64,000 nt of DNA from an uncultured Prochlorococcus sp. (lineage in GTDB: Bacteria; Cyanobacteriota; Cyanobacteriia; PCC-6307; Cyanobiaceae): positions 20,922-84,921 of the forward strand of contig CACAXN010000002.1 of assembly GCA_902536455.1 (NCBI GenBank). The letters are read 5' to 3'. The notes beneath the pieces were generated by a model. It did not search any database. It had not been told where the DNA came from and worked only from the letters and a program-made list of their open reading frames with translations. Numbering within the stretch: the first letter of the stretch is position 1; every line of letters begins with the position of its first letter. Made by a program: the position numbers and the translations under genes. This document shows, in pieces, positions 1-64,000 of the stretch.

Positions 1-211
1 TCATTTTATCTATTAATTCTTGCTCACAAAAAACAATTACATGAGCATTTGCTCCTAACCCTGTGAATTCCATATCTTCAGTAACAACTCTTTCAGGACC
101 TCTGCCTGTGGCGTGTTTCATAACTGTATATCCAGGAACATTAGCTTTTTCTAATGTTTTAATGATTGCATCTAGTTCTCTTTCACTAAATATCAAGTCT
201 AATCTTTTCAT
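1..211 (-). CDS. SbtB-like PII-family protein (partial, runs off window start)
   Basis: Reverse-strand translation MKRLDLIFSERELDAIIKTLEKANVPGYTVMKHATGRGPERVVTEDMEF... is PII-like and lies directly upstream of the SbtA-type ORF. Confidence 0.75.
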   Translation of the reverse strand, partial: MKRLDLIFSERELDAIIKTLEKANVPGYTVMKHATGRGPERVVTEDMEFTGLGANAHVIVFCEQELIDKM

Positions 212-213
212 TT

Positions 214-1212
214 TTATAGAGGGGACAATGGGATAATGGTATTTACTAAACTCATATATATGGGAATGCCAAGAACTATATTGAATGGGAAAGTTAGACC
301 TAGTGTAGTTGAAATATAATAACTAGATTTAGCTTCTGGAACTGTCATCCTCATCGCTGCAGGAACTGCTAAATAAGAGGCGCTTGCACATAAAACCACA
401 AATAAAAGTGCGTTGCCAGGTCCTAAAGATAAAAATCTTGCAACGAAAACACCAATAAATGCATTAAACAAAGGCATAATAATGGCAAAGCCAATCAAGA
501 AAGAACCTGCATTTTTCAGTCTCGGCAATCTTTGAGCAGCGACTATTCCCATATCTAACAAGAAGAAGCATTCTGCCCCATAGAATAATTGTCCAGTAAA
601 AGGCTCCATTTTTGCAATCCCTGAGGGATTACTGGAAGCAGTGAGAAATCCTACAATTAAGCTTGAGAGCAATAAATAAACTGATCCATTCAAAAGTGAT
701 TCGTGTAATATTGCGCTTAGATGCATTTTTCTTGATTTTGGCCTATTTTTGGGAGCTGCAAATTTTACAAGCAATAATCCAACAATTATTGCAGGAGATT
801 CCATTAAAGCTAAGGCGCCAACCATAAACCCATCAAAGGCTATTTTTTGACTTTCCAAAAAACTTTCTGCGGAAATAAATGTAACAGCACTTATTGAACC
901 GTATGCTGCTGCTATTGCTGCTGAATTAAAGACATCAAATTTTAATCTTAAAATTAAAAATCCAATTAGCGGGATTACAAGTGACATCATTACTGCAGCA
1001 CTTAAAGTAGGCAATACTTGATCTGTAAAACCACTTTTCTGTATTTCTATACCTCCTTTAAACCCAATAGCTAGTAGCAGATATAGGGAAAAGAGTTTAG
1101 GTAATGGAGCTGGTATTTCTAAATCAGAATTAAAGAGTACTGATATTGCTCCAATCAAAAAGAAAAGAACTGGCGGGGCTAATACATTTTGTAGAATTGG
1201 ACTTATTTCCAT
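214..1212 (-). CDS. sbtA: Sodium-dependent bicarbonate transporter, SbtA family
   Basis: 332-aa multi-TM protein with SbtA-like sequence; pairs with the PII-like ORF. Confidence 0.8.
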   Translation of the reverse strand: MEISPILQNVLAPPVLFFLIGAISVLFNSDLEIPAPLPKLFSLYLLLAIGFKGGIEIQKSGFTDQVLPTLSAAVMMSLVIPLIGFLILRLKFDVFNSAAIAAAYGSISAVTFISAESFLESQKIAFDGFMVGALALMESPAIIVGLLLVKFAAPKNRPKSRKMHLSAILHESLLNGSVYLLLSSLIVGFLTASSNPSGIAKMEPFTGQLFYGAECFFLLDMGIVAAQRLPRLKNAGSFLIGFAIIMPLFNAFIGVFVARFLSLGPGNALLFVVLCASASYLAVPAAMRMTVPEAKSSYYISTTLGLTFPFNIVLGIPIYMSLVNTIIPLSPL

Positions 1213-1218
1213 AAATTA

Positions 1219-2871
1219 TTAGGCTATTTCATTTAGAGCAGTTTCTAAAGCTTCTTTTCTTGTTTCAATAATGCCTTCAACTCCAAACTTAGCTAATCTA
1301 TCTTTTACTTTTTCATTAGCACCAGCAACAAATGCTTTTCTGGAATTATTTTTTGCTTCTTGCATCATATCCTCTATTGCTAGAGTCGCCGTCACTCCAA
1401 GTCGTGGTACATCAGTGATATCTAATATCAAAACTTTGTAGTTTCTTACAAGCATCATTCTTTCAGATATCCCTTTAGCTGCTCCAAAACTTAGTGGTCC
1501 TTTGAGTCTAAATAGCATTACCTCGCCTGAACATCTATCTAGAAGTGCTTTTTCATCAGCAGGTAATGCATTTTTAGCTTGATCATCTTCTGATAAAGGA
1601 TTATCCTCATCCATACCTTCTAGTTGAGTTTCGGTTATTGAATCAATAGTGAGCATATTTGCTATGAATACACCTACTAAAACAGCCCAAATTAAATCCC
1701 AAAAAACAGTCATTAAAAGTACACCGTACATTACTACTGAAGTTTTTAAAGATAACTTGTGGGCCCTCCTCAAGAATCCCCAATCAATGATATCTAGACC
1801 AACTTTTATAAGAATTCCTGCTAGCAATGCAGTTGGTATTTGCTCAGCTAAAGGTCCTGCACCAACTAAAACTATCAACAATACAACTGAGTGAACCATA
1901 CCAGAAATGGGAGTGGACCCTCCAGATTTAACATTTATAACTGTTCTCATGGTTGCTCCTGCTCCAGGTAAACCTGAAAACAGGCCGGCAACAGCATTTC
2001 CTATTCCTTGACCAATGAGTTCTCGATCAGAATTATGTTTTGTTTGAGAGATATTGTCTGCTACTAGAGATGTCAGTAAAGAGTCAATTGCGCCAAGTAC
2101 TGCTAAGACTAATCCTGCTTTGAAAATAATTGGGAAATATTGATTAAAACTTGGGAAATTTAAAGATGGAACTCCCCTTGGGATTTCTCCAATTCTATCA
2201 ATAGCTCCATCTCCAAAAATTAAAATTGATATTGGGGTAACTATCAATAGGGCTAAGAGAGGAGAAGGAACCCACTGACTTATTTTTCTAGGAGTAAGAA
2301 ATACTATACCTAATGTCATTATTGCTACTCCAATAGCAGCACCATTGGGCTGGAAATTTGAAAATACAGTAGTTAAAGATTCAACTACACCACCTCGAGT
2401 GCTAATTCCAAGTAATGGTCCAATCTGAAGCGCAATGATTATTACTCCAATACCAGACATAAATCCTGAAACAACAGAATATGGCACTAAAGTAATGTAT
2501 TTACCTAGTTTTAAAATTCCAAAAAATATTTGCAATAAGCCGCCAATTACTACCGCTGCCATAACTAAAGGTAAAATTTGTCCTGCAGAAAGATCCCTTG
2601 GAACCCCTACCGCTGCTAAGCCTGCTACTACACCTGCAACAGTTACACTCATGGGGCCGGTAGGTCCACTAACTTGAGCAGGTGTTCCGCCGAATAATGC
2701 TGCTAAAAAACCAACTACTACTGCTCCATATAGTCCATAAATTGCTCCGCCTGGCCCTAACGCAGCATTACCAAAAGCAAGAGCGAGAGGTAAAGCCACC
2801 ACTGCGGCTGTGATGCCTCCAAGAATATCGCCTCTTACATTTTTTAGATGAAATCCATTAATTATTTTCAA
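1219..2871 (-). CDS. SulP family anion permease with STAS domain (BicA-like bicarbonate or sulfate transporter)
   Basis: 550 aa; SulP motifs (GGTPAQVSGPTGPMSV) and C-terminal STAS-like domain. Confidence 0.85.
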   Translation of the reverse strand: MKIINGFHLKNVRGDILGGITAAVVALPLALAFGNAALGPGGAIYGLYGAVVVGFLAALFGGTPAQVSGPTGPMSVTVAGVVAGLAAVGVPRDLSAGQILPLVMAAVVIGGLLQIFFGILKLGKYITLVPYSVVSGFMSGIGVIIIALQIGPLLGISTRGGVVESLTTVFSNFQPNGAAIGVAIMTLGIVFLTPRKISQWVPSPLLALLIVTPISILIFGDGAIDRIGEIPRGVPSLNFPSFNQYFPIIFKAGLVLAVLGAIDSLLTSLVADNISQTKHNSDRELIGQGIGNAVAGLFSGLPGAGATMRTVINVKSGGSTPISGMVHSVVLLIVLVGAGPLAEQIPTALLAGILIKVGLDIIDWGFLRRAHKLSLKTSVVMYGVLLMTVFWDLIWAVLVGVFIANMLTIDSITETQLEGMDEDNPLSEDDQAKNALPADEKALLDRCSGEVMLFRLKGPLSFGAAKGISERMMLVRNYKVLILDITDVPRLGVTATLAIEDMMQEAKNNSRKAFVAGANEKVKDRLAKFGVEGIIETRKEALETALNEIA

Positions 2872-3093
2872 AAATGCTCTCCTTAAAATAAATACTTAAC
2901 TAAAAGATATTATCTCTTAATGACGTAAATTTGTGAAAAATGAAGTTTGTGCAAAATATTTTTGTAACTTTTTTCTCTTATTTAGATAAATTTTAGTTAA
3001 TTTTCCTGAACAAAAGGAGTCTCTGATTGATTTAGGTGTGAGGTTAGCGATTAATGTATTAAATAAATATTTTTTTATTTAAATAATATTCAA

Positions 3094-4095
3094 ATGAATT
3101 CGATTATTCGTCCAAGAAGATTAAGAAGGTCTGAGGCAATTAGAGAAATGGTAAGAGAAAACCATCTAAAAGCTTCGGACTTTATATATCCATTATTTAT
3201 TCATGAAAAAGATTTTAAAGAGGAAATTTCGGCAATGCCAGGAACTTTTAGATGGGATATGAATGGCTTAATTAAGGAGGTCACTAGGGCATGGGAATTA
3301 GGAATAAGGTGTATTGTTCTTTTTCCAAAAATAAACGATAGCTTAAAAACTGAAGATGGAGCAGAGTGTTTTAATGAAGACGGTTTAATTCCTAGAGCTA
3401 TTCGAATATTAAAAAAAGAGATTCCAGAAATGGCAATTATGACAGATGTTGCATTGGACCCATACTCTTGTGATGGACATGATGGATTAGTTGATGAAAC
3501 TGGAAAAATATTGAACGATGAAACAATCGAAATTCTAAAGAAACAGGCTTTAACGCAAGCTAGAGCAGGAGCAGATTTTATTGGACCTAGTGACATGATG
3601 GATGGGAGAGTTGGAGCAATTAGAACTGCTCTTGATAGTAAAGGTTTTAATGATGTAGGTATTATTAGTTACACTGCAAAATATTCATCTGCTTATTATG
3701 GTCCATTTAGAACTGCTTTAGATTCGGCTCCTAGAGAAAATAGTCAAAAAATAATTCCAGATAATAAGTCTACATATCAAATGGACCCAGCCAATTCAAA
3801 AGAGGCTTTGGTTGAATCTGCGTTAGATCAGTATGAGGGAGCTGATATTTTGATGGTAAAACCAGGAATTTCATACTTAGATATTGTTTATAGATTAAGC
3901 ACTTTTTCAAATAAACCTATTGCTGCTTACAACGTAAGTGGGGAGTATTCCATGGTTAAGTCTGCTGCTATGAAGAACTGGATTAATGAAAAAGATATTG
4001 TTTTAGAAACGTTGCTTAGTTTTAAAAGAGCAGGAGCAAAATTAATACTCACTTATCATGCTTGTGATGCATCTAAATGGTTGCAGGATACTTAA
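3094..4095 (+). CDS. hemB: Delta-aminolevulinic acid dehydratase (porphobilinogen synthase)
   Basis: RPRRLRRSEAIREMVRE, MVKPGISYLDIV, YNVSGEYSM motifs. Confidence 0.97.
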   Translation: MNSIIRPRRLRRSEAIREMVRENHLKASDFIYPLFIHEKDFKEEISAMPGTFRWDMNGLIKEVTRAWELGIRCIVLFPKINDSLKTEDGAECFNEDGLIPRAIRILKKEIPEMAIMTDVALDPYSCDGHDGLVDETGKILNDETIEILKKQALTQARAGADFIGPSDMMDGRVGAIRTALDSKGFNDVGIISYTAKYSSAYYGPFRTALDSAPRENSQKIIPDNKSTYQMDPANSKEALVESALDQYEGADILMVKPGISYLDIVYRLSTFSNKPIAAYNVSGEYSMVKSAAMKNWINEKDIVLETLLSFKRAGAKLILTYHACDASKWLQDT

Positions 4096-4152
4096 AAACT
4101 CATTATTAACAAAAATTTGGTTTATTCTTAAATTAATAATAGATTCGCTGCT

Positions 4153-4545
4153 TTGATTTTGAAGTTTTCACAAGGAGTAAATAGGATTGGTCACATTGCA
4201 CTTAGAGTAAAAAATCTCGAAAGGGCGAAATCTTTTTATATTAAGCTTGGAATGAATTTGGTTTGGGATGATAAAGACTGGTCTTATTTGGAAGCTGGTA
4301 AAGGGAAAGATGGACTTGCTTTGTTAGGTCCTAGTTATAAAGCTGCAGGACCTCACTTTGCTTTTCATTTTGAAAATAAAAAAGAAGTGGAAAATATTCA
4401 AAATGATTTAAAAAACTCGGGTGTAACCGTTGGTCCTTTACATGAACATAGAGATGGAACAGCATCTTTCTATATGAAGGATACTGAAGGGAATTGGCTC
4501 GAGATGCTATACGTTCCTCCTGAAGGAATTCAATCGAATGTTTGA
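4153..4545 (+). CDS. Glyoxalase/VOC superfamily protein
   Basis: 130 aa; GHIALRVKNLERAKSFYIKLGM...DTEGNWLEMLYV. Confidence 0.85.
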   Translation: MILKFSQGVNRIGHIALRVKNLERAKSFYIKLGMNLVWDDKDWSYLEAGKGKDGLALLGPSYKAAGPHFAFHFENKKEVENIQNDLKNSGVTVGPLHEHRDGTASFYMKDTEGNWLEMLYVPPEGIQSNV

Positions 4546-4557
4546 TTCTTTTTTTGT

Positions 4558-6969
4558 ATGCAAGAAAAAAGTTATTCTAAAAAATCATATTCAGAGAACA
4601 CTTTAGAAGATGAATTTTTAAGCCTTTTAGATTGGGATTCATTAAAAATTCATTTATCCTCATTTGCTTCTACGGAAATGGGTAAAAGTGCAATTTTAAG
4701 TTTTGAAATTCCTTCAGATTACGAAGTTTCTAAAAGACTTTTGAATGAGACTGTTGAAATAACTGAGCTAGAAAATAATTTAGATAAATCAATTAGTTTT
4801 TCTGGTATTTTTGACATTACAAGAAATATTGAGATTTGTTCCAAGGGAGGTGTAATTTCATCTTCTGAATTGTTAGAGATAGCGAAAACAATTGCCGCGG
4901 CAAGAAATTTAAAAAAAATCTTATTAGATTTTGAACAAAGGCCTTATATTTCATCATTTACAAAAAAATTAATTGACCATCAGAATATCGAAACGATTTT
5001 TAAAAAAGGCATTGAATCTAATGGAAGGATTTCAGACAATGCTAGTAATGAAATATCTATTCTTAGAAAAGAATTATTATCTAAGAAACTTGAAAGGAAA
5101 ATAATAGTTGATACATTTATTCAAAAGAATTTAGCTTATTTGCAAGATACTACTATTGGAGATCGATATGGCAGGCCAGTTTTAGCAGTGAAAGTTAATT
5201 ATGTAGATAAATTTAAAGGCATTATTCATGACTCTTCATCTTCAGGAAATACAGTATATTTTGAACCTGATAGTGTAGTAACTAAAGGAAATAAGATAGC
5301 TTCTTTAGAAGCTAGGATCACAGCAGAAGAATTTAAATTACTTAAGAAATGGTCTCAAGTTGTTAGTGATAATTCCGAAAATCTTATTGAAATGGCATCC
5401 ATTTTGTTGAGATTAGAAAATGCTCTAACTCGTTCAAGATATTCGAAATGGATTGGAGGCAAAACTCCTAAGTTTGAGAAAAATCCTATTATCTCTTTAA
5501 TTGGTTTTTCTCATCCGTTATTGATTTGGGAACATAAGAAAAAAGGATCTCCTCCTCCAGTGGCTGTCGATTTTCATATAAATAGAAATATTAAGGTTGT
5601 AGCTATCACAGGTCCAAATACTGGAGGTAAAACGGCAGCTTTAAAAGGTTTGGGTTTGTCTTTACTTATGGCTAGAGCCGGATTATTTATACCCTCAACT
5701 AATAATCCTATTATCCCTTTTTGTCCAAATATATACGTAGATATAGGAGATAATCAATCACTAGAAGGAAATTTATCTACCTTTAGTGGGCATATATCCC
5801 GCATAAAAAAGATATTAGATTCGCTTGATAATAAGAAAGGATTATCAGTTGTTTTGTTAGATGAGATTGGATCTGGTACAGATCCTCTTGAAGGAAGTGC
5901 TCTTGCGATGGCTTTATTAAAAGAATTTGCAAATAAATCTGATATCACTTTAGCTACTACACATTATGGAGATATAAAGGCTTTAAAATATAATGACTCC
6001 AGATTTGAAAACGTATCAGTTGCCTTTGATGAGGATTCATTTAAGCCAAAATATATACTCAACTGGGGTATTCCTGGAAGAAGTAATGCTTTATCAATTT
6101 CTAAGAGAATTGGTCTCGATGAAAGCATAATCAATGAAGCCGCAAATTATCTTAAGCCGAAAGAAGTTGATAATATTAATAGTATTATTAAAGGACTTGA
6201 GGAAGAGAGGATTAAACAACAAAATTCTGCAGAAGCGGCTGCAGAATTGATTGCAAGGACAGAAATATTACATGATGAACTGAAGAGAAATTATGAATAT
6301 CAAAAAATAAATGCTGAAAAAATTCAGGAAATTGAAAGGTCTAAATTATCAAAACATATCGTATCTGCTAAAAAAGAGGTAATAGACTTGATTAAAAAAT
6401 TAAGAGATAAAAATGTTAATGGAGATGATACGAGAATTATTGGAAAAAGATTAAAGGAAATTGAGACGGAACACTTAATCCAAAAAAAAATTGAAAAGGT
6501 GATATCATGGAACCCTCAGGTAGGCGATTACGTAAAAATTAAAAGTCTAAATAGTATGGGACAAATTATAGATTTAGATAAAAAAGGTGGTTTTTACGAA
6601 GTTAAATGTGGTTCATTCAGAAGCACATTATCTGTAAATGACTTTGAAGGTATTAATGGAGAAAAGCCCAATTTAAAAAGATCAAAAATTGAGATCAAGT
6701 CTGCAAGTGAAGATTTTTCTTTTTCTAAGATTAGAACGAGTAAAAATACAATTGACGTAAGAGGGCTAAGAGTTCATGAAGCCGAAATAATTATTGAAGA
6801 GAAAATTAGAAAATTTCATGGACCGCTATGGATTATCCATGGAATTGGAACGGGGAAATTAAAAAAAGGACTAAGAAATTGGTTATCAGGTTTAAATTAT
6901 GTTGATAAGATTGAAGATGCAGCCAACAACGAGGGTGGATCTGGTTGCAGTATTGCGTGGATAAAATAA
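4558..6969 (+). CDS. mutS2: MutS2 family protein with Smr domain
   Basis: ITGPNTGGKTAALK Walker A, LLDEIGSGTDPLEG Walker B, C-terminal Smr-like DVRGLRVHEAE...HGIGTGKLK. Confidence 0.95.
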   Translation: MQEKSYSKKSYSENTLEDEFLSLLDWDSLKIHLSSFASTEMGKSAILSFEIPSDYEVSKRLLNETVEITELENNLDKSISFSGIFDITRNIEICSKGGVISSSELLEIAKTIAAARNLKKILLDFEQRPYISSFTKKLIDHQNIETIFKKGIESNGRISDNASNEISILRKELLSKKLERKIIVDTFIQKNLAYLQDTTIGDRYGRPVLAVKVNYVDKFKGIIHDSSSSGNTVYFEPDSVVTKGNKIASLEARITAEEFKLLKKWSQVVSDNSENLIEMASILLRLENALTRSRYSKWIGGKTPKFEKNPIISLIGFSHPLLIWEHKKKGSPPPVAVDFHINRNIKVVAITGPNTGGKTAALKGLGLSLLMARAGLFIPSTNNPIIPFCPNIYVDIGDNQSLEGNLSTFSGHISRIKKILDSLDNKKGLSVVLLDEIGSGTDPLEGSALAMALLKEFANKSDITLATTHYGDIKALKYNDSRFENVSVAFDEDSFKPKYILNWGIPGRSNALSISKRIGLDESIINEAANYLKPKEVDNINSIIKGLEEERIKQQNSAEAAAELIARTEILHDELKRNYEYQKINAEKIQEIERSKLSKHIVSAKKEVIDLIKKLRDKNVNGDDTRIIGKRLKEIETEHLIQKKIEKVISWNPQVGDYVKIKSLNSMGQIIDLDKKGGFYEVKCGSFRSTLSVNDFEGINGEKPNLKRSKIEIKSASEDFSFSKIRTSKNTIDVRGLRVHEAEIIIEEKIRKFHGPLWIIHGIGTGKLKKGLRNWLSGLNYVDKIEDAANNEGGSGCSIAWIK

Positions 6970-7010
6970 AATTTAAAAAACTTAGAAAAACAATTTAATA
7001 AGCGTATTCA

Positions 7011-7994
7011 GTGCAATTTATTGATCAAGCAAACATTATTCTTAAAGCTGGAAAAGGTGGCAATGGAATAGTTTCATTTAGAAGAGAAAAATTCGTTCCT
7101 GCTGGAGGACCTTCGGGGGGGAATGGTGGCAGAGGAGGTTCAGTTATTTTGATGGCTGATAATAATCTTCAAACTTTATTAGATTTCAAATTCAAACGAG
7201 AAATAATTGCCGAAGATGGATGCAAAGGAGGTCCTAATAAGAGATCAGGTGCTTCAGGTGAGGATAGAATCCTTAAAGTTCCCTGTGGTACAGAAATAAG
7301 GGATATTAAAACCGGCATTATTTTAGGAGACTTAATTAAAAATAAACAGAGTTTAACTATTGCCATTGGAGGAAGAGGTGGACATGGTAATGCTTACTAT
7401 TTAAGTAATCAAAATAGAGCTCCAGAATCATTCACTGAAGGAATAGATGGTGAGATATGGGAGGTTCAATTAGAATTAAAACTTCTTGCAGAGGTTGGGA
7501 TTATAGGCCTTCCAAATGCTGGGAAAAGTACTTTGATTTCCGTTGTATCATCTGCTAGTCCAAAAATCGCAAATTATCCTTTCACGACTCTAATACCTAA
7601 CTTAGGTGTAGTAAGAAAAATCGATGGGAATGGTTGCCTTTTTGCGGATATTCCTGGATTAATATCAGGTGCAGCTGATGGAGTAGGTTTAGGGCATGAT
7701 TTTTTAAGGCACATCCAAAGAACGAAGATACTTATTCATTTAATTGATGCAATTGCAGAAAATCCTTTACATGATTTTGAGATTATTGAGCAAGAATTAA
7801 AAAAATATGGGAAAGGTCTTTTAGATAAAGAGAGGATAATAGTATTGAATAAAATGGAGCTTGTAGATGATGATTATTTGAAAATAATTACAAAAAAGTT
7901 AGAAGATTTATCGAGAAAGAAAGTTTTAGTTATTTCTTCATCTTTAAAAAAAGGTTTATCTTCACTGCTTTCTGAAGTATGGAAGAGGATCTAA
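7011..7994 (+). CDS. obgE: Obg family GTPase
   Basis: Gly-rich Obg N-domain and [10 protein letters not shown]1 motif; GTG start. Confidence 0.96.
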
Positions 7995-8080
7995 CTTAAA
8001 TTAAAAATTTTTTTGTCAAAAAATACACTTGATTTAATAATGAAAATTAGTCATAAATAAGATACCTCTTTAGAAACAAT

Positions 8081-8263
8081 ATGAATTTCTATACTTGCTT
8101 TGATCAACAAGGAAAAATAATAGCTAGATGTCAAACGATTCAAGATATTGAGGTTTTGAAGAAAATGGGAAGACCAATTGTAGAAGTCAAGGAAATGAAA
8201 AATGAGGAGTCGGTTGTTTGTTCGCTTACAGGAAGTCCATCCGACTTTAATAGAGATTACTAA
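8081..8263 (+). CDS. Conserved hypothetical protein (60 aa)
   Basis: Intact ORF in an intergenic slot, followed by a terminator-like hairpin. Confidence 0.6.
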   Translation: MNFYTCFDQQGKIIARCQTIQDIEVLKKMGRPIVEVKEMKNEESVVCSLTGSPSDFNRDY

Positions 8264-8277
8264 AGAATCTTACAAAT

Positions 8278-8309
8278 AAAAAAAGGGCTTTTAGAGCCCT
8301 TTTTTTTGT
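8278..8309. terminator. Rho-independent terminator, potentially bidirectional
   Basis: aaaaaaagggcttttagagcccttttttttg between convergent genes. Confidence 0.8.
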
Positions 8310-8331
8310 GCATTATCGACCAAAAGAAAAC

Positions 8332-8550
8332 TTAATCATCATAAACAAGACATTCCGGTTCGTCCGGATTGGCATCGCAGAAAAGTTCCAAAGCATTAGG
8401 GTCATGTTTATCCTCTGGATGATGATCCTTATATTCTTCGAGTTCTTTTAGCTCTTCAGTTAAGTGTCTGACCTTTGGAAGATTGCCCTCTGCTTTTGCA
8501 GATTCGATTTCCGATTGATCTTTTTGGATGTGTTCGTCAATGGATTTCAT
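8332..8550 (-). CDS. cp12: CP12-type Calvin cycle regulatory protein
   Basis: 72 aa with signature C-terminus LELFCDANPDEPECLVYDD. Confidence 0.93.
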   Translation of the reverse strand: MKSIDEHIQKDQSEIESAKAEGNLPKVRHLTEELKELEEYKDHHPEDKHDPNALELFCDANPDEPECLVYDD

Positions 8551-8666
8551 TTTAAGCTTTTCGTACTTTAGTAGACATACATAACATAGTTAATTTCTAA
8601 TGAAATTGCATTATCTATGAACTAAATAAGTGTTCATTACAACATCATTTTTTTTTAGAAATTGAT

Positions 8667-9623
8667 TTATGTATTTTTTAAGGACTCTAATCTCATTATT
8701 TCCTCTAACGATGGTAAAACTGGGATTAGTTGATTTGGGTTTAAAGGGAATAAAGCTTTGTAGTAATCTTTTTTCCATTCATTGTCAAAGCATGTCCTAT
8801 TTACGTTAGATAAGTTGAAGAATTTTAGTCTCCATTCAATAATCTTTTCGAAACTTGATAGGTCTTTTTCAGTACATTTGAAAAGTTTGCTATATATCAA
8901 TTCCCATCTTATAAGCGTTGGAAAAAGGTAAATATCTGCGTAGGTTATCTCTTCTCCAAATATCCAGCCCCCTTTGTTTTTCTGTAGTAAATTTTCAACT
9001 TCATTTATAGCTGCGAAAAGATTTTGACTTGCTTTTTCGTAAGCTGACTGGTTTCTGGCGAAACCGCATTTGTATACGCCATCATTAATACTGTTATTAA
9101 TTAAATCTAAAATTTTTTGATTACAATCTTTAATACTTAATGTCTGATATTTCGATTTATTTTTTATTGAATTGAGCAGTCTTATAATCTGTGAACTTTC
9201 ATTAGACAAAATGTTTACTTCATCTTTTACAAAACTAATTAAAAGAGGTAATGTCGCTCTAAAAATGATCTTTTCATTAGCTTTTGTGTAGAGGTCTGAA
9301 AGTCTCGCACATCCCTTAATCTTTGTATTGAAAATCCATTCACCATGCTCAACATCTGCCTTTAAAAAAATAACCTTAACTTTTTTAGATAAATTTTTTA
9401 TTTCGTGGACGAGTAAAGTTCTCTGACACCATGGACAAGAATTACCTACCAATAAATAAATTTGTCCATTCTCATTATTAATATCGTATTCACTATCAAT
9501 TGTTATCCCTTTAGGCCTTTTATAATTACCATGTAAATCTGATGGTGCAAAGCCATTCATTAATTGGGTCCAAAACCAAAACCAGAATTTTCTGGAGGCC
9601 TTTATAAGGTATTTATTTTGCAT
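8667..9623 (-). CDS. Glutathione S-transferase, glutathionyl-hydroquinone reductase (YqjG/ECM4)-like
   Basis: SCPWCQRTLLV active-site motif and C-terminal GST fold (FGEEITYADIYLFPTLIRW). Confidence 0.85.
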   Translation of the reverse strand: MQNKYLIKASRKFWFWFWTQLMNGFAPSDLHGNYKRPKGITIDSEYDINNENGQIYLLVGNSCPWCQRTLLVHEIKNLSKKVKVIFLKADVEHGEWIFNTKIKGCARLSDLYTKANEKIIFRATLPLLISFVKDEVNILSNESSQIIRLLNSIKNKSKYQTLSIKDCNQKILDLINNSINDGVYKCGFARNQSAYEKASQNLFAAINEVENLLQKNKGGWIFGEEITYADIYLFPTLIRWELIYSKLFKCTEKDLSSFEKIIEWRLKFFNLSNVNRTCFDNEWKKDYYKALFPLNPNQLIPVLPSLEEIMRLESLKNT

Positions 9624-9646
9624 AAAATTTTATTTTTCAAGAAAAA

Positions 9647-10552
9647 ATGACAGTTCAAAGAATACTTATCGTTTCAGGCACTCATGGGAATGAAATTAAT
9701 CCTGTTTGGGCTGTTAAGCAATTTAATAAAGAGGAAAATAGTCTAAATCATGGTATTGAGTATGAGTACATAATAGGTAATCCTGTTGCCTATGAAAAAG
9801 GTTGCAGATATATAGATGTAGATTTAAATAGATCTTTTAAAGAAAGTGAGAATTTTGACCAACACAAGGATAGCTTTTATGAAACTAATAGAGCCAATTT
9901 TTTAGTAGATCAATTTGGAATTGATGGATCTAAACCCTGTCAAATTGCAATCGATTTGCATACTACTACTGCAAATATGGGAACTAGCATTGTTTTGTAT
10001 GGGAGGAGATTCAAAGATTTTTGTTTAGCTGCATTACTGCAGAACAAATTTGGATTGCCTATTTATTTGCATGAAAAAGATAAAGCCCAAACAGGCTTTC
10101 TTGTAGAAGCTTGGCCATGTGGTTTAGTCATTGAAATAGGAGCTGTCGCACAAAATTTTTATGATCAAAATATTATCAATAGATTCTTAATAATAATTAG
10201 ATCTTTAAGGGAAGAGATAGATAAATTGAAAAACAATATTATAGAACTCCCGAAGGAATTGATTGTTCATGTTCATCAAGCAAGTATAGATTATCCAAGA
10301 GATGAAAAAGGAAATATTGATGGCTTAATTCATCCTGAAAGAATAAACCAAGATTGGAAATTAATTAAGAAAGGAGATCCATTATTCCTTGATAGACAAG
10401 GGATTACTCATAAATATGAAGGAGATCATTTTGTTTGGCCGGTTTTTATTGGCGAAGTGGCTTATCAAGAAAAAAAAATTGCGATGAGCTACACAAAGAA
10501 AGAAGTTATATTTTCTAACAATCAATGGGTTTATGATTTTGAAAGTCTTTAA
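9647..10552 (+). CDS. Aspartoacylase-family (AstE/AspA) zinc hydrolase
   Basis: SGTHGNEINPVW, DLNRSF, IDLHTTTANMG motifs. Confidence 0.9.
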   Translation: MTVQRILIVSGTHGNEINPVWAVKQFNKEENSLNHGIEYEYIIGNPVAYEKGCRYIDVDLNRSFKESENFDQHKDSFYETNRANFLVDQFGIDGSKPCQIAIDLHTTTANMGTSIVLYGRRFKDFCLAALLQNKFGLPIYLHEKDKAQTGFLVEAWPCGLVIEIGAVAQNFYDQNIINRFLIIIRSLREEIDKLKNNIIELPKELIVHVHQASIDYPRDEKGNIDGLIHPERINQDWKLIKKGDPLFLDRQGITHKYEGDHFVWPVFIGEVAYQEKKIAMSYTKKEVIFSNNQWVYDFESL

Positions 10553-10669
10553 ATTAAGAAAACAGAACAATAAACAAGGATAATTAAATAAGAATTTTTT
10601 ATTTAATAGATAAGTTTATTTAATATTTACTACTTTTATTTTTTTTGCTAATTCTTAAGCTGTATAAAC

Positions 10670-10798
10670 TTAAATTCTTTCACTCCAATAAATAATAGCT
10701 CCAAAAGCCTCTAATTGCAGTCTTCTATACTTAGCCTCTTTTAAGGAAACAACCTCTTTCGATCTTTTTCCGTTAAAAAGCCATTCGATTATTACCAA
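10670..10798 (-). CDS. Small ORF (42 aa, TTG start), hypothetical; absent from the supplied track
   Basis: Manual translation M(TTG)VIIEWLFNGKRSKEVVSLKEAKYRRLQLEAFGAIIYWSERI*, stop to stop on the minus strand. Confidence 0.45.
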   Translation of the reverse strand: MVIIEWLFNGKRSKEVVSLKEAKYRRLQLEAFGAIIYWSERI

Positions 10799-10912
10799 GT
10801 TAAATCCTCAATAACAAAGAAAATATTAAGACATTGAGGTTCTTTTCTTTAATATTGCAAAAAATAAGTTTACTTAAAGAAAAAAAAATACACATTTTTA
10901 GCGATTTTGGTC

Positions 10913-10918
10913 TAAAAT
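10913..10918 (+). promoter_or_regulatory. Putative psbA -10 element (TAAAAT)
   Basis: TAAAAT just upstream of the structured leader, about 73 nt before the psbA ATG. Confidence 0.45.
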
Positions 10919-10921
10919 CTT

Positions 10922-10970
10922 CGAAGCGGAATATATTTCCGTTTTTATTTACACGTCTCACTTTAGAGAC
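10922..10970 (+). promoter_or_regulatory. psbA 5' leader with two hairpins
   Basis: CGGAA-tatat-TTCCG (10927-10941) and GTCTC-acttta-GAGAC (10955-10970), both perfect stems. Confidence 0.6.
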
Positions 10971-10985
10971 ATACTTTACGAACTC

Positions 10986-12068
10986 ATGACAACTATTCAG
11001 CAGCAGCGTTCTTCGCTGTTAAAAGGCTGGCCACAGTTTTGTGAGTGGGTAACATCAACTAACAACAGAATTTATGTTGGTTGGTTCGGCGTCTTAATGA
11101 TCCCATGCCTACTTACAGCAGCGGCTTGCTTCATCGTTGCATTCATCGCAGCACCACCAGTAGACATAGACGGAATTAGAGAGCCAGTTGCTGGTTCATT
11201 CCTATACGGAAACAACATCATCTCAGGTGCAGTTGTTCCTTCATCTAACGCTATTGGTCTACACTTCTACCCAATCTGGGAAGCAGCTACTGTAGATGAG
11301 TGGTTATACAACGGTGGTCCTTACCAGCTTGTAATTTTCCACTTCCTAATTGGTATTTCAGCATACATGGGAAGACAGTGGGAGCTTTCATACCGTCTAG
11401 GTATGCGTCCATGGATCTGTGTTGCATACTCTGCACCAGTTTCAGCAGCTTTCGCAGTATTTCTTGTATATCCATTCGGTCAAGGTTCATTCTCTGACGG
11501 AATGCCTTTAGGTATCTCTGGAACATTCAACTTCATGTTTGTTTTCCAGGCAGAGCACAACATTCTTATGCACCCATTCCACATGGCTGGTGTTGCTGGT
11601 ATGTTCGGAGGATCTTTATTCTCAGCTATGCATGGTTCACTTGTTACTTCATCTCTAATCAGAGAAACAACTGAGACAGAGTCTCAGAACTATGGTTACA
11701 AGTTCGGACAAGAAGAAGAAACATACAACATCGTTGCAGCTCATGGCTACTTCGGTCGTTTGATCTTCCAATATGCAAGTTTCAACAACAGCAGAAGTCT
11801 TCACTTCTTCCTAGCTGTATTCCCAGTTGTTTGTGTATGGTTAACTTCAATGGGTATCTGCACAATGGCATTCAACCTTAACGGTTTCAACTTCAACCAG
11901 TCAGTTGTTGATGCAAACGGTAAGATTGTTCCTACATGGGGTGACGTTCTTAACAGAGCAAACCTAGGTATGGAAGTAATGCACGAGCGCAATGCTCACA
12001 ACTTCCCACTTGATCTAGCAGCAGCTGAGACTACAACAGTAGCTCTTTCAGCTCCAGCTATCGGTTAA
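10986..12068 (+). CDS. psbA: Photosystem II D1 protein
   Basis: 360 aa, full D1 sequence ending [19 protein letters not shown]. Confidence 0.99.
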
Positions 12069-12088
12069 GCTTAAAGTTCTTAAACTTA

Positions 12089-12118
12089 CAAGCCCCCTTC
12101 TTAGGGGGCTTTTTTTTG
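12089..12118 (+). terminator. psbA rho-independent terminator
   Basis: AGCCCCC-ttctta-GGGGGCT followed by a T run. Confidence 0.92.
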
Positions 12119-12177
12119 TTTAATTTTCAATTGGTTTCATATAATGTTTATATATAAATAAAACATTTGATATTTCT

Positions 12178-13275
12178 ATGAGTAGTAGTTTTGGAAAAAT
12201 TTTTCGTGTTAGTACTTTTGGAGAATCACATGGTGGTGCAGTAGGAGTTATCCTTGATGGATGTCCCCCTAAGTTAAAAGTAGATATAAATCTGATACAA
12301 AATGAATTAGATAGGCGCAGACCTGGTCAAAGTGACATTACAACACCCCGAAATGAAGAGGATCAAATTGAAATATTAAGTGGGATAAAGGAAGGGTTAA
12401 CACTTGGAACTCCAATAGCAATGTTGGTAAGAAACAAGGATCAAAGACCAGGAGATTATAATAATTTGGAGCAGGTATTTAGACCTTCTCATGCAGATGG
12501 TACATATCATCTGAAATATGGAATTCAGGCAAGTTCTGGTGGTGGAAGAGCATCTGCAAGAGAAACAATTGGGAGAGTAGCCGCTGGTGCTGTAGCAAAA
12601 CAATTATTAAATAACTTCTGTAAGACTGAAATACTATCTTGGGTAAAGCGTATACATGATATTGATTCTAGTATTAATAAAGAGAAGGTTTCTCTCAATA
12701 AAATAGATTCTAATATTGTTAGATGTCCTGATGAAAAAGTATCAGTGGAAATGATAGAGAGGATTAAGGAATTAAAGCGTCAAGGAGATTCTTGTGGCGG
12801 GGTTATTGAATGTCTTGTAAGAAATGTTCCTTCTGGTCTTGGGATGCCTGTTTTTGATAAATTAGAAGCTGATTTAGCAAAGGCTTTGATGTCTTTGCCA
12901 GCTACGAAAGGCTTTGAAATAGGTTCAGGTTTTTCAGGAACTTATTTAAAAGGAAGCGAACATAATGATGCCTTCATCAAGTCTGATGATATTAGTAAGT
13001 TAAGAACTACATCTAACAATTCAGGAGGTATACAGGGAGGAATAAGTAATGGCGAAAATATTGAGATGAAAATAGCTTTTAAACCAACAGCAACAATCGG
13101 GAAAGAACAGAAAACAGTAAATGCTGAAGGAAAAGAAGTTTTGATGAAAGCAAAAGGGAGACATGATCCATGCGTTCTACCAAGAGCAGTTCCTATGGTT
13201 GATGCTATGGTGGCTTTAGTACTTGCTGATCATTTACTATTGAATCAAGCTCAATGTGGCTTAATCGATAATTAG
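12178..13275 (+). CDS. aroC: Chorismate synthase
   Basis: [15 protein letters not shown] and [15 protein letters not shown] motifs. Confidence 0.97.
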
Positions 13276-13309
13276 TAGTTTTGTTAAATAAATTATATTT
13301 ATCTTTGGT

Positions 13310-13936
13310 TTAATTATTTTTGAGCCATTCATATATTTTTGGATCAAATTTTTTTTTAATAATCCCTTTATCACCAATCACGATTGCTTTATATCCTAAA
13401 GATTTATAAGTTTTTACATCATTGATTGATAGGCCTCCAGCAGCAATGAAATCAATACTTTCAAAGTTGAGTATATCTATGGAACTAGCTTTATTTTTTA
13501 TTGGATAAATTTTGATAATGTTGCAATTTAAATTTATTGCTTCCTCAAGATCTTTTAAATTTTTAATTCCGGGAATTAATAAATAATTTTTTGACTTCGA
13601 ATAATTGAAAAGATCTTTATCCCAAAATTTCATCATTGAAAAGTTTAATCCAATTTTTAATGAATCTTCTATTGATTGTTTATTAACTATGGAGGCAGAG
13701 CCTAAATTAATTCTTGGAAAATTGAGTTTGATTTCGGATACAAAATCTAACCACTTATCGTTGTTTGACCAACTTATTTCAATATTTTTTAATCCAAATT
13801 TTTCTAAGCTTCCCAATTCCTCAAAAAATGAATTTCTCATAGAGGTATCTGAGTAAATATTATCTTCCGGTTTTACGAGTAAAAAAAAAGATTCTTTTAG
13901 AAGTAAATCAGAAAAAGAATCTTCTTTAATATCCAT
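13310..13936 (-). CDS. eda: KDPG/KHG aldolase-like protein
   Basis: 208-aa TIM-barrel-like ORF with LIPGIKNLKDLEEAINLNCNIIKIYPI and FIAAGGLSINDV. Confidence 0.75.
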   Translation of the reverse strand: MDIKEDSFSDLLLKESFFLLVKPEDNIYSDTSMRNSFFEELGSLEKFGLKNIEISWSNNDKWLDFVSEIKLNFPRINLGSASIVNKQSIEDSLKIGLNFSMMKFWDKDLFNYSKSKNYLLIPGIKNLKDLEEAINLNCNIIKIYPIKNKASSIDILNFESIDFIAAGGLSINDVKTYKSLGYKAIVIGDKGIIKKKFDPKIYEWLKNN

Positions 13937-13954
13937 TAAATATTTATTTTTAGA

Positions 13955-15808
13955 CTAGATATAATTCGCTACTTTAACTTCTGATCGGTTAAGCAATTCT
14001 TGGATATCTTCAGTGTCTATAGTTTCTCTTTCAATTAGCATTTGAGCCATTTCGTTAAGAATAGTTCTATTATCTGTTAAAACTTTCGTAGCTCTCTTAT
14101 AGGCAACATCAACAAGTTCTGAAACCTCTACATCAATTGTTGCTGCTGTATCTTCAGAGAAGTCTCTTGTAGAACTCATATCTCTTCCGAGAAACATTCC
14201 ACCTTGAGATTGACCTAGAGCGACTGGACCTATTTTGTCACTCATACCAAATTTAGTGATCATTTGTCTTGCTACATTGGCAACTTGTTGTAAATCATTT
14301 GAAGCTCCAGTTGTTACTTCTTCTTCTCCATAGACTATTTCTTCAGCAACTCTTCCACCAAGAGCTACAGCCATTTGATTTTGAAGGTAGGAACGAGAGT
14401 AAAGACCAGATTCCATTCTTTCTTCACTTGGAGTAAAGAAGGTTAAACCTCCAGCTTGACCTCTAGGAATTATTGAAACTTTTGCTACGGGATCATAATC
14501 AGGCATTAATGCTCCAACGAGGGCATGACCAGCTTCGTGATAAGCAACTAATTCTTTTTTCTTATCACTGATGACTCTATCTTTCTTTTCTGGACCTGCC
14601 ATAACTCTTTCAATGGCATCACCGACTTCATCATTACTTACTTTGTCTAAATCTTTTCTAGCTGCTAGTATCGCTGCTTCATTTAAGAGATTAGCTAAAT
14701 CTGCACCAGTAAATCCAGGTGTTCTTCTAGCAACTTTATCTAAATCAACGTCTTTTGAAAGAGTTTTATCTTTCGCATGAACATTTAATATCTGCAATCT
14801 TCCAGCGTAATCTGGTCTATCTACTGTTACCTGTCTATCGAATCTTCCAGGGCGCATTAAAGCTGAATCTAATACATCTGGTCTGTTGGTGGCAGCAACT
14901 ATTATTATTCCTGAGTTACCTTCGAAACCATCCATTTCGGTTAAGAGTTGATTTAATGTTTGTTCTCTTTCATCATTTCCTCCGCCCATACCAGCACCTC
15001 TTTGTCTTCCAACTGCATCTATTTCGTCAATGAACACAATACAAGGAGCATTTTTTTTAGCTTGTTCAAAAAGATCTCTAACTCTGCTAGCTCCGACTCC
15101 TACAAACATCTCTACAAATTCTGAACCAGATATTGAGAAAAAAGGTACACCTGCTTCTCCAGCTACTGCTTTTGCTAGCAATGTTTTTCCTGTGCCAGGA
15201 GGGCCAACAAGAAGAACTCCTTTTGGAATTTTTGCTCCGACTGCAGTAAATCTATCTGGGCTCTTAAGAAAATCTACAACTTCAGTGAGTTCCAATTTTG
15301 CACCTTCAACACCAGCAACATCTGAAAATGTTACTTGAGTAGATGGTTCCATTTGCAGTCTAGCTTTGCTCTTGCCAAAACTCATAGCAGGGTTACCACC
15401 TCCAGCATTACCACTTTGGGATCTTCTGAAAAGAAAAAATAGGCCTCCAATCAAAAGTACTGGGAAGATTAAGCTACTTACAGCCTGTTGCCATGGATTA
15501 GCTAATTTTGTGGGAGTTACAGCTATATCTACATTATTCTCGGTGAGTATTTTTAATAGATCTTTGTCAGGGGCTAAATTAACCTCAGACCTGCTCCCAT
15601 CATTTTCAACAACTTGAGCTGTGGCATTATCTGGAGATATTAGGACTCTACTGATTTCTTTATCTTGTACTGCCTCTATAAAATCACTATATCTTAAGGT
15701 CTTTGTAGAACTTTCAGTACTAGGTTTATCAAAAACTGAAGTACCAATGAAAATTACAGTAATAACAGCTAGGACATAAAGTCCTACGTTTCTCCAACGT
15801 TTGTTCAC
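13955..15808 (-). CDS. ftsH: ATP-dependent zinc metalloprotease FtsH
   Basis: [16 protein letters not shown] region, HEAGH zinc motif. Confidence 0.98.
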
Positions 15809-15854
15809 GATAAAAAATCTTTAATTAATCTATAATACTAATAATAAAACATTA

Positions 15855-17030
15855 TTAAGAGCGTCTTAGAACATCTACTACACTTTTGAATGCAAACCAT
15901 TCAGGAATTGGTTCGCCATTCCTCAATTTCTTTCTAAATTCAGTACCACTAAGTTTCATAATTTCATAATTAAATTCTTTAGCTTCTTCAGCTGTTATAT
16001 ATCCTTTTTCCTTCGTATAAACTAAATTTTTTGAAGGAACAGTTTGCATCATCAATTCATCTGCACACTTATTCGCAAAATTCTGGGCGTCATATGGACC
16101 ATAAAAATCTTCACCAGTTGATGACGACTTACATCCAGCCATATCTCTACCAATAATAAAGTGGGTGCAGCCATAATTTCTTCTGATTATCATATGTTGA
16201 AGAGCTTCTCTTGGCCCTGCCATATGCATTGAATAAGGTAAAAAAGCCCATTTTATTCTTTCATCAGATATTTCCTCTTCTAATTCTTTATAAGTCAAAT
16301 ATCTAACTTTTCCAGGAATATCATCTTGTTGAGTTGGCCCACAAGTTGGATGAACTAAAACAACTGAGCTAGAGGAGACATTATCTGAGAGTAAGGCATT
16401 AGTAAATAATTCGTAATGTGCTCTATGAATTGGATTTCTGCATTGAAATGCAACTACATCATGATTTGATGGCAGTGTAGATCTAACTTCTTCTGGGGTT
16501 TTGCAGGGAAATTCTCTAATTGGTAGTTCGAAACCATAAACTATTCCTCCTATATAAAATCTCCCTCTCTCGTTAAAAATCATCTTAACAGCAGGATGAT
16601 CTAGAGAATTGGTACCATAACAAAGTTCAGCTTCTAAGGATTTGTCAGGCTCCCATTTAGAGGTAACTTCTAAAACTGCTATTTTTTGTTTTTTATAAGT
16701 AAGTAATATGGTCTCTCCAGCTTTTACTTTTTCATTATTTGAATCAAATACAATAGGCAAGCCAAAAAGCAATCCGTTTATATTTCTATTATTTTTAATC
16801 ACCGAATTGTAGTTATTTTCATCCATAAAACCTTCCAATGGAGAAAAAGCTCCAACCATCAAAAGCTCTACATCGCATGCATTTCTCTCGCTACATTCAA
16901 ACTCATAAGTAGCTTGAGAGATAAGATCATTTTTAAGGTTTTTATCTTTGATAATTAAATTTTTTAGTTCCCCTCCATAAGGCGGTATTAGTCCATTAGT
17001 ATATTTTTTAATTTTTTGTTGTAATTCCAT
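15855..17030 (-). CDS. sat: Sulfate adenylyltransferase
   Basis: QCRNPIHRAHYEL, GRDMAGC motifs. Confidence 0.96.
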   Translation of the reverse strand: MELQQKIKKYTNGLIPPYGGELKNLIIKDKNLKNDLISQATYEFECSERNACDVELLMVGAFSPLEGFMDENNYNSVIKNNRNINGLLFGLPIVFDSNNEKVKAGETILLTYKKQKIAVLEVTSKWEPDKSLEAELCYGTNSLDHPAVKMIFNERGRFYIGGIVYGFELPIREFPCKTPEEVRSTLPSNHDVVAFQCRNPIHRAHYELFTNALLSDNVSSSSVVLVHPTCGPTQQDDIPGKVRYLTYKELEEEISDERIKWAFLPYSMHMAGPREALQHMIIRRNYGCTHFIIGRDMAGCKSSSTGEDFYGPYDAQNFANKCADELMMQTVPSKNLVYTKEKGYITAEEAKEFNYEIMKLSGTEFRKKLRNGEPIPEWFAFKSVVDVLRRS

Positions 17031-17057
17031 TTTTAAAATCGATAAAGAAAAATTTTG

Positions 17058-17090
17058 AAAAAAAAAGAGGGGTTTAGCCCCCTTTTTCTC
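17058..17090 (-). terminator. psbO rho-independent terminator
   Basis: Minus strand AAAAAGGGGGCTAAACCCCTCTTTTTTTT just downstream of the psbO stop. Confidence 0.8.
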
Positions 17091-17101
17091 TTAAGTAGGA
17101 T

Positions 17102-17896
17102 TTATGCCTTTCTTCCGTAAAGCTCCCCAATTATTTTTACATCAAGTGGATCCTTTGAACCCATATCTGTATCTGAAGGTTGGATAGCTTCAAAAGTACC
17201 AGCAAATTCATCTGTGTCAGAATCTACATTGTTGATTGAAAGAGTAATAACGCCAGTGCCGTTTACATCAACTTTAATATTTTCTTTTGCAAGTTCTTCG
17301 TCATCTCCTCCTAATGCAACTAAACCTTGAGCATATTCAACACCAGTATTTTTAGCTCTTGCCTTAGGATCTAGAAAGTCACCAGTTCTGTAGTTAGGTG
17401 TAAATGTTGAACCACTAACTTCAGTGCCTGGCTCAATAGATGAAGGTAAATCAGCGGTAAGATCTTTTGCTGAGAATGCAAAGGGCACCTCTAAACCACC
17501 AGGAGTTAATACAGTAATAAGTTGAAAATCAATACCACCTTTTTCAGTGAAAGTTCCTGAATCTATATCTCCATAAACTTCTGTCACAGTGGTGTTATTT
17601 CTAGGACTAATAATTTTTGTAGAAACAAATTCTGCAGCTTTTCGTTTTGTCCCTGGAACTTTTACATAAACTTCTGTTGGATGCATGCATATTCCTTTAA
17701 GGCTATCTCCATTCCCTAGAGATATTGATCCGACAAGAGATGTGTCTAATGAAGGGCAATCATTGGCTTTTCCTGTGTTAACAACATCTGTGAATTGTGC
17801 ATTTCCTCTTTCAGAAAAAGCAAATGTTTTAACAGGTACGAAAGCAAAAGTTATACAAATTGAAATAACAAAAGCTAAGAAAGAACGAATTCTCAT
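17102..17896 (-). CDS. psbO: Photosystem II manganese-stabilizing protein PsbO
   Basis: PsbO sequence; internal ATG (MRIRSFLAFVISICITFAF) gives a signal peptide and is preferred over the 17941 start. Confidence 0.95.
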   Translation of the reverse strand: MRIRSFLAFVISICITFAFVPVKTFAFSERGNAQFTDVVNTGKANDCPSLDTSLVGSISLGNGDSLKGICMHPTEVYVKVPGTKRKAAEFVSTKIISPRNNTTVTEVYGDIDSGTFTEKGGIDFQLITVLTPGGLEVPFAFSAKDLTADLPSSIEPGTEVSGSTFTPNYRTGDFLDPKARAKNTGVEYAQGLVALGGDDEELAKENIKVDVNGTGVITLSINNVDSDTDEFAGTFEAIQPSDTDMGSKDPLDVKIIGELYGRKA

Positions 17897-18086
17897 AATT
17901 AAAGTTGCAGTAAAGTTCTGTGACGAATGATTAATAGTCACCTAAATTGTTCAGTACGGATATTACTAGGGAAAGGACCATAAAAGTAAGTACCTTAAAA
18001 TCCTCGAAACAACCCGTAGCTTTTTAGATTTTTAAAAACTTGAATTATTGTAAGCTATCACATTATTTTTAACGATTAAGATTACA

Positions 18087-18124
18087 AAAAAATACAAAAT
18101 AAAAATTTTTATTTTGTATTTTTT
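18087..18124. repeat. Perfect 38-bp AT-rich palindrome at the coaBC 3' end
   Basis: AAAAAATACAAAATAAAAA|TTTTTATTTTGTATTTTTT, all 19 pairs match, no spacer. Confidence 0.9.
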
Positions 18125-19371
18125 AATGCAATAATCTGAGTTATTAATTTATTTGCTAAATCAATTTTTGATGTTTTTTTGATATGAAGCTCTAAATTTC
18201 TTTTATCGAATAGCCAACCTTCATTTTGTGCTAAAAACCCAAATCCTTGGCCTACAAGATCAATTGGATTTGCGAATAGATAATCGCAACCTTTTTGAAT
18301 TATCTTTTCTTTAATTTTTATTCTTGCTTCTTCAAAAGATCCTGTAAAAGCACAAAAGCCAATAAAAATTTGGTTATCTTTTTTTGTTTCACTGATTGTT
18401 TTTAAAATATCTGGGACTAGCTCAAAATTTTTATTTAGATAATAATTAATTTTATTTTTAGGAATTTTTGCTGAGGTATCAGAAGTTATCTTAAAATCAG
18501 ATACTGCTGCATTCATGAAAAAATAATCACAATTTGAAATTTCATTCTTAAGTATCTTTATTAAATCAGCACTAGTCTCAATTTCATATCTTTTAATTCC
18601 ATCTGTAAGATCTTTATCGATCTTCAGAGGACCATGTATATATTTTACTTGTGCTCCTCTGAATCTTGCTACTTGAGAAAGAAGTAAGCCCATAGCTCCA
18701 GAACTTTTGTTGGTAATATGTCTTGCTGCATCAATTTTTTCAGAAGTGCACCCTCCAGTTATTAAAATTTCTTTGTTAATTAAATCTTTGCGGTAAGGTT
18801 TTTGATTATGTGAAATTATAAATTCGAGAGCTAACTGAATTAAATCATTAGGAGGTATCTTGCCAATGCCAATGGCATCACATGCTAAGAGACCCTCACT
18901 TGGATGCAAAGATAAAACATTTTCGTAATTTTGCAAATTCTCATAATTTTTTTGGACAGCTTTATTTAGCCACATTTGTGTGTTCATTGCGGGTGCAACA
19001 ATAATTGGCTTAATATTTGCAATTAAAATGCTTGGAATCAATCCATCTGCATTCCCAGTTACCCATTTTGATAATGTTGTCGCTGTTAAAGGGGCAATAA
19101 TTACAATATCAGCCCAATTGCATAGTTCTATATGAAGAGGGGTTGATTGAATATTTGACCATTGATCATCCTCTAGAATGCAAGGATTTCTGCTTAAGAT
19201 AGAGAGAGAAAGCGGCTTAATTAATTTTTCTGCATTTTTAGATAATACGCATCTTATTTCATAATTTTCTTTTGCTAATAGGCTAACTAATAATGGAATT
19301 CTTACAGCTGCAATACTGCCTGTAATTAATAAAAGAACCTTCTTTTTAGAATCTGCATGTTTAGTTTTCAT
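18109..19371 (-). CDS. coaBC: Bifunctional phosphopantothenoylcysteine decarboxylase/synthase
   Basis: LLITGSIAAVRIP flavoprotein and synthase domain ITGGCTSEKIDAARHITNKSSG; start likely at MKTKHADS. Confidence 0.93.
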   Translation of the reverse strand: MKTKHADSKKKVLLLITGSIAAVRIPLLVSLLAKENYEIRCVLSKNAEKLIKPLSLSILSRNPCILEDDQWSNIQSTPLHIELCNWADIVIIAPLTATTLSKWVTGNADGLIPSILIANIKPIIVAPAMNTQMWLNKAVQKNYENLQNYENVLSLHPSEGLLACDAIGIGKIPPNDLIQLALEFIISHNQKPYRKDLINKEILITGGCTSEKIDAARHITNKSSGAMGLLLSQVARFRGAQVKYIHGPLKIDKDLTDGIKRYEIETSADLIKILKNEISNCDYFFMNAAVSDFKITSDTSAKIPKNKINYYLNKNFELVPDILKTISETKKDNQIFIGFCAFTGSFEEARIKIKEKIIQKGCDYLFANPIDLVGQGFGFLAQNEGWLFDKRNLELHIKKTSKIDLANKLITQIIALKNTK

Positions 19372-19582
19372 CGAATGGTTCCTGATCAAGGAGATGGACA
19401 TAATCAGATGTTAATTCAGGTCTATTAATTGCAAGGGCCCGCAGTAAGTGCCAGTCTTTTAAACCATCAAATGGTGTATTATAGTTATCCTCTTCAAGCC
19501 TTTTTGCAAGCTCAAGGGTCATTTCTTCATCAAAAGAATTTACTAGTTCGTCACTTATTTTATTTTCAGAAATAGATTCCAT
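19361..19582 (-). CDS. DUF2555-like conserved cyanobacterial protein
   Basis: 73-aa ORF directly upstream of and slightly overlapping coaBC. Confidence 0.7.
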   Translation of the reverse strand: MESISENKISDELVNSFDEEMTLELAKRLEEDNYNTPFDGLKDWHLLRALAINRPELTSDYVHLLDQEPFDEN

Positions 19583-19801
19583 TATTGAATAAATCCCATA
19601 TCTGCTTAATAATAAAGCCTCAAGTAATTAATTAAAATCTTTTGAAGGTATTAAGTACATATTTTCAACATTTAAAAAATTTTAATGAGGAATAATTTTT
19701 TGAATTCTAAATAAACAATTTATCTTCATTCTCAATCATAAATATGCAATTTTTCCTAATCAAAATATTATTTCTTAAAATTAATTTTAATTTTTTAAGT
19801 C

Positions 19802-20002
19802 ATGTCACAAACAAAAAGAGAGCAAGTCATTAGTCACATTCGCTATTTAAGAGAGGAACTAAGAGCAATGCACATTGGTATAAATGAAGACGGCCTTTTC
19901 CCTGAACCTGGCGAACTAAAAGGGATGATGGCTCAGTTGGAGGCATTACTTGAATTAATAGAGAGAAACACTAAAATTCAATCAAACTCTGAAGCAGCGT
20001 AG
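19802..20002 (+). CDS. Conserved hypothetical protein (66 aa)
   Basis: Intact coding-like ORF, no recognised domain. Confidence 0.6.
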   Translation: MSQTKREQVISHIRYLREELRAMHIGINEDGLFPEPGELKGMMAQLEALLELIERNTKIQSNSEAA

Positions 20003-20013
20003 TTGAAAGCAAA

Positions 20014-20355
20014 ATGGTTTTTAGGCCTCAAAATACAAAGTTTCAAATTAAAATTGTTGATAACATTAAAACCTTAAGTATTTGGGCTAATAATCCATGG
20101 AGAAGATATTCGATTTCTTTAATAATTCTGTTAATTGGTTATTTTTTAGGAAGTTCTCTTGGAATGGTTAGTGCTGTAGTTGAGCTAATGGATCCAATAG
20201 GTGCTTTTTTGTCAGTCGTTTTTATTGAAATTTTGATATTTCTCAGGAGAAATTTTAGATTTGAAAAAAATAAGAGATTTTTATTACTTTTAGTAGATTC
20301 TTTGAGATTAGGATTATTTTATGGATTCTTTACTGAAAGTCTCAAGTTACTTTAA
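20014..20355 (+). CDS. DUF565/Ycf20-like membrane protein
   Basis: [24 protein letters not shown]... [13 protein letters not shown] resembles Ycf20. Confidence 0.7.
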
Positions 20356-21373
20356 ATTTATTTATTGTGTTTCGTAATAGATAAAGTAAAGCCATTCTTA
20401 TTGGAATACCATTAGAAACTTGATTATTTATTAAGCAATTAGGATATTCATCTACTACTTTACTACTGATTTCAATATCTCTATTAATTGGTCCTGGATG
20501 AAGAATTGGAATTTCTTTACTATTCAAAGATAATTTCTCTGGCGTTAAGCCATAATCCAAACTGTAGGAATCAATATTGTTTAGTAAATTCTCCATCATT
20601 CTTTCTTTCTGGAGCCTTAAAACAATAATTGCATCTGCAACTTTTATTGATTCTTCCAACGATCTAGAAATTGTTATTGAGCCTCTTGATTTAACAGGAT
20701 CTGTTAATTGATTTGGAGCAGGTTTTTTTAAAAAGTTGTTAAATTCATCAGAAATTAATGTTTTTGGTCCACATAAGATTATGTCTGCGCCAAATGCACT
20801 CAAAGCCCAAAGATTTGATCTTGCAACCCTTGAATGATTAACATCTCCCACTATTAATATTTTCTTGGAATTTAAAATCTCTGGATTCAGCGATTTTTTA
20901 GAAAAGAATTTTACCAATGTAAAGAGATCCAGCAATCCTTGGCTGGGGTGACTATGTAATCCATCTCCTGCATTGAGAACTGCAGTTTTTGAATTTATTG
21001 AATCAAGTTTTTTAGCGATTTCAAAAGTTATGTAACTCGATGAATGTCTTATAATTAAGATATCTGCACCCATAGAAGAATAAGTAATCGCTGTATCAAT
21101 AATAGTTTCGCCTTTCGTTAAAGAACTAGAGGATGGAGCAAAGGTTTGTACATCTGCAGAAAGTCTTTTTGCTGCAAGTTCGAAGCTATTTTTTGTTCTT
21201 GTACTAGCCTCAAAAAACAAAGATGTTACCAAAGTACCCTGTAAGGCAGGTATCTTTTTCGTACCCTCATTTTTGAGTGCATCAAATCTTTTAGCTAATT
21301 CAAGTACTGATTTGTAATCTTCAATTGAAAAATTAGCAAGTGAGTGGATATGTTTATGAGGCCAAATTTGCAT
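20342..21373 (-). CDS. pyrB: Aspartate carbamoyltransferase catalytic subunit
   Basis: [24 protein letters not shown] motifs. Confidence 0.97.
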
Positions 21374-21394
21374 TATGCTTACATAGATAATTAA

Positions 21395-21979
21395 TTAGTT
21401 GAATTTAGGTGTTCTATCACCTTTTGCTCTTTTACTAACACTCCTGCTGTTTTTGAGATACCAACGCCATTTTATATTTTTTGCCTTGGATATGCCAATT
21501 CTCGTAGTTTGAATAATATCTTTTTCTTCTGGAATTGTGGCTCTTGGAGAAATCCACAAAGAATCATTATTGAGAACTTCAAGAGTATTAAATGAAATAT
21601 CTACACCGAATGTCTTTGTAACTAGCCCAGGCCCAGAAGCTAATCTTTCATTATTTTTATGGATAAAAACCGCTCTTATTAATACACCACTTGCAAAATT
21701 TTCTTTATAAGTAACTATGTTTAAACAATGATGTATGCCATAAGATTTGTAAATATAAAATGTCCCAGGTTTGCCAAATAATGATTGATTTGATTGAGTC
21801 ATTTTGCGATGGCCATGACAGGCTTCTTCTTCCTGGGAATAAGCTTCAGTTTCGACAATAATTCCTGTAATTAAATCTTTCTTATTATTTTTTTTAGTTA
21901 GGTAACAGCCAATTAAATCTGGAGCAACAAGTTTAGAATGCCGATAAAAAAAATTTTCAGGAAATAAGTATTTTTCTAT
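21395..21979 (-). CDS. 3-methyladenine DNA glycosylase (AAG/MPG family); start codon non-canonical or uncertain
   Basis: Open frame extends upstream of the tracked ATG (21802) and encodes IEKYLFPENFFYRHSKLVAPDLIGCYLTKKNNKKDLITGIIVETEAYSQEEEACHGHRKMTQSN...; in-frame stop at 21983-21985; no ATG/GTG/TTG in between. Confidence 0.8.
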   Translation of the reverse strand: MEKYLFPENFFYRHSKLVAPDLIGCYLTKKNNKKDLITGIIVETEAYSQEEEACHGHRKMTQSNQSLFGKPGTFYIYKSYGIHHCLNIVTYKENFASGVLIRAVFIHKNNERLASGPGLVTKTFGVDISFNTLEVLNNDSLWISPRATIPEEKDIIQTTRIGISKAKNIKWRWYLKNSRSVSKRAKGDRTPKFN

Positions 21980-22153
21980 TGTTCAATGTTTATCTATTAT
22001 GATTTAAGCCGATAAAATAAATTGAAGCTATTAATTTTAAATTATATTGAAAAGATTTGATTAATAGTTTTTATATTTATATAAAATTCAAAAGATATTT
22101 GAATAAAAGTATTTTTAGTCAACTATCATAAAAGAAAGTAACAATAAGAAGGC

Positions 22154-22447
22154 ATGACAAAAATAACTAAAGATGAGGTAAAAAAAGTTGCCCACTTAGC
22201 GAGATTGGAATTGAAGGAGCATGAAATTGTTAATCATGCAGAACAATTAGAAAAAATATTGGAATACATAAATCAACTCGAAAAAATTGATACCGATAAT
22301 GTTGCCTGTACAACAAGAGCTATCGAAGTTACTAATGTATTTAGAAAAGATGAAAATAAAAATTTTGATTGTAATGAAGAACTCTTAGGATTAGGCCCGT
22401 CCAGAGAAGATAAGTTTTTTAAAGTACCAAAAATTATAAATGAATGA
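22154..22447 (+). CDS. gatC: Aspartyl/glutamyl-tRNA amidotransferase subunit C
   Basis: VKKVAHLARLEL... GatC signature. Confidence 0.93.
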   Translation: MTKITKDEVKKVAHLARLELKEHEIVNHAEQLEKILEYINQLEKIDTDNVACTTRAIEVTNVFRKDENKNFDCNEELLGLGPSREDKFFKVPKIINE

Positions 22448-22448
22448 G

Positions 22449-23519
22449 TTAATTACTACCTATAAATGTTTTATTGACAATCTTTAAGAAAAATTTTTTT
22501 ACTTTATAACTTGGATATAAGTTAATTATTTTTCTTATTTTACCCCTTCTTCTGCTATGACTCCTTACGCCTATTAGTAGATCATATATAAAGTTATAAA
22601 TGTCTCCTTTACTTTCAAATATCCCAACTCTTTGAGGGGAACCTTTTTTATCCAATAAAGGTTTAGTTTTTTCATAAGCAATTTTGTATTCAAACCAAGG
22701 AATCGAAGGCCAAAGGTGATGAATGAGATGGTAATTTTGTCCCATTATTAATAAATTCATAAATTTGCTTGGATAAACTCGAGAATTTATCCATTTATTT
22801 CTTGATCGAAATGGTCTATGGGGTAAATAATCAAAAAATATTCCTAAAGTTACTCCTACCATTAATGCTGGACCGAACCATAAGTTATATATTAAATTCA
22901 TAAAGTCAAATTTCAAACCTGCCAAGATAATTGTTATGAATATGGATCTTTCAATTCCCCATTGTAGTAATTCATATTTTCGCCATAGTTTTCTTTGAAA
23001 GAAAAATACTTCATGATAAAAAAATCTTGGAGCAATAAGCCAAATTGGACCAAAAGTACTGACAATATGATCTGGATCATTTTTTGGATGATTTACATGA
23101 ATGTGATGTTGTAAGTGTACTCTTGTAAAAACTGGGAAACTAAATCCTAAAAGAATTGCTGACCCATGTCCCATTGCTTGATTTATCCAAGGAACAGGGT
23201 GAGCCGCTTTGTGACATGCATCATGAATAACAGTACCTTCAATATGCAAAGCTAGAAAAGCAGTGGCTACTAGTAAAGGTAATGGCCAAACACCTCTATA
23301 CCACTGCCATATACTTAGAAAAGCTAGAAAATAACCCGCAAAAAATAAACCTAATGTTGGGTTCCAAAAACTTGGCGGATCTACGTAATTTTTTATCTCC
23401 TTTTGCCAATTTAATGTTTTTGAAGAATTAGTAATTTTTGTTGTATTTTTACTTGTTAGGTTGGAAATCGTTTCTATTATTCTGTAAATAATATAACTAA
23501 TATTTTTATATGATTGCAT
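22449..23519 (-). CDS. crtR: Beta-carotene hydroxylase (fatty-acid hydroxylase type)
   Basis: His boxes HDACHKAAH, HLQHHIHVN, YHLIHHLWP. Confidence 0.92.
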   Translation of the reverse strand: MQSYKNISYIIYRIIETISNLTSKNTTKITNSSKTLNWQKEIKNYVDPPSFWNPTLGLFFAGYFLAFLSIWQWYRGVWPLPLLVATAFLALHIEGTVIHDACHKAAHPVPWINQAMGHGSAILLGFSFPVFTRVHLQHHIHVNHPKNDPDHIVSTFGPIWLIAPRFFYHEVFFFQRKLWRKYELLQWGIERSIFITIILAGLKFDFMNLIYNLWFGPALMVGVTLGIFFDYLPHRPFRSRNKWINSRVYPSKFMNLLIMGQNYHLIHHLWPSIPWFEYKIAYEKTKPLLDKKGSPQRVGIFESKGDIYNFIYDLLIGVRSHSRRRGKIRKIINLYPSYKVKKFFLKIVNKTFIGSN

Positions 23520-23636
23520 GCTAAATCTGAAAAATTCTTTTTAAGAGATATTCAATTCAATTTTTATGTGTCAAATTAATCATCTTAAGTTAAAAATATT
23601 TTAAAATAAACTTCTTTCAATTATTATTTTATTTGA

Positions 23637-23718
23637 GCGGTCGTGGCGGAATTGGTAGACGCGCGAGTTTTAGGTACTCGTATCTTCGGGTGTGGGAGTT
23701 CAAGTCTCCCCGACCGCA
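23637..23718 (+). tRNA. tRNA-Leu (anticodon TAG)
   Basis: Acceptor GCGGTCG/CGACCGC, anticodon loop TTTAGGT, long variable arm, T-arm GTTCAAGTC. Confidence 0.95.
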
Positions 23719-23799
23719 CTTAAGGAAATTCTGATAGTAAGTTTTTCTATCTATATCAACTTCTTATAATTCTTATAGTTCAATTAACTAGCCAATTTA

Positions 23800-24258
23800 A
23801 TGAATAGTTTAATATTTTATTTGGGAATTTTTTATATTTTAATTGGGATCATTTTTTTATCTGTACCGATAATTTATCTTGAGCTCGGCAAACCAAAAGA
23901 CTTAATAAAAGCTTTTTTAAATTTATTAATAGGTTTGGTATTAATAACTAAAAATAAAATAATAGATGAATCATTTTTTGTAATTTTCCTTTTTTTAACA
24001 GTACTTGTTATTTTTTATCTAGTAGAGCTCTTCTTATCTAGATGGAACCAATTGACAGATAATGAAAAGAAAAAATTAACTACTTTTTTGGAATTTAAAA
24101 ATAACTTTTTGAAAATATTAGAAGCTATTAATCTGGGATTTGGTAGTTTTACGAAAACTTCTAATATTTTAAATTTTGGCAGCAATAATAAAAATACAAC
24201 CCAAAAGAAGTGGGTAAGAAGTGATAAAAATGATAATATAAACTCTGAAATTAAATAA
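23800..24258 (+). CDS. Conserved membrane protein, possibly Ycf66-like
   Basis: Hydrophobic N-terminal helices and polar tail; family assignment weak. Confidence 0.5.
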   Translation: MNSLIFYLGIFYILIGIIFLSVPIIYLELGKPKDLIKAFLNLLIGLVLITKNKIIDESFFVIFLFLTVLVIFYLVELFLSRWNQLTDNEKKKLTTFLEFKNNFLKILEAINLGFGSFTKTSNILNFGSNNKNTTQKKWVRSDKNDNINSEIK

Positions 24259-24369
24259 ATTGGTTATTTGAAACATCTCAAAAAAACTACAGGTCAATTA
24301 AGAAAGAATATAATAGATTAGATTTATTTAAATAATTCTTTTGATCACCAATATTTCTTAGATCGCCGT

Positions 24370-27276
24370 ATGAAATCTCAAAATAGCAAAGAACAAAAAT
24401 CAGACTTTTCTTATAAAGAAACTTTAAATTTACTTAAAACTGAATTCTCAATGCGTGCTAATTCAGTTGTAAGAGAACCTGAGATTCAGAATTTTTGGGC
24501 TAATAATAATATTGATTTTCAATTAGGTGCTGGCAACTCGGGAGAAATATTTACATTACATGATGGCCCTCCTTATGCAAACGGAGCGCTTCATATGGGT
24601 CATGCCCTTAATAAAGTTTTAAAAGACATAATAAATAAGTACAAAACTTTGAGGGGATTTAGGGTTCATTACGTGCCTGGCTGGGACTGTCATGGATTAC
24701 CTATTGAATTAAAAGTTCTTCAGAATTTAAAATCTGATGAAAGAAAGAATCTTGATACTTTAAATCTAAGAAAAAAAGCGACGGATTATGCCCATATCCA
24801 AATTAATAATCAAATGGAGGGTTTCAAAAGGTGGGGTATATGGGGAGATTGGGATAACCCGTACTTAACTCTTAAGAAAAGTTATGAATCTGCTCAGATT
24901 GGAGTATTTGGGAAAATGTTTTTAAATGGCTATATATATCGAGGTCTTAAACCTGTGCATTGGAGTCCAAGTTCTAGGACTGCACTTGCAGAAGCAGAAT
25001 TAGAATATCCAGATGAACATTATTCAAAAAGTATTTTTGTTTCTTTAAAAATCATTAAATTATCTGAGGAAATTCTATTAAATTTCATTCAAGAAAATCC
25101 TAATATCAAAAAAGATTTTTTTCAAAACAATTCTTTCATAACTATTTGGACAACTACTCCTTGGACTATACCTGCAAATGAAGCAGTTGCAGTAAATCCA
25201 AAAATAAAGTATGTTTTTGCAACTGATGAAGAGAAACGAATTTACCTTTTCGCAAAAGATTTATCTTCTGAAATAAGTAAGAAATTCAACAAAGATTTCA
25301 AGGTGCTTTTAGAGGTTAAGGGCTCTAAATTGGAAAACATTGAATATCAACATCCCTCTAAGAAAAAAAATTGCAGAATTGTAATTGGTGGAGATTATAT
25401 AACTACAGAATCAGGTACTGGAATTGTGCATACTGCGCCTGGTCATGGGATAGATGATTTTAATGTGGGTCAAAAATATAATTTACCAATAACATGTGTT
25501 GTTGATGAAAAAGGTAACTTAAATGAATATTCTGGTCAATTCAAAGGATCAAATGTCCTGAAAGACGCAAATGATTTAATTATTGAATACTTAAAGGGAA
25601 ATGATTTGCTTATATTACAAGAAAATTATAAGCATAGATATCCTTATGATTGGAGAACCAAAAAACCAACTATTTTTAGGGCAACAGAACAATGGTTTGC
25701 CTCTGTAAATGGCTTTAGATCATCTGCATTAAAGGCAATCGAGAATGTTGAATGGATGCCAGCAACTGGAAAGAAAAGAATTTATTCTATGGTTGTTGGT
25801 AGAGGAGATTGGTGTATTTCTAGACAAAGGTCATGGGGAGTCCCAATCCCAGTTTTTTATAAAAAAGATGGTAATGACATTCTACTTAACAACGAGATAA
25901 TTAATCATATTCAAGAACTTTTTAGTGAACATGGAGCGGATATTTGGTGGGATTGGGATGTTAAAAATCTATTGCCAGAAAATTATGCAAAAGAATCGGA
26001 TTTATGGAAAAAAGGGACAGATACAATGGATGTTTGGTTCGATTCAGGATCTAGCTGGGCTGCAGTATGTGAACTAAGAAGTGAATTAAAGTATCCAGCC
26101 GATCTTTATTTAGAGGGTTCAGATCAACATAGAGGATGGTTCCAGTCTTCTTTGCTAACATCTGTTGCAGTCAATAATAAACCTCCATATAAGAAAGTTT
26201 TAACTCACGGTTTTGCATTAGATGAAAACGGAAGAAAAATGAGCAAATCTTTAGGCAATGTTGTCGATCCAAATATAATTATTAATGGAGGTAATAATAA
26301 AAAAGCTGATCCTGCTTATGGCGCTGATGTCCTGAGGCTATGGGTAAGCTCTGTAGATTATTCAGTAGATGTTCCAATTGGTTCAAATATACTCAAACAA
26401 TTATCAGATGTTTACAGAAAAGTTCGTAATACTGCAAGATATCTCCTAGGTAATATTCATGATTATGATCCCAATATTGATAGTTTTGAAATTGATCAAT
26501 TGCCGCTTTTAGATCAATGGATGTTAGGCAGATTAGTTGAGGTTACAGATCAAATATCAAATGCTTATGAAAATTATGAATTTTCAAAATTTTTTCAAAT
26601 TCTACAAAGTTTTTGCGTAGTAGATCTATCAAATTTCTATTTGGATATTGCAAAGGATAGGTTATATGTAAGTTCTAAATCACAATACAGGAGAAGATCA
26701 TGTCAGTTTGTAATGTCAAAAGTCGTTGAAAATTTAGCTGTTCTTATTTCTCCAGTGCTTTGTCATATGGCTGAGGATATTTGGCAAAATATTCCATATT
26801 CAACTAAAGAAAAATCTGTATTTCAAAGAGGATGGCCAATTTTTTCACAGTCATGGAAAAATGAAAGTCTTAATGCGCATATTGCAAATTTAAGAAGTTT
26901 GAGAGTTGAAATTAACAAAGCCATAGAAGTATGCAGAAATAAACAAATAATTGGAGCGGCTTTAGAAACAGAAGTTAATTATTTACCTGAAGATAAAGTT
27001 GTAAAAGATTCACTGTCTTGGCTAGAAGAATTTGGCAATCAAGATGTAGATTTATTTAGGGATTGGCTTATAGTTTCAAATTTCCAAGTAATATCCGATT
27101 TGGCAGAGAATTCTTTAATTATTGATAAAAATGAACTCGGGAAAATTCAAATAATAAAAGCTCATGGTCAAAAATGTGATAGATGTTGGCATTATCAAAA
27201 AGAAACTTTTAATGGAATCCAAAATACAAAATTATGCAAAAGATGTTCAAATATTATTAATCTTGAGTTTACTTAA
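24370..27276 (+). CDS. ileS: Isoleucyl-tRNA synthetase
   Basis: [18 protein letters not shown] (HIGH), KMSKSLGN (KMSKS), C-terminal Zn cysteines. Confidence 0.98.
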
Positions 27277-27581
27277 ATCCAGTTTTTTTGATTCAAAAAG
27301 AAAACTGAGTTTTGATTTTCTCTTATAAAATTATCTTCGGTTTCTGTTAAGGGTGCTTTATAAAGTTTAAAGTTTGTAAGTATATAATTAAGTGTTATAA
27401 CTTTCTTTTCTAAATCTATTTCAATTGGATGAGTTGTTGAGCTACTGAAACCTTTGAAAATAAGTATTTCTAATTGTTCTTTGTGATTTTCTTTTAGAAT
27501 GAGACCTTCTAGTTTAAGTATCCTATTAGGTATCTCGGAACTTATTTTTTCAAGATGATTTATTAAGTCAATTTCTGCCAT
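27273..27581 (-). CDS. Conserved hypothetical protein
   Basis: Likely start [12 protein letters not shown] rather than 27608, which overlaps the upstream gene. Confidence 0.6.
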
Positions 27582-28191
27582 TTTCGGAGAAGCAAGAGTT
27601 TCTTCCATTCTTAGGTAATTTGATTATTGACCATTGAATAAGGCCTAAAATATAGATTAATAATGAAAATAATCCTAAAAATTTTGCTATCGGCTCAGTA
27701 AAATTAGCACCGAAGAAAAAATTAAATAAATTTTTTATAAAAATATATAAATTTGAAGAAGGCTGAAGCCATATTGCACACTCATCCGATTTAATAAAGG
27801 AAAAGCAGTTAAAGTTTTCTAAACTCTGAATTAAAAAATTGAGAGAAATAAAAGTTACCGTCCATCTCCATACTTTTGTAGTTGTGGTAAGGGAGTAAGA
27901 AAAATCATATTCTTTTAATTCATCATTAATATCGTTCCAAAACCAAACTGAAATTGTCATTAATAATGTTGAAATATTTGTTATCACAAGAGCATAATTA
28001 AACTTACCTATTAAAAGTAGAAGGCTTATAAAAAATAAAAGGGATATTTTCCAATAAATTGATAGAAGTTTATTAACTGCTTTATTTCTTTTTGTAATTG
28101 ACCAGAAGGATAGAGAAACAGGAATACCAATAAGGAAAATTATTGAAAGTTGAAAGGATAGCCAAATAGAAAGTTGATTAAAAACGTTCAA
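27568..28191 (-). CDS. DUF3177-like membrane protein
   Basis: Multi-TM, WFWNDINDELKEYDFSYSLTTTTKVWRW. Confidence 0.6.
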   Translation of the reverse strand: MNVFNQLSIWLSFQLSIIFLIGIPVSLSFWSITKRNKAVNKLLSIYWKISLLFFISLLLLIGKFNYALVITNISTLLMTISVWFWNDINDELKEYDFSYSLTTTTKVWRWTVTFISLNFLIQSLENFNCFSFIKSDECAIWLQPSSNLYIFIKNLFNFFFGANFTEPIAKFLGLFSLLIYILGLIQWSIIKLPKNGRNSCFSENGRN

Positions 28192-28312
28192 AACTTTTTC
28201 TTTTTAAACACATAATAATTAAACATCAAACTGTTACTTTTGAACTTACTATTGTCATAGTTATGAATATTATGCATCTTTATATTATTCCTAGGAATAT
28301 ATTAATAATTTT

Positions 28313-28942
28313 ATGAGACAGCATGTTAATCCGCTTAGTAGTAATTTCAAGCAGATTGAAATTATACCTTCTTTGAGTGAAATGTTTGGTGATTCTAAAT
28401 TGAATCTTCATTTGGATATAGGCTGTGCTGCTGGTGAGTTTCTATTTGATTTAGCTTTAGTTAATACCAGTTGGAATTATTTGGGAATTGAAATCCGTGA
28501 GAAATTAGTCAAAAATGCTAAATTTAAAGTCTTTAAAAGAGAAATCAACAATCTGTATTTTGTATTTGGTAATGCTAATAATATTTTGAATGATAACCAA
28601 AGTAAATTTATTATCAAAAATATACAAAGTATTTCTTTTAATTTTCCTGATCCGTGGTTTAAAAAGAGACACTATAAAAGGCGTGTAATTCAACCAGATT
28701 TTATTAATATTCTCTCAAATTCATTGCAAAAGGGATCCCTAATTTTTATAAAAACTGATGTAAAGGATTTATTCGATTATATGGACTGGACTATATTAAG
28801 TAATTTATCTTTTAAAAAGATAGAAAGAAAGGATTTTAGTTATTCTGAAAGTTTTAATCCAAATAAAGTTAAAACTAATAGGGAAAAGTATGCGATTGTT
28901 AACAAACTTGATATCTATGAGAGGATTTATATAAAATTCTGA
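28313..28942 (+). CDS. trmB: tRNA (guanine-N7-)-methyltransferase
   Basis: [13 protein letters not shown] motif, [23 protein letters not shown]. Confidence 0.95.
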
Positions 28943-28949
28943 TTCATAA

Positions 28950-30302
28950 TTAATTCATTATTTTACTAATTTCTAAAGAGAGCTTTTTAGTTATTTCGCT
29001 TGATAAAGACTCAACTTTCTTCTGACTTATTGCCTCAATAAGAACCCTTATAACTGGTTCTGTGCCACTAGGTCTTATATAAATTCTACAATCATCTAAG
29101 GTGTTTGCCCTGTAACTTTTTATAGTTTGATCAATTAAGATTTTGGTTTCTGGATTTATTTTATTAATATTAAAATCTAATTTGATGTTAGTTAGTTTCT
29201 GAGAGAAAGGTTCGAAACTGCTTTTAAACCAATCATTTAAAGTAATATCTTTCTTTTTACAGTATTTAGCAATTTGAAGTGCAGTCAATATCCCATCTCC
29301 TGAAAAATTATTTATTTTTGAAAGTATATGTCCTGACTGCTCGCCTCCTAAAACAGCTCTTTTTTCCTTAATTGCTTCATGAACATATTTATCCCCTACA
29401 TCAGTTCTATATAAGATCCCACCAATTTTGTTCCATGCCTTTTCAAATCCTAAATTTGCCATTTGAGTTGATATTAGAAGATTATTTGTAAGAGTTTTTT
29501 GTTCCATAAGTTCTCTGCCCCAAAGAAAAATGATATGATCCCCATCTAATACATTACATTTAGAATCTAATCCAATTACTCTATCGGCATCCCCATCGAA
29601 GCTAAAGCCCATATCTGCTGGACTTTCTCTTAATGCCTTTTTTAATGGTTCTAGGTTAGTAGAGCCACAATTCATATTAATTTTATACCCATTCCTAGAG
29701 TTATTTATAACTCTTACATCAGCGCCAAGATACTGAAAAATTTTTTTTGCGCAAGTGGTAGCTGATCCATGGCATGTGTCTAATATTATTTTCATGCCGT
29801 TTAAATTTTCTCCACCCATTGTTTCGATTAGGCTTTTGATATAATTATCAATGAGCTCTCTATTTCTTTTTAATGAGATCTCGTTTGTGGGAACTGATAT
29901 ATTTTGATTTGATTCCTCAATTGATTTTTGAATTTTATTTTCAAAATTTCTGGTAATTTTTTGACCATTATGATCAAAAATTTTTATGCCATTATATTCG
30001 GGCGGATTATGACTTGCAGAAATCATAATCCCACTACTGAATTTTTCCTGTTTAATTAAAAAAGGAATAGCTGGGGTAGGGCAGATTCCAAGATTAATAA
30101 ATTCTTTTTCACTAGCATTAATACCTTTTACTAATGACTCAAGAAGTACATCCCCGCTAATCCTAGTATCTCTTCCAATTAATATTGGATTTTTATTTTC
30201 TAAATTTGAACCTAAAGCATATCCAACTTTATAGGCTAGAGAACAAGTTATCTCTTTATTAAATCTTCCTCTTATTCCATCAGTTCCAAAGATTGATTGC
30301 AT
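28950..30302 (-). CDS. glmM: Phosphoglucosamine mutase
   Basis: [30 protein letters not shown] motifs. Confidence 0.96.
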
Positions 30303-30394
30303 AATGAGATTTCAGGAATCAAGAATATTTTTATTATTACTTTATTCTTATTTTATCAGTTGATTAAAAGGTAAAGAACGTAAATTCTCTTTAT

Positions 30395-30985
30395 TTGAAT
30401 AACTTATTTAAAATAACTTTAGCTAGTAAGTATTTTATAGTGCAATCCGAGAATAGTGAGTCATTTTTAAACACAAATTTAAAAACAATACTTGTTTTTT
30501 TTATTATTGTTATTTTTATTTCTTTGGCTTTGTTAAGAAATCTCTTTTTTCAATCAACTTATCTTCTAAAGACTTTTGGAGAATTATCAGTTGATCCTGA
30601 AATTGCTTTTAAAAATAATAAGCCTACTTTTCTTGAATTTTATGCTGAGTGGTGCGAAGTTTGCAAAGATATGGCTCCAAAAATATCTAACTTAAAGGAT
30701 CAATATGAAAAAGAGATTAATTTTGTTTTTTTAAATGTTGATAATCAAAAGTGGAATAATTACATCCGTAAATTTGATGTAAATGGGATTCCTCAAGTTA
30801 ATCTTTTTGATGGAAAAGGTAAATTAATATCTACTTTTATTGGTAAACAAGAAGAAATGAAGATAAGAGAGTCTATTAATCAACTTGAAAGAGAAAGAGA
30901 ATCTAATGAAGAGATTTTTAATGGTGAATTTTCATTAATCAAAGAAAATAAAAATCAAGGGGTTACCCCTCGTAGTCATGGATAA
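30395..30985 (+). CDS. Membrane-anchored thioredoxin-like protein (TxlA/HCF164-like)
   Basis: N-terminal TM helix, EFYAEWCEVCKDMAP active site; start (TTG) uncertain. Confidence 0.85.
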   Translation: MNNLFKITLASKYFIVQSENSESFLNTNLKTILVFFIIVIFISLALLRNLFFQSTYLLKTFGELSVDPEIAFKNNKPTFLEFYAEWCEVCKDMAPKISNLKDQYEKEINFVFLNVDNQKWNNYIRKFDVNGIPQVNLFDGKGKLISTFIGKQEEMKIRESINQLERERESNEEIFNGEFSLIKENKNQGVTPRSHG

Positions 30986-30987
30986 TT

Positions 30988-31635
30988 TCACCAATCTAGA
31001 GATTTTGATACTACAGGAAAACTTTGTTTAAAAATATACTTGCATTTCTGGGCAATTGACTTGTGTTCTTCTTGAGTACCATGTGCTGATCTTAAATGGA
31101 TGTAATGGATCCATGATCTGCATGAACCAGACATGTATATTCTCGTTGGAGTTGCTAATGGCAAAACAAATCTTGCACATTCTTTAGCTATTCCTTCAGA
31201 AAGTAAATCTTCATATAATTCTGAAGCAGCTTTAAAATGTGAAGCAATTTTTGAATTGAATCTTTTTTTTAACTCATCAGGCAGGTCAGGTATAGAATTT
31301 TGCCTATTTTTTGTATCTTGTCTTCTTAGGTCTGGTAAAGGTATATTACCTAATTGAGAACTATCAGCATATCTCTGTGAAAATTCCTGAAAAGTAAATG
31401 ATCTATGTCTTAAAATTTGAGCTGCAATTCCTCTATTTGTTTCTATTTGTAAGGTCATAAATGATTGCTCAAATACACTCCAATGTTCATTTTTAATGCA
31501 ATAACTCAATAATTTTGAATAATCCTCATTTTTCTGATTGTTTGGATTACTAACTCTTGCGATGTAAGCCATTGTTTTTTCCGCATCAGGAGTTAGCGAA
31601 ATTAGTTCAACTTTACTCATTTTAGATCTTTGCAA
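30988..31635 (-). CDS. thyX: FAD-dependent thymidylate synthase
   Basis: ThyX motif RHRSFTFQEFSQR (RHR-x7-S). Confidence 0.96.
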   Translation of the reverse strand: MQRSKMSKVELISLTPDAEKTMAYIARVSNPNNQKNEDYSKLLSYCIKNEHWSVFEQSFMTLQIETNRGIAAQILRHRSFTFQEFSQRYADSSQLGNIPLPDLRRQDTKNRQNSIPDLPDELKKRFNSKIASHFKAASELYEDLLSEGIAKECARFVLPLATPTRIYMSGSCRSWIHYIHLRSAHGTQEEHKSIAQKCKYIFKQSFPVVSKSLDW

Positions 31636-32215
31636 GAGTTACTTTCTCTGGTTGATTTTGATATTTGCCCCTTCTATCTTTATATGTTGTAGAGCAAGGA
31701 TCACCTTCAAAAAAAAGAAGTTGACAGATACCTTCGTCAGCATAAATTCTGCAATCTGCACCTGAGCTATTACTAAACTCCAAAGTCAGGTGACCTTCCC
31801 ATCCTGCTTCTGCAGGTGTTGTATTAACGATAATTCCTAGTCGAGCGTATGTACTTTTGCCTATACAAATTACAGTTATATTTTCAGGGACCTTCATTTT
31901 TTCTAAAGCTACCCCTAGACCATAGGAGTGAGCAGGAAGAATAAAAAAGTCTCCATCCTCATCATGATGAAGAACAGTTTTTTCTAAATTATCAGGATTA
32001 AATTTTTTGGGATTCATTACAGTACCTGGTACATGTCTGAAAATTAAGAATTCTTTTGATGAAAGTCTTAAGTCGTAGCCATAAGAGGAACATCCGTAAC
32101 TCAAAACTGGCCTTTGTTGATTATTAGGCTCAAGATGGCGTACTAAATTTGACTGGAAAGGATTTATCATTCCTTCAGAAGCTTTTTGGTTTATCCAGAG
32201 ATCATTTTTTAGCAT
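31622..32215 (-). CDS. dcd: dCTP deaminase
   Basis: GKSTYARLGIIVNTTPAEAGWEGHLTLEFSN. Confidence 0.94.
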   Translation of the reverse strand: MLKNDLWINQKASEGMINPFQSNLVRHLEPNNQQRPVLSYGCSSYGYDLRLSSKEFLIFRHVPGTVMNPKKFNPDNLEKTVLHHDEDGDFFILPAHSYGLGVALEKMKVPENITVICIGKSTYARLGIIVNTTPAEAGWEGHLTLEFSNSSGADCRIYADEGICQLLFFEGDPCSTTYKDRRGKYQNQPEKVTLAKI

Positions 32216-32219
32216 TGTT

Positions 32220-32801
32220 TTATGAGCGAAGTTCGGTGATTTGGTTGGCCATTAATAATAAATCTTTAGGAATACCTGTACCAGTAAGGATTACATCTCC
32301 TGATATAAATCGGTTTTCAAGTGTTGAAATCAAATCATCCTTATCGATAATCCCCATTTCGATAGCCAAAAAAATTTCATCAAGTATGATCTGATCATTT
32401 TTATCAGAAAGTAATTCTTTTTTGCAAAAATTCCATAATTCATAAGTAGAGTCATGAATAAAGTGCTTTAAGTTTTTATTATTTTGAATTTCTTCAGAAT
32501 TATATTGATCAAAAGAATGTGATGATCTTATCCAAGTTAGATTTCCACAAAGCTTAACTGCATTATTAATTCCTTGATTAACACCTCCTTTCATAAATTG
32601 AACTAAAAGTACTTTTCTCCCAAGAGCAGCATTTCTTAGAGAGTCACTAATAATAGAGGAATAACTCCCTCTATAAGAAGATTGATAGATTTGGATTTGA
32701 CCATTTTGTGTGAGTTCTTTGAAATTTCTTTTATTACTGGAACTTATTTCGACAACATCATGATTATCTTTTGGATAATAATTAGATGTGCTTATAGCCA
32801 T
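32220..32801 (-). CDS. cobO: Cob(I)yrinic acid a,c-diamide adenosyltransferase
   Basis: LVQFMKGG, LDEIFLAIEMG, ILTGTGIPKDLL resemble CobO/BtuR. Confidence 0.88.
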   Translation of the reverse strand: MAISTSNYYPKDNHDVVEISSSNKRNFKELTQNGQIQIYQSSYRGSYSSIISDSLRNAALGRKVLLVQFMKGGVNQGINNAVKLCGNLTWIRSSHSFDQYNSEEIQNNKNLKHFIHDSTYELWNFCKKELLSDKNDQIILDEIFLAIEMGIIDKDDLISTLENRFISGDVILTGTGIPKDLLLMANQITELRS

Positions 32802-32816
32802 TATTTTAGAAATTTT

Positions 32817-32882
32817 CTATATGCAGTATAATTTGTATTTAACAACGCTGCATATAGTGTAATTTTACTTAAAAAAGCGTTG
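32817..32882. repeat. Two overlapping inverted repeats in the cobO-ntcA divergent intergenic region
   Basis: CTATATGCAG (32817-32826)/CTGCATATAG (32848-32857) and CAACGCT (32843-32849)/AGCGTTG (32876-32882). Confidence 0.75.
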
Positions 32883-32939
32883 AATAAGTTAAAGTCAGTC
32901 TAATGAAGTTTGCAGAGAAACTAATAAGAATTGAAAATT

Positions 32940-32953
32940 GTTACAGTTGATAC
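32940..32953 (+). promoter_or_regulatory. Putative NtcA box upstream of ntcA
   Basis: GTT-N8-TAC (one mismatch to GTA-N8-TAC), N22, then TAAATT at 32976-32981. Confidence 0.65.
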
Positions 32954-33001
32954 AAGATGTTTTAGGGTGTCTTCTTAAATTTTTTAGTAGTTAAAATATT
33001 T

Positions 33002-33736
33002 ATGATACCTTCTGCACGAGGCTTCAGCCGCTTTAGTTCGCAACAGTCAGGCCAAAGTAAAATTAACTCTGTTGGAGAGCGTTTTCCAATCAATAGAACT
33101 TTAATGGAAGTAATTAAAGGACTAGAGGGTGCAAGCACAGAAATGGTTGAAAGATCTAAAACGATATTTTTCCCTGGGGATCCTGCTGAAAGAGTTTATC
33201 TAATAAGAAGAGGAGCAGTAAGGCTGTCAAGAGTTTATGAGTCAGGTGAAGAGATAACTGTTGCTCTTCTTAGAGAGAATAGTCTCTTTGGTGTTTTATC
33301 TCTTCTAACAGGTCATAGATCTGATCGTTTTTATCATGCTATAGCTTTTACAAGAGTTGAAATGATAACTGCTCCTGCTAATTCTGTTTTAAAAGCAATA
33401 GAGGAAGATGCATCGGTTGGACTACTATTGTTGCAAGGCCTTTCAAGCAGGATTCTACAGACTGAAACAATGATAGAAACCCTTACTCATAGAGATATGT
33501 CTTCTCGTTTAGTAAGCTTTTTAATGGTTTTATGTAGAGACTTTGGAGTAGCAAGCGAGAAAGGTATCACGATAGATTTGAGGCTTTCTCATCAAGCAAT
33601 TGCTGAAGCAATTGGTTCTACAAGAGTAACCATTACAAGATTATTGGGAGATTTAAAGGATTCTGGGCTTCTCACTATTGAAAGAAAAAAGATTACGGTG
33701 TTTGATCCAATAGCTCTTGCAAAAAGATTTAATTGA
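33002..33736 (+). CDS. ntcA: Global nitrogen regulator NtcA (CRP family)
   Basis: CRP fold and [28 protein letters not shown]. Confidence 0.97.
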
Positions 33737-33778
33737 TTCATCATTAAACTATGATGAAAGTAGAGTGTATGGAATAAT

Positions 33779-34738
33779 GTGGCTTGGATTTTAATTGTTT
33801 TTTTAATATTACTTGGAGGATTAATTGCTCCATTTGGAGATATCCTCGGCACAAAGATTGGTAAAGCAAGATTTAGTATCTTAAAATTAAGACCCAAGAA
33901 AACAGCCACAATTGTAACCATAATAACTGGAGGCTTTATTAGTGCAATATCCATAGGATTATTGATTTTAGTCAGTGAAGAATTTAGGCAAAGACTTTTT
34001 GTAGATATTCCTTTTTTACAAAAAACTTTGGATGAAAGTAAAAAGGCTCTTGTCCCTTTGAAGGAAGAAAGGAAGAAGCTGGAAGATAAGATTAATAATA
34101 AAGAAAAAGAATTAAATAAACTAAAAAGTGATGTTAAAGAATTTAGAAGAGGAAATGTAGTACTTAAAAGAGGTCAAACTTTGTTTATTGCAGAAGTTAC
34201 CTCTAATCCAAATATCAAATTAGATCTAGGAAATATTTACAAAAGAGCTGATATATATGTTCAACAAATTGTAATTCCAAGTAAAAAAGAGGTAAAAAAT
34301 ATTCTTTTGTGGAGACCTAGTGATATTTCTGAAATTGAGGGTATTACCTCAAAAGCCGGCAATTGGATCATATTGATTAAATCTGCAACTAATGTTCTGA
34401 AAGGAGATAATTTTGTTTTTGTATACCCGGAATTGCTTCAGAATAAAATTATTCTAAAAAAAGGAGAAGTTGTTACTAGCAAAATTCTTGAAAAAAAAGA
34501 TTTTGACTATAAAAATATTAATTCTAGTATTAATAAATTGATGAGAAAAACTAGAGATAAAATTAAGTTAAGAGGGTCAATTGTTAAAGAAATCACTACA
34601 AGAGGAGACTTTGTTAATAAAATAAGAGATTCTATAAAGATTACTCAAAATAATAAATATCGGTTAGATGTTATATCTTTAAGAGATAGTAAAACTGCTG
34701 ACCCAATTATAGTTGAATTGAATATCACTAAATTATAA
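33779..34738 (+). CDS. DUF3084-like protein
   Basis: Two TM helices plus coiled coil; GTG start. Confidence 0.75.
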   Translation: MAWILIVFLILLGGLIAPFGDILGTKIGKARFSILKLRPKKTATIVTIITGGFISAISIGLLILVSEEFRQRLFVDIPFLQKTLDESKKALVPLKEERKKLEDKINNKEKELNKLKSDVKEFRRGNVVLKRGQTLFIAEVTSNPNIKLDLGNIYKRADIYVQQIVIPSKKEVKNILLWRPSDISEIEGITSKAGNWIILIKSATNVLKGDNFVFVYPELLQNKIILKKGEVVTSKILEKKDFDYKNINSSINKLMRKTRDKIKLRGSIVKEITTRGDFVNKIRDSIKITQNNKYRLDVISLRDSKTADPIIVELNITKL

Positions 34739-34744
34739 ACATCT

Positions 34745-35182
34745 ATGTGTAAGTGCATATCTATTGATCCTGGTAAGTGGAAATGTGGGTTAGTTATAGC
34801 TGATATAATTAAAAAAAAAGTAGATAAAGCTTTAGTTATTGAAAGTGAATTATTTGAAGATTACATAAAAAATTTAAATACCTTCGAAGATATTTCAAAA
34901 ATTATTATTGGTAACGGTACAAGCAGTGGAGATATTAGGGAAAAATTGAATTTTTTTAAAAGAGAAATAGTAATTTTTGAAGAAAAAAACACAACTTTTA
35001 GAGCCAAAGCGAGATATTTCGAACTTTTCCCAATCAAAGGTTTGAAGTTTTTAATTCCTAGAGAGGTTTTTATAATTAATAAAAACCTCGATGCGATATC
35101 AGCATTGATAATATTGGAGGATTATTGCAAAATGAAGTTTACTTTGAAAGAAAGTATAGACACTAAAACTTGGCTGAAATAG
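34745..35182 (+). CDS. RuvC/YqgF-like RNase H-fold protein
   Basis: CISIDPGKWKCGLVIAD resembles a resolvase-like first strand. Confidence 0.6.
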   Translation: MCKCISIDPGKWKCGLVIADIIKKKVDKALVIESELFEDYIKNLNTFEDISKIIIGNGTSSGDIREKLNFFKREIVIFEEKNTTFRAKARYFELFPIKGLKFLIPREVFIINKNLDAISALIILEDYCKMKFTLKESIDTKTWLK

Positions 35183-35420
35183 TTAACTTGTATTCATTAC
35201 CAGCTTCAAGTTTATAATCTTTTTTTAATAAAAATCTTAATAGGGCATTTTCAATCAATGCCCTGCCCAAAGGAGGATTAACTAATAACAAACCTTTATT
35301 AAAACACCACGTAAAAGTCCACCTAAATTGACTTGCTTCCACAATTCCCTTAATTTGTTTTTTTGGGAAGGAATATTCTTTAATACTTACAATGGCTATT
35401 GTTTCCGGTTTTGGCGGCAT
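35163..35420 (-). CDS. DUF3146-like conserved protein
   Basis: 85-aa ORF with cyanobacterial conserved-type sequence. Confidence 0.6.
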   Translation of the reverse strand: MPPKPETIAIVSIKEYSFPKKQIKGIVEASQFRWTFTWCFNKGLLLVNPPLGRALIENALLRFLLKKDYKLEAGNEYKLTISAKF

Positions 35421-35423
35421 TTG

Positions 35424-36026
35424 TTAAATATTTTCTTTATTAAAAGAATTTAACTCATTAATAATTTCTTCTTCTTTTTTTGTATTCAATTGTTCGAGAG
35501 ATTCTATTACCTTCATATATGCTTTATCCAAAATTGAATTTTCTTCTTGAGAAATGTTGCCTAATACATGAGAAATAGTATTGAACTTACTTGTACCCTT
35601 AATTAATTCAGGAGATCCAATTCCAATTCTTATCCTATTAAAATTATGAGTTTGCAATTTTTCAATTATGCTTTTAAGCCCATTATGCCCACCAGAGCTA
35701 CCTTTTTTTCTAAATCTTATTTTTCCAAGGGGAAGATCTTTATCATCGACTATTATAAAAACTTGATCTACGTTGATTTTGTACCAATCTAAAATTGCTT
35801 TGACAGCATCACCACTATTATTCATAAAGGTATTTGGTAAAAACAACCTGTAAATTGAGTCGTTTATTCTGAATTCTGAGAAGGAACTTTTAAGTTTTTC
35901 TTTTAGTGAAAAATTTGCATTATATTTTTTTGAAAGATTTTCCAGAACTAAAAAGCCAATATTATGTCTAGTTTTTAAGTACTTTTTACCAGGATTTCCT
36001 AATCCAATTAAATATATTTCTTTCAT
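35424..36026 (-). CDS. pth: Peptidyl-tRNA hydrolase
   Basis: GLGNPGKKYLKTRHNIGF, GSSGGHNGLKSI. Confidence 0.96.
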   Translation of the reverse strand: MKEIYLIGLGNPGKKYLKTRHNIGFLVLENLSKKYNANFSLKEKLKSSFSEFRINDSIYRLFLPNTFMNNSGDAVKAILDWYKINVDQVFIIVDDKDLPLGKIRFRKKGSSGGHNGLKSIIEKLQTHNFNRIRIGIGSPELIKGTSKFNTISHVLGNISQEENSILDKAYMKVIESLEQLNTKKEEEIINELNSFNKENI

Positions 36027-36179
36027 GAATAATATCTAGATCTCTTTAACTTTAACTGTTGAGAATTGTAAAAATTATAAATATTTAATCAATATACTAT
36101 ATAAGTTAATTAAAAAAAACTAGAAAAGTTTTTAGTAATTTTTAGATTAAGTAGTTAACTTTCAGAGAGATTAAGAAAT

Positions 36180-36380
36180 TTAATTACCGTTCCAATCAAC
36201 TGAGAATCCTTGCAATAATAAGGATTGGTTATAGATTTGTAGAAGAATAACTAAAAAAATAAGAAGAAGTAAACCTATGACTGTCATCACAGGAACGGCT
36301 CCCCAACCAGGTACAACTTTTCCTTGACCTGAATTGCCAATTGCTTTTAAAAGACTTCCTAAGGCTGTTTTTTGACCCAT
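36180..36380 (-). CDS. psbH: Photosystem II protein PsbH
   Basis: [31 protein letters not shown]. Confidence 0.97.
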
Positions 36381-36460
36381 GTTGAATTCACAAAATCGAA
36401 TATTATTTCGCTATTGTATAAGAACTTATACGTAAATTGTTTACAAACTTAGCAAAATTG

Positions 36461-36613
36461 ATGCAAACTTTATCATCTGCCCCAGATCCTGCAGTTTCCA
36501 TAGCAGTAACAATTCTGGCAATTCTTCTAGCTTTAACTGGTTTTGGTCTATGGACTGCCTTTGGGCCTAGGGCAACAAAACTAACTGATCCTTGGGATGA
36601 TCATGATGATTAA
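36461..36613 (+). CDS. psbN: PsbN protein
   Basis: Manual translation MQTLSSAPDPAVSIAVTILAILLALTGFGLWTAFGPRATKLTDPWDDHDD; below track cutoff. Confidence 0.95.
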   Translation: MQTLSSAPDPAVSIAVTILAILLALTGFGLWTAFGPRATKLTDPWDDHDD

Positions 36614-36721
36614 TATTACTTAAAGTATTTCAAAATTTTCCAAAAATACAAAAAGTAAACCTTTTACCATAAATTAAATATAAATTTAATAAGATATAAA
36701 TCTGTCTGCTCAAGTATTTCC

Positions 36722-36850
36722 ATGCTAGCTCTAAAAATTTCTGTTTACACAATCGTCTTTTTCTTTGTTGGGATATTCCTATTTGGATTTTTGGCGAGTG
36801 ATCCAACTAGAACACCTAACAGAAAAGATTTAGAAAGTCCTCAAGATTAG
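36722..36850 (+). CDS. psbI: Photosystem II protein PsbI
   Basis: Manual translation [42 protein letters not shown]. Confidence 0.95.
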
Positions 36851-36864
36851 TTTTAATTTTCTAA

Positions 36865-38874
36865 TTGACCTTAAGAACACCTCAAAAGCTAATATTTACT
36901 TTCTTCATATTTATTAATTTAGTACAATCAACAAAATCTGCTGATTTTCATGAAGTTAATGAAAATGTAAAAGATCGGCCTACTAACTTTACTAAGTCAA
37001 AAATTTTAAATAATGAAGCTTCATCTAATTATTCAGAACTATTTCTTAAAAATAATTTTGAACAAACCACTTTCAAAAAAAATCTTTTAAATGATAATTT
37101 AGAGTCTCTTCTTGCTACCTCGAGTAAAAATCAAGAAGAATTAGTGATCCAATCTGATAAACAATCTGAAAAGAATAATATTATTTATGCAGAGGGTAAC
37201 GTTTATGTTTCATACAGAGGTAAGCATTTAAGTGCTGATAACATTATTTTTGATAAATTAAGTAAAAAAATTAGTGCAGAAGGAAATATAAGTTTAGTGT
37301 TTGGTGATCAAATATTTAAAATGTCTAAACTTGAGTACGATTTTATAAACGAAACAGGGAATTTATTAGATGTAAAAGGCTTCATAAATTCTGATAAGTT
37401 AATTACAGACATATCTAGTAATTTTTATAAATCGGATATTCAAAAGCTTAATTACATACTAAATTTACGAAAAAAGGAAGTTATAAATACTCCTGAAAAG
37501 GTTAATAATTGGATTTTTTCTGCAGAAAGAGTCAATATTGATGGGAAAAAATGGAAGAGTAAAAAAGCATTATTTTCCAATGATATTCTTCAATTTAAAC
37601 AAGTAAAAATTGAGATTAATTCATTAGAAGTTCGCTCCTTAAAAGATGAATTAAGATTTAAATCTTCTTTGAATTATTTAGTATTAGATGAAAATATTTC
37701 AATTCCATTTTGGCTTGGTAATAGAGCACTAACTGAATCTGGACAAAACCTTGATTCAAAAGCTAGTTGGACAATTGGTTATGACAATCTAGATAAAGAT
37801 GGCTTGTTTTTTAGTAGAAAACTTAATTCTATAGATATATCTGATGATTTTATTATTGATCTAGAACCACAATTTTTTATTCAACGTTCATTTAATGGAA
37901 AGACTAATAGTTTCGTAAAGAAAGGAGATTTAATAACTGGAGAAAAAATAGAAAGAGATGCCAAATTGGCTGACTTTTTTGGGGTTAAATCAGAAATAAA
38001 GGGGAAATTTAATAATTGGGATTTGGAAATAGTGAATCAAATAAATTCCTTAGATACTAATAAATTTTCTGACGCTTTTAGATCTAAATCAATTTTGAGC
38101 AAAGAAATTAATTTCTTGAACGCTAAATGGGATAAAAGTTTTTACGGAGTTTATAGAGATAGATTATGGAATGGTTCATTAGGGGAAGCTGAAATTTATG
38201 CAGGATATGGTTCAAAATTAGAAAAAAAACATACTTGGGAAATAAATGGTATAAATAAAACTGAAGTTTTATCTTTAGGTCTGGCAAATTTAAAAGGAGA
38301 GGCGTTAGGTAGTAAAAACTTAGTTGATAGTATTAAAGGTAATTTGTTTTACTCTTTAGATCAAAATATTCCATTAATTGTTGATAAACCTAAAAATAAA
38401 ATTATTGATAGTTCCTATGAGTATATTTATGAGCCAATTAAAAAAGGACTAAGTTTAAATACGAGACTAGCAGGAATGTATTCTTTGTATTCTGATGGAA
38501 AGCATCAAGAATATATTGGGATTGGTTTTGGTCCAGAATTAATTTTAGGTAATTTCAAAACAAGAACTTTTGACTATACACGAATTAGTATTTTCCCTTT
38601 TTATAAATTTAAAAGCGGAGACAGTATATTTAAGTTTGACCAAATTTCTGACAAATTTACTTTAGATATTGGTTTTGACCAACAACTATTTGGCCCAATT
38701 ATTCTTAAAAATAATGGAACATTAAACCTAGATAGTGATTCTAATGATTATGGGAAATTCATAAATTCAAAAGTCTCTTTGAATTGGAAAAAAAGATCTT
38801 ATGAATTTGGTATTTTTTACCAACCTCATAATGAAGCAGGAGGTATTTCTTTTAGTCTCTATGGATTTAATTAG
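36865..38874 (+). CDS. DUF3769/OstA-like outer membrane-associated protein
   Basis: 669 aa, N-terminal signal, OstA/LptD-like IYAEGNVYVSYRGKHLSADNIIFDKLSKKISAEGN; TTG start. Confidence 0.75.
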   Translation: MTLRTPQKLIFTFFIFINLVQSTKSADFHEVNENVKDRPTNFTKSKILNNEASSNYSELFLKNNFEQTTFKKNLLNDNLESLLATSSKNQEELVIQSDKQSEKNNIIYAEGNVYVSYRGKHLSADNIIFDKLSKKISAEGNISLVFGDQIFKMSKLEYDFINETGNLLDVKGFINSDKLITDISSNFYKSDIQKLNYILNLRKKEVINTPEKVNNWIFSAERVNIDGKKWKSKKALFSNDILQFKQVKIEINSLEVRSLKDELRFKSSLNYLVLDENISIPFWLGNRALTESGQNLDSKASWTIGYDNLDKDGLFFSRKLNSIDISDDFIIDLEPQFFIQRSFNGKTNSFVKKGDLITGEKIERDAKLADFFGVKSEIKGKFNNWDLEIVNQINSLDTNKFSDAFRSKSILSKEINFLNAKWDKSFYGVYRDRLWNGSLGEAEIYAGYGSKLEKKHTWEINGINKTEVLSLGLANLKGEALGSKNLVDSIKGNLFYSLDQNIPLIVDKPKNKIIDSSYEYIYEPIKKGLSLNTRLAGMYSLYSDGKHQEYIGIGFGPELILGNFKTRTFDYTRISIFPFYKFKSGDSIFKFDQISDKFTLDIGFDQQLFGPIILKNNGTLNLDSDSNDYGKFINSKVSLNWKKRSYEFGIFYQPHNEAGGISFSLYGFN

Positions 38875-39498
38875 CTATGATAATTTAGTATTAAATTTTA
38901 CATAAGGTAATAGGTTAAATTTTTTTTCTATTAAATTTTCATTCTCAAGTAATGTTGAAGTTGCATCCCATTCTCCAGATAAAAACATTTTTCTTGAGCT
39001 CTCCTTAATTTCAAGATTGAAATTTAATTCTTTTGATTTTGCTAAGGATTTTTTTAGATCAATTTCTAAAAATAAAAATTGATTATCGCAATAATTTTGC
39101 ATTTCTTCTATGGATTTTTTAGGTAGCGTAAAACATGGAATTCCTATCGCAATACAGTTACTGTAAAAAATGTCGGCGAAACTCTCGCCTATGATTGCTT
39201 GTATGCCCCATCTCATAAGCGCTTGGGGGGCATGTTCTCTGCTGGAACCACATCCAAAATTGCTATTAACAACTAGTATTGATGCATTTTTGTTTTCCTC
39301 TAAATCAAAAGGATGCTTTCCTTTTAAAGTTTTTCTATCATCCTCAAAAACAGATTCACCCAATGAATCAAAGTTAACACACTTCAAAAAACGCGCTGGA
39401 ATTATCCGATCTGTATCAATGTCGTTACCAATCAAGGAGATACATTGCCCGTTCATATTTGAAATTTTTCCAATTGGTGAGGTAAATTCTGATTTCAT
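38875..39498 (-). CDS. leuD: 3-isopropylmalate dehydratase small subunit
   Basis: NSNFGCGSSREHAPQALMRWG. Confidence 0.95.
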   Translation of the reverse strand: MKSEFTSPIGKISNMNGQCISLIGNDIDTDRIIPARFLKCVNFDSLGESVFEDDRKTLKGKHPFDLEENKNASILVVNSNFGCGSSREHAPQALMRWGIQAIIGESFADIFYSNCIAIGIPCFTLPKKSIEEMQNYCDNQFLFLEIDLKKSLAKSKELNFNLEIKESSRKMFLSGEWDATSTLLENENLIEKKFNLLPYVKFNTKLS

Positions 39499-40904
39499 CA
39501 GTTGATAAATTCTCTTACGTCACTGACTTTGCCATTAATTGCAGCAGCAGCAACCATTGCTGGACTCATGAGAAGTGTTCTTCCACTAGGAGATCCTTGC
39601 CTACCCTTGAAATTTCTATTACTAGAACTAGCACTAACTTGATTACCTATTAGCTTATCTGAATTCATTGCTAAACACATTGAGCAGCCAGGCTCTCTCC
39701 ATTGAAATCCAGAATCCTTAAAAATCTGATCAATACCTTCTTGTTTTGCTTCAGTTGCCACTTTTTCTGAACCTGGAACTGCAAATGCTTTGACATTATT
39801 GGATACTTTTTTGCCTTTTAATACTTTAGCTGCAACTCTTAAGTCACTGATTCTTCCATTTGTGCAACTACCTATGAAACAAACGTCTACAGGAGTATCT
39901 TTTATTAATTGTCCTGGCTTGAAACTCATATATTCATAAGCCTCTTTTGCAACTAATTTATCATTTGGAGACAATTCATCTAAAAGAGGGATATGTTCAT
40001 TAATGCTAATACTTTGCCCCGGAGTAATCCCCCAAGTTACTGTTGGTTCTACTTTAGAAGCATCTAATTTAATTACATCATCATAAATTGAATTTTCATC
40101 GCTTTTTAATAATTCCCACCATCTGAGCGCTTTATCCCAATTCTCATTTTTTGGAGCACATAATTTATTTTTAATGTAACTAAAGGTCTTTTTATCAGGG
40201 TTAATGTAGCCGCATCTTGCTCCTCCTTCAATAGACATATTGCATATCGTCATTCTTTCTTCCATAGATAATTCATCTATCGCAGGCCCTGCGAATTCAT
40301 AAGCGAAACCTACTCCTGCCTTTACACCAAGTTTATTAATGATATGAAGGACTAAATCCTTAGCATAAACACCCTTAGATAATTTATTTTCACACCAAAT
40401 CTGCCTTACTTTCAATTTGTTCATGGCTAAGGTTTGGGTAGCAAGAACATCTCTTACTTGACTTGTACCTATCCCAAAAGCAATTGACCCAAAAGCTCCA
40501 TGAGTTGAAGTATGAGAGTCTCCGCAAGCGATTGTCATCCCTGGCTGAGTCAGGCCTAATTCCGGTGCTACTACATGAACTATTCCTTGATTACCACTAC
40601 CAATATTAAAAAATCTTATTTTGTGTTCTAAGCAATTCTTCTCGAGTGTTTCAATCATCTGTTCAGCGAGATTATCTTTGAAAGGCCTGCTCTGATTATC
40701 TGTTGGCACAATATGATCAACAGTAGCAACAGTTCTATGAGGGAATTTTACTTTTAATTTTTTGTCCTTTAAGGCACCAAATGCTTGAGGACTCGTGACT
40801 TCATGGATAAGGTGGAGACCAATAAATATTTGATCAGATCCTCCAGGAAGACTTGAAACTTTATGTAAATCCCAAACTTTATCAAATAGGGTATCTTGAC
40901 TCAA
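39498..40904 (-). CDS. leuC: 3-isopropylmalate dehydratase large subunit
   Basis: [37 protein letters not shown]. Confidence 0.97.
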
Positions 40905-40917
40905 TTTGTAAAAATAG

Positions 40918-42192
40918 TTACTTACTATTCGATAATAGGATTAATCGGAGGCTGTTCAAACATACATTTACACTTAGTCTTTGAATTTCTATTCGATTTC
41001 GTGTTGAGTTAAATAGTTTTTTTATATTAGTTATATGATTATTCGGACCTGAAATTGAGATATAAACAAGTCCAACCGGTTTATCTTGACTGCCTCCGTT
41101 AGGACCAGCTATTCCACTAGTTGCTATTGCCCAATCTGCTCCTAATTTCTCTTTTGCATTAATTGCCATGGCCTCACAAACTTCTTCAGAAACAGCTCCA
41201 TATTTTGAAAGATTTTCTTCAGAAATCATTAATAATGAATTTTTTAGCTCATTACTATAGGAAACAATACTACCTTGAAAAACTTGAGATGAGCCTGATA
41301 TTGAGGTTAGTGATGAAGATAGAAGGCCTCCGGTGCAGGATTCAGCAAAAACAATAGTTTGGTTCCTCTTGGTTAATTCTTTTATTAAAACGCTAGGAAG
41401 AGTATCGTTATCCTCTCCAAAAATAAATTTTGAAAACTCTTTTCTTATTTCTTCTTTTACAGGCTTAATTATATTTTTTGCCTCCAGTTCGTTCTTTGCT
41501 CGCGCGGTGATTCTGAGTTTAACCTCTTCTAAGTTGGCATATGGAGCAACGGTCGGGTTTTGAAGATTAAATAGATCATTAATTTTTTCAGCAACGCTAG
41601 ATTCTCCAATGCCCGAAAATTTAAGAGTATTTGAAAAAAAGGAATAACTATCTGAGAATTTTTTTTTAATGAAATCATATGCCGTCTCTTCCCACATAGT
41701 TTTCATTTCACTGGGTACTCCCGGGAAAGTAAGGATAGTAAACCCTTTTACTGGTTCCCAAATCATTCCTGGGGCAGTGCCCTTAGGGTTATTAATAATT
41801 TGAGCATTTTCTGGGAAGAAACATTGTTTCCTTAAGCTAGAGGAATCGTCCTGAAGCTTTGAGTTTGAAAGTTTTTGTTTAATCTGATCCCATAAGTGCG
41901 GTCTTTCAAAAAGAGATACATTAAAAGATTTTGCTATTGCTTCAGTAGTTAAGTCATCTGGGGTGGGTCCTAAGCCACCAGTTGTAATTAGAAGATTACT
42001 TCTTTTCGATATTTCTTTAATTATTTTTATAATTCGATCACAATTATCACCTACAGTTGATTGCCTAAAGTGATTCAAGCCTAATTGAGACAACTGTTCG
42101 GAAATCCATTGAGCATTTGTATTAATAATATTTCCTAAAAGTAGTTCTGTTCCAATAGAAAGAATTTCAACTCCCTTGGAATTAGGACTCAT
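40918..42192 (-). CDS. cinA: CinA family protein
   Basis: [38 protein letters not shown]. Confidence 0.95.
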
Positions 42193-43463
42193 TTAATTGA
42201 TGCTTCAAGTTTGCCTTCATAAAGAGGAAAACGATTACATAAGGTTAATACTCTTTCTTTACATTGACTTTCAATCAGTGCATCGTTTGGGTTAAGTAAT
42301 CTATCAGCAATAATTTCGCCAACTTCAGTAAAAGCATTCTCGTTAAAACCTCTAGTAGTTAAAGCGGCGGTACCCAACCTTAGCCCGCTTGTCACAAAAG
42401 GTGATTCAGGGTCAAATGGAACAGTATTTTTATTTGCAGTGATATTCACTTCACTTACGAGTAAGTCCGCAATTTTACCAGTCATATTGATACTTCTTAA
42501 ATCGAGTAAAACAATATGGTTATCAGTGCCTCCACTCACGATATTGATTCCTCTATTTATTAAAGTTGAAGCTAGAACCTTTGCATTTTTTATTACTTGA
42601 TTGGAATAATTAACAAAATCTGGCTGCAAGGCTTCTCCGAATGCAACTGCTTTAGCGGCAATAATATGTTCTAGGGGCCCACCCTGAGTTCCAGGGAAAA
42701 CAGATTTATCAAATTTCTTCCCAAATTCTGCATCTTTACACAAGATAAGTCCCCCTCTAGGTCCTCTTAATGTTTTATGAGTAGTTGTAGTTACTACATC
42801 ACAATAAGGTATTGGATTTGGGTGAAGTTTACTTGCTACAAGACCGGCGATGTGTGCAATATCGGCCATTAAGAATGCACCAACTTCATCTGCAATATTT
42901 CTAAATGACTCAAAATCGATTGTTCTTGGATAAGCAGAATATCCGCATATGATTAATTTTGGTTTTGTTTTAATTGCTATCTCTCTTATCTCTTCGAAAT
43001 TTAATTCACTAGTTTCTTTATTTACACCATAGTGAACTGCATTGAACCACTTGCCACTCATATTTACTGGAGATCCATGAGTTAGATGTCCACCATGAGA
43101 TAAATCCATCCCCATAATGGTGTCGCCAGGTTTAAGTAGACTAAGGAAAACAGCAGCATTTGCCTGGGCTCCACTATGGGGTTGAACATTAGCCCAATTT
43201 GCATTAAATAATTTTTTCGCTCTCTGAATAGCTAATTCTTCGATTTCATCAACAAATTCACACCCCCCGTAATATCTTTTTTGAGGTAATCCCTCGGCGT
43301 ATTTATTTGTAAGGACAGATCCTTGAGCCTGCATGACCGCAATAGATGCAAAATTTTCACTTGCTATTAACTCAAGATGAGTTTCCTGTCTATTTTTTTC
43401 AGAGTTTATAAAATTGGATATTACTGGATCACTTTCTTTAAGATTTTGAAGAATATTCATCAT
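42189..43463 (-). CDS. glyA: Serine hydroxymethyltransferase
   Basis: [22 protein letters not shown] motifs. Confidence 0.98.
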
Positions 43464-43537
43464 ATTTGATTAGTAATACATATAATATATACGATATTTT
43501 TTAGAAAAATATAAAAATAATATTTCATAATTTTAAA

Positions 43538-43611
43538 CGCGCCTGGAGAGATTCGAACTCCCGACACCCTGATCCGTAGTCAGGTGCTCTAATCCACTTA
43601 GCTACAGGCGC
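43538..43611 (-). tRNA. tRNA-Arg (anticodon ACG)
   Basis: Acceptor GCGCCTG/CAGGCGC, anticodon stem CTGACTACGGATCAG, T-arm GTTCGAATC. Confidence 0.95.
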
Positions 43612-43697
43612 ATAATTATGTAATATCTCTGTTTCAGGGTCTCTTAGTCAACTAGATTTCGGGTAAAATATCTATTATTAACAATCTAATTATTGAT

Positions 43698-43949
43698 ATG
43701 CCTATAAAGTGGTACGGAAATGGTGATTTAGAAGATCCTATCTATAAACATTTTTCTCGAATCGTAAATTTTGTTATTCACTGTATGATATTCACTGCGA
43801 TTGTTAGTGGCACATGGCTTTTAAAAGAAATTAAATATGATATAGCTTACTTTAATAGTTTTGTAATTTTCTGGTCAGTGCTTCTGGCCTCCCATTTGCT
43901 TTTCGTAATTGTAAAAAAACCTAAAGATACTTCAAAACAATCATCTTAG
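43698..43949 (+). CDS. Conserved two-TM hypothetical protein
   Basis: 83 aa with two hydrophobic segments. Confidence 0.6.
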   Translation: MPIKWYGNGDLEDPIYKHFSRIVNFVIHCMIFTAIVSGTWLLKEIKYDIAYFNSFVIFWSVLLASHLLFVIVKKPKDTSKQSS

Positions 43950-43964
43950 ATCAATTTTATAATT

Positions 43965-44255
43965 ATGGACTCTCAGATACGAATAAGTGATTTAGAAAAT
44001 ATTATTTCCGAAAAGGTTTTTATAAAAATAGAAAAGTGGAATTTGTATCTTGGAGATGCTGGCCTAGCTAGAAATCTTGCTATTGAATGTATAAGCAATA
44101 AAGATCTAGGCCCATTGGAGGCTGCAAGAATAAGCTTGAAAGCAATAAACGTAAAAGTAGGGGACGGTATTAACATTATTCCACTGATTAATTTAATCAC
44201 TTCTTCACAAATTCTAGAATTAGAGGAGATTTTGGAAAGTTTTTTTGAAAACTAA
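43965..44255 (+). CDS. DUF3181-like conserved protein
   Basis: 96-aa ORF of conserved cyanobacterial type. Confidence 0.6.
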   Translation: MDSQIRISDLENIISEKVFIKIEKWNLYLGDAGLARNLAIECISNKDLGPLEAARISLKAINVKVGDGINIIPLINLITSSQILELEEILESFFEN

Positions 44256-45874
44256 ATCTTTTTTTTATTAAACTTATATTTATTTATGTTCAAGTATTTT
44301 GTAAGTAAATAATAAATTACAAAAAAAGTTAGAGAACCAAGTACTAATAATATAAATTCTCCCAGATTTGAATTGGAGTTATTCGTATTTTTAAAAATAG
44401 TAAAACAAAGTGTGCTATCTATAAACGCCACTAATGACATAAGGCTGATTTTCCTCAATAAATCCAAGTTAGGCAAATGGATATCTTCATTTCGTAGATT
44501 AAAAGAAAGCAAAATACAAACTATGAAGTTGACTATTACTGAAGATAAAATTATTCCTACAACTCCGAAATTATATGGAGAAAGATTCCCAAAATTCTTA
44601 ATTGGGGCACCAATTAAAAACCAATCAAAAAAAATGTTAAAAATTATCCCTGCAAATGAAGTCTTAAAAGGAAAGTTTGTTTTCTCTATTGAATAGTATG
44701 TTCTTACTAATAAATCTCTATAAAGATAAAAAGGTATGCCAACTGCATAAGCAATTAATATATCCTTTACTTTTAAAGCCGCTGAATAATTAAAAGATCC
44801 TCTTTGAAAAACTAATTGTACGATTTGATTATTAAATGTTATGAAAAATCCTGTTAAAAAAATAGCTGTCAAGAAACAGTACTCTATCCCAGATATCAAT
44901 TGTTTTTGGAGACCTCTATCGTTTTTCTCACTTCTCAATTTAGAGAATTTTGGAAGTAACGGCAAAATCAAAGAGTTAGATAATATGCCTAAGGGTGCTT
45001 GTATAAGAAAATTTCCGTAAGCTAGTCCAGATGCTGCTCCTTGAAAACTTGAAGCAAAAAACATATCGATAAAAACATTAATTTGACTTAGACCTGATGA
45101 GATAGATGCTGGAATAATTAGTTTGAAAATCCTCTTCTCTTCATCTTTAAATAAATTGAAGGTTGAATCTAATCTTAAGAGACCAATTTTTTTTATTTCC
45201 GAAATTTGAACAACAAACTGAATGAAAGTTCCTGTCAAAGTTGCGAAAGCTAATAATCCCGTGTAGGTAAAGAAATGAGAAGATGTATTTTCTTGGTTGA
45301 AAATCCAACTACATAAAATAAAAAAAATTGTAGTTAGGCTTGTTATTGCTGGACTTATACTTGATAAAAAGAATTTTCTTTGGGAATTTAAGGCTCCAAA
45401 GCTTAAACCTATGAAGCCGGATAAAGGGATACAAGGTGTGAGTATTTGTAATTGGTAAGCAGCAATAGATTTAGCTTGCGAACTTAAATTGGGGGCTAAT
45501 AATTCAATTAATAAACTGGAATTCGTGTAAATTAATATGGCTAAAATGAATAATAATATTGAAAGTTTTATGCTTACTTGAGTTAAAATAATTCCCCCAT
45601 TCTTTTTATTAAGCGGAGTTAAAACTGCAACAACAGCGTTATGTAAAGGACCATTAATTCCTCCAATTATTATTAGCAAAAAACCAGGAATTATATAGGC
45701 ATAATTAAACGCGTCGTATGTTACCCCAACTCCAAAAGCAGCAGCTATGAATATTTGTCTTATACATCCGGCTAATTTACTTAGACTAGTACCAAATGAA
45801 ATTGAAAAAACATTATTTTTTAAAAATGAATGCATCTGGATTTGTCTAAGTATTTCAAGAAGTTTAAGTTTCAA
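44252..45874 (-). CDS. murJ: Lipid II flippase MurJ/MviN
   Basis: Multi-TM; RQIFIAAAFGVGVTYDAFNYAY, GAASGLAYGNFLIQAPLGI. Confidence 0.93.
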   Translation of the reverse strand: MKLKLLEILRQIQMHSFLKNNVFSISFGTSLSKLAGCIRQIFIAAAFGVGVTYDAFNYAYIIPGFLLIIIGGINGPLHNAVVAVLTPLNKKNGGIILTQVSIKLSILLFILAILIYTNSSLLIELLAPNLSSQAKSIAAYQLQILTPCIPLSGFIGLSFGALNSQRKFFLSSISPAITSLTTIFFILCSWIFNQENTSSHFFTYTGLLAFATLTGTFIQFVVQISEIKKIGLLRLDSTFNLFKDEEKRIFKLIIPASISSGLSQINVFIDMFFASSFQGAASGLAYGNFLIQAPLGILSNSLILPLLPKFSKLRSEKNDRGLQKQLISGIEYCFLTAIFLTGFFITFNNQIVQLVFQRGSFNYSAALKVKDILIAYAVGIPFYLYRDLLVRTYYSIEKTNFPFKTSFAGIIFNIFFDWFLIGAPIKNFGNLSPYNFGVVGIILSSVIVNFIVCILLSFNLRNEDIHLPNLDLLRKISLMSLVAFIDSTLCFTIFKNTNNSNSNLGEFILLVLGSLTFFVIYYLLTKYLNINKYKFNKKKI

Positions 45875-45905
45875 TTATATTTGATTTTTAACTAACGACA
45901 TATTT

Positions 45906-46649
45906 ATGAATGATCGGATAATTGAATTTGATCCATTAATCGAAGGGGTTTTAATTAAGAGGTATAAAAGGTTTCTTGCAGATATAAAATTAGAAAGTGG
46001 AGAGGTAGTAACTGCTCATTGTGCTAACACAGGCCCAATGAAGGGACTATTAAGTGAGGGAGCTAAAGTAAGAATAAGTGTTTCCCCTTCTCCAAAAAGA
46101 AAATTACCTTTTACATGGGAACAGATATGTGTATTAGATGCAAAAAATGAGGAGGTTTGGGTGGGTATTAATACTCTATTTGCAAATAAGTTAATCAAAA
46201 AGGTTATTGAGAAAAATTTGCTAAACGAAATATTAGGAGAAATAGAGACAATTAAATCAGAAATCCCTTATGGAAAAGATAAAAAAAGCAGAATTGACTT
46301 TTTTTTAACTCCAAAATCTTCAAATCCTGATAAACGTAACATTTACATAGAAGTAAAAAATACGACTTGGATTAAAGAAAATGTAGCTCTATTCCCAGAC
46401 ACAGTAACGAAAAGAGGCCAAAAACACTTAATAGAATTGAAAGAACTGATTCCCGAAAGTAAAAGCGTTTTAGTACTTTGTATAACCAGAAAAGATGCAG
46501 AATTTTTTACTACCGGAGATGAAGCAGATCCTTTATATGGCAGGCTTTTTAGAGAATCTTCCAGTGCAGGCATGATAGCCATCCCTTGCTCGTTTGTATT
46601 TCATAAAGATCACGTAACATGGAATGGAATTAAACCTTTAAAATTATAA
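45906..46649 (+). CDS. sfsA: DNA-binding/sugar fermentation stimulation protein SfsA
   Basis: [28 protein letters not shown]. Confidence 0.94.
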
Positions 46650-46729
46650 AAAAACTTGATGATCTGAAATTCTAAAAAAATAATTTTCAAATTTAACAAA
46701 TAATTTTTTAGGGTGCAACTATAAAATTG

Positions 46730-46772
46730 GTATAAACAACTACTAGACACTGATAAGTTTTTTGAATAAATT
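46730..46772 (+). promoter_or_regulatory. NtcA-activated promoter of amt
   Basis: GTA-taaacaac-TAC (46730-46743), N23, TAAATT -10 (46767-46772). Confidence 0.85.
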
Positions 46773-46827
46773 TAAATTTGAAAGGAAACAGCACAAAACT
46801 GTTTTTTTGCAGATCTAATTTTTTTTT

Positions 46828-48288
46828 ATGACCACTGCTTTGCAAACGCCTCAAAGGCGCTCTAGGTCCAAATTACAAGATGCAAGTCTTGTTAATGGAC
46901 CTATGCTCCTTTTGAGGAGTATTCGAGGATTTAGTTCAAACCGCTCTATGTTGTGGCTTGCAACTGTTCCCCTAGCTTTGTTTGGTTTAGGTATTTTTAA
47001 TCTTTCAGCTCATGCAGCTGATTTACCTGAGTTGAATGCAGCTTTTCTTGCTAACAATTTATGGCTTTTGATCGCTACTATTTTAGTGATCTTCATGAAC
47101 GCCGGTTTCGCTATGGTTGAGGCAGGTATGTGTCGTTCTAAGAACGCAGTAAACATCCTTGCTAAAAACCTCTTTGTATTTGCTCTAGCTGTAACTTCTT
47201 ATTGGTTTATCGGCTATTCATTAATGTACGGAGGAAGTGTTGCCGACGGATGGCTCTATTTTGGAGGCTTATTCTTTGATCCAACAGTTACCGCTGATAT
47301 GGTTACTGATGCTGGATTAGTCCCTACTGTTGATTTCTTGTTCCAGTCTGCATTCGCAGGAACTGCAGCAACTATCGTTTCCGGTCTTGTTGCTGAAAGA
47401 GTTAAATTTGGAGAATTTGTTGTTTTTGCTGTTGTACTAACTGCATTTATATATCCAATTGCTGGAAGCTGGAAATGGAATGGAGGTTGGCTTGATTCTT
47501 TAGGTTTTGTTGACTTTGCTGGTTCTTCAATTGTTCACTCAGTTGGAGCATGGGCAGGTCTTGTAGGAGCTATGCTTCTTGGACCAAGAATTGGCAAATA
47601 CTCTGATGGGAAACCACAAGCTATGCCAGGACACAATATGGCTATAGCTACTCTAGGTGCATTAGTCCTATGGATAGGTTGGTATGGATTTAACCCCGGT
47701 TCTCAACTTGCTATGGATCAATGGGTTCCATATGTTGCTGTAACAACTACTTTGGCAGCAGCTGCTGGAGCTATTGGTGCAACTATTGTTTCAACATTAA
47801 CTTCTGGTAAGCCTGATCTTACAATGATAATTAACGGAATCCTTGCTGGTTTGGTTAGTATCACCGCTGGTTGTGGTGATATGACTCTTGCTGGAGCCTG
47901 GTTCGCAGGACTAGTCGGGGGAGTTATAGTTGTATTTTCTGTTGCAGCACTTGATGCCGCTGAGATCGATGATCCTGTAGGTGCATTCTCTGTTCACGGA
48001 GTTTGTGGTGTATGGGGTACTGTAGTTATTGGTCTTTGGGGTACAGCTGTACAAGGTGATGGAGCAGGTATGGGATTGTTCAATGGTGGAGGTATTACCC
48101 TCCTTCTAGTTCAAGCTCTTGGTGCCGCAGCTTATGCTATTTGGACACTAGTTACTTGCTGGATTGCCTGGTCTGTAATTGGAGGGTTATTCGGTGGAAT
48201 CCGAGTATCTGAAGAGGAAGAGACTCAAGGCTTAGATATAGGAGAGCATGGAATGGAAGCATATCCAGACTTTGCATCTGCTAAATAA
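46828..48288 (+). CDS. amt1: Ammonium transporter
   Basis: Amt/Rh family, 486 aa; VHSVGAWAGLVGAMLLGPR, FSVHGVCGVWGT. Confidence 0.97.
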   Translation: MTTALQTPQRRSRSKLQDASLVNGPMLLLRSIRGFSSNRSMLWLATVPLALFGLGIFNLSAHAADLPELNAAFLANNLWLLIATILVIFMNAGFAMVEAGMCRSKNAVNILAKNLFVFALAVTSYWFIGYSLMYGGSVADGWLYFGGLFFDPTVTADMVTDAGLVPTVDFLFQSAFAGTAATIVSGLVAERVKFGEFVVFAVVLTAFIYPIAGSWKWNGGWLDSLGFVDFAGSSIVHSVGAWAGLVGAMLLGPRIGKYSDGKPQAMPGHNMAIATLGALVLWIGWYGFNPGSQLAMDQWVPYVAVTTTLAAAAGAIGATIVSTLTSGKPDLTMIINGILAGLVSITAGCGDMTLAGAWFAGLVGGVIVVFSVAALDAAEIDDPVGAFSVHGVCGVWGTVVIGLWGTAVQGDGAGMGLFNGGGITLLLVQALGAAAYAIWTLVTCWIAWSVIGGLFGGIRVSEEEETQGLDIGEHGMEAYPDFASAK

Positions 48289-48309
48289 TCTAACAAAAAA
48301 TTGATTTAA

Positions 48310-48341
48310 GAAACCTGACTTATGTCAGGTTTCTTTTTTTT
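48310..48341 (+). terminator. amt rho-independent terminator
   Basis: GAAACCTGAC-ttat-GTCAGGTTTC + T run, 10/10 perfect stem. Confidence 0.95.
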
Positions 48342-48376
48342 ACGAAAAATTATTTAAAACGTTGTAATATAAAAAG

Positions 48377-49573
48377 ATGGATACTCAAGCTTTTAGAAGA
48401 TCCCTTCATCATTCTGATAGATACAACAGAAGGGGTTTCGATTCTCCAACAAAAAGAGCTCAAGCGTTAGAAGAAGCTTATCAAAGTGATTTGATAAGTT
48501 CTATTAGGGATAATGGTTTTACTTATACTAAAGGCAGACTAAATATTAAGTTGGCCCAAGCTTTCGGTTTCTGTTGGGGAGTTGAGAGAGCTGTAGCAAT
48601 GGCTTATGAAACTAGAAGACATTACCCAAATGAGAATATTTGGATAACAAACGAAATAATTCATAATCCCTCGGTTAATGATCATTTAAGAAAAATGAAT
48701 GTAAAATTCATTTCAGCTAAAAATGGAATTAAAGATTTTTCTTCAGTTTCTAATGGGGATGTAGTTATACTTCCTGCTTTCGGAGCTACTGTTCAAGAAA
48801 TGAAACTCTTGCATGAGAAAGGTTGTCATATAATTGATACAACTTGTCCATGGGTTTCTAAGGTTTGGCATACAGTTGAAAAACATAAAAAACATGTTTT
48901 CACATCTATTATTCACGGAAAATTCAAGCATGAAGAGACTCTTGCTACAAGTTCATTCGCAGGTAAATATTTGGTTGTACTTGATCTAGAAGAAGCAAAC
49001 TACGTATCTGAATATATTCTAGGGAGAGGGAATAGAAATGAGTTTATGAACAAATTTGCTAAAGCTTTTTCTAATGGATTTGATCCAGATAAAGACTTAG
49101 AGAGAGTAGGTGTTGCAAATCAGACAACTATGCTTAAGAGCGAGACTGAGGAAATTGGAAAGGTTTTTGAAAGGACGATGTTAAAAAAATTTGGACCAGA
49201 AAACTTAAATAGTCACTTTTTAGCTTTTAATACTATTTGTGATGCAACTGAAGAAAGACAAGATGCTATGTTTTCTTTGGTTGATGAAGATCTCGATATT
49301 CTTGTAGTTATTGGAGGCTTCAATTCTTCTAATACTACGCACTTACAAGAAATAGCAATTACTAAAAATATTTCTTCTTTTCATATTGACACTCCAGAGA
49401 GGATATCAGTTAAAGAAAACTCAATATTTCATAAACCACTTGGATCAGAATTAGAACTTAAAAATAATTTTCTACCTGGTGGAAAAATTAATGTTGGAAT
49501 TACCTCAGGTGCATCCACTCCTGATAAGGTTGTTGCAGATGTTATTGAAAAGTTAATTGATATTGCTTCCTGA
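48377..49573 (+). CDS. ispH: 4-hydroxy-3-methylbut-2-enyl diphosphate reductase
   Basis: [25 protein letters not shown]. Confidence 0.97.
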
Positions 49574-49676
49574 ATTTGTTATTCATTTATCAATTTGCTT
49601 AGTTTTTTTAATTTATTAGTCAGATATTTCCAAAAGATCTACTTTATTAACTAGAATAATGAAAAATTATTGAAGT

Positions 49677-50237
49677 ATGGAAGACAAAGCACAATCTAAT
49701 CAAGTTCAAACTGCAAGTATGAATAGAACTAAAGCCCCCCAAAAAGTTGAAGTTGTAGTTGCTAATGCATCTTCAGGTTCAGAGATTAATATCCTTGGAG
49801 AACTATCCATATTTGTTTTAAGAATTGGTTTTTGTGCTTTGATGATTCATCATGGCTTAGAGAAACTACAGGATCCGCAGGGTTTTGCTGAGTTTGTAGT
49901 AGGTAAATACTTCCCTTTCTTGCCGGGTGATCCTGTTATTTGGACTTTTGGAGCAGCTATTACTCAATTAGTTTGTCCATTAGGACTTGCTACAGGTGTT
50001 TTTGCAAGACTTTCTTCTCTTGGACTATTTTCTACAATGGCATTTGCTGTTTATTTCCATCTACTTGATACTGGACTAGAAGGTTTTCCTCTGGCGGTAG
50101 TTGAAGGCCATAATTATGCTTTCGAATTGTCTTTTATATATGGGGCTATTTCTCTTTATTTTCTATGCGCAGGTCCAGGTAGGCTCTCTTTATTTAGAAA
50201 AACTAACAAGATTACATATTACCCAAAGTCAACGTAA
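49677..50237 (+). CDS. DoxX family membrane protein
   Basis: RIGFCALMIHHGLEKLQDPQGFAEFV. Confidence 0.85.
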   Translation: MEDKAQSNQVQTASMNRTKAPQKVEVVVANASSGSEINILGELSIFVLRIGFCALMIHHGLEKLQDPQGFAEFVVGKYFPFLPGDPVIWTFGAAITQLVCPLGLATGVFARLSSLGLFSTMAFAVYFHLLDTGLEGFPLAVVEGHNYAFELSFIYGAISLYFLCAGPGRLSLFRKTNKITYYPKST

Positions 50238-50238
50238 T

Positions 50239-51792
50239 TTAATGCAAAAAATGCCTTTTTTGCGTAAATATCATCGATATTCCCTTCGAATTACACATAT
50301 CAATACTTTCTTGGTCTCTTAGACTGCCTCCAGGTTGGATAATAGCTTTTATACCGTATTCATTTGCAAGCTCTACAGTATCTGCAAATGGGAAAAACCC
50401 ATCGCTGGCTAAGACAGCATCACAACATAATTTTCCACCTGATTTTAATGCTATTTTTGCTGCCCCAACTCTATTCATTTGTCCAGCTCCAATGCCAATA
50501 GTTTTTTGGTCTTTTGCAATAACAATTGCATTAGATTTAACGTGTTTACATATTTTCCATGCAAAATTGAGATCCAAGTTAATTTGATTACTCGGATTTT
50601 TATTTGTTACTGAAATCCAATTTTCAGTTTTTTCTTCACTATCATTAGTATCTTGAACAAGTAGTCCTCCCATTATTGATTTAGTAGAGGTTTGATTCTT
50701 TTTTGGCAGTTGATCCTTTGATAACTTTAAAATTCTTAAATTCTTTTTAACTTTTAAAATTTCTAGAGCTTCTGCATCAAAAGATGGAGCGACGATACAC
50801 TCTAAGAAAATATCTTTGAGGCTAATTGCAGTTTCCGTGTCCACATTTGAATTAAAAGCAACTATACCTCCAAATGCACTTACAGAGTCGCATTCCAAAG
50901 CATTCAAAAATGCTTGAGATGCTGAATTACTTATTGAGGCACCACAAGGATTATTGTGTTTTAAAATTACAGACGCAAATTTGTCTGTTGTAAATTCATC
51001 TTTTTCTGCATAGCCAAATTCTAAAACTGTTGAAAGTGCCGACTCAAGATCCAATAGATTGTTATAGCTTAATTCTTTACCCTGTAATTGCTTTGCTGAA
51101 TTCCATCCAATGTTACTTAAACCATACCAAAAAGCTTTTTGATGAGGATTTTCTCCATATCTTAAAGTTTTGATTAGTGGATAAGACTCAATATACTTAG
51201 AAGATTGTAAGCCTCTTTCTTTACTTATCCAACTAGATATTGCGGTGTCATAATCAGCTGTATGTTGAAAAGCTTCAAGGGCTAATTTTGCTTTATATGA
51301 TTCCTCTAATTCCCCTTTTTTACTTTCTTCAATAAATTCTTGATATTGGTTAGGATCGACTAAAACGGCAACTTCTTTATGATTTTTAGCTGCAGAACGA
51401 ATCATTGATGGCCCTCCTATATCTATATTTTCAATAGCATCTTCCCATGTTGATCCCTGCGCTACTGTTTTCTTAAAAGGATATAAATTGACAACTACCA
51501 AGTCAATAAGTTCAAGATCGTTAGCATCTACATCTCTTTTATGTTCTTCATCAGTTCTTTTTGCTAATATGCCTCCGTGTATTTTTGGATGTAGAGTTTT
51601 TACTCTTCCTCCAAGGATTTCTGGGGAATTAGTAAAGTCTGAAACTTTAATAACTGGAATTTTTGCCTCAATGAGATGATTGGCTGTGCCGCCACTTGAT
51701 AGAATTTTATAATTAAATTGTTCTACTAATTCCTTACAAAATTGAATTATATTTTTTTTATCAGAGACACTTACTAAAGCTAATGGTGACAT
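50239..51792 (-). CDS. purH: Bifunctional AICAR formyltransferase/IMP cyclohydrolase
   Basis: LVSVSDKKNI, LHPKIHGGILA, LKHNNPCGAS. Confidence 0.97.
   Translation of the reverse strand: MSPLALVSVSDKKNIIQFCKELVEQFNYKILSSGGTANHLIEAKIPVIKVSDFTNSPEILGGRVKTLHPKIHGGILAKRTDEEHKRDVDANDLELIDLVVVNLYPFKKTVAQGSTWEDAIENIDIGGPSMIRSAAKNHKEVAVLVDPNQYQEFIEESKKGELEESYKAKLALEAFQHTADYDTAISSWISKERGLQSSKYIESYPLIKTLRYGENPHQKAFWYGLSNIGWNSAKQLQGKELSYNNLLDLESALSTVLEFGYAEKDEFTTDKFASVILKHNNPCGASISNSASQAFLNALECDSVSAFGGIVAFNSNVDTETAISLKDIFLECIVAPSFDAEALEILKVKKNLRILKLSKDQLPKKNQTSTKSIMGGLLVQDTNDSEEKTENWISVTNKNPSNQINLDLNFAWKICKHVKSNAIVIAKDQKTIGIGAGQMNRVGAAKIALKSGGKLCCDAVLASDGFFPFADTVELANEYGIKAIIQPGGSLRDQESIDMCNSKGISMIFTQKRHFLH
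50244..50263. terminator. Hairpin at the convergent DoxX/purH junction
   Basis: GCAAAAAA-tgcc-TTTTTTGC perfect 8-bp stem inside the last purH codons. Confidence 0.6.
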
Positions 51793-51825
51793 TATGGAAA
51801 AGTTTACTTACTTAAGAATATAAAC

Positions 51826-52443
51826 ATGAAATATGATATCAATCATGAATTTGTCTCGATTAGCTCTCAAACCGCAACGCATCGAATTATTTTGATACAT
51901 GGTTGGGGAGCTGATTCAGATGACCTTTTAATGTTTGGAAAGGAGTTGACAGAAAAAATAAATCTTGATTGTGAGGTAATTTCTTTGCGGGCTACTGGGT
52001 TACATCCAAGTGGTCAGGGAAGACAGTGGTATGGATTATATCCTCATGATTGGAATGGAGCTCAGGTTGAAGTAAATAAACTTATAGTTACATTTAAAAA
52101 ATTTGATACTGATCAAATTCCATTGAGTAAAACAATTTTGTTTGGGTTCTCGCAGGGGGCGGCGATGGCAATTGATGCGGGATGCAACTTAAATTTTGGA
52201 TTAATTGTTGCTTGTAGTGGTTTTCCTCACCCAAATTGGGTCCCTGGAGAGGAATGCCCGCCATTGATTATTAGTCATGGTTTATTCGATGGCGTCGTTC
52301 CTATAGATGCTTCCAGGATTATTTATGAAAAGGTAAAAAATAAGTCTTCTAAATTTTGTGAATTATTAGAATTCGAAGGATCCCATCAAATAGATTCGAA
52401 CTTAATAGATTTTATAAGTTTGAATATGAGTAATATTTTTTAA
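51826..52443 (+). CDS. Carboxylesterase/phospholipase family alpha/beta hydrolase
   Basis: LIHGWGADSDD, GFSQGAAMA nucleophile elbow, GSHQ. Confidence 0.9.
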   Translation: MKYDINHEFVSISSQTATHRIILIHGWGADSDDLLMFGKELTEKINLDCEVISLRATGLHPSGQGRQWYGLYPHDWNGAQVEVNKLIVTFKKFDTDQIPLSKTILFGFSQGAAMAIDAGCNLNFGLIVACSGFPHPNWVPGEECPPLIISHGLFDGVVPIDASRIIYEKVKNKSSKFCELLEFEGSHQIDSNLIDFISLNMSNIF

Positions 52444-52808
52444 ACAAAAGCATATTCGTATTCTTCAATCTCTTCCCAATCATCTGCAGTAAGTTCTAAA
52501 CCTTCAAATATTTTTTCTTCACCAATACCCTCAACTACGACTTTTAGTGATGGAAATAAAAAATGATTTTCTTCAGCGTATTGAGCGCTAAATAACCCTT
52601 TTTCACCCCAAAAAAACCTATCGGTGGTATGTTCATTTCTTCTGACATTAAATACTGAAGGAGCTGAAAGGCCATTTTCAGCTATGAATCTTCTTGCTGC
52701 TGTAACTGGTTTATGTTTGCCAGTTTCGATATGATAGATAGGAACATGTGCCATTACTCTTTGACCAGCCAATCTTCTTCTGCTGATTCTTTTTCTCTTT
52801 TTTGACAT
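52440..52808 (-). CDS. DUF3155-like conserved protein
   Basis: 122 aa; basic N-terminus, acidic C-terminus. Confidence 0.7.
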   Translation of the reverse strand: MSKKRKRISRRRLAGQRVMAHVPIYHIETGKHKPVTAARRFIAENGLSAPSVFNVRRNEHTTDRFFWGEKGLFSAQYAEENHFLFPSLKVVVEGIGEEKIFEGLELTADDWEEIEEYEYAFV

Positions 52809-53054
52809 TGATTGGTACTCCTGAAATTATTAATGAGATTAGTCTTATTAATTTTTACTAATCTTATATCTGTGATTTTAAATTCACTTCAAATTACATA
52901 GAGGACCCATCAACCCCTGATGTAGCTTAAAATATGATAAATGCTCATATTTAAGGCTGGCTAAAGTCAGACCTCTTTATATATCTTAATACTTTTTTCA
53001 TATTTTACAAGCCCTTTTCAAATTTTTCCTAAAATCCTCAAAATTTCATTAATT

Positions 53055-54191
53055 ATGAATCTCTCAAAAAAATTTGAAGAACTAATTGAAAAACAGCTAG
53101 AGAGTTTTGGTTGCTCAATGGGAGTTACTAATTTAGTTATGTATCTTGCTTCAGCTAAGCAGGGAACTAAAGCATCTTTTGAAATGATTGGTCAATGGCC
53201 ACAAATTGATAGGCTTCTGATATCAATAGAAGATGATCCCTCACTAAAAGTTTCATCTCCAAATAGAAGATGGTACCCGCTTCAAGAAAATGATATTTTG
53301 CTTGGTGTGCTTAGGGTAGAAACCGATTTAAAAGGGGGTAATTGGCCAGTATCTCTTGACTCTAGATTAAAAGCACTTTCAATATCTTTAGCTAAATGTG
53401 TGTCTATCGAATTAGAACGTCAAAATAAAAATGAAGAAATTAATTATTTAAAAAATCAGGTTAATGTAATAATCCATCAATTGAGGAATCCATTGGCTGC
53501 CCTTAGGACATATGCAAAATTACTAATAAAAAGACTTGGTTCTGATGATGACTCTATTGCAATAGTCGAACGAATGATAACAGAGCAAAAACAAATTAAT
53601 CAATATATGGATTCTTTTGCGCAATTAAATTCACCTATTCAACTTCCTTTAGAAATTGGAGAGGAAAGATTATTACTACCACCAAATTTAGATAATAAAA
53701 AGATAATAACTGTTCAGAGTTTATTAATGCCAATTTTAGAAAGGGGTAAAGCTAATGCGAAATTAGAGAATAGAGATTGGACTGAACCTTCCATTTGGCC
53801 AAATTGGACTTTATCGCCATTAAAGGCAAAATATGCTGTAATAGCTGAAATTGTGGCAAATTTATTAGAAAATGCGTTTAAATATGCCCAAAAAGATTCT
53901 GAGATTGGACTCACTATTACGAGTAAAGGACTATGCATATTTGATGATGGTAAAAAAATAACCAAAAATGAAAATGAGAAAATTTTTCAAAAAGGTTTTA
54001 GAGGATCTGCAGCCAAAAAGAAGGATGGTACTGGTGTCGGACTTTTTTTAGCGAGGAAATTAGCAAAACAAATTGGAGGAGAATTGAGATTGCTGGAAAA
54101 TTACTCTATTAATAATACTGAGAAATTAAAAAATCTTAAGGAGAAAAATATTTTCTATTTAGAACTTCCTATAAAAGAATTGCATACATAA
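53055..54191 (+). CDS. Sensor histidine kinase, possibly Hik2/CSK-like
   Basis: H-box IIHQLRNPLAALRTYAKLLIKRLG, N-box NLLENAFKYA, G-box DGTGVGLFLARKLAKQIGGEL. Confidence 0.88.
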   Translation: MNLSKKFEELIEKQLESFGCSMGVTNLVMYLASAKQGTKASFEMIGQWPQIDRLLISIEDDPSLKVSSPNRRWYPLQENDILLGVLRVETDLKGGNWPVSLDSRLKALSISLAKCVSIELERQNKNEEINYLKNQVNVIIHQLRNPLAALRTYAKLLIKRLGSDDDSIAIVERMITEQKQINQYMDSFAQLNSPIQLPLEIGEERLLLPPNLDNKKIITVQSLLMPILERGKANAKLENRDWTEPSIWPNWTLSPLKAKYAVIAEIVANLLENAFKYAQKDSEIGLTITSKGLCIFDDGKKITKNENEKIFQKGFRGSAAKKKDGTGVGLFLARKLAKQIGGELRLLENYSINNTEKLKNLKEKNIFYLELPIKELHT

Positions 54192-54909
54192 ATAACATTG
54201 CAGTTTCGACTAGTACAATACTCGCACCGCAGGCATCTCCATTAAAGCCTCCAATTTTATTCCCTAGTATTTTTGGAATAGAATAACTAAAAAAAATACC
54301 AACCAAAATAAGAATTAAAAACTTAATTAATATTGCTTGGGAAGTAATTGAAACCAACTGGTATGAAATGAAAATTAAAATAAAAATAATGGAGATTAAA
54401 GATTCTTTTTTAAATCCATTCCAAAACTTTTTGTGACTGATAGATTTTTTCTTATAACTCATATATTTAAACTCTTCTATAAAAAATAAATTTGAAAATC
54501 TTCCCCAAAATAGGCATATTGGTAAAACAAAAATTATTAGGTTTTGAATTCTGAGTATGCAAGCAATTTGAATTAAAGTTATAAAAACTAAAGATTGAAC
54601 GCCAAAGGATCCGACTTTACTGTCTTTCATAGCTTTTAAACGTTTCTTTTTGCCCGCAAAAATACCATCGAAAGTATCCATTAAACCATCGAAGTGTAAG
54701 CCACCCGTAATTAAATATCCTGAAGCCAAACAAATTAATGCAGATGAATAGATTGACCAAGAGTTTGTTCTTAAAAAAATAAAAATAAAACTTTGTATTG
54801 TTCCTATAAAAAATCCTAGAGGGGGTGCAAATTGTGCAATATTTTTAAATTCGGGGGTAATAAAAGGTATCTTTGGAAATGTCGTATAAAAAATCCAAGA
54901 TCCTGCCAA
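54169..54909 (-). CDS. cobS: Adenosylcobinamide-GDP ribazoletransferase
   Basis: GGLHFDGLMDTFDGIFAGKKKRLKAMKDSKVGSFG. Confidence 0.95.
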   Translation of the reverse strand: MAGSWIFYTTFPKIPFITPEFKNIAQFAPPLGFFIGTIQSFIFIFLRTNSWSIYSSALICLASGYLITGGLHFDGLMDTFDGIFAGKKKRLKAMKDSKVGSFGVQSLVFITLIQIACILRIQNLIIFVLPICLFWGRFSNLFFIEEFKYMSYKKKSISHKKFWNGFKKESLISIIFILIFISYQLVSITSQAILIKFLILILVGIFFSYSIPKILGNKIGGFNGDACGASIVLVETAMLFMYAILL

Positions 54910-55009
54910 ATTTTTTATTAAATATTTTTTGATGAGATAAAAATAGATTCAATATTAAATATATAGGTTAAATTAATAAAAAAGGATCAAAAAAATTTTA
55001 TAAATTATT

Positions 55010-56128
55010 GTGTTTGAATTTGAAATTACATCAAGTTGCAGTAATACATCGGCGAGAACTGGTATATTTCATACACCAAATGGTCAGGTAAATACACCAA
55101 AATTTATGCCAGTGGGTACTTTGGCAACGGTTAAGGGAATTTCATCCAAGCAGTTATCCTCTACAGGATCAGAAATGATTCTTTCGAATACCTTTCATTT
55201 GCATTTACAACCAGGAGAAAAATTAGTCAAAGAATTTGGTGGAATACATAAGTTTATGAATTGGCCTAAGCCTATTCTTACTGATTCAGGAGGATATCAA
55301 GTTTTTAGTTTGGCCAAATTAAATAATATTTCTGATAAAGGTGTGGAATTTAAAAATCCAAGAGATGGTAGTCATGTATTTTTATCACCTGAAAAAGTGA
55401 TACAAATTCAAATGGATCTTGGATCGGATGTCGCAATGGCTTTTGATCATTGTCCTCCGCACACGGCTAACGAAAATGATATAGAGGACTCTTTACAAAG
55501 AACTCATTCATGGTTGCAAAAATGTGTTGAGACTCATCAGAAACCCAATCAAGCATTATTCGGAATAGTTCAAGGTGGTAAGTATCCGAAATTAAGAGAA
55601 TATAGTGCTAAATATACAAGTTCTTTTGATCTTCCTGGAATAGCAGTAGGAGGTGTAAGTGTTGGGGAGGCGGTCGAAGAAATACGTAGTGTAATTAATT
55701 ACGTCCCGAAATTCTTACCAATAAGTAAACCAAGGTATTTAATGGGTATTGGCTCTTTAAGAGAAATTTCTTTGGCTGTTGCTAATGGGTTCGATATATT
55801 TGACTGTGTTTTGCCTACAAGACTAGGAAGACATGGGACTGCATTTTTTAATGATGAAAGATTGAATTTGCGAAATGCTCGATTTAAAAATGACTTTTCT
55901 CCGATTGACAAAACTTGTAAATGCGAAACCTGTAAGTCCTATTCTCGTGCATATTTGCATCATCTAATTAGAAATGATGAAATATTGGGCCTCACACTCA
56001 TTAGTTTGCATAATATTGCTCACTTAATAAGATTTACCAATGCGATTTCTACTGCAATTAAAGATAATTGTTTTACAAATGATTTCGCTCCTTGGAAAAC
56101 ATCCTCTATTGCTCACCATACGTGGTAA
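55010..56128 (+). CDS. tgt: tRNA-guanine transglycosylase
   Basis: [13 protein letters not shown], Zn site [20 protein letters not shown] start. Confidence 0.97.
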
Positions 56129-56161
56129 CGTCTTATCATAATAAATTAAATTATTAAAAAG

Positions 56162-56302
56162 GTGCTCATTCTATTTAATACATTCGCTGAATTGCCTGAG
56201 GCTTACAAGGCCTTTGCTCCAACTGTTGATGTTCTTCCACTTATTCCTTTATTTTTCTTTTTGTTGGTATTTGTTTGGCAAGCTGCAGTTGGATTTAAAT
56301 AA
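56162..56302 (+). CDS. psbK: Photosystem II protein PsbK
   Basis: Manual translation (GTG start) [46 protein letters not shown]; not in ORF track. Confidence 0.95.
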
Positions 56303-56327
56303 TATTATTTCGTTTAGAAAGTCATTA

Positions 56328-57332
56328 TTAGAAAGGATTTTCAAGTAAAATCGCATCTCCAGAATTTTCTACAGCACACTCTATAAAATCAGCAATTTTT
56401 AAAGCTCTTGAGGCTTGCTCGCCATCTACCTCTGGTTTTTCTTTGCCTAGTACGCATTTAAGAAAATGCTCCAGTTCTGCATAAAGAGGTTCAATGGAGG
56501 TTGTGCTAACTTCTTCGACATATCCATCATTTCGATACACTAATTCACCATGCTCTGCTGTGTATGATTCATTAGACTTTCGATGGATTTGTAAAGAGTG
56601 ATTTAAGAAATCAGTTTCTACTAGCCCATTTTGGCAGTGAGCACTTAAGCTTCTAATTTTTTTGTGACTCATTTTGCTAGCAGTCAAGCTTGCAATAACA
56701 TTATTTTTAAAAACTAAAGTAGCATTGACATAATCTATTAATCCTTCGCTATTCCTGCCTCCAACAGCTGCTAATTTTTGTATTTTTGAGTTTACAAGCT
56801 CCAAGACAAGATCGATGTCATGAATCATTAAATCCATTACTACAGATACATCATTTGCTCTGTCTGCATGTGGACTGTGCCTCCTTGCTTCTAAAACAAC
56901 AATTTCTTCATTATGAACTATTTTATTTAATTCTCTAAAAGCAGGATTAAATCTCTCAATATGGCCAACTTGTAATAGACAATTACTTGCATCAGCAGCC
57001 TGTATTAAAGATTTTGCTTCTAACTCGTTAGCTGCAATTGGTTTTTCAATGAGAACGTTAGTACCTCTCTTTAGACAATCTAGTCCCACTTTGTGATGAA
57101 GCAGTGTTGGAACAGCGATACAGATAGCATCAACTTTTGGAATTAAGTCCTTATAATCTCTGAACCATTCACATTGAAATTGCTCAATAGCTAATTTACC
57201 TCTCTCTTCATTTGGATCTGCGACTCCAATAAGATTTGCATCTTTGAGTAAACTTAGTACCCGAGCATGATGCCAGCCCATATTCCCTATGCCTATGACT
57301 CCAACCTTTACGGGTGATGAGGTTGGTTGCAT
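56328..57332 (-). CDS. Gfo/Idh/MocA family oxidoreductase
   Basis: VGVIGIGNMGWHHARV, EKPIAANELEAKSLI. Confidence 0.92.
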   Translation of the reverse strand: MQPTSSPVKVGVIGIGNMGWHHARVLSLLKDANLIGVADPNEERGKLAIEQFQCEWFRDYKDLIPKVDAICIAVPTLLHHKVGLDCLKRGTNVLIEKPIAANELEAKSLIQAADASNCLLQVGHIERFNPAFRELNKIVHNEEIVVLEARRHSPHADRANDVSVVMDLMIHDIDLVLELVNSKIQKLAAVGGRNSEGLIDYVNATLVFKNNVIASLTASKMSHKKIRSLSAHCQNGLVETDFLNHSLQIHRKSNESYTAEHGELVYRNDGYVEEVSTTSIEPLYAELEHFLKCVLGKEKPEVDGEQASRALKIADFIECAVENSGDAILLENPF

Positions 57333-57382
57333 AATGTTAAATCTATATATTAATTATAATTATCCTCTATGGGGAGCCACAT

Positions 57383-58651
57383 TTAGCTTTTAGGAAGAAT
57401 TATTTTAACACGATCAATTTTCGGCCCTGACATAGAAATAACTTCAAATTTAATGTTATTAAAAGTTAAAACGTCGCCAATTTTTGGAACCATTTGAAAT
57501 TTCTCTAGCAGAAATCCAGCAAGGGTATGGTAGTCTGCACCTTCTGGAATAGAACATTCTAACTTTTTATTAATATCTATAATTTCTGATTTTCCAGCTA
57601 ATGACCATTTTTTTGAGAAATTATCCAACATTCTCATATCTGAATAAATTCTATTGTTGAGCATTTCCTCTCCAACTATTTCGCCATTTAGATCGGCTGC
57701 AGTTATTAGCCCCTCTGTTCCGCCGTGTTCATCAACTACTAGTAAGAAAGGATTGTAATCTCTTACTATTGGAAATATTTCTGCCAATGAACATGTTTCT
57801 ATAATTTTTGTCACTGGCAAAAGAAACGGCTCCAATAATGTATTGGCTTCCATTTCGCCTTTTGAAATTGGCTTAGCTAGATAACGTAAATCTAAGACAC
57901 CTAATACATCATCTAAAGACTCACCAATCACAAAGAAGCGAGCATGGCGAGTTTTATCCACCTGTTTCATAAGTTCTGAAAAAGTTATATTTTTTGGCAA
58001 AGTTACCATTTCAGATCTTGGAATCATTACTTCTTTAACTTGTGTATCTTTTAAAGCAAAAACTCCTTCAAGAATATTTTTCTCATCTGGTTTTAAGCCT
58101 GTTACATTATCTGTTTCTATAAGAGTTTCTAATTCTCCTGCGGATAAACCCGAGTTTAAAGAATCCCATTTGTTATTTAAATTGAACAAGCCTAAACAGG
58201 CGCTAGCAAAGAATTCTATTATCTTCACTATAGGATTCATAGCTTTTCTAACGGCATCGAATATTGTTGTAAGCCTTAATGCCGCAGATTCTGGATTGTT
58301 AATTACTAGTGCTTTAGGAATTAGTCCAGAAACGAGAGTAACGACTAAAACAACAAATAAAAAAAATAGAAGATCATAAAATCTATTTGACAAAATATTG
58401 CTTTTCCAATAATCATTCGCCAGGTTATTGCTGAGCCATCCAATTGCAATTAATGAAATTGTTACACCAAATTGAGAGGCAATTAACGAAGATCTAAAGC
58501 GTTTTTGAATTTTTAAAATTGAAAATGCTCCTTTCTTTTTTTCTTCTATTAACCTTAAAACTTTACTGGGCCTTATTAATAAAAAAGAGAGTTCACTCGC
58601 TGCAAAAAAAGCTGGGAAAAATAAAAGAAATAAAAGTATAGTTATTTTCAT
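57383..58651 (-). CDS. CNNM/CorC-type hemolysin-like protein with CBS domains
   Basis: DUF21-like TM region, CBS pair VMIPRSEMVTL..., CorC_HlyC C-terminus. Confidence 0.9.
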   Translation of the reverse strand: MKITILLFLLFFPAFFAASELSFLLIRPSKVLRLIEEKKKGAFSILKIQKRFRSSLIASQFGVTISLIAIGWLSNNLANDYWKSNILSNRFYDLLFFLFVVLVVTLVSGLIPKALVINNPESAALRLTTIFDAVRKAMNPIVKIIEFFASACLGLFNLNNKWDSLNSGLSAGELETLIETDNVTGLKPDEKNILEGVFALKDTQVKEVMIPRSEMVTLPKNITFSELMKQVDKTRHARFFVIGESLDDVLGVLDLRYLAKPISKGEMEANTLLEPFLLPVTKIIETCSLAEIFPIVRDYNPFLLVVDEHGGTEGLITAADLNGEIVGEEMLNNRIYSDMRMLDNFSKKWSLAGKSEIIDINKKLECSIPEGADYHTLAGFLLEKFQMVPKIGDVLTFNNIKFEVISMSGPKIDRVKIILPKS

Positions 58652-58669
58652 TCAATGACAAATGAATAA

Positions 58670-58742
58670 TGGGGGTGGCGAGGATCGAACTCGCCTTAGC
58701 CAAATTATGAGTTTGGTGCATTCACCAGATTGCTACACCCCC
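58670..58742 (-). tRNA. tRNA with CAT anticodon, probably tRNA-Met
   Basis: Acceptor GGGGGTG/CACCCCC, anticodon stem-loop CCAAACTCATAATTTGG, T-arm GTTCGATCC. Confidence 0.88.
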
Positions 58743-58883
58743 GAGGGAGTTTATGTAATTTTAATTACATTGAATTTCAATATACAATATAAAAATAATA
58801 TTTCAAAAAACACCTCATTAGGAAGTTTTTGTGAGATTTCTTTTTTTTCTTCTAATCTTTAAATATAAATTTAACTTTTACTA

Positions 58884-59444
58884 ATGGGCAAATTTTCGGA
58901 AAAGTATGATTTAAATAAAGCAAAATTGTTAAAACAGTTAATCAAAAAATCTTACAAGAAAGGAAACTTCACTTTATCTTCAGGAAAAAAAAGCAGTCAT
59001 TACTTGAACTGTAAACCAGTATCATTAAATGGCGAAGGCTTAAACTTAATAAGTGAATTATTTTTAGAGTTAAAGGACTCAAGGTCAAAAGCTGTAGCAG
59101 GATTGACATTAGGCGCAGATCCTATTGTAAGTGGATTAATTGTCAAAGCAGCTTCGCAAGGCTTAGATCTTAATGGTTTAATAATTCGGAAAGAAATTAA
59201 AAAATACGGCACCAAAGCTGGAATAGAGGGCCCTTCATTGGGAGAAGGAACCTTGGTAACTGTCTTAGAGGATGTGGTTACAACTGCTGGTTCAGTAATA
59301 AAAGCTATAAAAAAGTTACGAGAAAATAATTATATTGTTGAGGAAGTTTTGTCTATAGTCGATAGGCAAGAAGGAGGATGTGAAGCCCTAAATGATGAAA
59401 ATGTTAAATTAAAGAGTCTTTTTACAATAAAAGACTTTTTATAA
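58884..59444 (+). CDS. pyrE: Orotate phosphoribosyltransferase
   Basis: [36 protein letters not shown]. Confidence 0.94.
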
Positions 59445-59454
59445 TTATCTCAAA

Positions 59455-60291
59455 ATGCAAGATATAAAAAAAAAGTTTTGGCTTGAAAAATTTGATTGTT
59501 TTTCTGTTACTGGAAAAGATGCCAGAAAATTTTTGAATGGAATAACAACTGGTAATATTCTAAATTCAGAAAATAAAGTTATCAAAACTTGTTGGTTAAC
59601 TCCAAATGGAGTTCTAAGGTCATTAATAGAAATTATTTTTTCAGAAAGAAACTTAGAAGTAATTATCTTGGCTGGTAAGACTAACGAAATGATTGATTAC
59701 TTTAATCAAATTATTTTTCCGGCGGACGATGTACTTCTAAGTGAACCTTTCTTGATAAATAGAATTCAGGAAATTGATGAATCTAGTTCATGGAGAACTT
59801 ACCAGCCTATTTTCTTCAAAACAGAAGATAAAGAGTTTGAAATATATAAAAATAAACTAAATTTACTAAATGCCAATGATTTAAAACTTTGGAAGATTAA
59901 TCAGGCAATACCCTCATTAGAAATGGAAATAAACGAAAAAAATAATCCTCTTGAGCTTGGATTACAAGATCTAATAGATTTTAATAAAGGTTGTTATTTA
60001 GGACAAGAAACAATGTCAAAAATAAAAAATGTTTCTTCTTTAAAACAGGAAATAAGAATTTGGAAATCATTAGAATCTAATATGAATTTAAACGTTGAAG
60101 ATAAAAATTTATATATAAATTCTGCTAGGGATATTTCTGTAGGAAAAATCACTAGTTTTTTAAAATCAGATACTCAAGTAAAAGGTTTAGCTATGATAAA
60201 AAGAAAATATTTGGAGGAAGGAAGTTATTTTTTTTCAGAAACTTTTGGAAAAATTATTATTGATAAATCTGTAGGATCAATTTTTCTTTAA
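59455..60291 (+). CDS. Folate-binding YgfZ/GcvT-like protein
   Basis: FNKGCYLGQETMSK (YgfZ signature). Confidence 0.88.
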   Translation: MQDIKKKFWLEKFDCFSVTGKDARKFLNGITTGNILNSENKVIKTCWLTPNGVLRSLIEIIFSERNLEVIILAGKTNEMIDYFNQIIFPADDVLLSEPFLINRIQEIDESSSWRTYQPIFFKTEDKEFEIYKNKLNLLNANDLKLWKINQAIPSLEMEINEKNNPLELGLQDLIDFNKGCYLGQETMSKIKNVSSLKQEIRIWKSLESNMNLNVEDKNLYINSARDISVGKITSFLKSDTQVKGLAMIKRKYLEEGSYFFSETFGKIIIDKSVGSIFL

Positions 60292-61695
60292 TTGACTTTT
60301 GATTAAATATTCTGCAATTTGTAGAGTAGCCAAACAATCATCTTTATTATATTGGATAATTTTTTTTAAAAATATTTCGTTTTCTGTAATTTGATATTGA
60401 ATCCACCAATAAAGAGCTTTCGAGCCACTTACATTTTTCTGCCTCCATTCAAATCCAAGCCAATTAGAAACAGTTTTTAAGCCATAGTTTTTTAGTGGTA
60501 ATATCCAAGACTTTCGCATTAAGGTATGTAAGTCTATAAACCTTGAGGTAAGTGAATCAATTTCTTCAAAACTAAAATTTAAGTTTTTAGCAATATTAAT
60601 TATTGCTATCTTTTCAGTTTCTCCGTAATGTAAAACTGGCCATTCCCTTTCTGAAAAAAGTATTTCAATAATTTTCCTATAAGATTCGCCTTTATTGTTT
60701 TTGAGATTTAAAAATGGTTTATAAATAAGATCTTCTCTTTTCGGAAACAAATTATTTATTTTTAAAAAACCATATAAAAAATCATGCTTATCATCTGGAT
60801 TCGACTCAATGTCAAATATATAAAATCCCGAACATTTTTTTTCTAATAGATCGTTAGTATCATTTTTATTGGAAATGCGATATGGTTCTCCGGAAATATA
60901 AGCTTGTGCTTGCTTTACAAATAGGGATGCTTTTTCATACTTTTGATCGTTGAATTTAGATAATTTCTCTCCAAGTTGTTTTTCGCTATACGAAGCTAAT
61001 GTTTGGGTATCAGATATTCCATTTGTTATAAGTAATGACGCGGTTTTGGATCCTATTCCATCTATATCTGTTAAATATCCATTTTCTTTTGCTTCATTGT
61101 CACAAAATTTTTGCCATGAACAAATAGTACATTTTTTTCTATCTTGAGTTATTTCTGGCATAAATCCCTCTAAGCATTCATTTAAACTTAATAAAACATT
61201 CAACACTTTTTTTCTTAATTTTTTATTTAAATAAATTTCTTCAACATTAACTTTTTGATCAAATCTTGAAATTACTAATCCTTTCTCAATTTTAGATTCT
61301 TGAAAAGGTTCCAACAGCATAGAACTAAAAGCTAAGTCAAATAAATGTTCTTTAGTGGTTTTGTGGCCTAACTTATAAACAGCAGGTAAATATTTATATT
61401 GTCCCCATTTACTTTTACCTTTTGTCTTTACAAGTAATTGTGGACGTATCTCTGCGTTAATATTTTGGAAAATATTCCCTTTGATTTTTAATCCAATTAC
61501 CCCTTGATAACCATTTTCACAAGCTTTTAATCCTGAATATATTTCACTATTACAAAATTCAGAGAAAATTTGAAACTGATTAATTTTATCTATAGCTTTG
61601 TGGGGAGACCAAACTTCATAAGATTTTTTACCCTTAAAATCTAGCCATGCTTTTCTTTTGCATCTTGTAAAACTTTTTAAATGAAGAGAATTCAA
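60277..61695 (-). CDS. TM0106-like RecB-family nuclease fused to RNase H-like domain
   Basis: LKSFTRCKRKAWLDF, CTICSWQKFC cysteines, FDIESNPDDKHDFLYGF exonuclease-like, HHH region. Confidence 0.82.
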   Translation of the reverse strand: MNSLHLKSFTRCKRKAWLDFKGKKSYEVWSPHKAIDKINQFQIFSEFCNSEIYSGLKACENGYQGVIGLKIKGNIFQNINAEIRPQLLVKTKGKSKWGQYKYLPAVYKLGHKTTKEHLFDLAFSSMLLEPFQESKIEKGLVISRFDQKVNVEEIYLNKKLRKKVLNVLLSLNECLEGFMPEITQDRKKCTICSWQKFCDNEAKENGYLTDIDGIGSKTASLLITNGISDTQTLASYSEKQLGEKLSKFNDQKYEKASLFVKQAQAYISGEPYRISNKNDTNDLLEKKCSGFYIFDIESNPDDKHDFLYGFLKINNLFPKREDLIYKPFLNLKNNKGESYRKIIEILFSEREWPVLHYGETEKIAIINIAKNLNFSFEEIDSLTSRFIDLHTLMRKSWILPLKNYGLKTVSNWLGFEWRQKNVSGSKALYWWIQYQITENEIFLKKIIQYNKDDCLATLQIAEYLIKSQLKKN

Positions 61696-61775
61696 ATTAT
61701 TTTTTAAGGGCGGTTTTAAAATTTACTCATATAAATTAGTATAGACAAATAGAAGATATCAAGGAAATTTTAAAT

Positions 61776-63231
61776 TTGACAGCTGATAAATTAGATAAAA
61801 TAGAATTTGGTACTGATGGGTGGAGAGGAATTATTGGATTTGATTTTAATTTATCCAATCTTTCAAGAGTTGTTGTTGCTGCATGCCAGGAATTGCATTA
61901 TCAATACTATAAAGAAGTTAATTCAAAGGCAATTATTATTGGATATGATCGTAGATTTATGGCTTGTGAATTTGCCAAGCAAATAGTGCCTTTTGTAAGA
62001 GGATGTGGTTTCGAACCGATCTTATCTAATAGCTTTGTTACAACACCCTCTTGTAGTTTCTATGCCAAAGAAGTCGGTTGTCTTGGAGCTTTAGTAATTA
62101 CAGCAAGTCACAATCCATATAATTGGCTAGGTCTGAAAATAAAGAGCTTTAATGGATGTTCTGTTGACGAATCTTTTACAAGTGAAATTGAAAAAAGATT
62201 AATGCTTGGAAATTCAATTGAGAAAATAGATGGTGTTAATCAATTGGTAGATATTAAGAAATTTCATTTAGATAGAATTAAATCCCTTTTTGATATCGAC
62301 TTTATTTCCAATAGATTGAAAAAAATGAAATTGAGAATTTTTGTAGATTCTATGCATGGTTCAGCTGCAAATTGTATGGCTGAAATTTTTGGTTCTAATG
62401 ATTTAGAAGTTATTTCAGAAATCAGGAAAGATGCTGACCCTTTTTTTTGGAGGACAACCTCCTGAACCTCTTTTAAATTATGCAGATGATCTAAATAAAA
62501 TACTAATTAAAAATTCAACAAATGAAGTGAAAACTCTAGGAATTATATTTGATGGTGATGGTGATAGAATTGCGGCAATTGATGAGAAGGGAAGATATTC
62601 TAGTACTCAAAATTTACTCCCATACTTTATTAGCTATTTGGGCGAAATTAAAAATAATTCTTATCCAGTTTTAAAGACTGTTAGTGGTTCAGATATTATT
62701 AAAAATATATCAGAGAGTCAAAATAGAGATGTTTTTGAACTTCCAGTTGGCTTTAAATATATTGCTGAAAAAATGATTAAAGAGAAAATATTTATTGGAG
62801 GAGAGGAATCTGGCGGGGTTGGTTTTGGTGACTTTATGCCTGAAAGAGATGCTCTATATGCAGCGATGGTTTTATTAAATGGAATTGCTGAAAAATCTCA
62901 ATATTTATATGAAACCCTAGATGAAATTCAAGAAGATTTTGGGCCAAGTTTTTATAAAAGAATTGATATTAAATTTCCAAATAAGTCAGAAAAAAATAAT
63001 GTAAAAGAATTTATCATAGATAATATTCCTAAGAATATTAATAATCACAAGTTAAAAAGTATCTCAAATATTGATGGAATAAAGTTGAGAATTGATAAAA
63101 ATTTTTGGCTTCTTTTTAGGTTTTCAGGAACGGAACCTCTTTTAAGGTTATATTGTGAAGCACCAAAAGAATCTTATTTAGATGAGTTATTAAAGTGGGG
63201 TCAAGTATTTATAAATTTGGCAGGAAAATAA
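61776..63231 (+). pseudogene. Phosphoglucomutase/phosphomannomutase interrupted by a frameshift at a T8 run (slippage, error or pseudogene unresolved)
   Basis: Two ORFs (61776-62465, 62431-63231) are consecutive parts of one enzyme: FGTDGWRG and TASHNPYNW in the first, FDGDGDR and FRFSGTEPLLRLY in the second; one T fewer restores DADPFFGGQPPEPLL. Confidence 0.88.
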
Positions 63232-63233
63232 GG

Positions 63234-63809
63234 ATGAAAAATTTATATTTAGCGAGTAAGAATAAAGGTAAAATTGAAGAATATAAGAAATTGCTTGCTG
63301 GAGTTAATTGTAAATTATTACTCCAGCCAGAATCATTAGAAGTTGAAGAGAATAGACTAACATTTAGAGATAATGCAATTAAAAAAGCGAGTGAAGTTTC
63401 GAGAAAAACAAATAATTACTCCATAGCAGATGATTCAGGAATTTGTATTGAAGCACTAGATGGTAAGCCTGGCATTTACTCATCTAGATATGCAGAAAAT
63501 GATCAGAAGAGAATTGAACGAGTTTTAAAAGAACTTGATGGAGTTCAAAATAGAAGTGCTTTCTTTATTGCCAATATTTGTGTTTGTTCCCCAAATGGTG
63601 AAGTGATTATTGAATCTGAGGCCAAATGTTATGGCAATATTATTTTAAACCCGAGAGGAAAAGGTGGTTTTGGGTATGACCCAATTTTCGAAGAGTATTC
63701 TACCAGATTAACTTTTGCAGAAATGAATAATGATATTAAAGATTCTTGTAGTCATAGAGGTAAAGCATTAAAAAAAATTATTCCGGATTTAATTGAAATT
63801 TTTTCTTAG
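63234..63809 (+). CDS. rdgB: XTP/dITP diphosphatase (Ham1/RdgB)
   Basis: MKNLYLASKNKGKIEEYKKLL, ADDSGICIEALDGKPGIYSSRYA; start chosen at the internal ATG. Confidence 0.95.
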   Translation: MKNLYLASKNKGKIEEYKKLLAGVNCKLLLQPESLEVEENRLTFRDNAIKKASEVSRKTNNYSIADDSGICIEALDGKPGIYSSRYAENDQKRIERVLKELDGVQNRSAFFIANICVCSPNGEVIIESEAKCYGNIILNPRGKGGFGYDPIFEEYSTRLTFAEMNNDIKDSCSHRGKALKKIIPDLIEIFS

Positions 63810-64000
63810 ATTAAATTAACCCAAGATCCATGAAGGCCATGAGGAATTGAAATGGGTAATTCATAAACAGCTAATTCTTTTAAGTCTTTTGCGTCCAATA
63901 TCACTAAATCGCTTCCTCTTCTTTTGCCGTTCCATAGAAGTATAAATAAAAATCCCTCATCCTCTTTTGAAGAGTTTTCTAATGGAACCATTATTGGTTC
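63806..64000 (-). CDS. Carotenoid oxygenase family protein (C-terminal part, runs off window end)
   Basis: EPIMVPLENSSKEDEGFLFILLWNGKRRGSDLVILDAKDL...IPHGLHGSWV; frame stays open to the window edge. Confidence 0.85.
   Translation of the reverse strand, partial: EPIMVPLENSSKEDEGFLFILLWNGKRRGSDLVILDAKDLKELAVYELPISIPHGLHGSWVNLI

Follow-up and report, generated by a model that had tools for sequence, protein, structure and literature searches.

A conserved AUA codon as the probable translation start of the 3-methyladenine DNA glycosylase gene in Prochlorococcus

Weak AUU and AUA initiation codons are known from a small number of bacterial genes. In wild-type E. coli, the AUU start of infC is weak and limits expression. 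A translational limitation has also been reported for E. coli pcnB (Binns and Masters 2002, as cited in PMC13009471). In S. aureus, infC, ccpN and citZ start with AUA and cvfC1 with AUU; such starts give about 10% (up to 30%) of the output of AUG, and the non-canonical starts of ccpN and cvfC1 are conserved among Staphylococci (PMC13009471). Here we describe a DNA repair gene of Prochlorococcus, aag, whose start is probably a conserved AUA codon.

The window, the whole 64,000-nucleotide stretch of DNA that was analysed, belongs to an assembly of 1.0 Mb in 41 contigs that is 63% complete. On its minus strand, a stop-to-stop frame at 21395-21982 matches PF02245 with E=1.6e-49 over residues 11-179, covering profile positions 2-180 of 181 at 168.1 bits (curated cut-off 27), which bears out the first-pass annotation of this gene as a 3-methyladenine DNA glycosylase (AAG/MPG). 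Read from an AUA codon, aag occupies 21395-21979 and comprises 194 codons plus TAA. The alignment with human AAG covers both halves of the frame; VETEAY lines up with the same motif in the human structures 1f4r, 1bnk and 1ewn, and ETEAY, the next His, YG...N and the RA strand all match. The second Glu of ETEAY, encoded at 21845-21847 on the minus strand, aligns with the catalytic Glu, which we take to be E125 of human AAG, a residue whose catalytic role we regard as established. Judged by these matches, the ORF is an intact AAG, and we predict that its product has glycosylase activity.

The first canonical ATG of the frame (21800-21802, minus strand) is codon 61, lies inside the fold and is an implausible start. 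The codons for VETEAY are upstream of it, and a protein beginning there would lose the catalytic Glu, exactly as the first-pass annotation had warned. That annotation had also counted 60 codons without ATG, GTG or TTG between this ATG and the in-frame TGA at 21983-21985, and on re-reading the count is exact: the TGA, two codons upstream of the ATA, is followed by 60 open codons (ACA ATA GAA AAA TAC TTA TTT CCT GAA AAT ...), none of which is one of the three canonical starts. Nor is there an ORF with a canonical start that runs into aag from either of the window's other two frames, +1 and +2. Initiation at the ATA (21977-21979, minus strand) would give a protein whose N-terminus has a normal length by comparison with human AAG.

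The gene is widely retained, being found in 83 of 87 near-complete Prochlorococcus genomes, and one public-genome scan returned 80 Prochlorococcus loci at 83-87% identity, with ATA at the same codon in 80/80. Pairwise comparison of the window gene with its relatives gave dN of 0.07-0.11 and dS of 0.42-0.65 (dN/dS 0.10-0.25), a pattern indicating that aag is under purifying selection and not broken. For a broader comparison, loci were anchored on the conserved FF.R....VAP.LIG block, yielding 134 distinct Prochlorococcus sequences, mostly from independent assemblies. In 120 of these 134 loci, the stretch from the upstream stop to the block is free of ATG, GTG and TTG, whereas a canonical codon precedes the block in 30/30 outgroup loci from cyanobacteria of other families; because this state is found in 120/134 Prochlorococcus loci and 0/30 outgroup loci, it exceeds what chance would produce. 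Nine codons ahead of the block, 125 loci have ATA, 4 have GTA, 2 have AAA, and ATC, ATT and TTA are found in 1 locus each. Most of the 7 loci with GTA, AAA or TTA are deep Prochlorococcus branches with a shifted site, and in the deepest (L152-L159) the site has moved to ATT or ATC at -8, or to ATA or ATC at -5. ATG appears at the start-site codon in none of the 134, though it is a single transition (A-to-G) away from ATA. Two loci (G244:C11:34074-34652 and G417:C12:170913-171476) carry an aag with one internal stop, TAA and TAG respectively, which may be a real loss or a sequencing error.

The pattern of constraint around the ATA was followed across the high-light-type loci (96 distinct). Beginning with the codon that follows the ATA, second positions are near-fixed and third positions vary, as in coding sequence; upstream of ATA, the frame is disrupted by stops and indels, with a stop at codon -11 in 77/96 loci (mostly TGA, some TAA) and sense codons in the others. 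Coding constraint begins exactly after the ATA, supporting this codon as the start. In L016, L018, L024, L063, L070 and L076, a sense codon at -11 and an in-frame ATG at -17 give a longer AAG, and these loci appear to have regained a canonical start sporadically.

Since ATA also encodes isoleucine, the appropriate null for conservation of the site is a conserved Ile residue. Under this null, synonymous drift is expected, and three other Ile columns of the alignment do drift, whereas the site does not: ATA makes up 125/127 of the Ile codons at the site, as against 100/132, 87/114 and 34/130 in the other columns (Fisher p at most 4e-8, phylogeny ignored). A conserved internal Ile would also need a start further upstream, and the stops exclude such a start in most loci.

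The first-pass annotation had treated the locus as a single odd gene and, besides AUA initiation, had offered an ATG-to-ATA lesion or an indel removing the start. The absence of a canonical start is real, but the gene is not an isolated oddity; the trait is conserved, and aag is one of a small gene set. A decaying aag, or a start lost by a recent lesion, indel or sequencing error, would fit the lack of a canonical start in the window and the few relatives with an internal stop (G244, G417). Against this, the same state recurs in the 120/134 distinct loci, mostly from independent assemblies, in a gene that is retained in 83/87 near-complete genomes at dN/dS 0.10-0.25 and that has ATG at the site in no sequence. 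Looking for ATG in orthologues, the check that the annotation itself had proposed, thus gave the opposite of what a lesion predicts; the ortholog comparison refutes decay, lesion, indel and sequencing error alike, and we give these readings almost no credence. Translation might instead begin at an upstream in-frame ATG, through readthrough of the stop or through termination followed by reinitiation at AUA. Such an upstream ORF can be written as ATG TTA TTA GAT AGA TAT TGA AAA ATA; among the 96 distinct high-light-type loci its ATG, at -17, is found in 67 and its stop, at -11, in 77, and the handful of loci with the longer AAG have an intact ORF from the -17 ATG. However, the -17 codon reads ATC in the window and ATA or another codon in the remaining loci, the stop may be TGA or TAA with no single conserved signal, and the upstream stretch lacks protein-type constraint. 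Stop readthrough is rejected on the variable identity of the stop and the poor conservation of the upstream ATG, while reinitiation would leave AUA as the start; we consider it improbable that the upstream ATG accounts for the locus in either way.

A programmed frameshift, for example at the eight-T run within the FF codons, could also supply a canonical start by joining an upstream ORF to aag. A canonical-start ORF in frame +2 reaches this run in 68 loci, about half, but 63 of the 134, including the window, have no open alternate frame bearing a canonical start, and the codons ahead of the run are constrained in the main frame. The 63 loci without such a frame lead us to reject frameshifting at the T8 run, and programmed frameshifting of any kind seems very unlikely here. 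Another near-cognate codon (AUC or AUU nearby, or AAA) might serve as the start, with the ATA kept as part of an operator or RNA element that overlaps it. The letters before the ATA are indeed conserved as well, reading AAAAATAGA in Prochlorococcus and GCCACTCCC in Synechococcus, and L237 and the deepest Prochlorococcus branches suggest AUC or AUU. Yet no other codon of the frame is common to all loci, and constraint sets in exactly after the ATA, which makes a start at a different near-cognate codon unlikely in our judgement. Weighing these readings together, we consider it probable, from the comparative evidence, that the conserved AUA at 21979-21977, or a position no more than one or two codons from it, is where translation begins.

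The aag leader is A/T-rich and conserved (21980-22030, minus strand). In an alignment of 32 diverse Prochlorococcus loci, a TAG.CT box (TANNNT, -10-like) is followed by GCTAAAAATAA..TTAGATAARTATT.AAAAATAGA. None of the 125 ATA loci has a Shine-Dalgarno motif (GGAG, GAGG, AGGA or AAGG) at -20 to -4. A structured leader RNA was rejected, as no stable fold (z=0.37) and no Rfam family were found there; a scan of the intergenic region for a sigma-70 consensus promoter found none, and the TAG.CT box was recognized by eye only. This box and the A/T-rich stretch would put the beginning of the transcript some 40 nt ahead of the AUA. The intergenic region is also that of the divergent neighbour gatC (22154-22447, plus strand). 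Downstream of aag by 21 nt lies pyrB (aspartate carbamoyltransferase; 20342-21373, minus strand), which is the next gene in 131/134 Prochlorococcus loci (median gap 21 nt); the same order is found in 49/50 testable loci of the remaining family. Thus, aag and pyrB are probably on one transcript.

Outside Prochlorococcus, 32/80 family loci, spread over 18/41 of the genera sampled, lack a canonical codon in the range of 4-40 codons from the block, and family loci without a canonical start have ATA, ATC or ATT near the expected place. The clearest cases are 11 Synechococcus-type loci that retain ATA at the site at 52-66% GC, even though ATA accounts for only 2/83 (2%) of the Ile codons in these ORFs; in 10/11 the context resembles GCC-AC[TGC]-CC[CT]-ATA-GCC or AGCCACTCCC-ATA-GCC. 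In L195, the matching codon is ATG (CCC ATG GCC ACC). L237 (genus g34) has CTA at the ATA site and then an in-frame TAG, and its start has likely moved downstream, perhaps to ATC. In a tree of 105 AAG proteins, the window AAG falls within the Prochlorococcus clade (starred), and the start trait requires at least 21 changes across the family. The lack of a canonical start is therefore near-fixed in Prochlorococcus and labile elsewhere in the family. Conservation across both genus and family lends good support to AUA initiation at 21979, the reading that the first-pass annotation preferred. A typical allele with Shine-Dalgarno and ATG, GGAGGTATGGAG, is present in L234 and L238, and L104 shares its end. 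The start region GGAGGTATGGAGGCACTACCGCTGAGT is near-identical in L104 (from its GGTATG on), L234 and L238, which represent three different genera; this common region suggests that the 5' end, or the gene itself, has been exchanged. We also considered an antisense gene start as the reason for CCCATAGCC in Synechococcus; a reverse-strand ATG is present there, but inspection by eye indicated that in several loci its frame runs for only about 5 codons, and this candidate was rejected.

Other genes with comparable starts were sought by comparing the stop-to-stop ORFs in the first 800 kb of G012 with G033 (1.6 Mb), which gave 839 conserved non-shadow ORFs, some of them within the rRNA region. In both genomes, four real genes run for 30 or more conserved codons before a canonical codon appears: aag, and three that sequence resemblance leads us to name, presumably correctly, as a STAS-domain protein, crtR (beta-carotene hydroxylase) and a ComB-like 2-phosphosulfolactate phosphatase. 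The STAS gene (G012:C1:780723-781089; G033:C1 at about 909250; G000:C15:13533-13889, in the window assembly) has no canonical start for about 90 codons. In 26/26 genomes that matched a pattern with the third base left free, it shows GGAGG, nine bases and then ATA-GAAGATTT, never ATG, and would be a second Prochlorococcus AUA gene, here behind a perfect Shine-Dalgarno sequence. An ATC just before this ATA is a possible alternative in most genomes, but reads ACC in G033 and G072. In the window, crtR is the next gene but one to aag (22449-23519, minus strand). It has no canonical start before the fold in 59/69 distinct high-light-type loci (L002-L124); an ATT is retained in 69/69, and the codon preceding it varies (ACG, ACA, ACT and, twice, ATG). 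The window crtR has an in-frame ATG further upstream. Stops break up its ancestral N-terminal extension (MQSxKNISYII) in most relatives, but in the window the extension is open, with an ATG. The conserved ComB-like frame (G012:C1:569468-570233; G000:C6:58950-59681) lies behind a TATAAT-like box, opens with ATC/ATT-ATT-AAT and lacks a canonical start in both G012 and G033; the start candidate common to the loci is the ATT or the codon preceding it. We rejected infC as a companion AUA gene: it begins with ATG in the readable, forward-oriented loci of the family, and IF3 autoregulation is therefore not the link between these genes. That aag, crtR, the STAS gene, the ComB-like gene and others form a small regulon of marine picocyanobacteria with coordinately read AUA/AUU starts is a speculative idea that we think unlikely. 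If true, it would mean post-transcriptional control without dedicated regulators, for example by changes in IF3 or in the state of the ribosome when nutrient or light stress sets in.

How could such a start be used? In G033, the initiator tRNA has the usual GGG/CCC anticodon stem (three G-C pairs) and the 16S rRNA terminates with its normal CCUCC; an altered initiator tRNA or anti-Shine-Dalgarno sequence was rejected on these grounds, and nothing points to a changed decoding system. The ordinary initiator tRNA would then read the AUA with a third-position mismatch, a pairing of fMet-tRNA that IF3 discriminates against (compare PMC10158994). Since the leader has no Shine-Dalgarno sequence, initiation would have to rely on its unstructured A/U-rich RNA, by an S1-type or similar route; a study of MED4 discusses S1-dependent or leaderless initiation as something that Prochlorococcus might use in place of canonical ribosome-binding sites (PMC5607370). 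Initiation at AUA would be weak, resulting in a low and roughly constant level of the glycosylase. With a transcript common to both genes, the weak start would throttle AAG and leave PyrB unthrottled.

Selection may keep the weak start because excess AAG is mutagenic. Overexpression of AAG in yeast increases frameshifts in A:T homopolymers, even without catalysis (PMC5363859), and this provides a plausible reason to limit AAG in a genome whose GC content is about 30%. We infer ribosome initiation at the AUA, its weakness and selection for that weakness from sequence comparison, and the argument for dose limitation draws by analogy on the eukaryotic enzyme. We therefore propose only tentatively, with somewhat less than even confidence, that the AUA start serves to limit the dose of AAG. 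Several points weigh against the AUA start itself: an AUA without Shine-Dalgarno would be extremely weak by E. coli standards, the trait is labile outside Prochlorococcus, the site differs in L237 and in the deepest Prochlorococcus branches, and the conservation upstream of the ATA could mean that some of the letters are fixed by a DNA or RNA element rather than by the start codon.

Gene finders usually accept only ATG, GTG and TTG, so that genes of this kind may be truncated or missed; a truncated AAG call would lack the catalytic Glu, and a functional repair gene would then pass for a dead one. Prochlorococcus is among the most abundant organisms on Earth, and its aag offers a testable case of selection retaining a weak start, in that one A-to-G transition would create AUG and is seen in 0/134 sequences. 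It also raises the questions of how AUA can work when no Shine-Dalgarno sequence precedes it, and why an A+T-rich genome should keep a repair enzyme at a low level.

In sequence, catalytic motif and length, the window AAG resembles other bacterial AAG/MPG proteins (PF02245), and it is the start codon that differs. Like the S. aureus genes, Prochlorococcus aag appears to be an otherwise normal gene with a non-canonical AUA start; unlike the S. aureus starts, which are directed by strong, extended Shine-Dalgarno sequences, it has no Shine-Dalgarno sequence, whereas the Prochlorococcus STAS gene has a strong one. With E. coli infC and pcnB it would have a weak AUH start in common, although theirs is AUU and not AUA. 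As expected of a conserved AUH gene, aag has no in-frame canonical start before the fold, and the codon itself is conserved. Conserved AUA and AUU starts are already known from infC, pcnB and S. aureus ccpN, and aag would be a further case of this kind.
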